Shown in pieces: positions 1 through 64,000 of a stretch of 64,000 nucleotides of DNA. Every line of letters starts with the position of its first letter. Positions within the stretch are counted from its first letter, which is position 1. The notes under the pieces are model-generated. The model did not search any database and had not been told where the DNA came from. It worked only from the letters and a program-made list of their open reading frames with translations. This stretch comes from Allohoeflea poritis. Lineage in GTDB: Bacteria; Pseudomonadota; Alphaproteobacteria; Rhizobiales; Rhizobiaceae. The DNA lies in contig NZ_JAPJZH010000018.1 in the NCBI RefSeq assembly GCF_027889715.1, positions 1 to 64,000 of the forward strand, given 5' to 3'. Both the position numbers and the translations under genes were made by a program.

Positions 1-26
1 ATCGACAACCCGTTCGGCACGAGGTT

Positions 27-68
27 GTAACCCATGTCTCCGGTACAAACCGTTACCTATGTCTCCGG
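27..68. repeat. Two iterated 17-bp units, possible insertion-sequence end
   Basis: GTAACCCATGTCTCCGG at 27-43 and GTTACCTATGTCTCCGG at 52-68 match at 15 of 17 positions and are spaced 25 bp apart. Iterated sub-terminal repeats of this kind are common at ends of some IS families such as IS21. No transposase is visible because the window starts here, so the assignment is inference. The repeats lie just outside the 3' end of tRNA-Thr. Confidence 0.4.
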
Positions 69-86
69 GTCGGACAAATGGCTGAC

Positions 87-162
87 TGGTGCCGCTGAGA
101 GGACTCGAACCTCCGACCCCATCATTACGAATGACGTGCTCTACCAACTGAGCTACAGCGGC
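87..162 (-). tRNA. tRNA-Thr (anticodon CGU)
   Basis: The minus strand folds into a complete cloverleaf: a 7-bp acceptor stem GCCGCTG/CAGCGGC, a D-arm GCTC/GAGC, an anticodon loop TTCGTAA giving CGU, and a T-arm with loop TTCGAGT. The discriminator A and an encoded CCA follow. The CGU anticodon reads the threonine codon ACG. Confidence 0.95.
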
Positions 163-232
163 CCGCTGCCGAGGCGGCAGAAAAGGATGCAGGGCGATTA
201 CCTGCTATCGCCCGACATTTCAAGATGCAAAT

Positions 233-1246
233 TCAGCCAAATTGGCCGGCGGCGGGAAAACTGCCGGTATGGCCGGAGACGGCCGTGACCGCCATCAGGT
301 CCTCGAGGGCCTTGCGGTATTCCCGGTCGATCTGGGCGATGAATTCGGCCGCTGGCCGGACTTCCTTGACCGCGCCGATGCCCTGGCCGGAACCCCAGAT
401 GTCTTTCCAGGCCTTTGCACCTGTCTGCTTTTCGTCGAAATTCATTTTCGACGGGTCGGCTTCGGGAAGGTTGTCGGGATCCATTCCGGCCTTGGCGATG
501 GACGGCTTCAGATAGTTTCCGTGGATGCCGGTAAAGAAATTCGAATAGACGATGTCGGCGGCCGCGCTCTCGACGATCATCCGTTTGTAGTCGTCGACGG
601 CGCGGGCCTCTTCGGTGGCAATGAAGGGCGTGCCGATATAGGCAAGATCGGCGCCCATCGCCTGCGCGGCAAGCACCGACCGGCCATTGGCAATCGCCCC
701 CGAAAGCGCGATCGGCCCGTCGAACCACTCGCGGATCTCCTGCACCAGGGCAAAGGGCGAAAGCGGCCCGGCATGGCCGCCGGCACCCGCCGCCACCGCG
801 ATGAGCCCGTCCGCGCCCTTCTTGATGGCCGATTTTGCGTGCCGGTTGTTGATGATGTCGTGCAGCACGATGCCGCCATATGAGTGAATCGCCTCATTGA
901 CCTCCGGCACGGCGCCGAGCGATGAAATGACGATAGGCACCTTGTATTTCTCGCACATCTGAAGATCGTGCTCGAGCCGCGAATTGGAGCGGTGAACGAT
1001 CTGGTTGACCGCGAAAGGTGCGGCGGGGCGATCCGGGTTCTGCGCGTCGTAGCCGGCCAGTTCCTCGGTGATCTGCGCCAGCCACTCGTCGAGCTGCGCC
1101 TCCGGCCGCGCGTTGAGCGCGGGAAAGGAGCCGACGATGCCGGCCTTGCACTGTTCGAGGACCAGCGGCGGATGCGAGATGATGAAAAGCGGCGAGCCGA
1201 TGACGGGCAGACGAAGATTGTCCTTCAAGATCGCGGGTAGCGTCAT
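233..1246 (-). CDS. Nitronate monooxygenase (2-nitropropane dioxygenase family)
   Basis: A 337-residue TIM-barrel flavoprotein of the nitronate monooxygenase family. Members use FMN to oxidise alkyl nitronates, and many act as NAD(P)H:quinone or flavin oxidoreductases. The N-terminal segment is followed by GIVGSFPALNAR and, near residue 155, the FMN-phosphate loop with the conserved histidine (GAGGHAG). Length is normal. The gene is monocistronic on the minus strand, and its promoter carries the dyad at 1266-1287, which resembles the one before the beta-oxidation operon at 55 kb. That suggests joint control with fatty or branched-chain acid catabolism, although the physiological substrate cannot be read from sequence. 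Confidence 0.9.
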   Translation of the reverse strand: MTLPAILKDNLRLPVIGSPLFIISHPPLVLEQCKAGIVGSFPALNARPEAQLDEWLAQITEELAGYDAQNPDRPAAPFAVNQIVHRSNSRLEHDLQMCEKYKVPIVISSLGAVPEVNEAIHSYGGIVLHDIINNRHAKSAIKKGADGLIAVAAGAGGHAGPLSPFALVQEIREWFDGPIALSGAIANGRSVLAAQAMGADLAYIGTPFIATEEARAVDDYKRMIVESAAADIVYSNFFTGIHGNYLKPSIAKAGMDPDNLPEADPSKMNFDEKQTGAKAWKDIWGSGQGIGAVKEVRPAAEFIAQIDREYRKALEDLMAVTAVSGHTGSFPAAGQFG

Positions 1247-1265
1247 GGAGCGATGGTCCTGTTAA

Positions 1266-1287
1266 TTGACGTTTACGGAAACGTAAA
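1266..1287. promoter_or_regulatory. 9-4-9 dyad operator upstream of nitronate monooxygenase
   Basis: TTGACGTTT-ACGG-AAACGTAAA is an imperfect inverted repeat 19 bp upstream of the start codon. Its left arm is identical to that of the perfect dyad at 55356-55377, and the spacer length is the same. The form resembles MerR-family LiuR-type sites known from proteobacterial acyl-CoA and branched-chain degradation genes; the regulator is not in this window. The rest of 1247-1524 shows no gene. Confidence 0.6.
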
Positions 1288-1524
1288 CACGGGGTAGCAG
1301 ACCTTGCCTGACGTGAAAAGCACTAATTCTCAGTCACCGGCGCATTGCCCTGCGTACCGGCTTATGGACTGCGATGTGAATGCCTGCGGATCAGTGCCGC
1401 GGTCCGGGTTTTTAATTGCGGCCGCAACTGTTATGAGAGATTCGGGGACAGGACCACAGCCGAAGACCGACCGCGGATGCCGATCGAGCCGACCGTCGGG
1501 GCGGCCGGCTGACTGGAGTTGCGC

Positions 1525-2754
1525 GTGAAGGCATTTGAGACGGCGATCCGCAAGGCGCTGCAGAAGATTGACGGCACCAATGCGAAGCTGCGCGAACGGG
1601 TTTACCAGTCGGCCCGTGACGCCTTGACCAACAGTCAGGCCAAACAGGGAATTTGGGGAAGCGACGCCGCGGCCGCGCAAAACCGCCGCCTGCAGGATCT
1701 CATCGCGGAAATCGAAGCGGAATACATCGCGCCGCTGGAGCCCGAACCGCAGCCGCGCCCCGTGCGGCGCGCGCCGAAGCCGGAAATCCAGGACATCGAG
1801 CCGGAAGCGCCGCCACTGCCGGAACCGCCGCCACCACCACCGCCGCGCCCAACGGCAAGACAACAGCCACAACGGCCACCCGCAAAGCCTGCCGCGCAGA
1901 AGCGCCCGCCCAAGGAGCGCATCCGCTGGTCTGAACCCGAGCCCGAGATCGGCGGTAATCTGGATGTCGAAAGCGTCGGGCCGGTGGATCCGCCGCCGCC
2001 CGGTAAGAACAAGCGACGGAAAAAGAAGCGTGCAGACGCATCCTTGCCGGACATGGATCTGCTTGGTGAAAGCATCGGTGCCGCGCAACGGCCCGGCAAG
2101 CAGAAGAGGCAGAAGCGGCGCCGTCCGGTCTTCTCCCTGATCCTTGTCAGCGCGCTGGTCATCTCGTTTCTCGGCATCGGCATCCTGTGGGCTGTCTACA
2201 GCGGCATTTTTCTCAGCGAAGAGCAGCGCGATACCAGCGTCCCCAATCCGCCGGCCAAGATCGAGGGCGGCGATTTTGCCGGCAATCCGCCCGCTGACGG
2301 CACCTTTTCCGGCGACTGGATCGAGGTCTTCACGCCCGACAACATTTCAGGCGTATCCGGCCGCGGCGCCGCGACCGCTGTCGTGGTCGAGAGCAATGGC
2401 GCGCAAGCGCTGCAGTCGGTTTCCGCTGACCCGGGCGTGGCGGGCGAGATTCTGTTCGAGCTGAGCCCGGCTGTCCTTCGCAACCTCGCCGGGCAGAAAT
2501 CGCTGGTGGCGATAACGCTGCGCTCGAGCACCGAGGAGCCGACCCAGATCTATGTCAAATGCGAACTGGCCGGAGACGGCAGCTGCGGCCGCCACCGTTT
2601 CGACGTGAACTACGAGACCGGCGATATCGTCTTCAGCATCGACCTGACCGGCAGGGCGGCGGACGGCGCGTCCGGATTCCTGGCGCTTAACAGCGACGTC
2701 ACCGGCAAAGGGCTCGGGGTTGATATCTACGCCATCCGCATGCGCCCGCAATAG
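1525..2754 (+). CDS. Proline-rich single-pass membrane protein of unknown function
   Basis: About 409 residues. A GTG start at 1525 is chosen because GGAG lies 7 bp upstream; an in-frame TTG at 1519 sits on that Shine-Dalgarno sequence. The N-terminal roughly 60 residues are charged and helical. A Pro/Glu/Arg-rich stretch (about residues 75-140, with a run of seven prolines) and a Lys/Arg-rich segment follow. One transmembrane helix (about 202-226) leads to a C-terminal domain of about 180 residues, presumably periplasmic, with cysteines in CELAGDGSCG. No catalytic motif is recognised. It converges on the PPK2 gene with 1 bp between stop codons. It appears to be a conserved rhizobial hypothetical protein; no function is assigned. 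Confidence 0.75.
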   Translation: MKAFETAIRKALQKIDGTNAKLRERVYQSARDALTNSQAKQGIWGSDAAAAQNRRLQDLIAEIEAEYIAPLEPEPQPRPVRRAPKPEIQDIEPEAPPLPEPPPPPPPRPTARQQPQRPPAKPAAQKRPPKERIRWSEPEPEIGGNLDVESVGPVDPPPPGKNKRRKKKRADASLPDMDLLGESIGAAQRPGKQKRQKRRRPVFSLILVSALVISFLGIGILWAVYSGIFLSEEQRDTSVPNPPAKIEGGDFAGNPPADGTFSGDWIEVFTPDNISGVSGRGAATAVVVESNGAQALQSVSADPGVAGEILFELSPAVLRNLAGQKSLVAITLRSSTEEPTQIYVKCELAGDGSCGRHRFDVNYETGDIVFSIDLTGRAADGASGFLALNSDVTGKGLGVDIYAIRMRPQ

Positions 2755-2755
2755 G

Positions 2756-3640
2756 TCAGTCTGTCAGAAAATCCGGTCCGAAGCCGAGGATCTTTTCGTC
2801 GATCTCGCCGATCGCCCCCTTGTCGCGGCCGCTATAGGGAAGCGTCAAGAGAAGGTGCCGCAGGAGATTGATGCGTGCCCGCCGCTTGTCGTTGGCGCGC
2901 ACCACGGTCCAGGGCGCGTGATCGGAGTGCGTGTGCTCCAGCATCATGTTGCGCTTTTTGGTGTAGTCGTCCCATTTGTTGAGGCTGGCGATGTCCATCG
3001 GCGACAATTTCCAGACCTTCAGCGGATTGTGACGCCGGTCATGAAACCGCTCGAGCTGCATTTCGCGGCCGATATTCAGCCAGAACTTGAACAGATGAAC
3101 GCCGTCATGCACCTGCAGGCGCTCGAAATCGGGAGTCTCGGCCAAAAAACGTCTGTGCTCCATGTCGCTGCAGAAACCCATGACCGGCTCGACGCCGGCT
3201 CGATTATACCAGGAGCGGTCGAAGAGAACGAATTCGCCGGTGGTCGGAAAATGGTCGACATAGCGCTGGTAATACCACTGGCCGCGCTCGCGCTCCGTCG
3301 GCTTGGGCAGCGCGACGATGCGCGCCGTGCGCGGGCTCATATAGGCCCGCGTGACGTTGATCGAGCCGCCCTTGCCGGCGGCATCGCGGCCTTCGAAGAC
3401 CACGATCACCCGTTCACCGGTATCCCGCAGCCATGACTGGACCTTGATCAGTTCGATCTGAAGGGCTTCAAGCTGACCTGCGTAATCGCGCTTGTCGAGC
3501 TTGTCGTCATAGGGATAGTTTTCCGATTCGAGCGCCTTCTTCTTGACCCAGCCCGGAAGCTCCGGATCGTCGATGTCGAACCGCCGTTTCTTCCCGTCGA
3601 TGACAAGATCCACCGCCCGCTCGCCCGCATTGTTGCTCAT
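2756..3640 (-). CDS. ppk2: Polyphosphate kinase 2 (PPK2) family
   Basis: A 294-residue P-loop kinase that transfers phosphate between polyphosphate and nucleoside di- or triphosphates. The PPK2 signature is clear: Walker [10 protein letters not shown], the lid segment with [14 protein letters not shown], Walker [14 protein letters not shown], and a C-terminal [10 protein letters not shown] motif. Length fits the single-domain class. The start is placed at ATG 3640 rather than the longer frame at 3697, because PPK2 homology begins only a few residues later. It is transcribed divergently from phoR, so a polyphosphate enzyme sits head-to-head with the phosphate regulon, consistent with a role in phosphate storage. 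Confidence 0.92.
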
Positions 3641-3741
3641 GGTGTTTTCCCGTTTGTTTCCGTTTCGTCGTAACCGTGATGGTTCGGCTATGTGCAATCC
3701 GTGTTATCCACCCCCGGGATTCATGCATTTGTCACCCGGTT

Positions 3742-3760
3742 TGTGTAGTGCCGATACACA
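3742..3760. repeat. 6-7-6 dyad between ppk2 and phoR
   Basis: TGTGTA-N7-TACACA is an exact inverted repeat in the divergent ppk2/phoR intergenic region. It could be an operator for either gene. It does not match a Pho box, and no function is known. Confidence 0.3.
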
Positions 3761-3787
3761 CCTTTCGGATTGTTCTATTTCAACGCA

Positions 3788-5122
3788 ATGGCGACAGAAG
3801 GCAAAGTGGCGCAAGTGGACACGACGAAGATTATTGGAGTACACACGTCGGCACGCATGCACGAATACGTCCAGAGAATAGTACAGCGTCTCTATGATGC
3901 CCGCTTCATCCTTGTCGTCGCTGCCGTCCTGGCGCTGCTGGCCTCGATGTTCACGACGGTCGCGCTCTGGCAGGCGCTGCTTGGGCTGACGCTCGTCTTT
4001 CTGGCCGCCGGCATGCCGACGCGCTCGCGCGAGGCGCGCAAGCGTGAGCGGTTGCTGCGCCAGGAGGCGCGCGCGCCGCTGGAATCGATCGTCTTCACCA
4101 CCTGTGAGGCGCTCGACGATCCGGCGCTCATCCTGGCGCCTGGCGGCACGCTGAAATATCTCAACCGGGCCGCGGTGCAGCAATTCGGTGCGATGAAGGA
4201 GGGCGCGCATCTGTCGTCGCTCCTGCGCCCGCCGGCAATACTGAACATGGTGCGCAAGGCGATGAACACCGGCGGCACCTATTCCATCGAACATGTCGAG
4301 AAGGTCCCCTCGGAGCGCTGGTTCCGCGTGCGCATCGCGCCGATGGTCGAAATCGCCGACATGAAGGGCGGCAGCGAGCTTTACATGCTCACCTTCCGCG
4401 ACCAGAGCGAATCGCGCCGCATGGACCGCATGCGCTCCGATTTCATCGCCAATGCGAGCCATGAACTGCGCACGCCGCTGGCTTCGCTTTCCGGCTTCAT
4501 TGAAACCATGCGGGGTCCGGCCAAGGACGATCCGGAGGCGCGCGAACGGTTCCTGGGCATCATGTTCGAACAGGCCGGCCGCATGACCCGGCTCGTCGAC
4601 GACCTGCTGTCGCTGTCGCGTCTCGAACTGAAGGCCCACATGGTGCCGACCGACGAGGTCGACCTGGTTCCGCTGATCGACCATATCTCCGATTCCCTTC
4701 GGCCGTTGGCCGCTGATCTCGGCGTGACGATCCGGACCAATGCGCCGGAAGGGCCGCTCATCGTCGCCGGCGATCGCGACGAATTGATCCAGGTGTTTGA
4801 AAATCTGATGGAGAACGCCTGCAAATACGGCCGAAGCGGTAAAACGATCGATGTTACGTTGAGTGCTGCCGATGGCACGGGAAAAGGCGTTGAAGTCAGC
4901 GTCAAGGATTACGGGCCAGGCATACCGCGTGAGCATGTGCCGCGCCTGACGGAGCGTTTTTACCGGGTCAGTGTCGAGGCAAGCCGGTCGAAGAAGGGGA
5001 CAGGTCTCGGCCTTGCGATCGTCAAGCATATCCTCACCCGCCACCGCGCCAGGCTGGTGGTGCATTCAACCGTCGGCGAAGGATCGGAATTCATTGTCAA
5101 ATTCGGCAATTCGGGACGTTGA
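3788..5122 (+). CDS. phoR: Phosphate regulon sensor histidine kinase PhoR
   Basis: Membrane-bound sensor kinase that phosphorylates PhoB on phosphate limitation. Two hydrophobic helices near the N-terminus (about residues 40-75) are followed by a PAS-like domain, an H-box (NASHELRTPLASL), an N-box (ENLMENACKYG), a G1 motif (DYGPGIP) and a G2 motif (GTGLGLAIV). The start is uncertain: ATG 3788 is used, while ATG 3857 and TTG 3770 are alternatives and none has a convincing ribosome site. It is the first gene of phoR-pstSCAB-phoU-phoB, an arrangement common in Rhizobiales. The pst genes have their own Pho-box promoter, so phoR is probably also transcribed separately. Confidence 0.95.
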   Translation: MATEGKVAQVDTTKIIGVHTSARMHEYVQRIVQRLYDARFILVVAAVLALLASMFTTVALWQALLGLTLVFLAAGMPTRSREARKRERLLRQEARAPLESIVFTTCEALDDPALILAPGGTLKYLNRAAVQQFGAMKEGAHLSSLLRPPAILNMVRKAMNTGGTYSIEHVEKVPSERWFRVRIAPMVEIADMKGGSELYMLTFRDQSESRRMDRMRSDFIANASHELRTPLASLSGFIETMRGPAKDDPEARERFLGIMFEQAGRMTRLVDDLLSLSRLELKAHMVPTDEVDLVPLIDHISDSLRPLAADLGVTIRTNAPEGPLIVAGDRDELIQVFENLMENACKYGRSGKTIDVTLSAADGTGKGVEVSVKDYGPGIPREHVPRLTERFYRVSVEASRSKKGTGLGLAIVKHILTRHRARLVVHSTVGEGSEFIVKFGNSGR

Positions 5123-5170
5123 GCAGATTTGGCGTATCAATAAAATAACACATGAAAACAACGCATTAAC

Positions 5171-5210
5171 CTGTCACAAACTTGTAATTGTACTGTCATA
5201 AAACTGCGTT
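5171..5210 (+). promoter_or_regulatory. Two tandem Pho boxes upstream of pstS
   Basis: CTGTCAC-aaac-TTGTAAT-tgta-CTGTCAT-aaaa-CTGCGTT: four 7-bp half-sites at exact 11-bp steps, giving boxes at 5171-5188 and 5193-5210. This is the layout recognised by PhoB dimers in tandem (consensus CTGTCAT-N4-CTGTCAT). The last half-site is the most degenerate. The site lies about 90 bp before the pstS start, consistent with PhoB activation of pstSCAB-phoU-phoB under phosphate starvation. Confidence 0.88.
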
Positions 5211-5301
5211 GGGCCGGCTGTTAAGAGTCGGGTGCCAGTAGACCTACGGGCTGCGTCATTGTGGGCGCATCAAACAGACCCTGTTGACGGGAGAGAATTC
5301 T

Positions 5302-6339
5302 ATGAAAACGCTTAAAATAACCGCTGCCGCTCTGGTGGCTTCGGCCGCCTTCACTGGCGCTGCCGCGGCCCGCGACCAGATCAAGATCGTCGGCTCTTCG
5401 ACTGTTTTTCCGTACACCCAGGCCGTTTCGGAAGAATATTCCAACAAGACCGGCGGTGCTGCTCCGGTTGTAGAATCGACCGGAACCGGTGGTGGTTTCA
5501 AAGTGTTCTGTGGCGGTATCGGCCCCGATCATGCTGATATCACCGGCGCTTCGCGTGCGATCAAGGACTCCGAGAAGAAGCTCTGCGCCGACAATGGCGT
5601 TGACGACATCACCGAGGCCCTGATCGGTTATGACGGCCTGTCCATCGCTGTATCGCGCAGCAACGATACGGACTGGGACCTGACCGAAGAGCAGATCTTC
5701 AGGGCGCTCGCCGCCGAGCTTCCGGACGGCAATGGCGGCTTCGTCGCCAACCCGAACCAGAAGTGGTCTGACATCGACGCTTCGCTTCCGGACGCTGCGA
5801 TCGTTGCTTTCGGTCCGCCCCCGACCTCCGGCACGCGCGACGCTTTCGTCGAGCTGGCCATGCATGACGGCTGCAACGCGCTGCCTGGCATGAAAGACCT
5901 GAAGAAGGCCGACAAGGGCATGTGGGAAGAAAAGTGCTCGCGCATGCGTCAGGACGGCCCCTTCATCGAAGCCGGTGAGAACGACAACCTGATCGTTCAG
6001 CGTCTTGAAGCCGATCCGAATGCAATCGGTATCTTCGGTTACTCGTTCCTTTACGAGAACGCCGACAAGCTCAAGGGCGTGAAGATCAACGGTGTCGCAC
6101 CGGACTTTGCCACCATCGCCGATGGTTCCTACCCGGTTTCGCGTCCGCTGTTCTTCTACGTCAAGAACGCACACCGCGAAGTCATCCCCGGCATGAAGGA
6201 CTTCATCGTAGAGTACATGTCCGAGGAAGCTCTCGGCCCGGACGGCTACCTCGCCGAACGCGGCCTGACCCCGCTTGATGACACGGCTCGCAAGCAGACC
6301 CAGGACAACGTCCTGAACGCTTCAAAGCTGTCCATGTAA
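5302..6339 (+). CDS. pstS: Phosphate ABC transporter substrate-binding protein PstS
   Basis: Periplasmic phosphate receptor of the high-affinity Pst transporter, 345 residues. ATG 5302 is preceded by GGGAGA. A Sec signal peptide ends near residue 23 (AAAARD). Family motifs include IVGSSTVFPYTQ near the mature N-terminus, the ESTGTGGGF loop and the FGPPPTSGTRDAF segment that contacts phosphate. This is the 340-residue PstS class typical of Rhizobiales. It is the first gene after the tandem Pho boxes and is separated from pstC by a strong hairpin that probably raises pstS expression above that of the permeases. Confidence 0.97.
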   Translation: MKTLKITAAALVASAAFTGAAAARDQIKIVGSSTVFPYTQAVSEEYSNKTGGAAPVVESTGTGGGFKVFCGGIGPDHADITGASRAIKDSEKKLCADNGVDDITEALIGYDGLSIAVSRSNDTDWDLTEEQIFRALAAELPDGNGGFVANPNQKWSDIDASLPDAAIVAFGPPPTSGTRDAFVELAMHDGCNALPGMKDLKKADKGMWEEKCSRMRQDGPFIEAGENDNLIVQRLEADPNAIGIFGYSFLYENADKLKGVKINGVAPDFATIADGSYPVSRPLFFYVKNAHREVIPGMKDFIVEYMSEEALGPDGYLAERGLTPLDDTARKQTQDNVLNASKLSM

Positions 6340-6350
6340 GCCTTGTTTCG

Positions 6351-6385
6351 ATTGCCCCGGCCAAACGGCCGGGGCAATTCCTTTT
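6351..6385 (+). terminator. Strong hairpin between pstS and pstC (partial terminator or mRNA stabiliser)
   Basis: A perfect 12-bp stem, ATTGCCCCGGCC/GGCCGGGGCAAT, with a 4-nt loop AAAC is followed by TCCTTTT, 12 nt after the pstS stop. Because pstCAB-phoU-phoB continue downstream, it most likely acts as a leaky terminator or 3'-end stabiliser that gives excess pstS transcript. Confidence 0.75.
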
Positions 6386-6401
6386 GGGGTGAGGGGACGA
6401 A

Positions 6402-7772
6402 ATGATTGCGTATCTGTTTCTATTTCTGATTATCGCGGCGACCATAGCCTATTTCATTGCATCGCGCCGCGCCGTCGCCATAGCGGGGAACGACGCCCGC
6501 GGTCTCCATTCCCGGCCGATCTATCACGGTCTCAACGCCCTGGTTTATACAGCCATACCGGCATTTATCTTTATTCTCCTCTGGCTTCTGTTCGAGGGTT
6601 CGGTCATCGACATGCTGTTGATGAGCGCCTATCCCGGCGCCGATGCGATGACCGGTGCGGAGCGCGATCTGCTGCTCAGCGAAATCAGACAGGTGGCCGT
6701 CGGCAATATCTTCCGTGAGCCGACACCTGAAATCACTGCTGCCGTCGAGCGGTTCCACTCGCTGAACGCGACGGCAAACCTTCTGCTTGGCGCCGCGGTT
6801 GTCATCATCGCTCTGGCCGGCGCGGGTCTGGCTGTTACCTCCGTGTCCAAGCGGTTCCTTGCGCGCCACAGCTTCGAACGGTCGGTGACGATCTTCATGA
6901 TCTTCGCCTCGACGGTGGCCATCCTGACGACCCTGGGAATTGTCGCATCGCTTCTGTATGAGGCCTACCTGTTCTTCGAGCGCGTCCCGGTCACCGATTT
7001 CCTTTTCGGTATTCGGTGGGAGCCGCAGATTCCCCTGCGTGAGGACCAGATCGCCGGGCAGGGCGCTTTTGGTGCGATCCCGGTCTTCGTCGGCACCATC
7101 CTGATCTCCTTCCTGGCCATGGCGGTGGCCGTGCCGGTCGGCATTCTGTCGGCCATTTATCTGACGGAGTATGCCTCGCCGCGCTTCCGCGCCGTCGTCA
7201 AGCCGATGCTGGAAGTCCTCGCCGGAATTCCGACGGTGGTGTACGGTTTCTTCGCGGTCCTGACCGTCGCGCCGGCTTTGCGTCAGGCGGGTATCAGCAT
7301 CGGCCTCGATGTGGCCCCCAACAGCGCCATCGCGGCCGGCGGTGTCATGGGCATCATGCTGATACCGTTTATCTCGTCGCTGTCGGACGATGCCTTTGCC
7401 GCCGTGCCGCAGGCGATCCGCGACGGATCGCTCGCCGTCGGCGCAACCAAGGGCGAGACCATCCGAAAGGTGCTTCTGCCGGCCGCGCTGCCAGGCATTG
7501 TCGGGGGTGTGCTTCTTGCGCTGAGCCGCGCCATCGGTGAGACGATGATCGTCGTGATGGCCGCGGGCCTGATCGCCAAGATGACGGTCAATCCGCTCGA
7601 TTCCGTGACCACGGTGACCGTGCAGATCGTGACCCTTCTGATCGGCGACTCCGAGTTCGACAATCCGAAGACACTCGCGGCCTTCGCACTTGGACTGATG
7701 CTGTTCATCATCACCCTGTTCCTGAACCTGATCGCGCTGCGCATCGTGCGCAAGTACCGGGAGAGCTACTAA
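6402..7772 (+). CDS. pstC: Phosphate ABC transporter permease PstC
   Basis: Inner-membrane permease of the Pst phosphate importer, 456 residues. This is the long form found in alphaproteobacteria: two extra N-terminal transmembrane segments and a loop precede the canonical six-helix BPD_transp_1 domain (about residues 225-450). The EAA loop is visible as AVGATKGETIRKVLLPAALPG. ATG 6402 follows GGGGTGAGGGG. The stop overlaps the pstA start by one base (TAATG), so the two permease subunits are translationally coupled. Confidence 0.95.
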   Translation: MIAYLFLFLIIAATIAYFIASRRAVAIAGNDARGLHSRPIYHGLNALVYTAIPAFIFILLWLLFEGSVIDMLLMSAYPGADAMTGAERDLLLSEIRQVAVGNIFREPTPEITAAVERFHSLNATANLLLGAAVVIIALAGAGLAVTSVSKRFLARHSFERSVTIFMIFASTVAILTTLGIVASLLYEAYLFFERVPVTDFLFGIRWEPQIPLREDQIAGQGAFGAIPVFVGTILISFLAMAVAVPVGILSAIYLTEYASPRFRAVVKPMLEVLAGIPTVVYGFFAVLTVAPALRQAGISIGLDVAPNSAIAAGGVMGIMLIPFISSLSDDAFAAVPQAIRDGSLAVGATKGETIRKVLLPAALPGIVGGVLLALSRAIGETMIVVMAAGLIAKMTVNPLDSVTTVTVQIVTLLIGDSEFDNPKTLAAFALGLMLFIITLFLNLIALRIVRKYRESY

Positions 7773-9061
7773 TGTCCAGCGCCGAAGAAACGATCCATCG
7801 CCCGGTTTGGGATTCCGACGAAATGGCGGCCCGTCGCCGCAAGCGCTACGCGGCCGACCGCCGTCTCCAGCGCTACGGCGTCGCGGCGATCACCTTCGCG
7901 ATCGGGTTTCTTTTCCTGCTTGTCGCAACGCTGCTCTACACCGGAGCCTCGGCATTCGTGCAAACCAAGGCGCGCGTCACGATTGACCTGTCGTCCGCGG
8001 AAGTTTCGGCCGACGATCTGATGGGAGCGCCTTGGCGCAACATAGTGCGCAGTTCGCTGCTGGCGCTTGAGCCGACGGAGATTCCGCGCTCCGACCGGCG
8101 CGCCTATTTCCAGATGTTCACCTCGTCGGCTCCGTTCCTGGTGCGCGACCACGTGATCGCCAACCCGGATCTGATCGGCAAGTCTTTCGAGTTCAAAATT
8201 CCGTTCTCCGATCCGCTGGACCAGTTCGCCAAGGGGCAGATCTCGCGTGACACGCCCGAGGACCGCCGCCGCGTCAGCAACCAGCAGATCGGCTGGTTTG
8301 ACAAGCTCCAGGCATCCGGCGTCGTGTCCAAGCCCTTCAACTGGGGCCTGATCCTCAACCCGGATTCGCGCTTCCCCGAACTCGCGGGTCTTGCCGGCGC
8401 CATTTCGGGGTCCTTCTGGGCGCTGCTGGTCTGTTTCCTGATCAGTTTCCCGGTGGGTGTAGCGGCAGCGATCTATCTTGAGGAGTTCGCGCCGAAGAAC
8501 CGGCTGACGGATATTATCGAGATCAACATCAACAATCTGGCCGCCGTGCCGTCCGTGGTTTTCGGCCTGCTTGGACTTGCGGTGTTCCTCGGTTGGTTCG
8601 GCCTGCCGCGTTCCGCGCCGCTCGTCGGCGGCATGGTGCTTTCGCTGATGACGCTGCCGACGATGATCATCGTCACCCGCGCGGCCCTGCGTTCGGTTCC
8701 CTCGTCGATCAGGGAAGCGGCGCTCGGCATCGGGGCGTCCCGGCACGAGGCGATCCTGCACCACATGCTGCCGCTGTCCATGCCGACCATCCTGACCGGT
8801 ACGATCATTGGTCTCGCACAGGCGCTGGGCGAAACGGCGCCGCTGCTGCTGATCGGAATGAATGCGTTCATTACAAGCCCGCCCGAGGGTGTGTTCTCGG
8901 CGTCCACCGCGCTGCCGACGCAGATCTATATCTGGGCGGACAGCCCGGAGCGCGGGTTCGTCTCGCGCACATCTGCGGCCATTCTTGTGCTGCTCGGCTT
9001 TCTTGTCCTGATGAACGGGCTTGCCGTCTTCCTGAGGAACCGGTTCGAGCGTCGTTGGTAA
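7772..9061 (+). CDS. pstA: Phosphate ABC transporter permease PstA
   Basis: Second permease subunit, 429 residues, partner of PstC. It has a cytoplasmic N-terminus rich in Arg/Lys, one early transmembrane helix (about 33-55), a long extracytoplasmic domain, and then the BPD_transp_1 core with the EAA-type motif ALGIGASRHEAILHHMLPLS. It starts at ATG 7772 inside the pstC stop codon. The extended N-terminal region is typical of the rhizobial PstA/PstC pair. A 90-bp gap without obvious signals precedes pstB. Confidence 0.95.
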   Translation: MSSAEETIHRPVWDSDEMAARRRKRYAADRRLQRYGVAAITFAIGFLFLLVATLLYTGASAFVQTKARVTIDLSSAEVSADDLMGAPWRNIVRSSLLALEPTEIPRSDRRAYFQMFTSSAPFLVRDHVIANPDLIGKSFEFKIPFSDPLDQFAKGQISRDTPEDRRRVSNQQIGWFDKLQASGVVSKPFNWGLILNPDSRFPELAGLAGAISGSFWALLVCFLISFPVGVAAAIYLEEFAPKNRLTDIIEININNLAAVPSVVFGLLGLAVFLGWFGLPRSAPLVGGMVLSLMTLPTMIIVTRAALRSVPSSIREAALGIGASRHEAILHHMLPLSMPTILTGTIIGLAQALGETAPLLLIGMNAFITSPPEGVFSASTALPTQIYIWADSPERGFVSRTSAAILVLLGFLVLMNGLAVFLRNRFERRW

Positions 9062-9152
9062 CGGAGCGTTGGTTGGGTAATGTTGTATTGCTGCGGTTGC
9101 GCGTACCCCTCTTGGGTGCAAAAACCGAATAAATGGGGTCTTGAGGATGAAC

Positions 9153-9965
9153 ATGATGTCTGAAGCAGCGGTTGAAGAAGCGGTTGGTGCCAAGGTTGAT
9201 TCCCAGCCGCCCGTCAAGATGCAAGGCCGCATGGTGTGTGTCTATTATGGCGACTCGCAGGCTCTTTACGACGTGAACCTGGACATTCGGAAGAACCAGG
9301 TCACCGCGCTGATCGGACCATCCGGTTGCGGTAAATCCACCTTCCTGCGCTGCCTCAACCGCATGAACGACACGATTGACACGTGCCAGGTCAAGGGCAG
9401 CATCACACTCGATGGCGGCGACATCTACGATGCATCCGTCGATGTGGTCGAACTGCGCGCCCGGGTCGGGATGGTGTTCCAGAAGCCGAACCCCTTTCCG
9501 AAATCGATCTACGAGAACATCGCATACGGCCCGCGCATTCACGGTCTGGCAAGAACCAAGTCCGAATTCGACGAGATCGTCGAAACGAGCCTGCGCAAGG
9601 CCGGCCTGTTCGAAGAGGTCAAGGACCGTCTCACCTCGCCCGGAACCGGTCTTTCCGGCGGTCAGCAGCAGCGCCTGTGCATCGCCCGCGCCATTGCCGT
9701 CAGCCCGGAAGTGATCCTGATGGACGAGCCGTGCTCGGCACTCGACCCGATCGCCACCGCCAAGGTGGAGGAACTGATCGACGAGTTGCGCCAGAATTTC
9801 ACCATCGTCATTGTCACCCACTCCATGCAGCAGGCCGCGCGTGTCTCGCAGCGCACGGCGATGTTCCACCTCGGCAACCTCGTCGAAGAGGGTGATACCG
9901 ACAAAATGTTCACCAATCCGGACGATCAGCGTACGCAGGACTACATAACCGGCCGATTTGGCTGA
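9153..9965 (+). CDS. pstB: Phosphate ABC transporter ATP-binding protein PstB
   Basis: ATPase subunit of the Pst importer, about 270 residues. It carries Walker [10 protein letters not shown], the Q-loop ([10 protein letters not shown]), the signature LSGGQQQRL, Walker [14 protein letters not shown] and the switch histidine in VTHSMQQA. Several in-frame starts are close together (TTG 9141, ATG 9147, 9153, 9156); GAGG at 9143-9146 favours ATG 9153 or 9156. It lies 22 bp before phoU. It also takes part with PhoU and PhoR in repressing PhoB when phosphate is plentiful. Confidence 0.97.
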
Positions 9966-9987
9966 TCTTGTCGAGACAGGAACGATC

Positions 9988-10722
9988 ATGACCGACGAAT
10001 CCAACCAGGCGTCGCTTGCAGCGCATATAGTCACGTCCTACGACGAGGACCTGCAGTATCTGGTCCGCCGCATCGCCGAAATGGGCGGCGTGGCAGAACG
10101 GATGCTGGAAGAAGCTGTCGTCTCGCTGGTCAATTCCGACCCGGCTCTGTCCCAGAAGGTGATTTCTGACGATCTCCTGCTCGACGACGCCGAGCGGCAG
10201 ATCGGCGAAAAGGCTGTTCTGATCATCGCAAAGCGGCAGCCGATGGCCGCGGACCTGCGCGACGTGATCGGAGCGATCCGCATCGCCGCCGATCTGGAAC
10301 GGGTCGGTGATATGGCCAAGAACATCGCCAAGCGCGTGCTTGCGGTTCAGGGCATGGCCCAGCCGAAAAAGCTGGTTCGCGGTCTCGATCATCTGGCCGA
10401 ACTTGCGCTGACACAGCTCAAGGAAGTGCTCGACGCCTACTCGCAGCGCTCCGCCGAAATGGCCAATTCGATTCGCGAGCGCGATGACGAGATCGATGCG
10501 ATCTATACCTCGTTGTTCCGCGAATTGCTGACATACATGATGGAAGATCCGCGCAATATCACCGCTTGTACGCATCTGCTTTTCTGCGCCAAGAACATCG
10601 AGCGGATCGGCGACCACGCCACCAATATTGCCGAAGTGGTCTACTACATTGCGACCGGCGACCAACTGGTCAATGATCGGCCGAAGGACGACGAGACCGC
10701 GACTGTCGGTGCCGGAGACTAG
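9988..10722 (+). CDS. phoU: Phosphate signalling protein PhoU
   Basis: All-helical negative regulator linking Pst transporter activity to PhoR, 244 residues. Two PhoU three-helix repeats are visible, each with the metal-binding signature E/DxxxD: RIAADLERVGDMAKN in the first and CAKNIERIGDHATN in the second. ATG 9988 follows AGGAACG; an upstream in-frame start at 9958 would overlap pstB and lacks a ribosome site. It lies between pstB and phoB as in most alphaproteobacteria. Confidence 0.96.
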   Translation: MTDESNQASLAAHIVTSYDEDLQYLVRRIAEMGGVAERMLEEAVVSLVNSDPALSQKVISDDLLLDDAERQIGEKAVLIIAKRQPMAADLRDVIGAIRIAADLERVGDMAKNIAKRVLAVQGMAQPKKLVRGLDHLAELALTQLKEVLDAYSQRSAEMANSIRERDDEIDAIYTSLFRELLTYMMEDPRNITACTHLLFCAKNIERIGDHATNIAEVVYYIATGDQLVNDRPKDDETATVGAGD

Positions 10723-10760
10723 GCTGTCGTGCCCGAACGGGTTGCCGCTGGAGAATTCTT

Positions 10761-11450
10761 ATGGGCATAGCACCGCATATTACCGTCGTTGAAGACGAAG
10801 AGGCGCTCAGCGTCCTGTTGCGTTACAACCTCGAGGCCGAGGGATATGATGTCGAGACCGTGTTGCGCGGCGACGAGGCTGAACTCAAGCTTCAGGAGCG
10901 CGTACCGGATTTGTTGATCCTCGACTGGATGTTGCCCGGCCTGTCCGGCATCGAACTGTGCAGGCGCCTGCGGGTGCGGCCCGAGACCGAAAGGCTGCCG
11001 ATCATTCTTCTGACCGCGCGCGGCGAAGAGAGCGAGCGGGTGCGCGGCCTGTCGACCGGTGCCGACGATTATGTCGTCAAGCCGTTCTCGACGCCCGAAC
11101 TGATGGCGCGCGTGCGGGCGCTACTGCGCCGGGTCAAGCCGGAATCGATCTCGACCGTGCTCAAGAGCGGCGATATCGAGCTCGACCGCGAGACCCATCG
11201 CGTCTACCGGCGCGGCCGCGAGATCAAGCTGGGGCCGACGGAATTCCGGCTTCTGGAGTTCTTCATGACATCGCCGACGCGCGTATTCTCGCGCTCCCAG
11301 CTTCTCGATGGTGTCTGGGGTCACGACATCTATGTGGACGAGCGCACGGTCGACGTGCATGTCGGGCGGCTTCGAAAGGCGCTCAATCTTTCCAACATGC
11401 GCGATGTCATCCGCACCGTGCGGGGCGCCGGTTACTCGCTCGAGAACTAG
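10761..11450 (+). CDS. phoB: Phosphate regulon response regulator PhoB
   Basis: OmpR/PhoB-class transcription factor, 229 residues. The receiver domain (about 1-120) has the acidic pair EDEE, the phosphoacceptor Asp in LILDWMLPG and the conserved Lys in YVVKPFS. The winged-helix domain (about 130-229) ends in VHVGRLRKAL and IRTVRGAGYSL. It is phosphorylated by PhoR and binds the Pho boxes at 5171-5210. ATG 10761 follows CTGGAGAA. It closes the pho-pst operon, and prophage remnants begin directly downstream. Confidence 0.97.
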   Translation: MGIAPHITVVEDEEALSVLLRYNLEAEGYDVETVLRGDEAELKLQERVPDLLILDWMLPGLSGIELCRRLRVRPETERLPIILLTARGEESERVRGLSTGADDYVVKPFSTPELMARVRALLRRVKPESISTVLKSGDIELDRETHRVYRRGREIKLGPTEFRLLEFFMTSPTRVFSRSQLLDGVWGHDIYVDERTVDVHVGRLRKALNLSNMRDVIRTVRGAGYSLEN

Positions 11451-11694
11451 AGCGAGTTATGGTTAGTTTGACGCATTTGACCGTAGCGATTTTGGTTTCT
11501 GGCTAGACGGTTGCACGCCGTGGTGCCACTCCACCACAAGTGCAAGCCAACGACGCCAGAGGGGCAAAATCGCCCTGCCCGTTCAACGATGCTTTCCAAT
11601 GACTTGTTCCTTTCCAGGGTGGGGAAAATCGGCCCATCGGCGTTGTTGCGCCGCTTGCCCGATGCCCCACATCGCGCTGCGCGACGCGCCTATC

Positions 11695-12075
11695 GGTAGC
11701 GAGACATCGACGATCAAGCAGGTTGCGATCAACTCGGCCGGCGCGATCGAACAGGTTCTCAAATTCGTCGCCACCTGGGCGGGATCTGATCCGGAAGCCG
11801 TCAATGTCGCTCCGAACCTGGATTTCATTGACCGGTCTCTATCACCGCAGGAAATCGTCGGTCTGGTCCAAGGCTGGCAGTCCGGCGCCTATTCGAAACA
11901 GACGCTATTCGACAATCTGCAGCGCGGCGAGATCATCAGCGACGATGTCACCTTTGAGGAAGAGGAAGATCGTATCGCCGAAGATCCGTCGTTGATTCCG
12001 CCGCCGACCAATGATGGCGCCGCCGACCTCGGCAATGGCGCCGCCGCCGATGACGACGATAACACTGACGAGTAG
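11695..12075 (+). pseudogene. Truncated phage portal-like protein, DUF4055 C-terminus
   Basis: The last 126 residues resemble the end of DUF4055 phage portal-like proteins: an SETSxIKQ...AIEQVLKFVATWAG helix, then DFIDRSLSPQEIVGLVQ, WQSGAYSKQTLFDNLQRGEI and an acidic tail. Full proteins are about 450-500 residues, so roughly three quarters is missing. The frame upstream of about 11695 codes for Cys/Arg/Pro-rich sequence with no resemblance. The intergenic part 11451-11694 shows nothing else. Confidence 0.7.
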
Positions 12076-12079
12076 GTTT

Positions 12080-12250
12080 ATGATCGGCAGAATTCGCAGC
12101 TGGTTCCGCAAGCACCGCCTTCGGCAGGAATTGGAGTACGCTTGCTTCGAGCGAGCGATTGCCGTTGCGCGCGGTGATCGCGAGCGCGCAGACAGGCTCG
12201 GGCAGGTCGTTCTGAGCCTGCATCATCAACTTTTTCAGGAAACACCCTGA
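12080..12250 (+). CDS. Small basic phage-associated protein
   Basis: A 56-residue ORF that starts 4 bp after the portal remnant, at ATG 12080. The protein is basic and helical (RIRSWFRKHRLRQELEY, then AVARGDRERADRLGQVV). Small genes in this place are common between portal and head genes of related phages. No domain is recognised. It could be intact, because its size is normal for such accessory proteins. Confidence 0.5.
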   Translation: MIGRIRSWFRKHRLRQELEYACFERAIAVARGDRERADRLGQVVLSLHHQLFQETP

Positions 12251-12254
12251 GAGA

Positions 12255-12306
12255 GGGCCCGCGGATGGGACAGAGATTGATCACTCCGTCGCTATGAAGC
12301 GGGCCC
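12255..12306. repeat. 8-bp inverted repeat with 36-nt spacer
   Basis: GGGCCCGC at 12255-12262 is mirrored exactly by GCGGGCCC at 12299-12306, just after the small phage gene and before the end of the convergent secreted-protein gene. It may act as a transcriptional barrier or terminator stem, but there is no T-tract. Confidence 0.35.
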
Positions 12307-12322
12307 AATGTTCTGTCGGATG

Positions 12323-12682
12323 CTACTCCGGTACGATCTGAAAGCAGCCTTCCGCCTCTTTGCCCTTCACATTCTCCACGCGCAACGAGGTTGTATTCAC
12401 GATTATGCACCGATCGGCGTGAACCGGCACTCTTCGTGTTTGGTTGCCGGCACCAAGTTCGAAATAAGATGGGTAGTCGCCGGTCGAGCAGACGACAAGG
12501 GTCCTGGGCTCAGCACCATTGTAAAGGAAGTAGTCTTTGTCTGGTTCGCCGGTACCAGCGTAGAATTTGAACTTGTCGCTGTCGCAGTATCCCGTGGCGA
12601 CAACCCCCTCTTTTTTTTCTGCACCAGCGTTTGCGGGAAGCAAAAGCGCTGCGAAGACAAAGGTCAGTATTGCTAGTTTCAT
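12323..12682 (-). CDS. Small secreted protein of unknown function
   Basis: 119 residues with a clear Sec signal peptide (MKLAILTFVFAALLLPANAGA), then a compact mature domain of about 98 residues containing four cysteines that could form two disulfides (TGYCDSD, VVCSTG, DRCIIV, GCFQIV). ATG 12682 is preceded by GGGGGA on the minus strand. It lies antisense to the phage genes and is AT-richer than the surroundings, which suggests a later insertion. No family is recognised. Confidence 0.65.
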   Translation of the reverse strand: MKLAILTFVFAALLLPANAGAEKKEGVVATGYCDSDKFKFYAGTGEPDKDYFLYNGAEPRTLVVCSTGDYPSYFELGAGNQTRRVPVHADRCIIVNTTSLRVENVKGKEAEGCFQIVPE

Positions 12683-12780
12683 GACACATCCCCCTGTTGT
12701 GATTATTTGGCAAATACAATTAAGACTCGCACGCGGATGAATTGCAACCAGCAGACCAGAAAGACAACTAAAAAGTTAAA

Positions 12781-12853
12781 GCGGATTTGCTCATGGTGAG
12801 CTAACGGCCTTCCAAGCCGCCAAGGATGGGTTCGATTCCCTCAGTCCGCTCCA
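12781..12853 (+). tRNA. Degenerate tRNA-Gly(UCC)-like sequence
   Basis: The acceptor stem GCGGATT/AGTCCGC (one T-G wobble), D-arm GCTC/GAGC with a 5-nt loop, anticodon loop CTTCCAA (UCC), T-loop TTCGATT and encoded CCA are all present. The T-stem keeps only three pairs, the anticodon stem has a terminal A-C mismatch and spacing after the D-arm is irregular. It is either a divergent phage tRNA or a tRNA pseudogene; automatic callers may miss it. Confidence 0.5.
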
Positions 12854-12979
12854 GTTTCATGATGGATCGGCTTGGTCGAGAGGATGGCACTCTCCGAAGG
12901 CGAATATCGCCCGCCCAATCGCGCGAGAGGCGGTGGGCCAAGCCGTTAAGGTGTAACGGCCGTAGCCCCATCATGAAAG
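12854..12979 (+). ncRNA. Candidate structured RNA closed by an 11-bp stem
   Basis: Directly after the tRNA-like CCA, TTTCATGATGG (12855-12865) pairs perfectly with CCATCATGAAA (12968-12978). Nested inside are GGCTTGG/CCAAGCC (12869-12875 with 12938-12944) and three hairpins: GAGAG/CTCTC (12878-12894), GGCGA/TCGCC (12899-12911) and CCGCC/GGCGG (12911-12933). A further stem around GTTA-AGGTG-TAAC (12945-12957) competes with the second helix. No ORF with coding character lies here. The multi-helix layout argues for a folded RNA, although the strand and function are unknown. Confidence 0.45.
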
Positions 12980-13354
12980 CCACGCCTCATGCAATGAGGC
13001 AGAAGCAGCGAAATTGATGGTTCCTCGTGCTGTCGATCGTTGCGAGGCCGGGGCTCCGCCGCACTTGGCCCCGGCCCTCACCATCCGCCGGGCGAAAAGC
13101 CGATCCAGACGCTTCGCCGAATGGAGAAAGAACGGACTTTCGACTAGACACAACGAACCAGCCTGTGATGCATTCATGGCAATCCCTACCGTGAAGGCCA
13201 TACATGTTGGGTTCCGACAGAGCCATATAGCACTGGGCCAGCTCCGAGCCTGAAGATCGGAGCCAGTCCCACCTCGGCGCGAGATTGCCGACAGCACCCG
13301 CTATGATAGAACGCTCCTGTGGGGTATGTTCAGCGAATCTATGGAGTATTGCGT
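12980..13354. other. Gene-free stretch with two hairpins
   Basis: No convincing gene. GCCTCAT-GCA-ATGAGGC (12984-13000) is a perfect 7-bp hairpin. GGCCGGGGC (13053-13061) is mirrored by GCCCCGGCC about 13 nt later. Neither has a T-tract. The remainder to the lipoprotein gene shows nothing recognisable apart from its ribosome-binding site GGAG at 13343-13346. Confidence 0.5.
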
Positions 13355-13777
13355 ATGAGAGACGGTGTGTTTTCGTCCGTGCCAGCAATTGTTGGCCTGT
13401 GTGCTCTGGTCCTGTCGGGTTGCGTTTCAAGCTCACAGGACCTGGTGGAGAGTTCGAGCAACAAGCGGACCTTTACAGTCAGCCAGAACTATCAGCAGGT
13501 CTACCGGAACATCAGCAAGACAGCGAGCCAGTGCCTGACACGCGGCATCGTGCTGTCCAGTCAGGCGTCCTGGGATGTCGACGCACAGCTCTACAGTGAG
13601 CTGGGGTATGGCGAGATCGATTTCTACCTGAACAATGTCGGCAAGGATTTCTACGCGACGGCAAAAGTCGAGCGACAGGGATCTGGGACCAAGGTGACGG
13701 TCGTGTCTCGGGAACGGTTCAAGGACCGGTTTTCCGACAGTTTCCAGCGATGGGCGAAGGGATCGACTGCCTGCTGA
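13355..13777 (+). CDS. Small lipoprotein of unknown function
   Basis: 140 residues. A type II signal peptide ends at the lipobox LSGC (about residue 22), followed by a serine-rich linker and a domain of about 110 residues (YQQVYRNISKTASQCLTRG near its start), an arrangement shared by many small envelope lipoproteins. ATG 13355 follows GGAG by 8 bp; an upstream GTG at 13319 would disrupt the signal peptide. It stands alone inside the prophage relic, possibly a lysogenic-conversion gene. No specific family was identified. Confidence 0.7.
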   Translation: MRDGVFSSVPAIVGLCALVLSGCVSSSQDLVESSSNKRTFTVSQNYQQVYRNISKTASQCLTRGIVLSSQASWDVDAQLYSELGYGEIDFYLNNVGKDFYATAKVERQGSGTKVTVVSRERFKDRFSDSFQRWAKGSTAC

Positions 13778-13785
13778 TCAGCAGG

Positions 13786-14085
13786 TCAGCCGGCCAGTAG
13801 AGCACGCAGAGCAGCCTCTGGCTCCTTCTGCACAACACGCATCAATTGACGCGCTGGGCCAGGAACAGCGCGCTCACCCTGCTCCCATTTCTTGTAGCCG
13901 GACAAGCTGATACCGAACAGACGCGCCATTTGTTCTTGTGTGAGGTCGAGGGTGTCGCGGATCGCACGCGGATCGATGTTGTTGGTATCGATTTCGTGCA
14001 CCACCGCACCCGGGACGTCTTCGCCACGGGTATGGGCAAGGGCCTCGCTCATGGCCTGAATAAGGTCGTCTCCAAACTTGGTCAT
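13786..14085 (-). CDS. XRE-family antitoxin of a RelE/HigB-type pair
   Basis: 99 residues. The C-terminal half is a helix-turn-helix of the XRE/HigA class (LDLTQEQMARLFGISLSGYKKWEQGERAV). The N-terminal part would wrap the toxin. The start overlaps the toxin stop by 4 bp (ATGA), giving toxin-first order as in higBA. It probably represses its own operon through the twin dyads at 14458-14493. Confidence 0.85.
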   Translation of the reverse strand: MTKFGDDLIQAMSEALAHTRGEDVPGAVVHEIDTNNIDPRAIRDTLDLTQEQMARLFGISLSGYKKWEQGERAVPGPARQLMRVVQKEPEAALRALLAG

Positions 14086-14447
14086 GGCTTTTTCCTCTTG
14101 GCTTCGGCGGCGATCTGCTTGGCAATCTCCGCAACGATCTTCGCCTCAGCAGGCGTCAGATCCGTCTTTTGGTTCTTCGGGTATGCAAGCAACGCATGGA
14201 TGGGTTCATCGTCGCTGTACCAGTAGTATACCACCCGAGCACCACCGCTCTTGCCCTTTCCCTTCGCGGGGATACGGACTTTTCGAACACCGCCTGCACC
14301 CTTGATCAGGCGCCCCTTGAACGGGTTCGCAGCCAACACCAGAAGGACCGCCTGGATTTCCTCCTCCGAGAGGAATGCTGACGCTGTCCTGCGGAACGAG
14401 GGTGCTTCAACGACTGCTTGCAAGGGCGCATCGGCGACTGTTTGCAT
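14082..14447 (-). CDS. RelE/HigB-type toxin (predicted mRNA interferase)
   Basis: About 121 residues. The core RelE/ParE-superfamily strands are recognisable: FLSEEEIQAVLLVLAANPFKGRL, then GVRKVRIP, GGARVVYYW and IHALLAYPKNQKTDLTPAEAKIV. This subgroup of longer RelE-like toxins pairs with downstream XRE antitoxins. ATG 14447 is chosen; GTG 14453 is equally possible, and both lie next to the operators. The predicted action is ribosome-dependent mRNA cleavage, which is inference from the family. Confidence 0.82.
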   Translation of the reverse strand: MQTVADAPLQAVVEAPSFRRTASAFLSEEEIQAVLLVLAANPFKGRLIKGAGGVRKVRIPAKGKGKSGGARVVYYWYSDDEPIHALLAYPKNQKTDLTPAEAKIVAEIAKQIAAEAKRKKP

Positions 14448-14457
14448 GACCACATAT

Positions 14458-14493
14458 AACCCATTGGGTACTCAATTACAACCCCATTGGGTT
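14458..14493. promoter_or_regulatory. Twin dyad operators of the toxin-antitoxin operon
   Basis: ACCCATTGGGT (14459-14469) is a perfect palindrome, and AACCC-CATT-GGGTT (14480-14493) is a second dyad with the same half-site. Their centres are about 22 bp apart, two helical turns, which places two repressor dimers on one face directly upstream of the toxin start. It also lies just before the divergent head-protein remnant. Confidence 0.7.
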
Positions 14494-14519
14494 CTTTTCT
14501 TGCACCGATGGAGCGGTTC

Positions 14520-14891
14520 ATGACGGCCAATGAGGACCTACTGGACGCCAGTGTGCGGCATCAAGTAGGCATTCAACGCCTGTCGAACGGTGTAATTCGC
14601 AAGATAATCAATCTCCTCGCACGAGTCGATGAAGACATCGTGGCAAGGTTGCTTAAGTACGACCCGACCACGGGATCAAGGACCTTCAGCCAGCGGCGTC
14701 TGGAGAAGCTTCTAGAGGCCGTGCGCGAGGTCAACAAGGAAGCCTATGCCGCGCTGCGCAAGGAGCTGGGGAGTGAACTGAGGGCGCTTGCGGCCTACGA
14801 GGCCGAGTTTCAAGAGCAGATGATCTCTCGGGTGATCCCGGCCAATTGGGACATCGTCAAGCCCTCTGCCTCACACCTATATGCCGCATGA
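14520..14891 (+). pseudogene. Truncated phage minor head / head-morphogenesis protein
   Basis: 123 residues matching only the N-terminal part of minor head proteins (SPP1 gp7 / Mu F-like): MTANEDLLDASVRHQ, RRLEKLLEAVREVNKEAY, LRALAAYEAEFQ. Full-length homologues exceed 300 residues and carry the catalytic-like MuF core, which is absent here. ATG 14520 follows GGAG by 6 bp. The stop overlaps the next start (ATGA), so the truncation creates an apparently coupled pair. Confidence 0.65.
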
Positions 14892-15139
14892 GTAACGAGT
14901 TGCAACGGTTCCGCGTCGTCAAAGGCGACGGAAAACCGAAATCCTATCGCGCCAGGAAGCGCGGCGAAGTCGAGCAACTGACTTGTCAGGTCTGCGAAGC
15001 CGAGACAGGCGTTGCAACGTCACTGACATACGAAGGCCAGGCGAGCCCAATGATTGCCGACGGCAAACTGATCGACAGCACTCCGGGTCTCTACTGCGTC
15101 CATTGCCTCAGCCGGGGCAAGGTTACCCGGCTGCTGTAA
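14888..15139 (+). CDS. Small zinc-ribbon-like phage protein
   Basis: 83 residues with two cysteine knuckles, CQVC (about residue 33) and CVHC (about residue 70), expected to bind one zinc ion, preceded by a basic segment (KPKSYRARKRGE). It starts at ATG 14888 within the stop of the head-protein remnant. Its place before the scaffold gene is usual for phages with DUF4055 portals. The exact role is unknown. Confidence 0.6.
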   Translation: MSNELQRFRVVKGDGKPKSYRARKRGEVEQLTCQVCEAETGVATSLTYEGQASPMIADGKLIDSTPGLYCVHCLSRGKVTRLL

Positions 15140-15275
15140 CCCAACAATGATTTTCAGAATTCACCGGTTCTGCCGGTGATCCGTCGTTCGCCAGAGCGGC
15201 GGGGCGTGTGCGCGCCACCCGCAACCCAGAAACAGTAACCGCCGGCGATGCCGGCAACCTAGGAGTGATGAGGCG

Positions 15276-15677
15276 ATGCCCATCCCAGTCATGCTTGATT
15301 CGTTGGATGATCTGTCCGACGAGATGAAAGAAAACTATGCGAAGGACGAAAAGTCCGGCAAGTTCCTGCTGCAAATCGAAGGCCTCGAAGAGCACCCTGA
15401 TGTGCGCGGCCTGTCCACAGCCAACAAGACCAACCGCACCAAGCGAGACGAGCTGAAAGCGGAAAACGAGGATCCGCAGAAAAGTCTCGAAGAGACCGAG
15501 GCCAAGCTTTCGAAAACCTCCGAGTTTCCTGAAGGCTATTCCAAGGAACGCTGGAACGAACTTCTGGCGCTGGAGGATATCCGACTGAACCGATTTTCCG
15601 CCATCAAATGTTCCAGTCTAGGCCAGGCACGCTCTAATCGTCGCGCCGTGCGTCGAGGAATTTGCGAATCTCGCTGA
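15276..15677 (+). pseudogene. Truncated phage scaffold-like protein
   Basis: The first roughly 105 residues resemble phage scaffold/capsid-assembly proteins: LDSLDDLSDEMKENYAKD, KFLLQIEGL, then a coiled-coil acidic region (KAENEDPQKSLEETEAKL). At about 15600 the frame loses this character and runs into the 3' end of the convergent marR gene, so the C-terminus is host sequence. The join marks the right edge of the relic. The gap 15140-15275 holds GC-rich inverted repeats only. GGAG at 15262-15265 precedes ATG 15276. Confidence 0.6.
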
Positions 15678-16083
15678 GTTTCGGAACGACTTCGCCCACA
15701 TATTCCGGCGAAAACTGTGTTGCCAGATCGACCATGTCCGGTCCCATGCCGGCGATGGCGTCCTCACGGAATGTGCGACCCGCCTGCGTCAGCCAGACAC
15801 ATTTGCTGCGCCCGTCCTGCGGATTGGGGCGCATCTCGATGAGGCCGTGTTTCTCCAGCACAGACAATGTGTGGGTCATGGTGGTTTTCGGGACCTGGAA
15901 GGCGTTGGCAATCTGCAGGGGGGTCTGACCGTCCCGGACCCGGATCAGATGATTGAGGACGGAAAAATGCGAGACAAGGAAACCTTTCGGCAGCCGCGCC
16001 TCGAAAAGGGCACGGCTGAGCTGGGCGATGATGCCCACTTCATTGAACAGGCTGAAATAAAGCGAAAGGGTCCTGCTATCCAT
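15634..16083 (-). CDS. MarR-family transcriptional regulator
   Basis: 149 residues with the MarR winged helix: FSVLNHLIRVRDGQTPLQIANAFQVPKTTMT as helix-turn-helix and HGLIEMRPNPQDGRSKCVWLTQAG as the wing with the conserved DxRxK signature. The start overlaps the end of the upstream nitroreductase-like gene by 8 bp, so the two form an operon. It probably autoregulates through the dyad at 17195-17232. Its 3' end is overlapped by the truncated phage frame. Confidence 0.88.
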   Translation of the reverse strand: MDSRTLSLYFSLFNEVGIIAQLSRALFEARLPKGFLVSHFSVLNHLIRVRDGQTPLQIANAFQVPKTTMTHTLSVLEKHGLIEMRPNPQDGRSKCVWLTQAGRTFREDAIAGMGPDMVDLATQFSPEYVGEVVPKLSEIRKFLDARRDD

Positions 16084-17182
16084 CGATTATCCTGGTTTCC
16101 AGCGGCCATCGGGGCGAGGGCGGAACGGTCGGTCCGAATCCGAGCCTACCAAGCATCTGCACCGTATGGCCAGCTTCCGCAAGCAGCCTGTGTGCTTCGT
16201 CGTAATGGGGTTTCATTTCGGCGAACTCCTGCAGGGCCTGGCTGACCGGATGCAGCGACAGGCCAAGCGCCGTTGTCGTGAGGTTCAGCCGCAGCCAGCG
16301 GCGTCCGGCCTCAATCTGGTCGGAGCGCGCATTGCCGGGCGTCGTCAGCACCGCATAGGCCGGCGTCGCATGCAGCATCTCCTGATACATTCGCACGCCT
16401 TCCTTGAAACCGGTGGAATTCGGGTCGCTCTGCGCTTCCCGGCTCAGCATGCCCGCCAGCATCAGCGCCTCGAGGAACGGCCCGCCGAGATCGATTCCAT
16501 CGGGATTGGCGTTGATTTCCGACTTGCCGAAGCGCATCAGGTCGACGCTCTCCTGCATGGTGCGCGGTGTGAATATCTCCACGCGGAAGGCCTGCCATGT
16601 CAGCTCCCGGATTGCAGCGACCTCCTGCGGGTCGGTTCGTATGTCCGCCAGCGGCCCCAGTTGCGTGATCATCTCATTCGGCACCGCCCGGTCGCTATAG
16701 GGCTCCTTGCAGGAACGGCGCTCCAGGACATGGGCAAAAAGCGGATCGGGGCTGGCGCCGTCCCGGAACCGGGCAACTGCTACAGGACCGCTTTCTCCAT
16801 CCGGAAAGACATCGAGATCGACCGCGTGCCCGGTCTGCGCGGCGGCGATGGTCATGAGTTCGAGAAAACAGCCGAGGCCGATGGTCAGTTGCCGCGCATG
16901 GGGATCCGTTTCGGGAAGGTCGCGTTCGGTGTCGCGGTGCAGGATAATCGTGTTCGAACCTTCAAGTTCCACCAGCCAGGGTTGGCGATTGTGCGGATTG
17001 GGCGCGAGGATGGCGTATGAAAGGGCATTGCGGCGCGGTTCCATGGGTTCGCCCGCGCCGGACCATGGCGCCAGGGCGCGCTCGGGGCGCCGCGTTGCTG
17101 CAAAAAGGCCCGACGCTGCGGTGGCTGCGACAATGGTGCCTCCGCCGACGATCGCGAGGGCCTTTCGTCTGCTGATGGACAT
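16076..17182 (-). CDS. Tat-exported nitroreductase-like protein (Acg-type)
   Basis: 368 residues. The N-terminus has a twin-arginine signal (SRRKALAIVGGG followed by a hydrophobic stretch). The body belongs to the nitroreductase fold in the Acg-like subgroup: APNPHNRQPW as an FMN-contact motif, HARQLTIGLGCFLEL and a C-terminal GLSLHPVSQALQEF. It is predicted to bind FMN, with the reaction unknown. It is cotranscribed with the MarR regulator downstream and follows the large dyad, a pattern suggesting induction by a small aromatic or electrophilic compound. Confidence 0.8.
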   Translation of the reverse strand: MSISRRKALAIVGGGTIVAATAASGLFAATRRPERALAPWSGAGEPMEPRRNALSYAILAPNPHNRQPWLVELEGSNTIILHRDTERDLPETDPHARQLTIGLGCFLELMTIAAAQTGHAVDLDVFPDGESGPVAVARFRDGASPDPLFAHVLERRSCKEPYSDRAVPNEMITQLGPLADIRTDPQEVAAIRELTWQAFRVEIFTPRTMQESVDLMRFGKSEINANPDGIDLGGPFLEALMLAGMLSREAQSDPNSTGFKEGVRMYQEMLHATPAYAVLTTPGNARSDQIEAGRRWLRLNLTTTALGLSLHPVSQALQEFAEMKPHYDEAHRLLAEAGHTVQMLGRLGFGPTVPPSPRWPLETRIIDG

Positions 17183-17194
17183 GATTCACTCCTT

Positions 17195-17232
17195 TAGTTC
17201 GATTTCGTACTATATAATACGATATAGAACTA
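17195..17232. promoter_or_regulatory. 15-8-15 imperfect dyad, probable MarR operator
   Basis: TAGTTCGATTTCGTA (17195-17209) is mirrored by TACGATATAGAACTA (17218-17232) with two mismatches. It sits just upstream of the nitroreductase-like start and covers an AT-rich core that could hold the -10 element. It is the natural site for the cotranscribed MarR repressor. Confidence 0.75.
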
Positions 17233-17262
17233 AATACAACGGACCGGTCGAGAATTCAGGAT

Positions 17263-18657
17263 TCAGGTCATTCGGAGTTGCATGCGCACAAGCAAACCAC
17301 AGCCATTGGCCGGCGTGTCCAACGTCAGAGTGCCGCCGAACAATTCGGCGATCTCCTTTGCGATCGCCAGCCCGAGACCGCTGCCCTCGGAGGCCTCGGA
17401 GCCGCGCTGGAAGCGGCTGAGCAGCGTTTGCATCTGCTGCGGATCGATGCCGGCGCCGGTATCTTCCACCTCTATCGTTGCCCGCCGTTCCTCCGGACGG
17501 ACGCGGACAGTGATTTCGACAGGACGTCCGCCATGCACGATCGCATTGTCTATGACATTGCGTATCATCTCGCGCGTCAGCACCTCGTCGCCAGCGATCT
17601 CCAGGCGCTCCGGGCCCTCATAACCCAGATCGATATCGGCAGGCAGGTTGCCGGAGATCAGATCCTCGCAGATTTCACGGGCAATCGCCGCAATGTCGCA
17701 TTTGTGCCGGGCAAGATCGTCCCCGGCGGTTGAATCGATGCGCGCCAGCAGCAGCAATTGCGACAGCACCCGCTCGGCCTCGCCGATTGCATTGTCGGTC
17801 TCCTTGAGTGCTGCTTCGCGGTCGGCGTCGGTCCTGGCCCTGCTGGCGAGCTCCAGTTGCGTACGCATGACGGTAAGCGGCGTGCGCAGCTGATGGCTCG
17901 CATTCGAGGTAAAGTTGCGCAGCGCCGAAATCGATGATCCGAAACGCCTGACCAGATCGTTGATGGTCGCGACCAGCCCGCTCACTTCGCCTGGCACACG
18001 ATGTTCGATAGGCCTGAGATCATCCGGGCTGCGGCGTCCGACCGCCTCCTGCAGGCGGTAGAGTGGTCGCAGTGCACGCGTTACCGCAAACCACACGACA
18101 AGTGCGGCGGTGATGATGAGAAGACCCTGGCGCAACGCCGAGCGCAGCAGGATGTCACGCGCGATCTTGTTTCGCGCATTGGTCGTTTCAGCGATTATGA
18201 CCCGATAGGCCAGGGACACGGTATCGGAGGCGGCCGCATCGTTCAGGACGGCCATGCGGATGGGCGCTCCGCGAAAGCGGCCATCGGCGAAACGCAGGTT
18301 GCGCTCAACCCTGTCGATGGTGTCCGGAACGGCCAGTTGCTTGTATCCGGTGATGAATTCCGATCCGCCGCCCTCGATCCGGTAAAAGACACGGTCTTCC
18401 TCGGACGACGTCAGCATTTCGAGCGCGACATAGGGAATATCGACCTCGAGCAATCCGTCGTCATTGACGAAAATCCGCTCGGCGATGGCAAGCGCGGACC
18501 CGGCCAGAACGCGGTCGGCGATCTCGTCGGCCGTTTCGCGTGCCGACCGGTAGGAATCGAGCAGCGCCAGCAGCCCGATGGCCACCAGCGGCACAAGCAG
18601 CCACAGAAGCAGGCGCGTTCGGATGGAATAGGAGGACCTGGAGCTGCGCTCTGTCAC
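17263..18657 (-). CDS. tctE: Sensor histidine kinase TctE-type
   Basis: 464 residues. The GTG start at 18657 overlaps the tctD stop (GTGA). Two transmembrane helices flank a periplasmic sensor of the 2CSK_N type (about 35-165), followed by HAMP, HisKA (NASHQLRTPLTVM) and the HATPase motifs NVIDNAIVHGG, DTGAGI and GSGLGLAIAKEIAE. Longer reading from 19017 would be out-of-frame overlap with tctD. It forms a two-component system with TctD and sits divergent from a tricarboxylate transporter, as in known tct loci, so it should sense citrate-like acids. Confidence 0.9.
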   Translation of the reverse strand: MTERSSRSSYSIRTRLLLWLLVPLVAIGLLALLDSYRSARETADEIADRVLAGSALAIAERIFVNDDGLLEVDIPYVALEMLTSSEEDRVFYRIEGGGSEFITGYKQLAVPDTIDRVERNLRFADGRFRGAPIRMAVLNDAAASDTVSLAYRVIIAETTNARNKIARDILLRSALRQGLLIITAALVVWFAVTRALRPLYRLQEAVGRRSPDDLRPIEHRVPGEVSGLVATINDLVRRFGSSISALRNFTSNASHQLRTPLTVMRTQLELASRARTDADREAALKETDNAIGEAERVLSQLLLLARIDSTAGDDLARHKCDIAAIAREICEDLISGNLPADIDLGYEGPERLEIAGDEVLTREMIRNVIDNAIVHGGRPVEITVRVRPEERRATIEVEDTGAGIDPQQMQTLLSRFQRGSEASEGSGLGLAIAKEIAELFGGTLTLDTPANGCGLLVRMQLRMT

Positions 18658-19328
18658 TTTTCGTCCGCCGCGCGCAGATAGTAGCCGAGACCACGGGCCG
18701 CCTTGATCGATATGCCGTATTCGGCGAGACGCCGCCGCAGGCGGCTGACATATTGCTCGATGGCATTCTCGCTGATGTCCTCGTCGAAACTGCTGAGCGA
18801 TTCGATCAGTTGCCCCTTGCTCAATATCCGTCCGTTGGCCAGGAGCAGCGCCCGCAGCACACCGGTCTCCCGGGCCGGAATCTCCAGCGCAGTGTCGCCC
18901 GCCAGCACCTGTCCGCTCCTCAGGTCGAAGGTGATCGATCCGGCTTCGATGACCGATGTACGCACCGCCTTGGCGCGGCGGATCAGCGCCCGTACGCGCG
19001 CCTCCAACTCGCCCCATTCAAAGGGCTTGGTCAGATAGTCATCCGCGCCGAGATCGAGACCGCGAATACGATCCTCGAGGCCGTCGCGGGCGGTCAGGAT
19101 GAGCACAGGCACTGCAATCCTGCCGGACCGCAATTCACGCAGCACGTCCAGCCCGTCCATATGCGGCAGGCTGAGATCAAGAACGACGAGATCGTAGTCG
19201 AGCGCTTTGGCCGCCGACAACGCCGAATCGCCGTCGGCCACGCAATCGACGGCATAGCCGCTCTCGGACAGCAGCGTCCTCAGTCCTTCCGCGAGCTTGC
19301 GGTTGTCCTCCACGATCAGGATACGCAT
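18654..19328 (-). CDS. tctD: Response regulator TctD-type
   Basis: 224 residues, OmpR class. The receiver has EDN, the phosphoacceptor Asp in LVVLDLSLPHMDG and Lys in DYLTKPFEW. The C-terminal winged helix ends in QYVSRLRRRLAEYG and ARGLGYYL. It shares a short divergent promoter region (19329-19401) with the binding-protein gene and presumably activates the transport genes from there. Translationally coupled to tctE. Confidence 0.92.
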   Translation of the reverse strand: MRILIVEDNRKLAEGLRTLLSESGYAVDCVADGDSALSAAKALDYDLVVLDLSLPHMDGLDVLRELRSGRIAVPVLILTARDGLEDRIRGLDLGADDYLTKPFEWGELEARVRALIRRAKAVRTSVIEAGSITFDLRSGQVLAGDTALEIPARETGVLRALLLANGRILSKGQLIESLSSFDEDISENAIEQYVSRLRRRLAEYGISIKAARGLGYYLRAADEK

Positions 19329-19401
19329 GGTTCCTCCACGGCAGAGGTTAGATATTCAATTGGCTCTTGTGAATGTCCTATTTGCCGGGCAATGTCGCTT
19401 C

Positions 19402-20466
19402 ATGCGACTTGCTACGCTTGTTTTCTGCTTTCTGGCCGCGGTCGGTGCGGCGCGCGCCGAGACCTTTGCGCCCGTCGACGGCACCAACGACCCGGAGCGG
19501 GTCCTGACGGTCTATTCGACATTGGACGAGGTGGTATCACGCCCGCTGATTGAGGCTTTTCAGAACGAAAACCCGGATGTGACGGTGGTGTATGAGGAGC
19601 AGCAATCGCTGGAAATATACGAACGCATCATCCGTGAGACCGATGAGGATGGCAGGACCGCCGACCTCGTCATCTCGTCCGCCATGGACCTGCAGGTAAA
19701 GCTGGTCAATGACGGCTATGCCCTGCCTGTCCCGGGTGTCGATGTCGATGGCTGGCCGGACTGGGCCACCTGGCGGCGATCCGCATTCGGGTTGACCTTC
19801 GAGCCGTCGGTGATCGTTTATCACAAGCCGAGCTTTGAAGGCATTGATGTGCCGCGCAACCGTGCCGACCTGATCGAACTTCTGAAAACCTCCGAATCAG
19901 AGTTCTACGGTCGCATTGCGACATACGACATCGAGCGTGCAGGTCTCGGTTTCTTGTTTCTTGCCCGCGACCGGGAGCACAGCCGCGATATCTGGGAGCT
20001 TGTATCGGCATTCGGCGCTTCCGGCGTGAAGCTCTATTCCAACTCGTCGGCCATTCTCGATCGCGTCGCCGACGGCCGTTTCGCGCTCGGCTACAACATA
20101 CTCGGCTCCTATGCGCAGAGCTGGGCGAGCAGCAAGCCCGATCTCGGCATGATCCTTCCGGAAGACTTCACGGTGATCATGTCGCGCATTGCCATGGTGC
20201 CGCAGGCCGCCGAACACCCCGAACTCGGCGAAGCCATGCTGTCGTTCCTGATGTCCCGCCAGGGCCAGGCGATCATGGCGCGCGACGTGCGCCTGCCGGC
20301 CCTTCACCCGGACGTCAAGGGGCCGAATACGGCGTCGGCCATGCGGCAACGCTTCGGCGCCCAGCTTCGGCCGATCTCGATCAGCCCCGGCCTCGTCGTC
20401 TATCTGGACCAGGTCAAGCGCGCCCGTTTCATCGCCCGCTGGAACGAGGCGTTGCGCACCAAATAG
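19402..20466 (+). CDS. Periplasmic solute-binding protein (iron/organic-acid type) of the tct locus
   Basis: 354 residues from ATG 19402, with a signal peptide ending near AARAET. The fold is the ABC-type SBP class with PF13343-like features: VYSTLDEVVSRPLIEAF, DLVISSAMDLQVKLVNDGYA, YNILGSYA. Such proteins are regularly encoded between TctDE and TctCBA in alphaproteobacteria. No ABC permease is nearby, so it may work as an accessory sensor or chaperone for the TctE periplasmic domain, which is inference. The start codon lacks a strong ribosome site. Confidence 0.8.
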   Translation: MRLATLVFCFLAAVGAARAETFAPVDGTNDPERVLTVYSTLDEVVSRPLIEAFQNENPDVTVVYEEQQSLEIYERIIRETDEDGRTADLVISSAMDLQVKLVNDGYALPVPGVDVDGWPDWATWRRSAFGLTFEPSVIVYHKPSFEGIDVPRNRADLIELLKTSESEFYGRIATYDIERAGLGFLFLARDREHSRDIWELVSAFGASGVKLYSNSSAILDRVADGRFALGYNILGSYAQSWASSKPDLGMILPEDFTVIMSRIAMVPQAAEHPELGEAMLSFLMSRQGQAIMARDVRLPALHPDVKGPNTASAMRQRFGAQLRPISISPGLVVYLDQVKRARFIARWNEALRTK

Positions 20467-20562
20467 GGCATTAGGGCGATGTCAGCTTCATGACAGCTTT
20501 TGCTGTTTTGCTTGGCATACGCCCGCCTTCGGGCGTGGGAAGAGCATTTCTGGGAGGATTCC

Positions 20563-21531
20563 ATGCTTAAGAAACTGACAGCGGCGCTCGCTGTATCCGT
20601 ATTCGCGCTCGGCGCATCGGCCGGCCTCGGCCAGGCGCAGACCGTCGACGAGATCAAGTTCCTGATCCCCGGCGGCGCCGGCGGCGGCTGGGACGGCACG
20701 GCCCGCGGCACCGGTGAGGCATTGACCAAGTCCGGCATCGTCGGATCGGCGTCCTATGAGAACATGTCGGGCGGCGGCGGCGGCAAGGCCATCGCCCATA
20801 TCATCGAGACCAAGGACCAGGATACGCTGATGGTGAACTCGACACCCATCGTTATCCGGTCCCTGCAAAAGGTGTTCCCGCAATCCTTCCGCGACCTGAC
20901 GCCGATCGCCGGCATTATCGGCGACTATGGCGCGATGGTGGTCGGCAAGAACTCTGACCTCCAGGACCTTGGCGGCCTCGTCGAGGCCTACAAGGCCGAT
21001 CCGGCCAATATCGCCATTGGCGGCGGCTCGGTGGCGGGCGGCATGGATCACCTCGTTGCGGCGCTGGTCATGAAGAATGCCGGCGAAAGCCCGACCGACG
21101 TGAAGTACATTCCCTATGACGCCGGCGGCAAAGCCATGGCGGGACTGCTTTCCGGCGAAATCGCGGCGCTGACCACCGGCGTCGGTGAGGCGCTTGAGCT
21201 TGCCCGTCAGGGCGAGGTCCGGATTCTGTGCGTGACGTCGCTGAAGCGGCTCGATGCCGCCCCGGACACGCCGACCTGCGACGAATCCGGCTCGACCGGC
21301 ACCAACTTCGTCAACTGGCGCGGTTTCTTTGCCGCCCCGGGCCTGTCCGACGACAAGAAAGCCCAATACATAGCCGCGCTCGAGGCCATGTACGCCACGC
21401 CCGAATGGGTGGCCGTGCGCGACCGCAACGGCTGGGTCGAGATCTTCAATCCGGGCGACGACTTCACGACCTTCCTGGAGCAGCAGGAAGAGGAAGTCGG
21501 CGGACTCATGAAGGAACTCGGGTTCCTCTGA
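20563..21531 (+). CDS. tctC: Tricarboxylate transport substrate-binding protein TctC
   Basis: 322 residues, the periplasmic receptor of a tripartite tricarboxylate transporter (TTT). A signal peptide ends at GLGQAQT. The mature protein shows the Bug/TctC motifs IKFLIPGGAGGGWDGTAR near the N-terminus and YIPYDAGGKAMAGLLSGEI. ATG 20563 has GGGAGG 5 bp upstream. It is the first transport gene of tctCBA. The ligand is probably a di- or tricarboxylate but is not defined by sequence. Confidence 0.93.
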   Translation: MLKKLTAALAVSVFALGASAGLGQAQTVDEIKFLIPGGAGGGWDGTARGTGEALTKSGIVGSASYENMSGGGGGKAIAHIIETKDQDTLMVNSTPIVIRSLQKVFPQSFRDLTPIAGIIGDYGAMVVGKNSDLQDLGGLVEAYKADPANIAIGGGSVAGGMDHLVAALVMKNAGESPTDVKYIPYDAGGKAMAGLLSGEIAALTTGVGEALELARQGEVRILCVTSLKRLDAAPDTPTCDESGSTGTNFVNWRGFFAAPGLSDDKKAQYIAALEAMYATPEWVAVRDRNGWVEIFNPGDDFTTFLEQQEEEVGGLMKELGFL

Positions 21532-21629
21532 GAACCGTTTCGTCGGATTTCAGACAAATTGCGGCGGGGCGCCTTGTGTTGCCCCGCCGAGTTCGAAGAC
21601 GGTGAGGAGCCGTCACGGGGGAGGATTCC

Positions 21630-22088
21630 ATGCTGTTTTCCAAGGACAGGATCGGCGGCACTCTGCTGCTGGCCTTCTGCATAACCTATGGCATTTTAAG
21701 CCAGAACATCACGCTGCTGCCCATTCAGGCCAAGGCCGCCTTCACGGCCCGGACCATGCCCGAAGTGCTTATGGTTCTCGGAATCGGCCTTTCCGTCCTG
21801 GTGCTGATTTTCCCCGGCTCGAACGAACGTCCGCAGCTTGCCGGCTTCAACTGGGGCAAGGCGGCGCTGTTCCTGGCCCTGATGTCCGCCTACGGGCTGA
21901 CGATCCGCCCCCTGGGCTTCCTCATTTCCACATCGCTTTTCCTGATTGCCGGCTTTGCGCTCCTCGGCGAGCGCTCGCCCGTGAAGCTGCTGCTTGTTTC
22001 GGTGCCCTTGGTCGTATGCTTCTGGCTTTTGATGACGCAAGGTCTCGATGTCTTCATCGAGCCGCTGCCCTGGTTCCTGAAAGGCTGA
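21630..22088 (+). CDS. tctB: Tricarboxylate transporter small membrane subunit TctB
   Basis: 152 residues with four predicted transmembrane helices, matching the short TctB subunit of TTT transporters. Motifs are weak, as usual for the family (RPLGFLISTSLFLIAGFALLG, WLLMTQGLDVFIEPLPW at the end). ATG 21630 follows GGGGGAGGA. It lies 98 bp after tctC and 4 bp before tctA. Confidence 0.9.
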   Translation: MLFSKDRIGGTLLLAFCITYGILSQNITLLPIQAKAAFTARTMPEVLMVLGIGLSVLVLIFPGSNERPQLAGFNWGKAALFLALMSAYGLTIRPLGFLISTSLFLIAGFALLGERSPVKLLLVSVPLVVCFWLLMTQGLDVFIEPLPWFLKG

Positions 22089-22092
22089 TACG

Positions 22093-23628
22093 ATGATTGA
22101 AGGCATTCTGATCGGTCTTGGAACCGCCCTGACACCCACCAATATCCTGTTCGTCTTTGCCGGCTGCCTGATCGGCACCTTCATCGGCATGCTGCCGGGC
22201 CTCGGCCCGATGTCGGCCATTGCCCTGATGATCCCGGTCGCGGCCAGCCTCGAACCGGCCACCGGAATCATCCTCATGGCCGCTGTCTACTACGGCGCCA
22301 TATTCGGCGGCTCGACGTCGTCGATCCTCATCAATGCGCCGGGCGTCGCCAGCACGGTGGCGACGTCGTTCGACGGCTATCCGCTGGCAAAGCAGGGCAA
22401 GGCCGGCAAGGCGCTGGCGATCGCCGCCTACTCATCTTTCTCGGGCGGCGTCATCGCCGCGATCTTCCTGCTCGTCGCAGCACCCTTCCTGGCAGCGGTG
22501 TCGCTGTCGTTCCATTCGGCCGACTATTTCGCGCTGATGGTGCTGGGCCTGACGGCGGTTGCCGCCTTTGCAGGCAAGGGCGACGTGCTCAAGGCCCTGT
22601 TGATGACCGTGATCGGCCTGATGCTTTCGACCGTCGGAACCGACCAGACGCAAGGCGTGCCGCGCTTTACGCTCGGGCTCATCGACCTGACCGACGGCAT
22701 TTCGTTCCTGCTGCTGGTCATGGCGACCTTCGCGCTTTCCGAGGCGCTGATTGCAATCCTGAAGCCCTCCGGTGACGACAAGCGCCAGGAGGAGATGGAG
22801 GCATCGACCAATCTCGGCTCCATGAAGGTGACCGGCGCCGAGGCGCGCGAGATGGCGCCGGTGATCGGACGCTCGTCCATCCTCGGTTTCATCATCGGCG
22901 TTCTGCCCGGTGCCGGCGCGACGATTGCCAGTTTCCTTGCTTACGGCACCGAGCAGCGCCTGGCCGGCCCCGAAAAGGGCAAACAGTTCGGCAAGGGTTC
23001 CATTCGCGGCCTGTCCGCGCCCGAAACGGCGAACAACGCCGCCGCGACGGGCTCGTTCGTGCCACTGCTGACGCTTGGAATTCCCGGATCCGGAACAACG
23101 GCGATCATGCTCGGCGCGCTCATCGGTTACGGCATCCAGCCGGGGCCGCGTCTCTACATCGACCAGCCGGCCGTATTCTGGTCGGTCATCGTGTCCATGT
23201 GGATCGGCAATATCGTGCTTCTGGTCCTCAACCTGCCGCTCATTCCCTATATCGCAAGGATACTGGCGATCCCGTCCCGTTTCCTGCTTCCGCTGATCCT
23301 GTTCTTCTCGCTGATCGGTGTCTATTTCGTCAGCTTCAACACCTTCGACATTCAGCTTATGGTGCTGTTCGGGCTGATCGCCGTGGTCCTCCGGTTCCTC
23401 GATTTTCCGATGGCGCCGATGATCCTTGGCTTTATTCTGGGCGGCATGATGGAAGAGAACCTGCGGCGCGCGCTGCTGATCAACAATGACAGCTGGTCGT
23501 TCCTGTGGCAGCGGCCGATGACGCTGACCATTTTGATCATCGCCGCGTTCTGCCTGTTCGCGCCGATGCTGTGGGCGAACTTCCAGCGGATGAGAAAGGG
23601 CGCCGACCGGGCAGGCGAAGGAGGTTAG
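22093..23628 (+). CDS. tctA: Tricarboxylate transporter large membrane subunit TctA
   Basis: 511 residues, about twelve transmembrane helices. The conserved TctA glycine-rich loops are present: [21 protein letters not shown] near the N-terminus, [21 protein letters not shown], and the repeated half [17 protein letters not shown] and [16 protein letters not shown]. It moves the substrate delivered by TctC using the ion gradient. It starts 4 bp after tctB and is followed by the AbrB-family gene 10 bp later. Confidence 0.95.
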
Positions 23629-23638
23629 CTTATTTCGC

Positions 23639-24679
23639 ATGGCGACACCGGGCAATGAACCGCTGACGGCGCTTCTGACGCTGACCACTGGCGCCGCCGG
23701 CGCGGTTCTTGCCTTCCTGCTCGGCTTTCCCGCTCCCGCCCTGACCGGACCCGCATTGGCCTGCACCATATTGTGCGTCGCCGGCGTGCCGCTCCATGTG
23801 CCGCACATCCTGCGCAATGTTTGCTTCGTCGTCATCGGGATGTCCATGGGAACGGGCGTCACGCCGGAAGTCTACGAAACGGCCCGCCAGTGGCCCCTGA
23901 GTTTTCTTTTCCTTGCTCTCAGCGTTTGCGTCATATTCGCCGCCGGCACCGTGACCCTCCGACGGCTCTGGCGGCAGGACCGGCAGACCGCGCTTCTGTC
24001 TTCGGTGCCGGGGCACCTGAGCTATATTCTCGGCCTCTCCACCGACACGCGCGGCGACATCGCCTCGATCAGCGTCATCCAGAGCACCCGTGTCCTGGCA
24101 TTGACGCTGATTGTCCCGTTTGCCGTCAGCATGATGGGATACGACACGACGCAGATGGGATTGCCGGGCGCCAAGATGGCGCTGATCCCGCTGGCCGTCA
24201 GTCTGCTTTTGGCGATGTGCATCGGTCTCATCCTGCATCGCCTGCGCATTCCGGCAGCGCTGCTTCTTGGCGGCATGATCTTCTCAACGGTCACCCATTT
24301 GAGCGGTCTTGTCGTGGGACATGTTCCGCTGTGGGCGGCAATACCGGCATTTGCCATCATGGGAACCATGATCGGCAGCCGCTTTTCCGGTGTCGCCTTC
24401 AAAACCCTGGTTCGGGCTTTCGGAGCCGGCTTCGCGATAACACTCATCGCCTTCCTGGTGACGATCATCTTCGCGGTTCTGCTCATTCAGGTCGTCGACC
24501 TGCCCTTGCCGCAGGTGCTGATTGCCTTTGCGCCGGGTGGCGTTGAATCCATGGCGGCCATGGCGGTTATCCTCGGGGCGGACCCGTCCTTTGTCGCCGC
24601 GCATCACGTCTGGCGGCTGGTCATCCTCACATTCCTGGCGCCACTGGTGCTCGGACGAACCAAAAAAAGCGGCCCCTGA
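23639..24679 (+). CDS. AbrB-family membrane protein (former 'ammonia monooxygenase' annotation)
   Basis: 346 residues with about ten transmembrane helices in two repeats, the AbrB/PF05145 duplication: LLGFPAPALTGPALACTIL in the first half and RIPAALLLGGMIFSTVTHL in the second, ending in IAFAPGGVESMAAMAVILG. Members are often mis-annotated as ammonia monooxygenase. It commonly follows tctCBA and may be an exporter or modulator of the same acids, which is inference. Its 3' end abuts the gcrA terminator on the other strand. Confidence 0.85.
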   Translation: MATPGNEPLTALLTLTTGAAGAVLAFLLGFPAPALTGPALACTILCVAGVPLHVPHILRNVCFVVIGMSMGTGVTPEVYETARQWPLSFLFLALSVCVIFAAGTVTLRRLWRQDRQTALLSSVPGHLSYILGLSTDTRGDIASISVIQSTRVLALTLIVPFAVSMMGYDTTQMGLPGAKMALIPLAVSLLLAMCIGLILHRLRIPAALLLGGMIFSTVTHLSGLVVGHVPLWAAIPAFAIMGTMIGSRFSGVAFKTLVRAFGAGFAITLIAFLVTIIFAVLLIQVVDLPLPQVLIAFAPGGVESMAAMAVILGADPSFVAAHHVWRLVILTFLAPLVLGRTKKSGP

Positions 24680-24688
24680 GGGCCGCTT
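24662..24688 (-). terminator. Intrinsic terminator of gcrA
   Basis: On the minus strand, AAGCGGCCC-TCAG-GGGCCGCTT is a perfect 9-bp stem whose 3' arm ends in a run of seven T. It overlaps the end of the convergent AbrB-family gene and lies 56 bp past the gcrA stop. Confidence 0.88.
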
Positions 24689-24744
24689 CGCAACTGGCGT
24701 CTCGCGGTCGCCCGCCAGCTGCCTTCAATCAGGTCTGAAGCGCT

Positions 24745-25260
24745 TTAGCGCACTCTCTTGCGGTCCGCCGTCGGCTGAAAGGCCAGTTTCGAGTGGTATG
24801 TGCAATAGGGAGAGCCTTCGTCGCAATCGGCTCCACAAAAGTAGAAATCGTCCTGCAGCGGATCGCCGACCGGCCATTTGCAGGTCTTCTCGGTGAGTTC
24901 CGTCAGTGGCAGCTTGCGGAAAATCGGCACCACAACGTCTTCGACAGGCCGTGTGTCGATCTCGGCGACGGCATCGGCAATCACCTCCTGCTTGAGCGCG
25001 GTTGCGCCGCGGGTACGCGGAATCGAACGCGTGGCGCCGCCGCGCGCGGCGTAGCTGCTTCTCGATGCCGTGGAAACCCGTTTCGCGCGTGATGCGGACG
25101 ATCCGCCGGATTTTGCGCGGCCCGGCAGGTTGAGGCGGTGAACCTTGCCGATGACGGCATTTCGGCTGACGCCGCCAAGCTCGGCCGCGATCTGGCTTGC
25201 GCTCAACCCGTCGGCCCAGAGCTTCTTCAGCCTATCGACGCGTTCATCAGTCCAGCTCAT
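24745..25260 (-). CDS. gcrA: Cell-cycle regulator GcrA
   Basis: About 171 residues. GcrA is an alphaproteobacterial transcription factor that binds sigma-70 RNA polymerase and activates promoters carrying CcrM-methylated GANTC. The DNA-binding N-terminus is diagnostic (MSWTDERVDRLKKLW, ASQIAAELGGVSRNAVIGKVHRL). A basic linker and a C-terminal sigma-interacting domain with cysteines (TCKWPVGDP, YFCGADCDEGSPYC) follow. ATG 25260 is preferred over 25266 because the G-rich ribosome site is better spaced. The gcrA/argD/argF/hslO neighbourhood is conserved in the class. Confidence 0.97.
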   Translation of the reverse strand: MSWTDERVDRLKKLWADGLSASQIAAELGGVSRNAVIGKVHRLNLPGRAKSGGSSASRAKRVSTASRSSYAARGGATRSIPRTRGATALKQEVIADAVAEIDTRPVEDVVVPIFRKLPLTELTEKTCKWPVGDPLQDDFYFCGADCDEGSPYCTYHSKLAFQPTADRKRVR

Positions 25261-25353
25261 GGTCATGTACCCCTTTCACCGCATCCGGGGGCGACCGAAT
25301 CCTTCAACGCGTTCCGAAATCATTTCGGAGCCGAAACGTTCTATTTGTCAAAG

Positions 25354-25405
25354 GTCACTAGGTCCGCCGCATGCAGTCCGTAATCTTCCTCTCTAACCTA
25401 GTGAC
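25354..25405. repeat. 10-bp inverted repeat in the gcrA-argD intergenic region
   Basis: GTCACTAGGT (25354-25363) is mirrored exactly by ACCTAGTGAC (25396-25405), with centres 42 bp apart (about four helical turns). The two arms could be paired binding sites for one regulator of the divergent promoters, or a stem in a transcript. The rest of 25261-25692 holds the GANTC cluster and no gene. Confidence 0.5.
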
Positions 25406-25410
25406 AGCAG

Positions 25411-25447
25411 GACTCGGTGACAAGAGTCCGGGGAATCAAGACGATTC
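25411..25447. promoter_or_regulatory. Cluster of four GANTC (CcrM) sites between gcrA and argD
   Basis: GACTC at 25411, GAGTC at 25424, GAATC at 25433 and GATTC at 25443 lie within 37 bp; further sites are GAATC at 25297 and GATTC at 25531. A GANTC is expected about once per 256 bp by chance. The cluster points to methylation-dependent control of gcrA and/or argD during the cell cycle. Confidence 0.7.
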
Positions 25448-25692
25448 CTTTTTTTGCGTTTTCCCCAACTTGACGTGGTTTTCCGCCGGCGCCGGCCAAA
25501 TTCGACCGCAAAGAAGCGGCAGCCTTCCGCGATTCGCGATGGTTGATTGCCGATCGCACACAGTATAAAGATAACGCGACAGCTGCCTTTCACCGGGCAG
25601 CTATTTGTTTTTGGCCGGATGAACCGGCCGGATTGTTCCGAAAATTCGTCCGGCCGCGCAGCAGGAGCTGCGGCTTTTGGGAGTTATGGGTC

Positions 25693-26880
25693 ATGTCGGA
25701 AAATGCGTCGCTTTACAGCACGTATAATCGCATTCCGCTTCGTTTCGAACGCGGCGAGGGCGTCTGGCTGGTTACCGAGGATGGATCGCGTTATCTGGAC
25801 TTCGCCGGCGGCATTGCCGTCACGTCCATGGGGCATGCGCATCCGCATCTGGTCGAGGCTCTGAAGCAGCAGGCCGAACGTCTGTGGCATCTGTCGAACC
25901 TGTACGAGATTCCGGACCAGACCCGGCTGGCCGACAGGCTGACCCGCGCGACCTTTGCCGATCGCGCATTCTTTACCAATTCCGGCGCCGAGGCGCTCGA
26001 GTGCGCCATAAAGACGGCGCGGCGTTTTCACTACGTCAATGGACATGAAGAGCGCATCGACATCATCACCATTGAGGGCGCCTTCCATGGCCGCACGCTG
26101 GCCACCATCGCCGCTGGCGGTCAGGCTAAGTATCTCGAAGGCTTCGGCCCCAAGGCGTCGGGTTTCATCCAGGTGCCGTTCGGCGATATGGATGCGATGC
26201 GCAACGCCGTTGGTGAAACGACGGCGGCCGTGCTTGTCGAGCCGGTGCAGGGCGAGGGCGGCATCCGCGAGCTGCCCGCGCAGTACCTTCGCGATCTGCG
26301 GGCGCTTTGCGACGAAAACGGCGTTCTGCTTGCTCTTGACGAGGTGCAGTGCGGCGTCGGCCGTACCGGCAGGCTGTTTGCCCATGAATGGGCCGGCATC
26401 ACGCCCGATATCATGGCCGTTGCCAAGGGCATTGGCGGGGGCTTTCCCTTTGGCGTGTGCCTGGCGACGGAGGAAGCGGCGAGCGGCATGAACCCGGGCA
26501 CCCACGGAACCACCTATGGCGGTAATCCGTTGGCCATGGCGGTCGGCAATGCCGTGCTTGACGTGCTTCTGGAAGACGGCTTCCTCGAACATGTCCGCGA
26601 CGTCAGCCTGGTTTTCAAACAAGGCCTGGCCGCGATTGCCGACAAGTATCCGGATGTGGTGGAGGAAATTCGCGGCACCGGCCTGATGCTGGGCGTCAAG
26701 TGCAAGGTGCCCAATTCGGAATTCCTCGTCGCCATGCGCGATCAGAACCTGCTCGGCGCGCCGGCCGGCGACAATGTGGTACGCCTCCTGCCGCCGTTGA
26801 CGACAACGGCGGAGGAAGCCCGTGACGGGCTTTCGCGCCTTGATGCCGCCGCCGCGGCCCTGTCCAGCGGCACGTCCTGA
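25693..26880 (+). CDS. argD: Acetylornithine aminotransferase ArgD
   Basis: 396 residues, PLP-dependent class III aminotransferase of arginine biosynthesis (N-acetylglutamate semialdehyde to N-acetylornithine). Motifs: [14 protein letters not shown] for phosphate binding, [15 protein letters not shown] with the PLP-contacting Asp, and the Schiff-base Lys in [16 protein letters not shown] 25693 has GGGAG 9 bp upstream; the longer frame from 25543 reads through the promoter. First gene of argD-argF-hslO, divergent from gcrA. Confidence 0.96.
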
Positions 26881-26932
26881 AGGGCCATCGGATCGAAGCG
26901 GCCAGGCACCCGCCCGTACAAGGAAAACTGCA

Positions 26933-27859
26933 ATGACGACACATGACGGTCCCCGTCATTTCCTTGACCTTTCCGCCGTTGCCGGCAGCGAGCTGCGCGA
27001 CATCCTCGACCATGCGCATGAGCGCAAGGCGGCAACCCGCGACGGTACGGCCGACAAGCCGCTGGCCGGCAAGGTGCTGGCGATGATATTCGAGAAACCG
27101 TCGACCAGGACCCGCGTGTCCTTTGATGTCGGCATGCGCCAGCTCGGCGGCGAGACCATTCTCCTGTCCGGCAACGACATGCAGCTCGGCCGTGCGGAAT
27201 CGATCGCCGATACGGCGCGCGTGCTGTCGCGCTATGTCGACGCCGTCATGATCCGCACCACCGACCACGGTCGGCTGATCGAGCTTGCCGAGCATGCCAC
27301 CGTCCCGGTGATCAACGGCCTGACCGACGATACCCATCCCTGCCAGATCATGGCCGATGTCATGACCTTCGAGCAGCACCGCGGCCCGGTCGCCGGCAAG
27401 ACGTTTTCCTGGGTCGGAGACGGCAACAATGTGCTCCATTCGCTGATCGAGGGATCGGCGCGGTTCGGCTATGCCATGAATATCGGCGTGCCCGAGGGCT
27501 CCGAACCCGAAGGCCGCTTCGCGGACTGGGCGCGCGACAATGGCGGCTCCGTCTCGATAACCACGGACCCGGAGAAAGCCGTTGCCGGCACGGACTGCGT
27601 GATTACCGACACATGGGTTTCCATGGGACAGGAGCAGCGCGCGCGCGGCCACAATGTCTTCAGGCCCTACCAGGTCGATGCGAGGCTGATGGCCAAGGCC
27701 GATCCCGATGCGCTGTTCATGCACTGTCTGCCCGCCCATCGCGGCGAGGAGGTGACCGACGAGGTGATCGACGGGCCGCAATCGGTGGTTTTCGACGAGG
27801 CAGAGAACCGGATGCACGCGCAAAAGGCCATCCTTGCCTGGTGCTTCGACCGGCTCTAA
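26933..27859 (+). CDS. argF: Ornithine carbamoyltransferase ArgF
   Basis: 308 residues, forms citrulline from ornithine and carbamoyl phosphate. Carbamoyl-phosphate site [12 protein letters not shown] (about residue 60), HPCQ motif ([11 protein letters not shown]), ornithine-binding segment DTWVSMGQE and the catalytic Cys in [10 protein letters not shown] are all present. ATG 26933 follows AAGGAAAA; an upstream in-frame start at 26822 overlaps argD and is unlikely. Cotranscribed with argD. Confidence 0.97.
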
Positions 27860-27924
27860 CTATGTGCATCGGGCTTTCCGACGGAACCTCCACAGCGCCC
27901 GGTGTTCCAGTAGATTGATACATA

Positions 27925-28914
27925 ATGACTGACGAAATGACTCTTGGAGAGATCGGCTTTGCCGGCGATGATCAGGTTGTGCCGTTTCAGGTCGAGGGCC
28001 TGGACGCGCGCGGCCGTGCCGTGCAGCTCGGGCCGATGCTCGATGCGATCCTGGCGCGCCACGATTATCCCGAGCCGGTCGCAAGGCTGCTGGCCGAGGC
28101 CGTGACCCTGACGGTCCTTCTGGGCACGTCACTCAAATTCACCGGCAAGTTCATTGTCCAGACGCAGGGCGACGGCCCGGTCGACATGCTGGTCGCAGAC
28201 TTCACCACGCCGGACAGCCTGCGCGCCTATGCCCGCTATGACGAGCGCGCACTTGCGGAGGCTGTGGCGCAGGACCTGCTCGAGCCTCAGGATCTGCTTG
28301 GCTCCGGCATCCTTGCGTTCACCATCGACCAGGGCGCCCATATGCAGCGCTACCAGGGCATCGTCGAGCTCAATGGCTCGACGCTCGAGGAAATCGCGCG
28401 CGCCTATTTCCGCCAGTCCGAACAGATACCGACGGAGGTCCGCCTCGCGGCCGCCCAGCTCTACGGGGCAGGCGAAGGCGGCGAGCGCGAGCACCAGTGG
28501 CGCGCCGGCGGTGTCGTCCTGCAGTTCCTGCCGGAATCGCCGGAGCGCATGCGCCAGGCAGATCTTCCGGGCGGCGATCTTCCCGAGGATGTCGAGGAGA
28601 TCGATTTCGAGGAAGATGAGGAATGGCTCGAGGCAAAGGCCCTGATGGAGACGATCGCCGACGATGAACTGGCCGATCCGCAGGTCGGCTCCGAGCGGCT
28701 GTTGTACAGGCTGTTCCACGAGCGCGGCGTGCGTGTTTTCGAACCGGTGGCGGTTCGCGACAGTTGTTCCTGCTCGCGCGACAAGATCAAGGCTGTGCTT
28801 GACGGCCTGGAAAAGGAAGAAATCGCGGAGAGCGTCGAAGACGGCAAAATCTCGGTGAAATGCGAGTTCTGCTCGGCAAATTACACATTCGATCCCTCCG
28901 AGTTCCTGGAATAA
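27925..28914 (+). CDS. hslO: Redox-activated chaperone Hsp33
   Basis: 329 residues. Hsp33 is a holdase switched on by oxidation of a zinc centre. The C-terminal zinc switch is intact: CSC near residue 278 and CEFC near residue 312, followed by the family ending NYTFDPSEF. The N-terminal domain begins with a core typical of the family (PMLDAILARHDYPEPVARLLAEA). An acidic insert (EDVEEIDFEEDEEW) before the zinc domain is characteristic of alphaproteobacterial members. ATG 27925 or 27937 is possible. It lies 65 bp after argF. Confidence 0.95.
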   Translation: MTDEMTLGEIGFAGDDQVVPFQVEGLDARGRAVQLGPMLDAILARHDYPEPVARLLAEAVTLTVLLGTSLKFTGKFIVQTQGDGPVDMLVADFTTPDSLRAYARYDERALAEAVAQDLLEPQDLLGSGILAFTIDQGAHMQRYQGIVELNGSTLEEIARAYFRQSEQIPTEVRLAAAQLYGAGEGGEREHQWRAGGVVLQFLPESPERMRQADLPGGDLPEDVEEIDFEEDEEWLEAKALMETIADDELADPQVGSERLLYRLFHERGVRVFEPVAVRDSCSCSRDKIKAVLDGLEKEEIAESVEDGKISVKCEFCSANYTFDPSEFLE

Positions 28915-29114
28915 CGCCGGCCGGCCTGCACCGATCAGGGCGAAGGAAATATCCTCCGAACGCCGCAGCGGCATGTAAAGTAATGTAAAATACGCGCTCG
29001 ATATCTGGCATTTGGCTGAAAAAGCCGCAAAATGCAGTAAATCTTACGAATCTTTAATTTCTGCATTGGGCCGCTAGATTAGTAGACTGCGTGGGTCGAG
29101 CCGGAGCATCCTGC

Positions 29115-30512
29115 ATGCTGAAATCGTTAGACGAGGAAGGGGCGGCACAAACGCCCGCGGTCGGGGATACGCCCGATCGCCCTCCCGAAAAACGCTCACC
29201 GCTTCTGAGCGGCGGACGCGTCTTGCTTCAGATTGCCCTGATGCTCGTTGTGCTAGGCGGCTCCTACTGGCTGATGAACTGGATCATCGAAACCCAGCCG
29301 GAACGCGGCGCGCGGCCCTTCCGCCCGACCGTTTATCCGGTGGAGACGGTTGCGGTCGAGGCGGTATCAAATCGCCCGCAATTGCTCGTTTACGGTGAAG
29401 TGCAGGCGGCACGTTCGGTGGAACTGCGGCCGCTGGTGAATGGCGAGATCATTGCCGTCAACCCTGAACTCAAGGCCGGTGCGCACGTCTCCGACGGAGA
29501 TGTCCTGCTGGAGATCGATTCATTCCACTACAAGGGTGCGCTTTCCGAGGCGCGCGCCAATCTCGCCCAGGCACGCGCCACCCTCGCCGAAATCGAAGCG
29601 CGCATGACGGCGGAACGGGATCAGCTTCAAGCCGCCGAAATGCAGCTCACGCTGGCGGAAAGCGATCTCAGGCGCGCCGAGCAGCTGGTTGAGAGCGGCG
29701 CGGTGACCGAAAAGCAGGTCGAGGACCGGCGGCTGATCGTTTCCCAGCGCGAGCAGGCGGTCAGCCAGCGGCGCAACAACCAGATCATCGAGGACGCCAA
29801 GCGCGAGCAGCAGATCGCCAGTATCGAGAGCCTGACCTGGAAGGTCCAGCAGGCCGAACGCAATCTGGAATACACGACGCTGCGCGCACCCTTCACCGGG
29901 GTCGTCAACGCCGAGAATGCGGAGCCGGGCCGCTATGTGAGCAGCAGCGATGTCGTCGCCTCGCTCTATGATGACGAGGCGCTCGAGGCACGCTTTACGC
30001 TGACCGACGCCCAATACGGACGCATTTCGACCGACACCGATCCCCTGATCGGTCGCGAGATCAGGGTTGTCTGGGTCGTCGGGCTGAGCAGCTACGAATA
30101 TTCGGGCAGGATTGACCGCATCGCCGCCGAGATCGCCTCGCAGCGCGGCGGCGTCGAGGTCGTGGCGCGTCTTGATCCGAACGGTTCTGCCGTGCAGTTG
30201 CGGCCAGGCGCCTTTGTCGAAATCGACGTGCCTGACCGCACCTACGCCAATTCGTTCCGCCTGCCGGAGACGGCACTGTTCAACGGCAATGAGGTCTTTG
30301 TCGTCGAAGAGGGGAAACTCGCCCGCAGGATTGTCGAGGTCGCGGCCTTCGATGGCGAGGATGTCATTATCAAGGGCGGATTGCAGTCTGGCGACGTCGT
30401 CATGACGACCCATCTGACGCAGGCCGATGACGGCGTCCAGGTCAGGGAGCCCGGCGTGCGTCCGGCGCGCCCGAGCGGCGGCGTGGCCGGCCAACGCACC
30501 CAGGGAAGCTGA
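29115..30512 (+). CDS. RND efflux periplasmic adaptor (membrane fusion protein)
   Basis: 465 residues from ATG 29115 (GGAG 9 bp upstream; GTG 29091 is the alternative). A cytoplasmic N-terminus and one transmembrane helix (about 38-60) precede a biotinyl-lipoyl half (LRPLVNGEIIAVNPELKAGAHVSDGD), a long coiled-coil hairpin (about 140-255, Glu/Arg/Gln-rich), the second lipoyl half (LRAPFTGVVNAENAEPGRYV) and beta-barrel domains. The membrane-anchored form without a lipobox fits the HlyD/AcrA-like group. It starts an operon with the RND transporter 2 bp downstream. No outer-membrane channel gene is present. Confidence 0.93.
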   Translation: MLKSLDEEGAAQTPAVGDTPDRPPEKRSPLLSGGRVLLQIALMLVVLGGSYWLMNWIIETQPERGARPFRPTVYPVETVAVEAVSNRPQLLVYGEVQAARSVELRPLVNGEIIAVNPELKAGAHVSDGDVLLEIDSFHYKGALSEARANLAQARATLAEIEARMTAERDQLQAAEMQLTLAESDLRRAEQLVESGAVTEKQVEDRRLIVSQREQAVSQRRNNQIIEDAKREQQIASIESLTWKVQQAERNLEYTTLRAPFTGVVNAENAEPGRYVSSSDVVASLYDDEALEARFTLTDAQYGRISTDTDPLIGREIRVVWVVGLSSYEYSGRIDRIAAEIASQRGGVEVVARLDPNGSAVQLRPGAFVEIDVPDRTYANSFRLPETALFNGNEVFVVEEGKLARRIVEVAAFDGEDVIIKGGLQSGDVVMTTHLTQADDGVQVREPGVRPARPSGGVAGQRTQGS

Positions 30513-30514
30513 GC

Positions 30515-33500
30515 ATGGCCGAGCGCGGTGTACGCCAGGCAATCGAGAACGCGGCGGAGGATCTGCGCGGTTCCGGCGGCTTGGTGCGCACCTTCATTCG
30601 CCATCCGAATGCGGCCAATCTGCTGATGATGCTGATGATCCTGCTCGGCGTCTTCAGTATCCTGCAGATCAACACGCAGTTTTTTCCTTCTGTCGACCGG
30701 CCCCGCATCGACATATCCTTGAGCTGGTCCGGCGCGAGCGCCGAGGACATCGAGGCCAACCTTCTCGCCGTCATCGAGCCGGAAGTGCGCTTTGTGGAAG
30801 GGGTCGATGTCATGACATCGACCGCGCGCGAGGGCTCGGGCTCGATCCGCCTGGAGTTCGAGGACGGCTCGGACATGCAAAAGGCCCTGTCAGACGTGGA
30901 AGCCGCGGTAACGGGCGTTTCCACCCTCCCGGATGATGCGGATACGCCCTCCGTTTCGAAAGCCAGTTTCTTCGACCGTATCGCCAGCCTATCCGTCGGC
31001 GGATCGGCGCCCGAGGCCATCAAGCGCGAATGGGCCAAGCACATTCGCGACGAACTGATCGCGCGCGGCATCGACAAGATCGACTTTACGGCCTTGCGCG
31101 ACCGGGAAATCCGTATCGATATTCCCGAACGCGAGCTGCGGCGCCTCGGCCTGACGATCAATGATGTGTCGCGGTCGGTCGCCGACAACAGCAGCGACCT
31201 TCCATCCGGCACGCTCGAAGGTGCTGTGGAGCGGCAACTTCGATCCCTTGCCGATGCCGAAAGCCCGCAGACACTCGGAAACATAGAGGTCGTTTCCTTC
31301 GCGTCCGGCGAGAAGGTCCGCATCAAGGACATTGCGGACGTGTCGAACGGTTTCGACACGTCGGAAACGCGTGGTTTCACGGGCGGCAATGTGGCGATCG
31401 AGATCGACGTGCGCCGCGCCGCGACGGCGGACACGCTTCGCACGGCGCGCATATTGAATGAGTATCTGGAGGAGTTGCGGCCGCAACTGCCGCACAATAT
31501 CGAGATCAAGACCTATGAGGTCTCGTCCGACAGGTTGCTTGAGCGCATCATGCTGCTTGTCAAGAATGGCCTGGGCGGGCTGGTGCTCGTTGTCGTTATT
31601 CTGTTTCTTTTCCTTGATGCGCGCATCGCCTTCTGGGTTGCCGCCGGCATTCCGGTGGCATTGCTCGCCACGGTCGGCTTCATGTTCATATCAGGCCAGA
31701 CGATAAACATGATCTCGCTCTTCGGGCTGATCATGATGCTCGGCATCATCGTCGATGATGCCATCGTCGTCGGAGAACACACCTATACGCGCCTGCAGAT
31801 GGGCGACGATCCGATGACGGCGGCCGAAAACGGCGTCGCGATGATGATCAAGCCGGTCCTCGCCGCGATGACCACGACGATCGCGGCCTTTGCGCCGATG
31901 CTGCTGATCAGCGACACGATCGGCCAGATTATGGGCGTTCTGCCGCTCGTCGCCATGGCGGTCATCGTTGCCAGCCTGCTTGAGTGTTTCTACGTGCTGC
32001 CGGGCCATCTGGCCCATGCGCTTGAACGGCAGCGCGGTCCGCGCTGGTCCTATTGGCGCCAGTTCTTCTTCGCCTTCGTCGCGGTTTTCGTGATGACGGT
32101 CGCGACCGCACCCTATTCTCCGCTCATGGACCGGGCGTCCGACGGCTCCGCCATCGGCAACTGGTTGACGGGCTTCCGGGATCTTCCATTGCCCCTTCGC
32201 CTCATACTGGTTGCCGGCTGCGCGCTGGTTGTCGCGATGGTGATCGAATATCTGATCCTCGGCCTGCGCCGGACCTTCGCGTCCAGATCCGCAGCGCAGT
32301 CGTCGGATGTGTCTCTTCATCAGCGCGGATTCAGGGGCTGGTTCGACCGCAATTTCAGTCGGTTCCGGGATGGGCCCTTCAACGCGCTGGTAACGCTCTC
32401 CTTCCGTTGGCGCTACGTGACCGTGTCGATCGCCATCGGGCTGGCCCTGGTTCTTGCCATAGGCCTGATGCAGGGCAAGCGGGTCGAGTTCGTCTTCTTC
32501 CCGTCGCCGGAGGCCGAAAACATTCGCGGCAATATCAGTTTCATTGCCGGTTTGCCGGAGGAAGACGCGATCAAGGCGATCGAGAAGGTCGAGGAAGCAT
32601 TCCGCAAGGCCGAGCAGGAACTGACCGGCGGTGAGGAGGCGCTTGCAGAATCCATCTTCGTGATGTTCTCCAAGGCGAGCCGTTTCGGCGGAACCAGCGC
32701 CACCATCAAGGTGCAACTCACCTCCTCGGAGACACGGACCGTGCGTACACCGGACATCGTACGGGCCTGGCGGCAGGCCGTCCCCGATGTCGCGGGCGTG
32801 TCGCGGTTTTCGATCTTCCAGTCGCGCGGCGGACCGCCGGGACGCGATATCGATATCGAGTTGCGCGGCGACCGGATTGCAGATTTGAAAGCCGCCGCCA
32901 CAGAAATGATCCCGATCCTTGGTTCGATATCGGGCGTTTCGGGCGCCGATGACAACCTGCCTTACGGCAAGCCGGAACTGGTGGTCGAAATGCTGCCGCG
33001 CGGCGCGGCCCTCGGCTTCACGGCGGACGATATCGGCCGGCAGCTCCGCAATGCATTCGACGGCCAGATCCCGTTCCGATTTGCCCGCGGCGACGACGAG
33101 GTAACGGTGCGGGTCTCCCAGATCATGCGCGTCGGCGGAACCGCGGCGCTGCGCAATTTCGAACTGCGCAGCCCGACCGGCGATTTCGTGCCGCTGACGG
33201 AGGTCGCTCGCCTGACCGAGCGTCAGGGCTTTGCCTATATCTCGCGCAAGGACGGCAAGACCAAGATCTCGGTGACCGGCGATATCGACAATGAGGTCAA
33301 TACGACCGACGGTGTCATAGAGGAGCTGGAAGCCTCCGGTGTCATCGCCCAGATCGCCGCGCGTTACGGTATCGACTACCGCTATGGCGGCCGCTCCGAG
33401 GAGCAGAAAAACGCCTTTGCCGATCTGCGCCTTGGAATGATCGTCGCCCTTTCGGTGATCTACATCATCCTTGCCTGGGTCTTTGCGAGCTACGCGCGCC

Positions 33501-33955
33501 CGCTCGCCGTGATGCTGATCATCCCGTTCGGCGTGGTCGGTGCCGTGTTCGGCCACTGGGTCATGGGTTTCCAGCTCACCATCCTGTCCTGGATCGGCCT
33601 GCTTGGCCTGTCGGGCATTCTCGTCAATGATTCGATCATCCTGGTAACCCGCCTCGAAGAGCGCCTGCGCCAGGGCGAGGATTTGGTGTCGGCCGCGACC
33701 GGCGCGAGCCGTGACCGGCTGCGCGCCGTTCTTCTGACGTCGCTGACCACGATCGGCGGGCTTCTGCCGCTGCTGTTCGAGACCAGCCTGCAGGCGCAGT
33801 TCCTGATGCCGATGGCCATCACCATCGTCTTCGGCCTTGCCATGGCGACGCTGCTGGTGCTGTTCCTTGTGCCGGCGCTGATGGGCATCGGCAGCGACAT
33901 TCGCAGTGCATTCGTCGCCATATTCGGTCACCAGCCGCGCACCGATTCCGCCTGA
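30515..33955 (+). CDS. RND-family efflux transporter permease
   Basis: 1146 residues, AcrB/MMPL-type inner-membrane pump with twelve transmembrane helices and two large periplasmic loops. The proton-relay Asp pair lies in TM4 (GIIVDDAIVVGEHT). The second half shows GLSGILVNDSIILVTRLEER. A stretch of about 150 residues between TM6 and TM7 (SYWRQFFFAFVAVFV, then VAGCALVVAMVIEYLILGL) contains extra hydrophobic segments, making it longer than AcrB (about 1050). Such extended RNDs are frequent in marine Rhizobiales. The substrate is unknown. Confidence 0.93.
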   Translation: MAERGVRQAIENAAEDLRGSGGLVRTFIRHPNAANLLMMLMILLGVFSILQINTQFFPSVDRPRIDISLSWSGASAEDIEANLLAVIEPEVRFVEGVDVMTSTAREGSGSIRLEFEDGSDMQKALSDVEAAVTGVSTLPDDADTPSVSKASFFDRIASLSVGGSAPEAIKREWAKHIRDELIARGIDKIDFTALRDREIRIDIPERELRRLGLTINDVSRSVADNSSDLPSGTLEGAVERQLRSLADAESPQTLGNIEVVSFASGEKVRIKDIADVSNGFDTSETRGFTGGNVAIEIDVRRAATADTLRTARILNEYLEELRPQLPHNIEIKTYEVSSDRLLERIMLLVKNGLGGLVLVVVILFLFLDARIAFWVAAGIPVALLATVGFMFISGQTINMISLFGLIMMLGIIVDDAIVVGEHTYTRLQMGDDPMTAAENGVAMMIKPVLAAMTTTIAAFAPMLLISDTIGQIMGVLPLVAMAVIVASLLECFYVLPGHLAHALERQRGPRWSYWRQFFFAFVAVFVMTVATAPYSPLMDRASDGSAIGNWLTGFRDLPLPLRLILVAGCALVVAMVIEYLILGLRRTFASRSAAQSSDVSLHQRGFRGWFDRNFSRFRDGPFNALVTLSFRWRYVTVSIAIGLALVLAIGLMQGKRVEFVFFPSPEAENIRGNISFIAGLPEEDAIKAIEKVEEAFRKAEQELTGGEEALAESIFVMFSKASRFGGTSATIKVQLTSSETRTVRTPDIVRAWRQAVPDVAGVSRFSIFQSRGGPPGRDIDIELRGDRIADLKAAATEMIPILGSISGVSGADDNLPYGKPELVVEMLPRGAALGFTADDIGRQLRNAFDGQIPFRFARGDDEVTVRVSQIMRVGGTAALRNFELRSPTGDFVPLTEVARLTERQGFAYISRKDGKTKISVTGDIDNEVNTTDGVIEELEASGVIAQIAARYGIDYRYGGRSEEQKNAFADLRLGMIVALSVIYIILAWVFASYARPLAVMLIIPFGVVGAVFGHWVMGFQLTILSWIGLLGLSGILVNDSIILVTRLEERLRQGEDLVSAATGASRDRLRAVLLTSLTTIGGLLPLLFETSLQAQFLMPMAITIVFGLAMATLLVLFLVPALMGIGSDIRSAFVAIFGHQPRTDSA

Positions 33956-34048
33956 ACGGGCTTTCGCATCTGCAGTTCGAAGGGCGCTTGTAACGAATCG
34001 CGTTTCTTGGCATCGGTGATTGTCCGTCAGCGCGCAGAGGAACGATCG

Positions 34049-34858
34049 ATGCAAGGTCGAATCGAGAAGCTTTTCACCTATCCGATAAAGGGGCTCAGCC
34101 CGCAGTCGCTCGAAGGCGCGGACCTGGCCGCCGGCCAGGGCTTTCCGGGCGACCGGCTTTTCGGCTTTGCCAAAGCAAATGGCGGATTTGACCAGAATGA
34201 TCCCAAACCGCTGCCGAAGACCAGTTTTGTGGTCCTGATGCAGCACGCACGGCTTGCGGGCCTGGCGACCGGATTTGACGAGACGACCCGCATTTTGACG
34301 GTGGAAATGGACGGACGAACGATGCGCTACGATCTCGGATCGGAGGCGGGCCGGAAAGATGCGGCCGACCTGCTGTCACAAGAGCTCGATCTTCCCGGGG
34401 ATGAACGGCCGCAATTCGTTGAAGGCTCGCCGCACCGCTTCACGGATGTGTCCGTGGTCTCGGAAACCCTGATGAACGCCGTTTCGCTGATCAATCTCGA
34501 TTCGGTCGAGGAATTCGCGGACCGTGTTGAAACCCCGGTCGATCCGCTGCGCTTTCGAGCCAACATCTATTTTCGCGGCTGGCCGGCATTTTCCGAACTG
34601 GACCTTGTCGGCCGCGACATCCAGATCGGATCTTCAATTTTAAGGGTTTTGAAACGCACCCAGCGCTGCGCGGCGACGGAAGTCAATCCGCAATCGGCCG
34701 AGCGAGACCTGCGCGTACCGTTCCTTCTGCGCAAGCACTATGGCCATCTGGACATGGGCATTTATGCCGAGGTGGTGCAGGGCGGTTCAATGGAGCCGGG
34801 TAGCCGGATCCTGACCTTGAAGCCGCGGGCCGGCGACAGCATCGCCGATCTTTTCTGA
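34049..34858 (+). CDS. MOSC-domain protein
   Basis: 269 residues. An N-terminal MOSC_N beta-barrel (IEKLFTYPIKGLSPQ) precedes a MOSC domain with the conserved cysteine in LKRTQRCAATEVNP, predicted to bind a sulfur or molybdenum cofactor carrier as in YcbX/MOCS3-C relatives. ATG 34049 follows AGAGGAA, and the upstream ATG 34007 lacks a ribosome site. No molybdenum genes are adjacent, so the cofactor role is family inference. Confidence 0.88.
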   Translation: MQGRIEKLFTYPIKGLSPQSLEGADLAAGQGFPGDRLFGFAKANGGFDQNDPKPLPKTSFVVLMQHARLAGLATGFDETTRILTVEMDGRTMRYDLGSEAGRKDAADLLSQELDLPGDERPQFVEGSPHRFTDVSVVSETLMNAVSLINLDSVEEFADRVETPVDPLRFRANIYFRGWPAFSELDLVGRDIQIGSSILRVLKRTQRCAATEVNPQSAERDLRVPFLLRKHYGHLDMGIYAEVVQGGSMEPGSRILTLKPRAGDSIADLF

Positions 34859-34881
34859 AGCAGTTGATCGCCAGCCGGGGT

Positions 34882-36339
34882 TCAGGTCCGCCAGAAGCGC
34901 GGCAGGAACAGCACCATGATCGTGAACAGCTCCAGCCGTCCCAGCAGCATGCCCGCCGCGAGTGTCCATTTGGCGGTGTCGTTGAGCGGCGCGTAGTTGC
35001 CGGCCGGGCCGATAATGGTGCCGAGCCCCGGCCCGACATTGGAGATTGCCGAGCCGGCGCCTGAAAGCGCCGTCGTCGTGTCGAGGCCGGTCGTGATCAG
35101 GATGATCGAAATGGCGCCGAAACTGACCACGTAAAGAAACATGAAGCTCATGACCGAGGCGATGACGCGCGGATCGATCGGACGGCCGTTGAATTGCGGC
35201 CGGAAGATACCGTGCGGATACATCACCTGATTGATGTGCTGGCGGATTGCCTCGAACAGCACCATGAAGCGGAAGATCTTGATGCCGCACGAGGTCGAGC
35301 CGGCGCAGCCGCCGATGAACATGATCACGAAGAAGAACGAGATCGCGTGCGGTCCCCAGATGCCGTAGTCGGTCGTGGCATAGCCGGTGCCGGTGGTGAT
35401 CGACACGACGTTAAAGGCGGCAAAGCGCAGCCCGTCGAGACCCACATGGTGTTCCCCGTAGTGGGCCATCAGCCAGGCGATCAGCGTGGCAATCGCCAGT
35501 AGCCCGAGGAAGACCCGCACCTGCGAATCGAAGAAGATCGGACGCACCCGGCCCTGCAGCATTTGCACATAAAGGATGAAGGGGATCGAGCCGAGGATCA
35601 TGAAGACGATGGTGATCCAGTCGATCGCCGCGCTGTTGTAGAAGCCGATTGAAAGGTCCTTGGTCGAAAACCCGCCGGTGGCCACGGTCGTCATCGAGTG
35701 GATGACGGCATCGTCGAACGGCATGCCCGCCGACATGAAAAGGATGCAGCAGGCGACCGTGAAACCGATGAAGACGAGCGTGATCGAACTCGAGATCTGC
35801 GTTGCCCGAGGCAGGATCTTTTCCGCCGTGTCGAAAGCCTCGGCCTTGAAGAGCTGCATGCCGCCGATCTGCAGCATCGGCAGCACCGCGATCGCCATGA
35901 CGATGATGCCGAGGCCGCCCAGCCACTGCAGCAACCCGCGCCAGAAAAGGATGCCCGGCGGTGCGTGGTCGAGGCCCTGTATGACCGTCGCGCCGGTGGT
36001 GGTCAGCCCGGACATGGATTCGAAAAACGCGTCCGTGTAGGACGGCACCACGCCCGACCACATGAAGGGCAGCGCCCCGAAGGCGACCAGCGCCAGCCAG
36101 GAGACGACCGTCATCAGCAGCGCCTGCCGGGTTGAAAGACCGCGCGGTGATCCGCGCGTCGCGGCGAACAGGGAAAGGCCGATCAGCGTCGTCAGCATGG
36201 ACGATGCGAAAAAGACGATCCAGTCGTCATTGTTCGCCGCCAGATCGACAATGGCCGGCAGCAGCATCGCGACGCCCAGCGTCGCGATCAAAATGCCCGT
36301 GACGAGCATGACGGGACGGAAATCGAGGGCTCCGTTCAA
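34882..36339 (-). CDS. trkH: Trk/Ktr-type potassium transporter membrane subunit TrkH
   Basis: 485 residues with about ten transmembrane segments arranged as M1-P-M2 repeats. The four selectivity-filter glycines are recognisable in [24 protein letters not shown] and SNVGPGLG. It is predicted to import K+ with a TrkA-type NAD-binding partner, which is not in the window. The track start is TTG 36339 overlapping the apaG stop (TTGA); ATG 36309 is the alternative. Cotranscribed with apaG. Confidence 0.92.
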
Positions 36340-36728
36340 TTGAGCGTTCTCGCCATTCCCGGCACATCGAGGGAGAAGGCGGGGATATCGACCATGAAGC
36401 TCTCGCCGTCCTGGCGCTCCATGCGGTACTGGCCGACCATCATGCCGGAGGAGGTGTCGAGCGGACAGCCGGAGGAGTATTCGAACTGGTCGCCGGGCGC
36501 CAGGATCGGCTGTTCGCCGACAACGCCTTCCCCGCTGATTTCATCGACCTGGCCGACCGCGTCGGTGATGCGCCAGTACCGGTCGCGCAACTGCACGGTG
36601 TCGTCCGAATGATTCACGATAACGATACGGTAGCCCCACACGAACCTGTTTTCGTCCGGCTCGGACTGCTCCTCAAGATAAAACGGCTCGACCGTGATCT
36701 CGATATCATGTGTCAGCGCACGGTACAT
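36336..36728 (-). CDS. apaG: ApaG protein
   Basis: 130 residues, single FnIII-like beta-sandwich of the ApaG/DUF525 family. Core motifs are [22 protein letters not shown] and [18 protein letters not shown]. Function is uncertain; family members occur alone in bacteria and fused to F-box proteins in eukaryotes, and have been linked to Mg2+/Co2+ and nucleotide metabolism. Full length. Its stop overlaps the trkH start, and it lies divergent to the phosphatidyltransferase gene. Confidence 0.93.
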
Positions 36729-36865
36729 GCTGCTTCGCGCTTCCCATTGATTCCCGCAATATCCACCTGCCGTCTATATATCATCGGGGACCAAAGGTGA
36801 ATTCGCTTTCAGCCCGTGTAACGTTCAGGGTAAACGCTGGTAAACCGGGCTATTGTCAAATAAAG

Positions 36866-36883
36866 CTGACGCGATTGTGACAA
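36866..36883 (-). promoter_or_regulatory. Weak Pho-box-like site upstream of apaG and the phosphatidyltransferase gene
   Basis: On the minus strand TTGTCAC-aatc-GCGTCAG has GTCA cores 11 bp apart, the spacing of a Pho box, but the second half-site matches the consensus at only four of seven positions. A GCTTTCG/CGAAAGC hairpin and TTCGCGC-TT-GCGCGAA lie between this site and the start at 36948. Confidence 0.3.
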
Positions 36884-36947
36884 AACATGGCTTTCGAATG
36901 CCAGCGAAAGCTGTATGCATGTTCGCGCTTGCGCGAAAGGATAATCG

Positions 36948-37559
36948 ATGCTCGATGGCGCCGTCAGAAAGATGATCAACCCGCCGCTGGATGCGGCTGG
37001 TCGCCAATTGGCGTCTCTGGGTATTACCGCAAATACGGTCACCATAGTCGGCTGTCTTATCGGTCTGGTAGCGGCCTTTGCCATCTGGCAGCAGGCCTAT
37101 TGGGCCGGCCTCGTGCTGCTTCTGATCAGTCGGCTGTGCGACGGTCTGGACGGTGCCATCGCCAAGGCGACCCAGTCGACCGATTTCGGCGGCTATCTGG
37201 ATATCGTGCTCGATTTCGTCTTCTACGGCGCCATTCCGCTCGGCTTCGTACTGGCCGATCCGGCGGTCAACGCCGTTGCCGGCGCAGTGCTTATCTTCTC
37301 GTTCTACGTCAACGGCTCCACCTTCCTCGCCTATGCCATCATGGCGGAACGCTACGACATGCACAGCACGGTTCGCGGCGAGAAGTCGCTCTATTTCACC
37401 ACCGGGCTTGCCGAGGCGACGGAAACCATCGCCGTCTTCGCCATTTTCTGCATCTTTCCGCAAAGCTTCGTGTGGCTTGCCTACATCTATGCGGCGATCT
37501 GCCTGTACACGGCATTGTCGCGCATCGTCATCGCCGGCCGCATGTTCGGCCAGCGCTGA
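36948..37559 (+). CDS. CDP-alcohol phosphatidyltransferase family protein
   Basis: 203 residues, about six transmembrane helices. The family active-site signature D-x2-D-G-x2-A-x(8)-G-x3-D-x3-D appears as CDGLDGAIAK...GGYLDIVLD, although the usual Arg after Ala is replaced (AIAK). It should transfer a phosphoalcohol from a CDP-activated donor in phospholipid synthesis. The acceptor (glycerol phosphate, inositol or another alcohol) cannot be told from sequence. It is monocistronic between apaG and metZ. Confidence 0.85.
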   Translation: MLDGAVRKMINPPLDAAGRQLASLGITANTVTIVGCLIGLVAAFAIWQQAYWAGLVLLLISRLCDGLDGAIAKATQSTDFGGYLDIVLDFVFYGAIPLGFVLADPAVNAVAGAVLIFSFYVNGSTFLAYAIMAERYDMHSTVRGEKSLYFTTGLAEATETIAVFAIFCIFPQSFVWLAYIYAAICLYTALSRIVIAGRMFGQR

Positions 37560-37575
37560 TCTTGAAAGTTCCGCT

Positions 37576-38784
37576 CTAAACCGCGCCGAGCGCCCGGTCG
37601 ATATCGTCGATCAGATCCTGCGCGTCTTCAAGTCCGACGGAAAGCCGCACCGTCGCATCGGTAATGCCGAGTTCTGTGCGGGCCTCTTCGGCAAGGTTCT
37701 TGTGAGTCGTCGTCGCCGGATGGGTGATCAGGCTCTTGGCGTCGCCCAGATTGTTCGAGATGCGGATGATCTCAAGTGCGTTCTCGAAGGCGAACGCTGC
37801 TTCCTTTCCGCCCGCGATCTCGAAGGCGACGAGGGTCGAGCCGCCGGACATCTGCTTTTGCACCAGATCCGCCTGCGGGTGGTCGGGCCGACCGGGATAG
37901 ATCACCCGATTGATCGCATTCAGCGACGCAAGATGGTCGGCGATCTTTCTGGCGCTTTGCGTCTGCTGCTGCACCCTTAGCGGCAGCGTTTCGAGCCCCT
38001 TCAGCAGCGTCCAGGCATTGAACGGCGACAACGAAGGGCCCGTATGGCGGAAATAGTCATGCAGGTGCTCGTCGATCCAGTCCTTCGACGACAGCACGAT
38101 GCCGCCGAGGCACCGGCCCTGGCCGTCAATGTGCTTGGTTGCCGAATAGACGACGATATGCGCGCCGAGATCGAGCGGCTTCTGATAAAGCGGCGTGGCG
38201 AACACATTGTCGACAACCACCCTGGCGCCGATGGCATCGGCGATTTTCGCAACGCCCGCAATGTCGATTACTTCGAGCGTCGGATTGGTCGGGCTTTCCA
38301 GGAAAAAGACCTTGGTATTCGGCTTTACGGCGCGCTGCCAGTTCTCCAGGTCCGTTCCGTCGATCAGCGTGGTCTCGATGCCGTATTTCGGCATCAGCGT
38401 CTCGACCACCCAGCGGCAGGAGCCGAACAGCGCCCGCGCCGAAACCACATGGTCCCCGGCATTGAGCTGGCACAAGAGCGCCGCTGATACGGCGGCCATG
38501 CCGGATGCGGTGGCGCGCGCATCCTCGGCGCCTTCAAGGGCGCACATGCGTTTTTCGAACATGTCGACGGTGGGATTGGCGTAGCGCGAATAGATGAAGC
38601 CTTCATCCTCGCCCTTGAAGCGGGCTTCGGCGGCTTGCGCGCTGTCATAGACGAAGCCCTGGGTCAGGAACATCGCTTCCGAGGTCTCGCCGAATTGCGA
38701 GCGGCTGGTGCCGCCATGGACCATCTGCGTTGCCGGCCGCCAATTGGCCGCGTTCAACGTTCCGTTCGAAATCTTGTCACTCAT
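37576..38784 (-). CDS. metZ: O-succinylhomoserine sulfhydrylase MetZ
   Basis: 402 residues, PLP enzyme of the Cys/Met-metabolism family that forms homocysteine from O-succinylhomoserine and sulfide. Motifs: SRYANPTVDMFE, the aromatic/phosphate loop ATASGMAAVS, VVDNVFATP and the PLP Lys in YSATKHIDGQGR. ATG 38784 with GGTGA upstream is chosen; the longer frame at 38799 uses a TTG without support. Transcription from the minus strand passes a SAM-II aptamer and an intrinsic terminator before the gene, so expression should fall when S-adenosylmethionine is high. Confidence 0.95.
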   Translation of the reverse strand: MSDKISNGTLNAANWRPATQMVHGGTSRSQFGETSEAMFLTQGFVYDSAQAAEARFKGEDEGFIYSRYANPTVDMFEKRMCALEGAEDARATASGMAAVSAALLCQLNAGDHVVSARALFGSCRWVVETLMPKYGIETTLIDGTDLENWQRAVKPNTKVFFLESPTNPTLEVIDIAGVAKIADAIGARVVVDNVFATPLYQKPLDLGAHIVVYSATKHIDGQGRCLGGIVLSSKDWIDEHLHDYFRHTGPSLSPFNAWTLLKGLETLPLRVQQQTQSARKIADHLASLNAINRVIYPGRPDHPQADLVQKQMSGGSTLVAFEIAGGKEAAFAFENALEIIRISNNLGDAKSLITHPATTTHKNLAEEARTELGITDATVRLSVGLEDAQDLIDDIDRALGAV

Positions 38785-38797
38785 GTCTTCACCCAAC

Positions 38798-38830
38798 AAA
38801 AAACCGGCCCGCGAAAATCGCCAGCCGGTT
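38798..38830 (-). terminator. Intrinsic terminator between SAM-II aptamer and metZ
   Basis: On the minus strand AACCGGC (38830-38824) pairs with GCCGGTT (38808-38802), with an inner GCGA/TCGC, and a run of six T follows. It ends 13 bp before the metZ start, so it can only serve as a conditional terminator in the leader. Confidence 0.8.
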
Positions 38831-38837
38831 GGACACC

Positions 38838-38896
38838 CGACCTTTTAGCGACTTGTTTAACGTGGCAGCAAGCCGGCCGGCCAAATCACCACGGGA
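38838..38896 (-). ncRNA. SAM-II riboswitch upstream of metZ
   Basis: The minus strand has the SAM-II layout: CGTGG (38893-38889) followed by TGATTTGG, a CCGG-rich loop with GGCTTGC, the closing CCACG (38865-38861) and the invariant-looking TTAAACAAGTCGCTAAAA to about 38840. This matches the metA-type element known upstream of methionine-synthesis genes in alphaproteobacteria. It lies about 55 nt before metZ. Confidence 0.92.
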
Positions 38897-38978
38897 TAAG
38901 GCCTCTTTACAGCCCCGATTTCCTTGCGTCAATCGTGGCGCGCTGTATTTGATAGACCGCGAAAGCATGGGGAACGGC

Positions 38979-40067
38979 ATGGCGAATGCGGGCATATTGG
39001 CGGATCGGGACATTGCGGGGCTGTTCGAGGCCGGCCGCCTGACAGCGCCGCATGCGCTGGATGACGACCAGATCCAGCCGGCGAGCCTCGATCTTCGCCT
39101 CGGTCGGACGGCCTATCGCGTGCGGGCCAGTTTCCTGCCGGGTCCAGGCCACCGGGTCGCCGAAAAACTCGAGCGGCTGAAGCTGCACGAGATCGACCTG
39201 ACCTCCGGCGCGGTGCTGGAGACGGGCTGCGTCTATATCGTTCCGCTGCAGGAAAGCCTCGATCTGCCGGCCGATATCAGCGCCTCGGCCAATCCGAAGA
39301 GTTCGACCGGCCGGCTCGACATCTTCACCCGCGTCATGGCCGACAACACCCAGGAATTCGACAAGATCCCGGCAGGTTACACTGGCCCGCTGTTCCTCGA
39401 GGTCAGCCCGCGGACCTTTCCCATCGTCGTGCGGGCCGGCTCGCGCCTGTCGCAGATCCGCTTCCGCAAGGGCAGCGCCGGTCTCGACGAGGCGGAACTG
39501 GCGCTGCTGCATGACAGCGAGGTGCTGGTCGCCTCCGACACGCCCAACATTTCCGGCGGCGGCATCGCGCTGTCGGTCGATCTGGAAAGTGGCCCGGACG
39601 GCCTTGCCGGCTATCGCGGTAAGCACCACACCTCGGTGATCGATGTCGACCGCAAGGCGGCGCATGACGTTCTCGATTTCTGGGAGCCGATCTATACGCG
39701 CGGCAACGGCTATATCATCCTAGATCCGGATGAATTCTACATTCTCGTGTCGCGCGAGGCGGTGCATGTGCCGCCGCTCTACGCCGCCGAGATGACGCCG
39801 TTCGACCCGCTGGTCGGCGAGTTCCGGGTCCATTATGCCGGCTTCTTCGATCCGGGCTTCGGCCACACGGCGGCCGGTGGCTCCGGCAGCCGCGCGGTGC
39901 TTGAAGTGCGCAGCCACGAGGTGCCGTTCATCCTCGAACACGGCCAGATCGTCGGCCGGCTGGTCTACGAGCATATGCTGGAGCGCCCCAAGGCGCTCTA
40001 CGGCGCCGATCTCGGCTCAAACTACCAGGCGCAGGGCCTGAAGCTGTCCAAACACTTCAAGGCGTGA
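38979..40067 (+). CDS. dcd: Deoxycytidine triphosphate deaminase, long form
   Basis: About 362 residues, roughly twice the E. coli Dcd, as usual for rhizobial 2'-deoxycytidine 5'-triphosphate deaminases. Both halves are related to the trimeric dUTPase/Dcd fold: DQIQPASLDLRLG and SANPKSSTGRLDIFTRV in the first, and FHYAGFFDPGFGH-type (VHYAGFFDPGFG) plus EVRSHEVPFILEHGQ in the second. It supplies dUTP for dTMP synthesis. ATG 38979 follows GGGGA; ATG 38967 is possible. Divergent from the metZ leader. Confidence 0.93.
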   Translation: MANAGILADRDIAGLFEAGRLTAPHALDDDQIQPASLDLRLGRTAYRVRASFLPGPGHRVAEKLERLKLHEIDLTSGAVLETGCVYIVPLQESLDLPADISASANPKSSTGRLDIFTRVMADNTQEFDKIPAGYTGPLFLEVSPRTFPIVVRAGSRLSQIRFRKGSAGLDEAELALLHDSEVLVASDTPNISGGGIALSVDLESGPDGLAGYRGKHHTSVIDVDRKAAHDVLDFWEPIYTRGNGYIILDPDEFYILVSREAVHVPPLYAAEMTPFDPLVGEFRVHYAGFFDPGFGHTAAGGSGSRAVLEVRSHEVPFILEHGQIVGRLVYEHMLERPKALYGADLGSNYQAQGLKLSKHFKA

Positions 40068-40856
40068 TCACCCGGTCTTGTCCGCCTTCAGCTCGGCAAT
40101 TTCCACCCGCAATGCGCGCAATTCCTTGAGGATCATTTCCTGATCGCTGTGCAGCGCTTCGCGGTCGGCCATCGCCGCCTCTTCGTGCTCGGCCTGCATC
40201 GCCGAAACGATGATGCCGATGAAAAGGTTCAGCACGGTGAAGGAGGTGGCGATGATGAACGGCACGAAGAAGGCCCAGGCCATCGGATAGGCGGCCATCA
40301 CCGGCCGCACGATGCCCATCGACCAGCTTTCCAGCGTCATGATCTGGAACAGCGAATAGGCCGATGCCGGGATCGAGCCGAACCATTCCGGAAAAGTCGC
40401 GCCGTAAAGCTTGGTCGCCATCACCGAGAAAACGTAGAAGACGAGGCCGAGAAGCAGCACGATGGAGCCCATGCCGGGCAGGGCGGCGATCAGCCCGCCG
40501 ACGACCCGGCGCAGAGACGGCACCATCGAGACCAGCCGCAGGACACGCAGGATACGCAGCGCCCGCAGCACCGAAAGGCTTCCCGTCGTCGGCAGCAGCG
40601 CGATGCCGACAATGATGAAATCGAAAATCCGCCACGGGTCCTTGTGAAAGGACAGCCGGTAAACCGCCAGTTTGGCGACGAGTTCGACGACGAATATGCC
40701 GAGGATCACCCGGTCGAGCGTCAGCAGGAACCCGCCGGCCACATTCATCGCGGCCGGAACCGTTTCAAGCCCGAGCGTGATCGCGTTGACGATGATGATG
40801 GCGGTGATGAACCACTCGAAGCGACGGCTTTCGATCAGGTTTTTGAGCGCGGACAT
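40068..40856 (-). CDS. Bacterial voltage-gated sodium-type channel (BacNav-like)
   Basis: 262 residues with six transmembrane helices. The S4 voltage sensor carries regularly spaced arginines (VLRALRILRVLRLV), and the pore loop TLESWSM matches the TLESWS selectivity filter of NaChBac-type channels. The C-terminus is a charged coiled coil (ELRALRVEIAELKADK) expected to hold the tetramer. ATG 40856 is used; the longer frame to 41024 reads into the tRNA region. Such channels in marine bacteria relate to Na+ homeostasis and motility. Confidence 0.92.
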   Translation of the reverse strand: MSALKNLIESRRFEWFITAIIIVNAITLGLETVPAAMNVAGGFLLTLDRVILGIFVVELVAKLAVYRLSFHKDPWRIFDFIIVGIALLPTTGSLSVLRALRILRVLRLVSMVPSLRRVVGGLIAALPGMGSIVLLLGLVFYVFSVMATKLYGATFPEWFGSIPASAYSLFQIMTLESWSMGIVRPVMAAYPMAWAFFVPFIIATSFTVLNLFIGIIVSAMQAEHEEAAMADREALHSDQEMILKELRALRVEIAELKADKTG

Positions 40857-40987
40857 GGACCTGCCGGGATAGGTTGAAGTCCCCCAGCACATGGCAACGG
40901 GGCTGGGCGGAGTCAAGTTGCCCTTGACACAATTTACGCTGGCTTCATTGTGTTCATGCGCGTTTATCCGGATACGTCTGGATGTCG

Positions 40988-41061
40988 GCGGGTATGATGT
41001 AATGGTAGCCTGCAAGCTTCCCAAGCTTGACGCGCGGGTTCGATTCCCGCTACCCGCTCCA
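40988..41061 (+). tRNA. tRNA-Gly (anticodon CCC)
   Basis: Acceptor stem GCGGGTA/TACCCGC, anticodon stem CAAGC/GCTTG with loop TTCCCAA (CCC), T-stem GCGGG/CCCGC with loop TTCGATT, discriminator T and encoded CCA. It marks the left edge of the AT-rich two-gene island. Confidence 0.95.
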
Positions 41062-41157
41062 CCTGATTAAGCCTCGCGCAATATTATGCGGGTACTGATT
41101 TGTATCCCCGGCCTATGTGACGTTGGGAATCTTCTTAAAATTGCGTTGGAGTGCAGG

Positions 41158-41628
41158 ATGGGCGAGTTATTGACTATCGGTTACGAGGGTTCAAACATTG
41201 CAGATTTTGTTGCAACGCTGAAGCGATCGGATGTGAAAATCCTAATTGACGTAAGGGAACTACCGCTTTCCCGAAAAAAGGGTTTTTCAAAAAGGGCCCT
41301 GAAGGGCGCGCTTGAAGCTGCTGATATTCAATACACACACTTCAAAGATCTGGGAGACCCAAAGCCAGGTCGTGATGCTGCGAGGGCTGGAGATTTCGCA
41401 ACGTTCAGAAAGATATTCAGCCAGCACATGAGATCACCCGCAGCGCAGGCTGCCATTGAAGAAGCGATACCTTTAGTTAAAAATGGCGGTGCTTGTCTAT
41501 TGTGTTTTGAACGTTGCCATTCGAACTGTCATCGCTCTATAGTTGCAAGTGAATTACTGGAAAGAACCAGCTTATTGATCCGACATATTGGTGTTCAGCC
41601 CGGACTTGCAGGAGCATTTGCAAACTAA
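41158..41628 (+). CDS. DUF488 family protein
   Basis: 156 residues. It begins with the family hallmark LLTIGYEG, followed by LIDVRELPLSRKKGFSK (the conserved DVR and Arg/Lys cluster) and a cysteine/histidine motif LLCFERCHSNCHR near residue 125. DUF488 proteins are uncharacterised; their conserved polar residues suggest a small enzyme. ATG 41158 has TTGGAG upstream and matches the family start; the ATG at 41086 is too early. Base composition is visibly poorer in GC than the flanks. Overlaps the next gene, suggesting translational coupling. Confidence 0.85.
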   Translation: MGELLTIGYEGSNIADFVATLKRSDVKILIDVRELPLSRKKGFSKRALKGALEAADIQYTHFKDLGDPKPGRDAARAGDFATFRKIFSQHMRSPAAQAAIEEAIPLVKNGGACLLCFERCHSNCHRSIVASELLERTSLLIRHIGVQPGLAGAFAN

Positions 41629-42382
41629 GTCAAATCAAACAGAGGCTATAGTCCTGATAAAGGCCGCACCCGTGATCGGAAAGAGTCACGGGGAGACAGT
41701 TTGTTGTGCGGGCATTGACCTCTACGGAAACTGGCTACGTTTATATCCGGTATCATTCAGGGTCCTTGATGACGGCAAGAAATTTAAGCGATGGGATCGC
41801 ATCAAGTTCAACTGGCGTACGCCAACTACTGATGACAGAATCGAAAGCCGACATGTCGACAGCCAAACCTTGGAGATTGTTGGCCGCCTTCCAGATAGAG
41901 AAAAAGAAAGCTTCTTGGCGCAAAAGATAGTCACTAGTCTTGACAAAGAGCGCGAGGAGGGACGGAGTTTGGCTCTCCTCAAACCCGAAATCAAAGCTTT
42001 TAACATAAACAAAAAATCCAACGACAAACTCGCAGAGCAACAGAAGCGAATAGACGCTTTTCATGCTCAATCAGATTTCTTTGTACCCAAACCGGCAGTC
42101 CCATCTCGAGCATGTCCATATGAGTTTGTGTATCGATACATAACAGATGACGGAGAGAGAGAAGGCACGTGTCAAGATTGGGAAACAGAAGCGACCTTTT
42201 TTAACTGGTCAAGGACATACGGCGAAGCTAAGGCTCTAAGTAAAATGCAACAACAGTTTGGAAGAAATTTGCCGCAAAAAGGACTGATGTTTGCCATGGG
42301 TACTCACTCTCGTTGGCCAGACACATGGCTCATAAATGGATTGATTCAGATTAAGGAGCCTGATCAAAGTACTCTGATTTAA
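41618..42382 (+). CDS. Uncharacterised partner of DUF488 with a WLRLYPV motif
   Basis: About 254 residues. Start uncertain: TTG 41618 has AGGAG only 3 bp before it, GTG 41591 is the alternative, and there is no ATG. No named domain is recognised. Visible features are an N-terminal beta-rich segment (VCCAGIDLYGNWLRLYPVSF, then FKRWDRIKFNW), a Lys/Glu-rich middle, and a C-terminal region with CPYEFVYRY, CQDWETEATFFNW and FAMGTHSRWPDTWLINGL. The WLRLYPV and FAMGTHSRWPDTW segments look like a ligand-binding surface. Coupled to DUF488; AT-rich (23 G/C in 42001-42060). Confidence 0.75.
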   Translation: MQTKSNQTEAIVLIKAAPVIGKSHGETVCCAGIDLYGNWLRLYPVSFRVLDDGKKFKRWDRIKFNWRTPTTDDRIESRHVDSQTLEIVGRLPDREKESFLAQKIVTSLDKEREEGRSLALLKPEIKAFNINKKSNDKLAEQQKRIDAFHAQSDFFVPKPAVPSRACPYEFVYRYITDDGEREGTCQDWETEATFFNWSRTYGEAKALSKMQQQFGRNLPQKGLMFAMGTHSRWPDTWLINGLIQIKEPDQSTLI

Positions 42383-42390
42383 TCTGAAAC

Positions 42391-43311
42391 ATGCTCTCTA
42401 ACCTCAAATTCCTTTTGCCTAAGAAGAATCTGGTTGCCTTTGTTAGGCCAGTTGTTTTGCTACTTGCCGCGATATGGGCGTTCGCAGCAAGTTCTCAAAC
42501 GTCTGCGCCGGCCGCCGCGCAGCAGCCGGGCGAAACGGGAAATGCCGACTACCCGAACTACTGGGACCCGCGCGAGCGTGTCGAGGTGCCGGATCTTTCG
42601 GCGCGCAACCGCATCCGCTTCCTGACCACCCATGACTTTCCGCCCTTCAACTTCATCGACCAGCAGGAGCACGTTTCCGGCTTTCACGTCGATCTGGCGC
42701 GGGAAATCTGCGATGAGCTGAAAATTGCCGACAAGTGCCAGATCCAGGTGTTGCCCTGGAGCGAATTGTCGACGGCGATCGCCGGCGGGCAGGGCGACGC
42801 GCTCATCGCCGGGGTCGCGATCAATGTTTTGAGCCGCGACGATTATCTCTTCACGCGGCCGTTCCTGAAATTCCCCGCCCGTTTCGTGCGTGCCGACCGG
42901 GTCGAGATCGATGGCGAGGATGCGACGGCGCTGGCGGGCCGCCGTGTCGGCGTGATGGCCGGGTCCGCCCATGCGGCCATGCTGCGCGCCTATTTCCCGA
43001 ACATACAGCCGGTCACCTTTGAGCGTGACGAATGGATGTTCGACAGCCTGAAGACCGGCGATATCGACGCGGTTTTCGGTGACGGCGTGCAACTGTCCTT
43101 CTGGCTGGTCAGCAATTCGGCCAATGAATGCTGTTCCTATTTCGACGGGCCCTATTTCGGCCCGTCTTTCCTCGGTGAAGGTCTGGCGATCGCCGTGCGC
43201 CGCGACAGCCAGGACCTGGCGGACGCCTTCGACCACGCCATCCACGCGATCAGCAAGGACGGCCGCATGCGCGAGCTTTACCTGCGCTATTTCCCCAACG
43301 GGTTGTACTGA
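42391..43311 (+). CDS. Periplasmic amino-acid-type solute-binding protein (family 3)
   Basis: 306 residues. SBP_bac_3 fold: FLTTHDFPPFNFID, GFHVDLAREICDEL, QVLPWSELSTAIAGGQGDALIAG, and the C-terminal GLAIAVRRDSQDLADAFDHAI. Two cysteines (ECCSYF) are unusual. The hydrophobic signal peptide region (about residues 1-45) is AT-rich like the preceding island, while the mature part returns to chromosomal composition, so the island edge may lie inside this gene. No permease or ATPase is adjacent. Confidence 0.87.
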   Translation: MLSNLKFLLPKKNLVAFVRPVVLLLAAIWAFAASSQTSAPAAAQQPGETGNADYPNYWDPRERVEVPDLSARNRIRFLTTHDFPPFNFIDQQEHVSGFHVDLAREICDELKIADKCQIQVLPWSELSTAIAGGQGDALIAGVAINVLSRDDYLFTRPFLKFPARFVRADRVEIDGEDATALAGRRVGVMAGSAHAAMLRAYFPNIQPVTFERDEWMFDSLKTGDIDAVFGDGVQLSFWLVSNSANECCSYFDGPYFGPSFLGEGLAIAVRRDSQDLADAFDHAIHAISKDGRMRELYLRYFPNGLY

Positions 43312-43313
43312 AG

Positions 43314-44141
43314 TTACTTACGGAACGGCAGCAACAGCGACCAGCCCAGTTTCGTTGGCGCGTTGTCGCGATAATCCTTCAGGCCGATATCCATGTCCCG
43401 GTGACCGAGCCGCGGCTGCGCGCAATAGGTCCTGAAGATCCGGTCCCAGAAGGGGAAATTGAAGCCGTAATTGGTGTCCGTCTCGCGGCGGTCGCTCGAA
43501 TGGTGGACGCGGTGCATGTCGGGCGTGACCAGCACAAGGCGCACCAGCCGGTCGACCGGCAGCGGCAGCTTGACGTTGGAATGGTTGAACATCGCCGTGC
43601 CGTTGAGAACGATCTCGAAGACCAGAACGGCGATGGCCGGCGGACCGAGCGCAAGGATGATCAGCGCCTTCCACACCATGGAGATCAGGATTTCCAGCGG
43701 ATGGAAACGCAGCGCCGTCGTCACGTCGAAGCCGGGATCGCAGTGATGCATGCGGTGAATGCGCCACAATATGTGGAATTTGTGGCTCGCCACATGCTCC
43801 AGCCACACGGCGAAATCGAGGATCACGAAGGCGATGATGCCGGCGATCCAGGCCGGCGTTCCCAGAAGCGCGAAGAGGCCGTAGCCGTTCTCCTGCGCCC
43901 ACAACGCGGTACCGACGGCCGCAAGCGGAAAGACGACCCGGAGCGCCAGCGATGAAATCACCAGGATCGACAGGTTGGTGAACCAGCGCTTTGCCTTGAC
44001 CGCGCCCATCAGCTCGTCGCGTTCAAGCCGCGGGCTGAAAAGCTCGAAGGCCGCCATTGAAAGGAAGATGGCGGCGAATGCGATCAGCCGCACCGTCGGC
44101 TCGGAGAGCCCGAACAGTTGCATCTGGATTTCCTGGTCCAT
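43314..44141 (-). CDS. Sterol desaturase / fatty acid hydroxylase family protein
   Basis: 275 residues, membrane di-iron enzyme with about four transmembrane helices. The histidine clusters that bind the metal are HVASHKFH, HRMHH, HSN and HRVHHS. These fit the FA_hydroxylase superfamily, members of which hydroxylate lipid acyl chains, carotenoids or sterol-like lipids. The substrate is not deducible. It converges on the solute-binding protein gene with 2 bp between stops. Confidence 0.9.
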   Translation of the reverse strand: MDQEIQMQLFGLSEPTVRLIAFAAIFLSMAAFELFSPRLERDELMGAVKAKRWFTNLSILVISSLALRVVFPLAAVGTALWAQENGYGLFALLGTPAWIAGIIAFVILDFAVWLEHVASHKFHILWRIHRMHHCDPGFDVTTALRFHPLEILISMVWKALIILALGPPAIAVLVFEIVLNGTAMFNHSNVKLPLPVDRLVRLVLVTPDMHRVHHSSDRRETDTNYGFNFPFWDRIFRTYCAQPRLGHRDMDIGLKDYRDNAPTKLGWSLLLPFRK

Positions 44142-44202
44142 CTCTGGAATCTAGCGCCGGGTGATCGAAAACAAACCGGTCATGCCAGCGCTGTCCCGGC
44201 GC

Positions 44203-44616
44203 TCAGTGGGTGCGGTAGCGGGCCATGGCGCCGCGCTCGATGGCCGCGCAGGTCAGCTTGTCGAGGCTGAGCCGGTCGCGCAGGATCTGCAAGAGCCGCA
44301 GTTCCTCCTGTTCGACATGCAGATCGGCCGCCGCAACCTCGACCGCTAGCGCATAGGCCGTGTCGTAAAGATTGTGGGGCAGGGCGTCATGGATGATGAG
44401 AAGCACCGTGTCGAGCCCGTCCTGCTCGCTCAGGATCGCGCCGCAATCCTTGGAAACCCGGACCAGCCGATCCTCGTCGAAATCCTGGAATATGGGCAGG
44501 GTGCGCGTGATATTGCCGATTTGCGCGAGCTCCGCATCGGTCATGGTCCGGTCGACCGCCGACATGGTGACCATGACATAGATGAGCGCGTCCTGAATGG
44601 TGATCGGGGATGTCAT
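44203..44616 (-). CDS. TerB-family protein
   Basis: 137 residues, all-helical TerB/DjlA-N-type fold. Acidic metal-binding-like motifs appear as SAVDRTMTDAELAQIG and VEVAAADLHVEQEELRLL, the duplicated EF-hand-like arrangement of the family. TerB proteins were first linked to tellurite resistance but mostly have unknown roles. ATG 44616 follows GAAGGA. Positions 44617-44907 upstream carry the divergent promoter region with no further gene or riboswitch recognised. Confidence 0.85.
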   Translation of the reverse strand: MTSPITIQDALIYVMVTMSAVDRTMTDAELAQIGNITRTLPIFQDFDEDRLVRVSKDCGAILSEQDGLDTVLLIIHDALPHNLYDTAYALAVEVAAADLHVEQEELRLLQILRDRLSLDKLTCAAIERGAMARYRTH

Positions 44617-44907
44617 GCAAGGTCCTTCTTGATCTTCGCCCAACGGATCTGGCTGGGCCTAAACTATGGAGCGGCATAGCGCTGCGCAAGTTGCTTCATA
44701 AGCTGTGAATCGGTCATTTTGAAGCAAAATCTGCCGCATTTCGCTCCGCAACGTCAAAAAGCGCGCCGGCCCGTCATTGACGCGAAGGGGCGCTCGGCAT
44801 AGGTTCCGCTGCGCTGCAGCATGGGCGACGGGATTCAAGGACGACCCACGCCTTCCAGATTGGCTGCCGTAATACCATGAATTCGCAGGAATCCTGAAAG
44901 AAAGACG

Positions 44908-46572
44908 ATGAACACGCACCGCCAGACCCAGATCAGTCTCGATGAGGATATGATTGCGGCAGCGGCCGAGGCAAAGGCCTGGCCGTTCGAGGAGGCGCGC
45001 AAGATCGTCAAGCGCTACGAAAAGAGCGGTTATCCCGAGACGGTGCTCTTCGAGACCGGTTACGGGCCGTCCGGGCTGCCTCATATCGGCACTTTCGGCG
45101 AGGTTGCCCGCACGTCCATGGTGCGCCATGCATTCCGCGTGCTGACCCGCGACACCGTGAAAACGAAGATCCTGTGTTTTTCGGACGACATGGACGGCTT
45201 CCGCAAGGTGCCGACCAACCTTCCGAACCAGGAGATGCTGCAGAACTATATCGGCATGCCGCTGACCAGCGTGCCGGACCCGTTTTCCAGCGAGTACCCG
45301 TCCTTCGGCGCCGCCAACAATGCACGCCTGCGGGCCTTCCTCGATCGGTTCGGCTTCGAATACGAATTCGCGTCCTCGACGGAATATTACCAGAGCGGCC
45401 GCTTCGACGCGGCGCTGCGCCGCATGCTGGACGTCTACGACAAGGTCATGGATATCATCCTGCCGACGCTTGGCGAGGAACGCCGCGCCACCTATTCGCC
45501 CTTCCTGCCCGTGTGCCAGCGCACCGGCAAGGTCCTGCAAGTGCCGATGACCGGCCGCAATGTCGAGGCCGGCACGGTCACCTATGTCGATCCGGAAACC
45601 GGCGAAGAAATCGAGACCCCTGTCACCGGCGGCCGGGTCAAGTGCCAGTGGAAGGCCGACTGGGCGCTGCGCTGGTACGCGCTCGGCGTCGACTATGAAA
45701 TGGCCGGCAAGGACCTGATCGACAGCGTGACCCTGTCGTCTAAGATCTGCCGGGCGCTCGGAAAGCCGGCGCCGGAAGGCTTCAACTACGAACTCTTCCT
45801 CGATGAGAACGGTCAGAAAATCTCCAAGTCCAAGGGCAACGGCCTGACGATCGACGAGTGGCTGACCTATGCATCCGAGGAGAGCCTGGCGCTCTACATG
45901 TTCCAGAAGCCGAAGACAGCCAAGAAGCTCTATTTCGACGTCATCCCGAAGGCGGTCGACGAGTATTTCTCGTTTCTCGGCGCTTATCCGCGGCAGGACT
46001 GGAAAAACCGGCTCGGCAATCCCGTCTGGCACCTGCATGACGGCGATCCGCCGGCGCTCGACAATCCGGTGCCCTTCGCGATGCTGCTCAATCTCGTCAG
46101 CGCCTCGAACGCCGAGAACAGCGACGTTCTGTGGGGGTTCATCTCGCGCTATGCGCCGGGCGTGACGGCACAGACCCATCCGAAGCTCGATGAGCTGGTC
46201 GGCTACGCGATCCGTTACTTCAACGATTTCGTCAAGCCGACCAAGGTGTTCAGGCCTGCCGACGATGTCGAGCGGCAGGCGCTGACGGCGCTCGACAGCA
46301 AGCTGGCGGAGTTGCCCGATGATGCCGACGGCGCGGTCATCCAGGATGCGGTGCTGGATGTCGCGCGCGCCATCGAGCGCTACCAGGATCCGAACAAGAA
46401 GAGCCCGGATGGCGGTCCGGGCGTCTCGATCGCCTTCTTCCAGATGCTTTACCAGGTGCTTCTGGGGCAGGAGCGCGGGCCGCGTTTCGGATCCTTCGTC
46501 GCGCTCTACGGCATTGGCGAGACCCGCGCGCTTATCGCAAAGGCACTGGCAGGGGATCTTGCAGCGGGCTGA
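44908..46572 (+). CDS. lysK: Class I lysyl-tRNA synthetase
   Basis: 554 residues. This is the archaeal-type class I LysRS found in alphaproteobacteria in place of class II LysS. The HIGH-type motif is LPHIGTFGE (about residue 58) and the KMSKS-type motif is KISKSKGNG (about residue 312). The Rossmann catalytic domain and the C-terminal alpha-helix-cage domain fill the normal length. ATG 44908 follows GAAAGAAAG. The gene ends inside the convergent SNase-like gene with a 41-bp overlap. Confidence 0.95.
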
Positions 46573-47302
46573 CGCTGTCGGAGGACACCGACTGCCCGCT
46601 GTCGGGAACCGATGACGCGCCGCGCGGGTCGCTGCCGAAAATGCCCCTGGCTTCCTTTTGCGCGGTCGCGCCCAGATCGGCATATCTGCTGCCAACGAAT
46701 GCGCGCGCCCAGCCGCGGCTTGCCAGCCAGGCTGCCGGGTCCTGCTTGCCGACGAGGCAGGTGACGACGATGATTTCGCGCCAGCGCTCCTCCGGCAGGT
46801 TGCAGGACAGCGAACGCCCGCCGACGAAATTGCGAAATGCGGTCCGTGCGATGATGCCGCACGGCCACAGCCGGCCTTCCTGGTCCGTGCAGGTATCGTC
46901 GGGGTCGGTCACAACAATCCCCTTGAGGCGCAGCCCGCCCTCCGGAAAGACGATCTCGCCGGCGGCGATCACCAACGGCTTGTGCAGCAGGGTCGGGCGC
47001 GGACCGGTTGCCCGTTCGACCGTCGGCGTTAGCGGAGCCCGCGGCGCAATGCGCTCCAGTTGTACGGCATTTTGCGCAAACGGCGTGGCGAATTGCTCCG
47101 GTGCGATGGCGCGGGGCGCCGCCCCGTCCGCAGCGCCGGCGATTTCGTTTGGGCTCTCATCGGACCAGACGGGTCCGGCCGCGTCGCCCCGGGAATTTCC
47201 GGAGGGATCGGGCGCCAGCAGATAGAGCGCGAAGCCGACGGCAAGAACAATGGCCAGGATGGCCACGGGCCTCAGAAAGCGTCCTGGCCCCGGCCGCAAC
47301 AT
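46532..47302 (-). CDS. Membrane-anchored SNase-like (thermonuclease-fold) protein
   Basis: About 256 residues. An N-terminal transmembrane helix (about 10-30, [21 protein letters not shown]) and a disordered Pro/Ala linker precede a C-terminal SNase-like OB domain ([46 protein letters not shown]). The catalytic Arg/Glu residues of staphylococcal nuclease are not clearly conserved, so activity is doubtful. ATG 47302 overlaps the stop of the S24 gene (TAATG), implying coupling; ATG 47317 is possible. Confidence 0.75.
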
Positions 47303-47940
47303 TACTGGCTGGCCCATACGATTCGGGCGATCCAGTCGATCTCGCCCATGCCGAAGCTCCTGTCGGCGTGCTCCGGGTTGAGCGATGCGAGTTCGACACG
47401 ATCCGGCGCGTATTTGCGCAACATCTTGGCCATGATCTCGCCGTCCCGCGTCCTGACGACCACGCGGTCGCCGGTGCGCACCGTCGCCTCGGGGTCGACG
47501 ATCAGCGTGTCGCCGTCGCGGTAGAGCGGCAGCATGGATTCGCCCTGGATCTTCAGCGCATAGGCATGGCGCGCGGTGGCTGCGGGAAGCTCCACGACAT
47601 CCCAGCCATGGCCGGTCGGAAAGCCGCCATCGTCGAAATAGCCGCCGGCGCCGGCCTGGGCCGAACCGAGCAGCGGCACGGCTGAAGATGCTGTCCCGGC
47701 TTCTGAGCCTGAACCGTTTGCGAGGCCGGCGAATTCGGTCAGCGAGCAGCCGGTCGCTTCGAGGATGCGCGAGACGGATTCGGTCGACGGCCAGCGCTGC
47801 CGGCCATCGGCCGCCAGCCGTTTCGAGCGGTTGAATGCCGTCGGATCGAGCCCGGCGCGGCGCGCCAGCGCCGAAACGGATAGACCGTTATGCTCCGCAA
47901 GCGTGTCGATGGCCGACCATATCTGCTTGTGCGACAACAT
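47302..47940 (-). CDS. HTH / S24-peptidase repressor-type protein
   Basis: 212 residues. An N-terminal helix-turn-helix (HNGLSVSALARRAGLDPTAFNRSKR) is joined by a Gly/Ser/Ala linker to an S24 LexA-like peptidase domain with the nucleophile Ser in GESMLP and the general-base Lys in MAKML. It resembles single-copy rhizobial S24 proteins rather than a phage CI, and the target is unknown. ATG 47940 is used; the frame extends to 47985. Translationally coupled to the SNase-like gene. Confidence 0.88.
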   Translation of the reverse strand: MLSHKQIWSAIDTLAEHNGLSVSALARRAGLDPTAFNRSKRLAADGRQRWPSTESVSRILEATGCSLTEFAGLANGSGSEAGTASSAVPLLGSAQAGAGGYFDDGGFPTGHGWDVVELPAATARHAYALKIQGESMLPLYRDGDTLIVDPEATVRTGDRVVVRTRDGEIMAKMLRKYAPDRVELASLNPEHADRSFGMGEIDWIARIVWASQ

Positions 47941-48029
47941 CGTCTGGTCCCGGTTGAACTGACCGAACAAGTCGAACGGATTCAACCATTTCTAGACCAG
48001 GCTGAGGCTAATTTGAAGCCGGACCTGCT

Positions 48030-48644
48030 CTACGGTGTGTACGGCGCGCGCCCGGTTTGCAACGCATGTTCCAGCAGTTCGATGCGGTCCTGGCCCCAGA
48101 ACACCTCGCCATTGAGCACATAGGCCGGCACGCCCACCGCATCGGCGGCGACCGCTTCCTCGGAATTGCGTGCCCAGATAGCGGCGATATCGTCCGATTG
48201 CGCGCGCTCCAGTATGGCCTCGGCGTCAAAGCCGCAATCGGTCAGGATGCCGGCAATGACGCCCCGGTCGGCAAGGTCGCGATCCTCTGCCCAGACGCCG
48301 GCAAGAACCTTGCGCATATAATCGAACGGATCCTTGCCGGCTTCCGTCAGGGCGATGACGGCCTGATCGGCGAGTGTCGTGTCGACCGGCCAGAATTTCG
48401 GTTTCGTATTGACCGGCAAGCCGCGATAGTCGGCGACCCGCTGTATCTCTATGAGGCGGTAGCGCTGGCGCACCGGCGGGCGCTTTGCCGGCGGCACGGC
48501 GCCCGATACTTCCCACAATGCGAAGAGGTTGACGGGCTTGTAGGCGATCTGCGCGCCTTGCCGTCGTGCCGCCTCGCCGAGCGCTTCATGGCCGAGATAG
48601 GTGAAAGGCGAAGCGCCGTAGAAATAATAGTCGATGACAGCCAT
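48030..48644 (-). CDS. 2-hydroxychromene-2-carboxylate isomerase / DsbA-fold protein
   Basis: 204 residues, kappa-GST/HCCA isomerase family of the thioredoxin superfamily. The N-terminal YYFYGASPFTYLGHEAL carries the Ser that activates glutathione in place of the DsbA cysteines. The C-terminal GVPAYVLNGEVFWGQDRIELLEHAL is the cis-Pro and last-helix signature. It probably acts on a glutathione-linked or aromatic substrate; the native reaction is unknown. ATG 48644; monocistronic. Confidence 0.88.
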   Translation of the reverse strand: MAVIDYYFYGASPFTYLGHEALGEAARRQGAQIAYKPVNLFALWEVSGAVPPAKRPPVRQRYRLIEIQRVADYRGLPVNTKPKFWPVDTTLADQAVIALTEAGKDPFDYMRKVLAGVWAEDRDLADRGVIAGILTDCGFDAEAILERAQSDDIAAIWARNSEEAVAADAVGVPAYVLNGEVFWGQDRIELLEHALQTGRAPYTP

Positions 48645-48736
48645 GCTTGCTCCCCGGATTATACGTCGGATCCCGCCCTTTGCCTCCGAAGTAGCACGCG
48701 GGCGGTCTCCGGCAAGGCGGCAGTGGGAATCTTCTC

Positions 48737-48764
48737 AAAAAAAAGCGGGCCTTGGAGCCCGCTT
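48737..48764 (-). terminator. Intrinsic terminator of the beta-oxidation operon
   Basis: On the minus strand AAGCGGGC (48764-48757) pairs with GCCCGCTT (48750-48743) around a 6-nt loop and runs into eight T. It lies 22 bp past the fadJ stop. Confidence 0.9.
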
Positions 48765-48785
48765 TGATGCTTGTCGCCGGGGCAG

Positions 48786-50999
48786 CTAGGCCGCCTGGCC
48801 GATCCCCGCGCCCGCGCCGAACCGCGCGTAGAAGGTCTCGCCATTCGCCGCCATCTCCTTCAAGAGCGGTGTCGGCTTGAAATGTTCGCCGTGCCGGGAT
48901 GCGAGATCGTCGCACATGTCGACGAATGCCTTGACGCCGAGCCCGTCAATATAGGACAGCGCCCCGCCGGTATAGGGCGCGAAACCGAAGCCGAGGATCG
49001 AGCCGATATCGGCCTCGCGCGGATCGGTGACGATACCCTCTTCCATGGTCCGCGCCGCTTCCAGCGCGATGGTTGCCAGGAAGCGCCGCTTGACCTCGTC
49101 GACGCTGACATCGTCCGGGTCCTGCTGCGGGTAAAGGTCCTTCAGCTCGGGCCAGAGATGCTTCTTGGCCGGTTTTGCCGGATAGTCGTAGAAGCCCTTG
49201 CCGTTCTTGCGGCCGAGCCGTCCATGCGTGTCGACCATCGTGTCGATGAGCTCGACGTGGCGCGGATCGACCGCGCCTTCGCCGAGATCGGCGATCGTCG
49301 CGCGGTTGACCTTCTGCGACAGGTCGATCGCCACTTCGTCATTGAGCGCCAGCGGTCCGACCGGCATGCCCGTCATCTTGGCGATGTTCTCGATCATCGC
49401 CGGCGGAATGCCCTCGATCAGCATGCTGTAGGCCTCGGTCATGTAGCGCATCACGCAGCGATTGACGTAGAAGCCGCGCGTATCGTTGACCACGATCGGC
49501 GTTTTCTTGATCGCCTGGACGTAATCCAGCGCCACGGCAAGCGCCTTGTCACCGGTTTTTTCGCCGAGAATGATCTCGACCAGCATCATCTTGTCGACCG
49601 GCGAGAAAAAGTGGATGCCGACGAAATCGTCCGGCCGCCGCGAATTCTCTGCAAGGCCGGTGATCGGCAGGGTCGAGGTGTTGGAGGCGAACACGGACCC
49701 CGGCGCAAGCACCGCTTCGGCTGCTTCGGTCACCGTCTTCTTGATGCCCCGGTCCTCGAACACTGCCTCGATCACGAGGTCGGCGCCGTCGAGCGCGGCA
49801 TAGTCGGTGGTCGGCGTGATCAGCGACAGCAACGCTTCGCCGTCTTCCTCGCTCATCCGGCGCTTCTTGACCGCGGCGGCAACGAGGTCCTGCGAGTGAG
49901 CCTTGCCCTTGTCGGCCGCGTTCTGGTCGCGGTCGATCAGCACGACCGGAATGCCCGCCTTGGCGGTCACAAAGGCAATGCCCGCACCCATGAAGCCGGC
50001 GCCGACAACGCCGATCTTGGAGAACTTGGTCTTTTCAATGCCGGCCGGGCGGCGCGCGCCCTTGTTGAGCTCCTGCAGCGAGACGAACAGCGAGCGCACC
50101 ATGGCATAGGCTTCCGGCGTTTGCAGGATTTCGGTGAAGTAGCGCTGCTCGATGCGAAGGCCGGTGTCGAACGGCACCTGCAGGCCCTCATAGACGCATT
50201 TGATAATGGCGATCGCCGCCGGGTAATTGGCATAGGACTGCTTGCGCAGATTGGCCGAAACAGCCGGCCACAACTGTGCGCCCTGCGGGCTCCAGATGGC
50301 GCCGCCCGGCAGTTTGAAGCCCTTCTCGTCCCAGGGCTGAACCGGCTTCAGCCCGTCGCGGATCATCTGCTTGGCCGTCTCGATCAGCTTGTCCGGCTCG
50401 GCGATCTCGTGGATCAGACCCAGCGACTTGGCCTTTTTCGGCGACAGGTTCTGACCTGTCGTCATCATCATCAGCGCGTCCTGCTGGTTGGTCAGGCGCG
50501 GAACGCGCTGGGTGCCGCCGGCACCGGGGAAGATGCCGACCTTGACTTCCGGCAGCGCCATCTTGACGTCCTTGCCGTCGGCGGCGACGCGTCCGTGGCA
50601 GGCCAGCGACATTTCGAACGCACCGCCCATGCACACGCCGTTGATAGCCGAGACCCACGGCTTGCCGCAGGTCTCCAGCTTGCGGAACAGGCCCGTCATG
50701 CGGCCGACCTGGTCAAACAGCGCCTTTGAGACGCCGCTCGGATCCTTGGCGCGTTCTTCCTGGATGCGCTCGAACACCGAGTTCATCATGGTCAGGTCCG
50801 CGCCGCCGGAGAAGGTCGATTTGCCCGAGGTGATGACGGCGCCCTTGACGGCCTCGTCATTGGTGACCTGATCGACGATGGCGTCGAGTTCGTCCAGCAC
50901 CTCCAGGGTGAAGACGTTCATGGTCTTGTCGGCCATGTCCCACGTGATGAGGGCGATGCCGTCCGAGTCGGTTTCGATCGTGAAGTTCTTGTAGCTCAT
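48786..50999 (-). CDS. fadJ: Fatty-acid oxidation multifunctional enzyme: enoyl-CoA hydratase / 3-hydroxyacyl-CoA dehydrogenase
   Basis: 737 residues. The N-terminal crotonase domain (about 1-200; GGADLTMM oxyanion region, [16 protein letters not shown]) is followed by the 3-hydroxyacyl-CoA dehydrogenase NAD domain ([21 protein letters not shown], about 325) and its C-terminal helical domain ([11 protein letters not shown]). It performs hydration and the NAD-dependent oxidation of beta-oxidation. ATG 50999 with TGACCAG-type leader is used rather than the longer frame. Last gene of the operon, 17 bp after the thiolase. Confidence 0.95.
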
Positions 51000-51016
51000 C
51001 TGGTCAGTCCCTGTCT

Positions 51017-52225
51017 TCAAACGCGCTCGATGATGGTCGCCGTGCCCATGCCGGCGCCGATGCACAATGTGACGAGCGCCGTGTTGAGGTCGCGCCGTTC
51101 GAGTTCGTCGAGCACCGTGCCGAGGATCATCGCGCCGGTCGCGCCCAGCGGATGGCCCATGGCGATGGCGCCGCCATTGACGTTGATCTTGTCGTGCGGA
51201 ATTTCGAGCGCCTGCATGTAGCGCAGGACGACGGAGGCAAAGGCCTCGTTCAGTTCGAAGAGATCGATATCGTCGCGTGTCATGCCGGCGCGGTCGAGCA
51301 GCTTGCGCGTCACATCCACCGGACCGGTCAGCATCAGCGCCGGGTCGGAGCCGATATTGGAGAACGCCCGGATTTTCGCGCGCGGCTTCAGGCCCATCTT
51401 CCGGCCGCCTTCTTCGGAACCCATCAGGATGGCCGCGGCGCCGTCGACAATGCCGGACGAGTTGCCGGCGTGGTGGACATGCTTGACCATCTCGACATCC
51501 GGATGCGCCTGTACCGCGACAGCGTCGAAACCGCCCATTTCGCCCATGATCTCGAAAGAGGCGTTGAGCGACGCCAGGCTCTGCATGTCGGTGCCGGGGC
51601 GCATGTGCTCGTCATGGTCGAGGATGGTCAGGCCGTTCTGGTCCTTGACGGGAATGACCGAGTTCTTGAAATAGCCTTTTTCCCAGGCATGGGCGGCGCG
51701 TTTCTGGCTTTCCACCGAATAGGCGTCGACCTCGTCGCGCGAGAAACCGTATTTCGTGGCGATCAGGTCGGCGGAGACGCCCTGCGGCATGAAATAGGCC
51801 GGAAGGTTGACGGACGGGTCCATGAACCACGCGCCGCCGGACATGCCGATGCCGACGCGCGACATGGATTCGACGCCGCCGGTGATCACGATGTCGTCGG
51901 CGCCCTGGCCGATCTTGGCCGCGCCCATATTCACGGCATCGAGGCCGGAAGCACAGAAACGGTTGATCTGCATGCCGGGCGCTTCGGTCGCGTAGCCGGC
52001 CTCGAAGATCGAGGCGCGGGCGATGTCGCCGCCGGCTTCCATGACCGGATCGACACAGCCGAACACAACGTCGTCCAGTTGCGAAGTGTCGAGTTCGTTG
52101 CGGTCGCGCACGGCCTCCAGCACTTTCGCGCCAAGTCGCACGGAAGGCACCTCATGCAGGCTACCGTCCTTCTTGCCGCGCCCGCGCGGGGTGCGCACAT
52201 GATCGTAAATAAAGGCATCAGCCAT
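51017..52225 (-). CDS. fadA: Acetyl-CoA acyltransferase (thiolase)
   Basis: 402 residues. Thiolase catalytic residues are all present: Cys in [12 protein letters not shown] (about residue 90), His in [16 protein letters not shown] (about 355) and Cys in [10 protein letters not shown] (about 387). It cleaves 3-ketoacyl-CoA to acetyl-CoA and a shortened acyl-CoA. ATG 52225 with GGAGAA upstream. It lies 13 bp after the acyl-CoA dehydrogenase and 17 bp before fadJ, completing the cycle. Confidence 0.95.
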
Positions 52226-52238
52226 TGTTCAATTCTCC

Positions 52239-53411
52239 TCAAAGGCTCCGTGCGATTAACAGTTTCATGATTTCGTTCGTTCCGCCGTAAATGCGCTGCA
52301 CGCGCGCATCGCGGAACATGCGTGCGATCGGGTATTCATTCATGTAGCCATAGCCGCCATGCAGTTGCAGGCATTCGTCCACCAGCTTGCACTGCAGATC
52401 GGTGAGCATGTATTTCGCCATCGAGGCGGTCGCCGGCGTCAGTTCGCCCTTCAGGTGCTGTTCGACACAGTGATTGACGAAGACGCGCGCCATGGTGGCT
52501 TCCGATTTCAGTTCGGCCAGCTTGAACTGGGTGTTCTGGAATTCGATGACCGCTTTGCCGAAGGCCTTGCGCTCGCGCACATAGTCGATGGTCATTGCCA
52601 GCGCCCGTTCGATCATCGAGATCGCCTGGTTGGCAATCAGCAGGCGTTCCTGCGGCAATTCGGTCATCAGCTGGATGAAGCCCTGTCCCTCTTCCGGTCC
52701 GAGCAGGTTCGCCGTCGGGATGCGCACATCGTTGAAGAACAGCTCCGATGTGTCGTTGGCCTTCAGGCCCACCTTGTCGAGATTGCGGCCGCGTTCGAAA
52801 CCTTCGACCTCGTCGGTCTCGACAATCATCAGGGACGTGCCCTTGGCGCCGGCCGTCGGATCGGTCTTGGTCACGACGATGATCAGATTGGCGTTCTGAC
52901 CGTTGGTGATGAACGTCTTGGAGCCGTTGACGAGGTAATGATTGCCGTCCTTGCGGGCCGTCGTCTTGACGCCCTGGAGGTCGGAACCGGCGCCCGGTTC
53001 CGTCATGGCGATGGCGCCGATGAGTTCGCCGGTGGCGAGCCTTGGAAGCCAGCGCCGTTTCTGTTCCTCCGATCCGTGATGCAGGATGTAGGGAACGACG
53101 ATGGCGTTGTGCAGCGCGATGCCGAAACCGTCGACGCCGGCATGGCCGATCGCCTCGGTGATGATTGCCTCATGCGCGTAGCTGCCGCCCGAACCGCCAT
53201 ATTCTTCCGGCACCGAAGCACAGAGCAGCCCGGCCGACCCGGCCTTTTCCCAGGCCTCGCGCTCGACGATCTCTTCCTTCTCATAGCGCTCGTAATGCGG
53301 CGCGATCTCCGTTTCCATGAAACGGTTGGCCATGTCCTGGAGCATCGACAGATCGTCGCTCATCCATTCGGGTCTTGGAACGTCGAGAACCCCGGCAGGC
53401 ATGGTGGGCAT
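52239..53411 (-). CDS. Acyl-CoA dehydrogenase
   Basis: 390 residues, FAD-dependent acyl-CoA dehydrogenase with the usual N-terminal helical, middle beta ([13 protein letters not shown] flavin motif; [10 protein letters not shown]) and C-terminal helical domains ([34 protein letters not shown] segments). ATG 53411 follows GGAGGAAAA. It is the second gene of the operon and is the standard-size enzyme, probably for medium- or branched-chain substrates. Confidence 0.93.
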
Positions 53412-53499
53412 GCATTTTCCTCCGCGAGAATGTCCGGGCGGGCCGGACACGTCTATTCAAATGTGGTGCCGGTGTGCCGGGCTGCAAGCCCGGCAGGCT

Positions 53500-55296
53500 T
53501 CAAAATGCCGCGGCGTCAAGCGCCATCGTCGATTCCGAACCGGCTTCGATGCGCTGCTTGCGCAGGGCCGTCTCCGGCATGATCCGCTCGAAGAAGAAAC
53601 GCGCGGTCGTCAGCTTGTTCTGCAGGTAGTCGGCATCATCGCCGGCACCGTTCGCCAGCTTGTCCTGCGCGACCTTGGCCATCTGCGCCCACATGTAGCC
53701 AAGGGCAACCACGCCGAACAGATGCATGTAGTCGGTCGAGCCGGCGCCGGCATTGTCCGGATTGGACATGCCGTTCTGCATGAACCACATGGTGGAGCCC
53801 TGCAGATCGTTGAGCCCCTTCTTCAGCGCCTTGGTGAAGGGCGCCATGTTCTCGTCGCTGCGGTTCTCCTCGCAGAAATCGCCGACTTCCTTGAAGAAAG
53901 CCATCACGGCGCGGCCATTGTTGGCGCCCAGTTTACGGCCGACCAGATCGAGTGCCTGGATGCCGTTGGCGCCCTCATAGATCATGGCGATACGGGCATC
54001 GCGCACATACTGGCTCATGCCCCATTCCTCGATATAGCCGTGGCCGCCAAACATCTGCTGGGCGGCGACCGCATTGTCGAAGCCGCGATCCGTCAGCACG
54101 CCCTTGAGGATCGGGGTCATCAGGCCAAGCACGTCGTCAGCCGCCTGACGGTCTTCTTCCGTATCGGATCGGTGCTTGAGATCGGCCTGCAGCGCAGTCC
54201 ACAAGACGAGGGCGCGGCTCGCCTCGTTGAAGGCGCGGTTGTTCATCAGGGTGCGCCGCACATCCGGATGCACGATGATGGGATCGGCCTTCTTTTCCGG
54301 TTCCTTCGCGCCGGTCAGCGACCGGCCCTGGATACGCTCGCGCGCATAATTGGCGGCATTCTGACTGGCGATCTCGGACTGGCACAGGCCCTGCAGGCCG
54401 ACGCCGAGGCGCGCTTCGTTCATCATCACGAACATCGCGTTGAGGCCGCGGTTCTCCTCGCCGATGAGGTAACCGGTCGCATCGTCATAGTTCATGACAC
54501 AGGTGGCATTGCCGTGGATGCCCATCTTTTCCTCGATGGATCCGCAGGACACGCCGTTCGGGTCGGTGACATTGCCGGCCTCATCGACCCTCAGCTTGGG
54601 AACGATGAACAGGGAAATGCCCTTGACGCCTTCGGGCGCGCCCTCGATGCGTGCAAGCACCAGATGAATGATGTTGTCCGACATGTCGTGATCGCCGGCG
54701 GAGATGAAGATCTTCTGCCCGGAAATCTTGTAGCTGCCGTCGCCCTGCGGCACCGCCTTGGTGCGCAGCAGGCCGAGATCGGTGCCGCAATGCGGCTCGG
54801 TCAGGTTCATGGTGCCGGTCCACGAACCCTCGATCATCTTCGGCAGCCATTTGGCTTTCTGCTCGTCGCTGCCATGTTCGGAGATCGCGGCAATCGCTCC
54901 CTGGGTGAGGCCCGGATACATCATCAGCGCCATATTGGCCGCCGAAAGATATTCGCCGATGGCGGTATGCAGCACCAGCGGAAGTCCCTGGCCGCCATAT
55001 TCCGGGTCGGCTGATAGGCCCATCCAGCCGCCCTCGCGGTAGATGTCGAACGCCTCCTTGAAGCCCTTGGGGGTCGTCACCGTGCCGTCGTCATGGCGCA
55101 CGCAACCTTCCTGGTCGCCGACCTGGTTGAGCGGCAGAAGGACCTCTTCCGCGAACTTCGAGCCTTCCTGCAAGATGGCTTCGACGACATCGGGCGTCGC
55201 GTCGGAAAAGCCTGGAAGGTTGTTGTATCGCTCGTAACCGAGCACGTCGTTGAGGATGAACAGCGTGTCTTTGACCGGGGCCTGATAGCTTGGCAT
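53500..55296 (-). CDS. Long acyl-CoA dehydrogenase (FadE-like, about 600 residues)
   Basis: 598 residues, the larger acyl-CoA dehydrogenase type with an extra N-terminal segment ([15 protein letters not shown]) and a C-terminal extension ([20 protein letters not shown]) beyond the core. Core motifs are [28 protein letters not shown] and [22 protein letters not shown]. These enzymes usually act on long-chain acyl-CoA. ATG 55296 is preferred; the frame up to 55377 runs through the operator. First gene of the leftward fad operon, directly behind the perfect dyad. Confidence 0.93.
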
Positions 55297-55355
55297 TGGG
55301 GCTCTCTTATTTGGTCCGAGGTGTCGGGAGGTTGGTTGACGTCCTATACAATTAA

Positions 55356-55377
55356 TTGACGTTTGCGTAAACGTCAA
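55356..55377. promoter_or_regulatory. Perfect 9-4-9 dyad operator of the beta-oxidation operon
   Basis: TTGACGTTT-GCGT-AAACGTCAA is a flawless inverted repeat 60 bp before the fadE-like start, sharing half-site and spacer length with 1266-1287. It is expected to bind a dimeric regulator of acyl-CoA catabolism (LiuR/FadR-like function). A partial copy of the half-site (TTGACGT) lies at 55336-55342. Confidence 0.75.
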
Positions 55378-55526
55378 AATTTTACAATCGGTTTCCCTTA
55401 CGATTCACGCGAAATTGAGCGCTTTGGTGGCATGTTTTCGCATTTCGCAAGTGGTTTTGGCTGCGGTGACGCCGCTACTGACGAAAACCGGTCGATTGCC
55501 GGCCGGTTAAGAAATTTGCCAAAAAG

Positions 55527-55550
55527 TAACCTAGGTTAACGGGTTGTTTA
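55527..55550. promoter_or_regulatory. Palindrome and CtrA-like site upstream of podJ
   Basis: TAACCTAGGTTA (55527-55538) is a perfect 12-bp palindrome. TTAA-N7-TTTA (55536-55550) differs by one base from the CtrA consensus TTAA-N7-TTAA. GATTC (GANTC) sites lie at 55402 and 55590. The rest of 55378-55714 shows no gene. Cell-cycle control of podJ would fit its role at the poles. Confidence 0.4.
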
Positions 55551-55714
55551 CCACGTTTCGTGAATGTTCGCATAGCGGCGGTAAATCCCGATTCACCAGT
55601 TCCTCGTCACAGACGGATTACCAATCGCATCGGCTTTTCTGTCTGATTGCCCGGTAGAGAAGCCGCATGCGGCCAGAGGTTGGAACTTACCGTTCTTAAT
55701 TCGACACGGATAAA

Positions 55715-58700
55715 ATGATGAACAGCTCAAGACCTCCGAGAAACTGGCAGAACTCCCGGCAAAACTCTTCCGTTGACGTCCTGAACCAGTCGATTGCCGA
55801 TCTGGAAGCGCGTATCGATGCGCTCAACAATCGGAACCGGCAGCAGCCGGCGCGGCCGCAGGGCCAGCAACGCGCGCCGGAGGCGGAAATCCACCAGCAA
55901 ATGGCCGAGCAACTGCGCCGGCCTCCGCAAAACACCCTTCCTCAGCGGGAACTCACCCAGCGGGAGCCGGCATACCATGAAGCGGTCCCGCAGCAGGCGG
56001 TTCCGGCCGGCAGCACCAGCCGCGCGCGCAGGGCAGCCAAGGCGGCCTCGCCCGAAACCAGCAACGCCATGCGCGATATTGCCGAAGCGCTTGCCGCGAT
56101 GCGCGACGATATGCGGCGCGATGTCGACGAAATCAAAACCATGACCGGATCGGCGGCCATGCCGGGCGAAATCCGCAACGACCTTGCGCATCTGGCCGGT
56201 CAGCTTGAAGCATTGGAAGCCGCGCGCGCAGGCCATCAGGGCGGCGAACTGCACCGCGAACTCGATGAGCTGCGCTCCCTCGTAAACGAACTCGCGCGCG
56301 AGGAAAGCATGCGCAGGCTCGAAAACCGTTGGGACGGTTTTGAAGAGCGGATCTCGGATCTCGATCCGGCGGCGGTGCGCGAGGAACTGATCACGCTCTC
56401 CTACCGCCTCGACGATATCAAATCCTCCATCGGCCAGCTTCCGTCGGCCTTGCCGCTCCACGCGCTGGAAGACAAGATCAAGATGCTGGTCGGAGCCATC
56501 GATGCCATGTCGAGGCAGCCGGCGGCGTCCGACCCGGAAGTCGCGCGCCAGTTCGCGCTGCTCGACGAAAGGCTCGACGAGATCAGCCGTGCCATTGTCG
56601 CCACCCAGAACGCCCAGGCCTCGTCGGTGGACCACGAGGCGATCGAACGGCTGGAAAGCCGCATGGATGCCCTGGTCGACCGTATCGGCCAGATCGGTCA
56701 GTCCAACCAGACCCAGATCGGGCGCCAGAGCGAAGCGCACAATGAACTTTCGCAACGCCTCGAGTCATTGACCCGCAGGGTCGAGGACCTGGCCCATGAG
56801 GAAGCGATCAGCGCCGTGGCCGAGCGGCTCGACACGCTGACCCACACCCTGGTTCAGCAGTTTTCGAGCACCGATCCGCATCTGATTGCGCAGATCGACG
56901 AATTGTCGCGCAAGGTCGACACGATCGATCTTGAGAGCGTCAATGCCCAGATCGCCCACCAGCTCAACGAATTGTCGCTGCGTATCGACAACATCAATAC
57001 CGACCTGACGGCGACGAACGGCAACCAGGACCAGCTCTATGGCCGTCTCGAGGAACTCGCCGACCGCGTCGAGCAGAGTGCGGCCCGTGAAACGGTTGTG
57101 GATTTCACGCCCATCGAGATGCGGTTGGCCGACCTGGCGGCGCGTCTCGATGAGTCGCAATCGCCGAATTATGTCAGCGACGATGCCATCCGCAACCTGG
57201 AAGATCAGGTGGCGGGACTGTCGAGCCTTCTGAACAATCCCGATCCGAACGGTGAGTCCGCCGCGGTGCTTGAGCCGCGTCTTGCCGCTATCGAGGACCA
57301 TTTGTCGGCCAGCAGGGCGGACAGCCAGGATCTGGTGATCGAAGCCGCTCGGCAGGCGGCGGAAACGGCCGTCGCGTCCTTCCAGCAAAACGGTGCGCCG
57401 CCGGCCGACATGGCCGCGGTCGAGTCCCTTGTCAGCGATCTGCGCTCACTGGAGGACCTCAGCCGCAGGAGCGAGGAGCGCAGCACGCGCACCATCGACG
57501 CGGTGCATGACACGCTTCTCAAGATTGCCGAACGGCTGGAGAAGCTCGAGGAAACCACGGCTGCTCCGGCGCCGGCCCTGACACGGGACGACGATTTCGC
57601 GGACGAGGGCCGGGGACTGGCCGACTACCGCGATGCCGACCGGCAGTCCATGGAGTTCGGTTCGCACGAAATGCAATCGTCGAGCTATTCACCCACGTCG
57701 CATGAGCCGATCGACTACGGCACCGACGAGCGGGACGCATTCGAGCTGGAACCGGCCGCGACGGCGTCCGCAGTCTACCCGCCCGAGGCCATGGTTCATC
57801 CCGATGACCCCGCTCCGATTGTCTCCCAGGATGATGACGACATGCCGCGGGAGGACGATGTCCCCGCGGGAAAGTCGCTGCTGTCCGGCTTAAAGAAGCG
57901 CTTTGCCGGCAGTACCCGTCAGACGGACGTTTCTGAGTCGCGGGACAATGCGCTTCAAAATGTCGATCCGGCGCCGTCCATCGATCCGGTCGGCGATATC
58001 GATCCGGAAACGGCCAATATGCCGCTCGAGCCGGGTTCAGGCGCCCCGGACATCAAGAAGATCATGGCCAAGGTCCGTCATGCGCAGAACATGGCCGATC
58101 AGGATCACGCCTATTCGGCAGAATCCGAACAATCGGGCAACGGCAAGGCCGATTTCATAGCGGCCGCCCGCCGCGCCGCCCAGGCAGCCGCCAGCGAAGT
58201 GGCGGAGATGGAAAGTGTGGACGAGGACAAGAAAGGCCGCTCTGCCCTGGTTGAGACGGTGAGCCGGAGCCGCAAGCCGATCCTGCTGGCCGCCGGCGCC
58301 GTGTTGCTGGCGGTCATCTCCTATCCTCTGCTGTCCGGCTTCATCGGCGGCGAGCAGAAACCCGTGGAGACGGCGTCCGTCGAACAGCCGGCCGTTGTCG
58401 AGCCCGCAACGCCGCCGGTAACCGAACCGGCGCCTGTCGTGGAACCGGAACTGCCGAAGGTCGAGGTGATCGAACGGCAGGTCGAGGAGGTTGTCGCGCC
58501 TGTCGTTGCATCCAACAACGATGCCGCGCCGGCACAGACGCTTTCCGCAGACAACCAGGTCCAGCCGAGTTCGAGCTTCCAGCCCGCCGAGCCGGCACCC
58601 GTTGAGGAAGTAGCCGCGATTCCGGCGGAGCCGGCAGCGCCGGCGATGGACATCGAATTGCCGCCGGAAACGGTCGGGCCGCTTGCACTGCGCGAGGCCG

Positions 58701-59509
58701 CTGCCAGTGGCGACAGCCTTGCATTGTTCGAGATCGGGGCGCGCTACACGGAAGGCCGTGGCGTCGCGACCGATCTCGGTGAGGCGGCCAAGTGGTATCA
58801 GCGTTCCGCGGATCTTGGGTTTGCGCCGGCGCAGTACCGTCTGGCCAACTTCTATGAGAAAGGCTCCGGGCTGAACCGCGATGTCGAAAAGGCCATGACC
58901 TGGTATGTGAAGGCCGCCGAGCAGGGCAATGCCAGCGCCATGCACAATCTTGCGGTGCTGCACGCGATGGGACCTGGCGGCGCCGCCGACTATGATGCGG
59001 CCGGCAAATGGTTCACCAAAGCGGCCGATCTTGGCGTAAAGGACAGCCAGTTCAATCTCGCAATCCTGCACGCGCGTGGCAGCGGCGTTTCCCAGGACCT
59101 CGAAGAGACCTACAAATGGTTCGCCATCGCGGCCAAATCCGGAGACAAGGATGCGGCCAAGAAGCGCGACGAGGTTGCCAACGCGTTGCGCCCCGAGCAG
59201 CTCGAAAGCGCGCGGGCCAAGGTTGAACTCTGGAAGCCCGCACCGCTCATCGAAGCGGCCAACACGGCGCGCATTCCGCCCGAATGGCGCGGCGCCGAGA
59301 CCCGCACGGCTTCCGTCGACATGACCAAGGCGGTCAAGAATATCCAGGCGATCCTGACCAAGAACGGTTTCGATACGGGCGGCGTTGACGGCATCATGGG
59401 CGCCCGCACCGTCAGCGCCATCAAGTCGTTCCAGGAATCGGTCGGGCTGGAGCCCACCGGTGAAGTCGACGATGCGCTCGTAAAGCAATTGATCGAACGC
59501 AACAATTAG
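55715..59509 (+). CDS. podJ: PodJ-type polar localisation protein
   Basis: 1264 residues. Long N-terminal cytoplasmic part rich in heptad repeats (coiled coil, about 115-640), an acidic/proline-containing linker, one transmembrane helix (about 851-873, ILLAAGAVLLAVISYPLL), a periplasmic Pro/Val/Glu-rich stretch, Sel1-like repeats (about 990-1150; EGRGVATDLGEAAKWYQRSA and successors) and a C-terminal peptidoglycan-binding domain (about 1200-1260; FDTGGVDGIMGARTVSAIKSFQ). This order is that of PodJ, which marks cell poles in Caulobacter and rhizobia. Two ATGs (55715, 55718) are adjacent. Confidence 0.88.
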   Translation: MMNSSRPPRNWQNSRQNSSVDVLNQSIADLEARIDALNNRNRQQPARPQGQQRAPEAEIHQQMAEQLRRPPQNTLPQRELTQREPAYHEAVPQQAVPAGSTSRARRAAKAASPETSNAMRDIAEALAAMRDDMRRDVDEIKTMTGSAAMPGEIRNDLAHLAGQLEALEAARAGHQGGELHRELDELRSLVNELAREESMRRLENRWDGFEERISDLDPAAVREELITLSYRLDDIKSSIGQLPSALPLHALEDKIKMLVGAIDAMSRQPAASDPEVARQFALLDERLDEISRAIVATQNAQASSVDHEAIERLESRMDALVDRIGQIGQSNQTQIGRQSEAHNELSQRLESLTRRVEDLAHEEAISAVAERLDTLTHTLVQQFSSTDPHLIAQIDELSRKVDTIDLESVNAQIAHQLNELSLRIDNINTDLTATNGNQDQLYGRLEELADRVEQSAARETVVDFTPIEMRLADLAARLDESQSPNYVSDDAIRNLEDQVAGLSSLLNNPDPNGESAAVLEPRLAAIEDHLSASRADSQDLVIEAARQAAETAVASFQQNGAPPADMAAVESLVSDLRSLEDLSRRSEERSTRTIDAVHDTLLKIAERLEKLEETTAAPAPALTRDDDFADEGRGLADYRDADRQSMEFGSHEMQSSSYSPTSHEPIDYGTDERDAFELEPAATASAVYPPEAMVHPDDPAPIVSQDDDDMPREDDVPAGKSLLSGLKKRFAGSTRQTDVSESRDNALQNVDPAPSIDPVGDIDPETANMPLEPGSGAPDIKKIMAKVRHAQNMADQDHAYSAESEQSGNGKADFIAAARRAAQAAASEVAEMESVDEDKKGRSALVETVSRSRKPILLAAGAVLLAVISYPLLSGFIGGEQKPVETASVEQPAVVEPATPPVTEPAPVVEPELPKVEVIERQVEEVVAPVVASNNDAAPAQTLSADNQVQPSSSFQPAEPAPVEEVAAIPAEPAAPAMDIELPPETVGPLALREAAASGDSLALFEIGARYTEGRGVATDLGEAAKWYQRSADLGFAPAQYRLANFYEKGSGLNRDVEKAMTWYVKAAEQGNASAMHNLAVLHAMGPGGAADYDAAGKWFTKAADLGVKDSQFNLAILHARGSGVSQDLEETYKWFAIAAKSGDKDAAKKRDEVANALRPEQLESARAKVELWKPAPLIEAANTARIPPEWRGAETRTASVDMTKAVKNIQAILTKNGFDTGGVDGIMGARTVSAIKSFQESVGLEPTGEVDDALVKQLIERNN

Positions 59510-59537
59510 GCTTTTCCGTCTTAACCAAAACAGCATT

Positions 59538-59581
59538 GCGGCCGCCGGTTCACTGGACCCGGCGGCCGCTTCCGTTCTACC
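59538..59581 (+). terminator. Probable terminator after podJ
   Basis: GCGGCCGCCGG (59538-59548) pairs exactly with CCGGCGGCCGC (59559-59569) and is followed by a T-rich but interrupted tail (TTCCGTTCTACC, then TTTTC). It lies 28 bp after the podJ stop. The remainder to 59741 holds nothing else recognised. Confidence 0.65.
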
Positions 59582-59741
59582 TTTTCAGGCGAACCGTAAG
59601 CCGGCTGAATCTGGCTCCATGACCGCGCGTTTCTGGCCCCAATCAGAGCGATTGACTTAGCAGAACATAAGGCGCATGACAGTCGTGGATGCCCGCTGCA
59701 TCCGGTCTTTTATCTTTTGGGAATAGCCGCTTCGGCCCGAC

Positions 59742-60668
59742 ATGAGCATCTATCTGCCCATAGCAGAATTGTCAGTCAATGCCTTCATTATCCTGGGGAT
59801 GGGCGCGGCTGTCGGATTTCTTTCGGGCATGTTCGGTGTGGGCGGCGGCTTTCTCATCACACCGCTGCTGATCTTCTACAATATCCCGCCGCCCGTCGCC
59901 GTTGCGACCGGCGCCAACCAGGTTGTTGCATCGTCCTTTTCCGGTGCGCTGTCGCATTTCAGGCGCGGCACGCTGGACGTCAAGCTCGGGCTTACTTTAC
60001 TTGCAGGAGGTCTGGCAGGCGCCTCCGTCGGCATATACCTGTTCACGCTTTTAAGACAGCTCGGTCAGCTGGACCTGATCATCTCGCTCTTTTACGTCAC
60101 ATTCCTCAGTGTCGTCGGCGGCCTGATGCTGATCGAAAGCATCAACGCCTTGCGCCGGGCGGCCGCGAACAAGCCGGTTTCCCTGCGCAAACCCGGGCAG
60201 CATAACTGGGTCCACCGCCTCCCGTTCAAGATGCGCTTCAAGCGTTCCAAGATCTATCTCAGCGTCATTCCGGTCATCGTTCTCGGCTTCGGCATCGGCG
60301 TTCTGACATCCATCATGGGTGTCGGCGGCGGCTTCATCATGGTCCCGGCGATGATCTACCTGCTGCGCATCCCGACAAATGTGGTTATCGGCACATCGTT
60401 GTTTCAGATCATTTTCGTGACCGCGTTCACCACCATCGTACAGGCCACCACCAACCAGTCGGTCGATATTTTTCTCGCCGGCCTGCTGATGATCGCGGGC
60501 GTGATCGGAGCCCAATACGGCGTGCGGGTCGGCCAGCAATTGCGTGGCGAACAGTTGCGTGCCCTGCTGGCGATCATCGTCCTGGCCGTTGGGGTGCGGC
60601 TTGCCTACGATTTGATCGCGACACCCGACGAATTCTACTCGATCGCGACCACCGGGGTCGGATATTGA
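59742..60668 (+). CDS. TauE/SafE-family sulfite or anion exporter
   Basis: 308 residues with about eight transmembrane helices in two repeats, each beginning with the family glycine motif: GFLSGMFGVGGGFLITPLL and GVLTSIMGVGGGFIMVPAMI. Members export sulfite, sulfoacetate or related anions, mostly by assignment from homology. The stop overlaps the next start (TGATG), so it is coupled to the TIGR02186 gene, a pairing conserved across alphaproteobacteria. Confidence 0.92.
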   Translation: MSIYLPIAELSVNAFIILGMGAAVGFLSGMFGVGGGFLITPLLIFYNIPPPVAVATGANQVVASSFSGALSHFRRGTLDVKLGLTLLAGGLAGASVGIYLFTLLRQLGQLDLIISLFYVTFLSVVGGLMLIESINALRRAAANKPVSLRKPGQHNWVHRLPFKMRFKRSKIYLSVIPVIVLGFGIGVLTSIMGVGGGFIMVPAMIYLLRIPTNVVIGTSLFQIIFVTAFTTIVQATTNQSVDIFLAGLLMIAGVIGAQYGVRVGQQLRGEQLRALLAIIVLAVGVRLAYDLIATPDEFYSIATTGVGY

Positions 60669-61453
60669 TGCGCTGGCCGGTCCGCATACGCCTTGTGGCC
60701 CTGGCGCTCGTCTGGTTGCTGACCGCCGCCGGGGCCGCCGCGCAGGATGAACGACTGGAGATCGGCATCTCCACCGACGAGATCGCCATTACGTCGGATT
60801 TCGCCGGCGCTGACCTCACCGTGTTCGGCGCGCTGGACAATGCCGACGACCTCCTGCTGCAGCTCGGCCGCTACGATATCATCGTGGCGCTTGAAGGCCC
60901 CGCGAAGGAAACGGTGGTGCGTCGCAAGGAACGGGTCTTCGGCATCTGGATCAATCGCTATTCGATGCGCTTCGCGCCGGCGCCGGCATCCTATTCCCTG
61001 TCGAGCACGCTGCCCATTGACCGGATCACAAAGGAGATCGAGCTCAGCGGCAAGGCCATCGGCGTGAGGCACATCCACCTGACACCGCTCGGCAATGTCG
61101 GCGACGGATCGCGCGTACCGGAATTCCGGGATGCGCTCCTGCGGTTGCGGGAAGAAGACGGCATCTACCAGAGCGAACCGCTCGGTGTCGAATTCGTCAG
61201 CTCCAGCCTTTTCCGGGCGACACTGCGCCTGCCGGCGAACATCCCGGTTGGCGAGCACCGGCTGCGCGCTTTCCTTTTCAAGAACAATGAATTCGTCATG
61301 GAGCGTCAGCTCCGTCTCCGCGTGGTCAAGACCGGTATCGAACAGTTCATATTCGAACTGGCGCAGAACCATTCGTTCGTCTACGGCGTGCTTGCGGTTC
61401 TGCTGGCCATGCTGACCGGCTGGCTCGGCAGCCTGATCTTCAGGCGGGATTAG
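60668..61453 (+). CDS. TIGR02186-family membrane protein
   Basis: 261 residues, with a Sec signal peptide (to about GAAAQ), a periplasmic beta-rich domain (LEIGISTDEIAITSDFAGADLTVFGAL near its start) and one C-terminal transmembrane helix (FVYGVLAVLLAMLTGWLGSLIF). The family is confined mainly to alphaproteobacteria, almost always follows a TauE/SafE exporter, and has no known function. It probably works with TauE as an accessory subunit, which is inference from coupling. Confidence 0.9.
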   Translation: MRWPVRIRLVALALVWLLTAAGAAAQDERLEIGISTDEIAITSDFAGADLTVFGALDNADDLLLQLGRYDIIVALEGPAKETVVRRKERVFGIWINRYSMRFAPAPASYSLSSTLPIDRITKEIELSGKAIGVRHIHLTPLGNVGDGSRVPEFRDALLRLREEDGIYQSEPLGVEFVSSSLFRATLRLPANIPVGEHRLRAFLFKNNEFVMERQLRLRVVKTGIEQFIFELAQNHSFVYGVLAVLLAMLTGWLGSLIFRRD

Positions 61454-61465
61454 GTTTTCGGCCGA

Positions 61466-62197
61466 TCAGGCGATCAACCTGTCGAACGGCACCGAGTATA
61501 TCCGTTCGCGGCCGAGCAGATGGGCGGTCAGCTGGCTCTTGTGGAAGAGCCCCTGAAATGCGGCATTGCGCAGATTGAGCCCGCCCGTCGTCACGCCGAA
61601 GGCGGGCATGATGAGGCGCAGCCCGTCGCTGGCGAAACACGGCCTGCGAACGCCCTTGCCGCGCCGCACCACGCGCGCCGCCGGATGCAGGTGACCGGCG
61701 ACCTCGCCGGCCGTGTCCGCCGTTCCCCCAAGCGGCTCGTGCCGGAAGCAAAGACCGTCGAACAGCAGCGCGTTCACGCAGTCCCCCGCTAGGCCGGCCG
61801 GATGGTCCGGGTCGTGGTTGCCGGCGATCCAGTACCAGTCGCGGCCGCGCATCATGGAGCCGATCTGCGCCAGGCTTTCCCCGGGCAGTGCGCCGGCGCC
61901 ATGGCGGTCGTGAAAACTGTCACCCAGACTGACAACGCAGGCTGGCCGGTAGCGGTCGAGCGCGACCTGGAGCAGTTTCAGCGTCAGGCCCGTATCGTAG
62001 GGCGGCAGCAGCATGCCGCGCCGCGCATAGGCCGCCCCGGTCTCCAGATGCAGGTCCGATACCACGAGCGTCCGGCTGTCCGGCAGATAGAGCGCGCCGA
62101 TCGGGTCGCATATTGCCGCCGTGCCATTGATGTCGATTTCCGCGGTGCTGATCATGTCGTCGGCGATCACTGCCTGTGCGGCGCTGGCCCTGTTCAT
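61466..62197 (-). CDS. pdeM: Ligase-associated DNA damage response endonuclease PdeM
   Basis: 243 residues, calcineurin-like metallophosphoesterase. Metal-binding motifs DLHLE, GDSFHD, GNHD and GHLHP are all present. PdeM belongs to the ligase-associated damage response cluster together with an Lhr-type helicase, an ATP-dependent ligase and an exonuclease. It lies 20 bp downstream of the helicase gene. ATG 62197 sits immediately after GAGGA, so ATG 62155 is a possible alternative. Confidence 0.9.
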   Translation of the reverse strand: MNRASAAQAVIADDMISTAEIDINGTAAICDPIGALYLPDSRTLVVSDLHLETGAAYARRGMLLPPYDTGLTLKLLQVALDRYRPACVVSLGDSFHDRHGAGALPGESLAQIGSMMRGRDWYWIAGNHDPDHPAGLAGDCVNALLFDGLCFRHEPLGGTADTAGEVAGHLHPAARVVRRGKGVRRPCFASDGLRLIMPAFGVTTGGLNLRNAAFQGLFHKSQLTAHLLGRERIYSVPFDRLIA

Positions 62198-62217
62198 TCC
62201 TCGTCATGCCCTCGTAT

Positions 62218-64000
62218 CTAACCCATTGCCTCGGCAATGATCTCGTCCGCCGCTTCGGCCAGGATATCATCATGCGCTTCGCCGGACACGGGTTCCTTGC
62301 CGATTTCCAGCATGACGGGAACGGCAAGCGGTGAGATCTGGTCCAGCCGGTTCAAGATGATTCGGCCCTTGATTCGTGACAGCATATCCGCAAGCCGGCG
62401 AATATCCAGCAGGCCGGCCGCCGCATCGGTGCGCGTTGCCTGCAACAGGATGTGATCGGGTTCGTGGCTGCGCAGTACGTCATAGATAAGATCGGCGGAA
62501 ACGGTGATCTGCCGGCCGGTCTTCTCCTGACCCGGATAGCGGCGCTCGATGAGACCCGCAATCATCGCGCAATTGCGGAATGTGCGCTTGAGCATCCAGG
62601 ATTCAGCCAGCCACGCCTCCAGGTCGTCGCCCAGCATGTCCTCATCGAACAGCTCGGCCAGCGAGAGTTCGCCGCGTTCGATCATCAGGCCCATGTCGCG
62701 AAGGCCCCAGACCGACATCGCGTAGTCCGTGGCAACGAAGCCGAGCGGCCTTGCCCGCGCCCGTTCCAGCCGGCGTGTCAGCAGCATACCGAGGGTCTGG
62801 TGCGCCAGCCGTCCCTCGAAGGGATACATCATCATGTAGAAACGGTCGGCGTTCGGGAATGTCTCGATCAGCAGCTCGCCCTGCTTTGGAAGGACCGATT
62901 TCCGTCGCTGGATCTCCAGCCACTCGCGCACCTGGTCGGGCAGCGCCTGCCAGCTGCCGGGATCGGCCAGCATCGAGCGGACCTGGTCGGCGAGATAGGT
63001 GGACAGCGGAAACTTGCCGCCCGCATAGGCAGGGATCTTCGGGCTGCCGGTGCCGCCCTTCGACACGATGCACTCGTTTTCGCGGATGCCCTCGAAACGC
63101 AGCACCCTGCCGGCGAACAGGAACGTATCGCCGGGCGACATCATCTCGACGAAGGATTCCTCGATCTTGCCGAGCACCGGCCCGCCGCGCACATTGACGC
63201 CGCGCCCGCTGTGTTTCGTCAGACGGATCTTCAGCTCAGGCGCTTCGATGATCGTGCCGATATTGAGCCGGTACTGCTGGGCGATGCGCGGATTGCTGAC
63301 GCGCCATGTGCCGTCTTTCGTCACGCGGATGCGGGCATAGCGATCGTAAGTCTTCAGCGCGTAACCGCCGGTCGCCACGAAATCCAGCACGCGGTCGAAC
63401 TGGTCGCGTCCGAGCGACCGGTAGGGCTCGGCGGTCGTCACCTCCGTGAAAAGCGCATCGGCCGTGAACGGTTCGGCGCATGCCATGCCCAGAATGTGCT
63501 GGGCCAATACGTCATAGGTGCCGTCTCCGACCGGCGGCGTATCCTGGGCGCCGAGATAATTGGCATCGAGCGCCGCCTGGCACTCCATCACCTCGAATCG
63601 GTTCGCCGGCACCAGGATGGCGCGGCTCGGCTCGTCCATGCGGTGATTGGAACGCCCGATGCGCTGTGCAAGCCGGCTGGCGCCCTTCGGCGCGCCGACA
63701 TGCACCACAAGGTCGACATCGCCCCAGTCGATGCCCAGATCGAGTGTCGACGTCGCGACGACGGCGCGCAGCTTGTTTCCGGCCATTGCAGCCTCGACCT
63801 TGCGCCGCTGGCTGGCATCGAGCGAGCCGTGATGCAGTGCGATGGGCAGGTCGTCCTCATTGATGCGCCACAGCTCCCTGAACAGGAGTTCGGCTTGGCT
63901 GCGCGTATTGACGAAGAGCAGGGTCGTCTGGTGCTCGCGGATGGCCTGATAGACGTCCGCCATCGCGTAGCGCGCCGAATGGCCGGACCACGGGACCCGC
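62218..64000 (-). CDS. Ligase-associated DNA damage response DEXH helicase (Lhr-like), C-terminal part
   Basis: The open frame continues past 64000, so the N-terminal helicase domain is missing from the window. Visible are helicase motifs IV-VI (LLFVNTRSQAELLFREL, HHGSLDASQRRKVEAAM, TSTLDLGIDWGDVDLVV, QRIGRSNHR) followed by the Lhr winged-helix and C-terminal domains. The Met at 63963 is internal, since family sequence (VPWSGHSARYAMADVY) continues upstream of it. With pdeM it forms the damage-response operon; the ligase and exonuclease presumably lie outside the window. Confidence 0.92.
   Translation of the reverse strand, partial: RVPWSGHSARYAMADVYQAIREHQTTLLFVNTRSQAELLFRELWRINEDDLPIALHHGSLDASQRRKVEAAMAGNKLRAVVATSTLDLGIDWGDVDLVVHVGAPKGASRLAQRIGRSNHRMDEPSRAILVPANRFEVMECQAALDANYLGAQDTPPVGDGTYDVLAQHILGMACAEPFTADALFTEVTTAEPYRSLGRDQFDRVLDFVATGGYALKTYDRYARIRVTKDGTWRVSNPRIAQQYRLNIGTIIEAPELKIRLTKHSGRGVNVRGGPVLGKIEESFVEMMSPGDTFLFAGRVLRFEGIRENECIVSKGGTGSPKIPAYAGGKFPLSTYLADQVRSMLADPGSWQALPDQVREWLEIQRRKSVLPKQGELLIETFPNADRFYMMMYPFEGRLAHQTLGMLLTRRLERARARPLGFVATDYAMSVWGLRDMGLMIERGELSLAELFDEDMLGDDLEAWLAESWMLKRTFRNCAMIAGLIERRYPGQEKTGRQITVSADLIYDVLRSHEPDHILLQATRTDAAAGLLDIRRLADMLSRIKGRIILNRLDQISPLAVPVMLEIGKEPVSGEAHDDILAEAADEIIAEAMG

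Follow-up and report, generated by a model that had tools for sequence, protein, structure and literature searches.

The question raised by this locus is what two overlapping, AT-rich genes directly behind a tRNA-Gly gene do. The genes lie in a 64-kb window (the whole stretch of DNA that was analysed) and had been presented in a first-pass annotation as a DUF488 gene coupled to an unrecognised protein, and as the best candidate there for an undescribed system, possibly directed at nucleotides, RNA or phages. The analysis of the pair, its relatives and its neighbourhoods led us to regard it, with about even confidence, as a PDC-M19-type conflict module of two genes that moves between genomes, in which a DUF488 enzyme and a nucleic-acid-binding partner would be directed at DNA.

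Gene layout, composition and insertion site

Two overlapping ORFs (41158-41628 and 41588-42382, both on the + strand) were confirmed behind a tRNA-Gly gene with the anticodon CCC (40988..41061, +), the neighbour of the insertion, which was predicted by ARAGORN and scored 61.3 bits with the Rfam tRNA model. The first gene (41158..41628, +) codes for a DUF488 protein of 156 amino acids. An in-frame ATG at 41086 is a less likely start, because the methionine of relatives sits at the place of 41158. The second frame is open from a TTG at 41588 to 42382 (264 amino acids in the ORF list), and its likely start is a TTG at 41606, since TTG followed by CAG or CAA was found at the same place in four of the eight relatives shown (L118, L120, L141 and L152, and not in L117). 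The partner gene (41606..42382, +) would then code for about 258 amino acids and overlap the DUF488 gene by 23 nt. The pair is flanked downstream by a gene for an extracellular solute-binding protein (SBP_bac_3; 42391..43311, +; PF00497, 1.9e-24).

The foreign composition claimed for the pair was borne out, with a G+C content of 45.8% compared with 61.8% in the remaining window, and the locus is the AT-richest stretch of the window. All 15 of the lowest-G+C segments (1225 bp, step 100) begin within 40501-41901, with a minimum of 0.456 at 41201 against a mean of 0.614 and a standard deviation of 0.030 over the whole 64 kb. The GC3 values of the two genes were 0.39 and 0.45, while those of six neighbour genes were 0.78-0.84. 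The AT-rich stretch (41062..42490) runs from the tRNA to the body of the solute-binding gene, whose first 100 nt it takes in, with a G+C of 0.45-0.48 inside and 0.61-0.63 outside. The 5' end of the solute-binding gene (42391-42490, the signal peptide region) had a G+C of 0.46 against 0.63 in its remainder, as if the insertion had replaced or brought this end.

Of the seven further genomes in the genus, two (L022 and L023) carried the tRNA-Gly(CCC) gene closely followed by the solute-binding gene, with the pair absent, and thus an empty site. Read in the direction of the window, the tRNA ends at 1450 in L022 and 1390 in L023, while the solute-binding protein is matched from 1501 on in both, beginning at its residues 29 and 53, respectively. 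The comparison covers these two genomes, as no tRNA was found in the other five within the 1.5 kb available on either side. As for the marks of an integrative element, the empty site in relatives was present, and a duplicated tRNA 3' end (a copy of at least 12 nt at the far border) was not found in 40950-42700. The tRNA site, which had been taken as a classic home for such modules, did not hold for the pair in general: a tRNA lay directly upstream in 2 of the 60 relatives' loci scanned (60 of the best 80 of 154), and tRNA-proximal integration was rejected as a general rule. The two tRNAs, on the same strand as the pair, are a tRNA-Leu (L160:9194-9279) and a tRNA-Ala (L152:9219-9294).

A structured RNA within the island was also considered and rejected; at Rfam gathering thresholds, none but the tRNA was found there, with a riboswitch lying 2 kb off. 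This SAM_alpha riboswitch (38825-38902, -, 81.5 bits) is directly upstream of a gene (37576-38799, -) that looks by eye like an O-succinylhomoserine sulfhydrylase, a context that fits an alphaproteobacterial host. Another gene of the window (44908-46572, +) looks by eye, from its translation, like a class I lysyl-tRNA synthetase. Promoter and terminator scans at the locus gave results at chance level, and the comparison of synonymous and non-synonymous changes with four relatives gave an unusable ratio, as synonymous sites were saturated.

Linkage, distribution and carriage by mobile elements

Three linkage searches were made, which overlap in part (L174 and L013, and L169 and L014, are on contigs of equal length). 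In the family search, all 18 partner places (window included) had a DUF488 gene adjoining the partner gene; among viral contigs this held for 64 of 66, and among the best 80 of 154 genome loci for 76. In the two viral misses (L073 and L116), the partner was cut by the contig end. The four genome misses comprised a partner cut by the contig end (L181), a truncated partner (L148), and two partners standing alone (L119 and L177). The lone partner of L119 shares 90% identity with the one that stands beside DUF488 in L120, which makes a loss of DUF488 in L119 probable. A scan of 146 loci (L051-L196) returned no ORF in which DUF488 and the partner were fused.

The pair was patchy: with this genome included in both counts, it was found in 9 of 121 relatives and in 10 of the 398 genomes from the phylum. 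At E 1e-30, the partner was matched in 12 of 394 family genomes, belonging to 10 of 109 genera (this genome counted), and in one of eight genomes of the genus, namely this genome. A distant pair of the long-DUF488 type, with a partner 24% identical, was found in one genome of the same genus (G005). The closest partners (66-69% identical; best 80 of 154) came from an uncultured Rhodobacteraceae bacterium, Frigidibacter, Pelagimonas and Yoonia, and the best partner in the own family group was 61% identical, below the value of these outside relatives. Among 14 named control genomes, Synechococcus elongatus and Methanosarcina acetivorans were matched, so the partner family reaches cyanobacteria and archaea. 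In 73 of 76 loci the pair had a lower G+C than the sequence around it, with a mean difference of 9 points. The six top genome loci had the pair alone in common at E 1e-20, up to 10 kb on each side, and the seven genes around the window pair had no match in any of them.

The first-pass annotation had proposed a tightly coupled, horizontally moving two-protein system, a view to be given up if the genes were unlinked elsewhere or fixed in core genomes with a housekeeping pattern. The genes proved to be linked in other genomes and the pair is not core, and that proposal stands. An ordinary accessory pair for metabolism or repair, with no role in conflict, is a very improbable reading: the patchy, mobile and phage-borne occurrence, the lowered G+C and the lack of common flanks in the six top loci all argue against it. 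What it has on its side is that DUF488 is a widespread family, present in 6 of the 14 control genomes, and that some plasmid copies of the pair lie among metal-resistance genes.

Carriage by mobile elements was found directly. The partner occurred in seven Gordonia phage records, as gp43, and in 22 plasmid records, 11 of them predicted to be conjugative, and DUF488 was beside the partner in 8 of 8 phage or plasmid records examined (of 29 matches). In the Gordonia phage examined, gp43 lies between an annotated immunity repressor (gp44) and an integrase (gp39), and gp42 is a DUF488 protein (1.2e-29) convergent with gp43. The gp44 gene was considered as the DUF488 partner gene and rejected, with weak helix-turn-helix matches below Pfam cut-offs and gp42 being the DUF488 protein. 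In one Gordonia phage locus (L197:4024-5828), gene 44 overlaps partner gene 43 by one base, and the gp44 repressor and the partner may form one operon of the prophage state.

The gene order was tandem, with DUF488 first, in 43 of 64 viral loci and convergent in the other 21, while on a cyanobacterial plasmid (L202) the partner precedes DUF488; the genes stay paired despite the differing order. A long DUF488 form was found in 8 of the 43 tandem viral loci. Such long forms (for example L003:2324-3277 and L011:570-1481) have about 150 extra N-terminal residues, and this N-terminal domain gave a weak Panacea-like match (hhalign P 2.3e-4, 45%, 33 columns), so that a link of the long forms to Panacea antitoxins is possible. 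That match, together with the small, mostly overlapping genes carried on plasmids and phages, is what a toxin-antitoxin or abortive-infection pair can call upon, in which one protein would poison the cell upon loss of its partner or interference by a phage. We consider such a pair unlikely, as the convergent third of the viral loci (21 of 64) goes against the usual co-transcription, the fixed gene order of type II systems was not seen, and the survival of the partner by itself in L119, at 90% identity to the L120 partner that has DUF488 beside it, makes it an improbable free toxin.

Predicted enzyme, dual-OB-like partner and neighbouring genes

The DUF488 protein scored 107.4 bits with PF04343 (cut-off 22.2; 9.5e-31) and is the single match to this family in the whole genome. 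It also scored 32.9 bits with DUF488-N3a (PF22751), above the cut-off of 27 for this clade, which is named in Pfam as the 'Active DUF488-N3 subclade'. In PHROGs it matched phrog_14939, which, like the phrog_25907 of the partner, is a group of unknown function there. In an alignment of 67 DUF488 proteins (A3), the residues T6, G8, Y9, E10, G11, D31, R33, S38, G42, F43, Y59, G66, R72, C116, E118, C124, H125 and R126 were invariant, and we read this set as the pattern of an enzyme. The conserved Cys/His/Arg constellation of the first-pass annotation was upheld for C116, E118, C124, H125 and R126, all intact in the window protein, with the codons C116..R126 (41503..41535, +) forming the predicted active site. 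The CHSNCHR string that had been singled out was conserved in its last three letters alone; its first C and H are usually other residues in relatives. PDB sequence searches returned no relatives of known structure.

DUF488 presumably belongs with the rhodanese/phosphatase enzymes, and we know of no activity test of the family, DUF488-N3a included. Burroughs and Aravind reportedly made this assignment in 2023 and predicted that a RapZ-C/DUF488/DUF4326 clade processes DNA ends in conflict systems.

The partner had no Pfam match up to E 1, the DuOB domain (PF22557) included, which agrees with its earlier description as unrecognised; that description fell short in that both the PADLOC model PDC-M19B (1.3e-35) and phrog_25907 (2.6e-29) matched it. 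When a profile of 59 partners was aligned by hhalign to one of 8 DuOB proteins, P was 1.7e-5 and the probability 78% over 133 columns. The score was 39.0 in a rerun with the first row as master, compared with 20.0 for the best of 100 column-shuffled partner profiles and 12.9 for the reversed DuOB profile, and smaller partner sets scored lower (A1, 31.5; A2, 23.0, P 0.017). The phage partner gp43 reached E 0.0021 and 18.6 bits with the Pfam DuOB model, below the cut-off of 27. The partner is thus remotely similar to the DuOB (dual OB) domain, and it is not classed as DuOB because it stays under the curated cut-off. A viral scan with a single DuOB protein led to nothing.

The linkage, mobility, residue motif, remote DuOB similarity, carriage by phages and plasmids, and some neighbouring methyltransferase and defence genes suggest that the pair acts on DNA, and a nucleic-acid- or phage-directed function, as proposed at first pass, is plausible. 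In the mechanism we favour, the dual-OB-like partner would bind DNA, other nucleic acid or a nucleotide, and DUF488, as a cysteine enzyme of the rhodanese/phosphatase kind acting through C116, C124 and R126, would modify or process the bound DNA at its ends, backbone or bases. Whether on phages, plasmids or chromosomes, the pair may in this way leave a mark on a competing element's DNA or damage it. The lone partners of L119 and L177, kept with no DUF488, count against this conflict reading.

PADLOC analysis of the ORFs nearest the pair in 38 genome loci (150 of 228 ORFs) gave 110 models at 1e-10. The 25 of these listed included type II and III methyltransferases, DrmA and DrmD (DISARM), AbiEi, AbiEii, ShosA and PDC-S28. 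The control ORFs (131 of 158, from 20 stretches) gave 10 models with a best value of 5.2e-35, comprising four Mads, two Pycsar cyclase, GlgB, DEDDh, subtilase and PDC-S48 models. An enrichment near defence genes, which the first-pass annotation had named as a check, was seen in these counts (110 against 10). The comparison is a rough one: several models may fall on one protein, so that models outnumber proteins, genes were called crudely, and other genomes supplied the controls.

PHROGs matches of 140 ORFs (of 163) beside 30 viral loci included methyltransferases (8), ParB-like proteins (6), small terminase subunits (4), portal proteins (3) and head proteins (3), and a single protein may appear under both the methyltransferase and the ParB heading. 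Of the 122 loci with 1.5 kb or more of sequence upstream, 25 (19 viral and 6 genome loci) have a methyltransferase homologue whose end lies no more than 400 nt ahead of the pair; three of the 25 are weak matches (L106, L108 and L109; 4.6e-11). In all eight viral records tested, the directly upstream gene had an N6_N4_Mtase domain scoring above the cut-off and also matched ParB_N, with an E value of 6.1e-5 or lower. The ParB_N match was above the cut-off in 2 of the 8 records, or in 4 if a second such gene is counted. The large terminase PF03354 followed the pair in two of these records, and this family was not found in the other six.

These phage loci would place the action of the pair on DNA, near methylation and packaging. 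Some phages hold the pair between their own methyltransferase and terminase, which counts against the conflict reading, and a service to the phage fits such an arrangement as well. The pair might be a phage-derived accessory that modifies or finishes the DNA of its own element together with the ParB-methyltransferase, for survival of restriction or for packaging, and the window copy a leftover of such a cassette. The upstream methyltransferases, their ParB_N matches and the terminase, portal and head neighbours speak for this possibility, which we nevertheless regard as doubtful. Neither the 64-kb window nor any of the six genome loci closest to it has a homologue of these methyltransferases, and a motif screen found a methyltransferase in none of 13 viral loci of the convergent type. 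The counts are raw ones, uncorrected for how often ParB-methyltransferases lie near terminases in phages at large, and part of the 19 viral loci come from one clade. The chromosomal and plasmid copies with no methyltransferase or terminase neighbours look like captured conflict modules.

Relation to listed and described systems

The claim of an undescribed system was rejected, as PADLOC-DB 2.0.0 holds both genes as the candidate PDC-M19. The window DUF488 matched PDC-M19A at 1.2e-30, ahead of M45B (6.6e-17) and M45C (2e-15), and the partner matched PDC-M19B; the two genes are adjacent, adjacency being our assumption for the PADLOC rule of PDC-M19. The two PDC-M19A models have 294 and 234 positions, and the window protein matches them from positions 151 and 91 on, a short DUF488 lacking the N-terminal extension of both. 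PDC stands for phage defence candidate (PMC11514479), and most PDC systems are described as awaiting validation (PMC12988326). No mention of PDC-M19 by name was found in the main texts of the literature covered.

An archaeal system in which a ParB-CTPase fold is fused to DUF488-HTH and binds CTP (PMC12704722) resembles some of the phage loci in linking DUF488 with ParB-type domains; it differs in being a fusion, while the ParB-type and DUF488 proteins are encoded here by separate genes. On large Methanoperedens plasmids, a DUF488 protein has been reported near RadC, YpsA and UvrD (PMC9674854).

The listed system PDC-M45 consists of a DuOB protein (PF22557) with one or two DUF488 proteins. Like the window pair, it has a dual-OB or dual-OB-like gene beside DUF488, and its OB-type protein and the window partner show profile similarity. 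Unlike it, the window partner has no match to PDC-M45A (up to E 1) or DuOB, and the window pair has one DUF488, whereas the M45-type loci examined have two DUF488 genes or DUF488 with DUF4326. A DUF488 gene adjoined the DuOB-type gene in 9 of 9 loci examined (L205-L213; three genome places and 6 of 23 plasmid records, with L207 below the DuOB cut-off), and some of these loci had a second DUF488 or a DUF4326 gene. DuOB and DUF488 were followed by a DUF4326 protein in L206, L210, L211 and L212, and in L206 this protein is fused to a minimal SLOG domain. One of the nine loci lies beside CBASS genes, another beside Cas1 and Csm6, and the proteins of one matched PDC-M45A, B and C. Since the nine DuOB-type loci carry DUF488 too, PDC-M19 and PDC-M45 look like sister systems.

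A broader conjecture, which we put forward with considerable reserve and rate as improbable, is that PDC-M19 and PDC-M45 are one class of DNA-processing systems built from DUF488 and dual-OB proteins. One home of the window subfamily would be a phage cassette of ParB-methyltransferase, DUF488, dual-OB-like protein and terminase, in which the pair gives phage DNA a novel mark or end structure, and cells and plasmids would have captured DUF488 and the dual-OB-like gene alone and turned the same chemistry against other elements. The evidence that similar dual-OB-type proteins accompany DUF488 in two separately listed candidates, PDC-M19 and PDC-M45, and that some phages carry one of these next to a ParB-methyltransferase and a terminase, makes of an anonymous gene pair a testable claim on DNA chemistry with five named residues. 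The candidate PDC-M19 was already listed; the link to DuOB and the ParB-methyltransferase context are new here.
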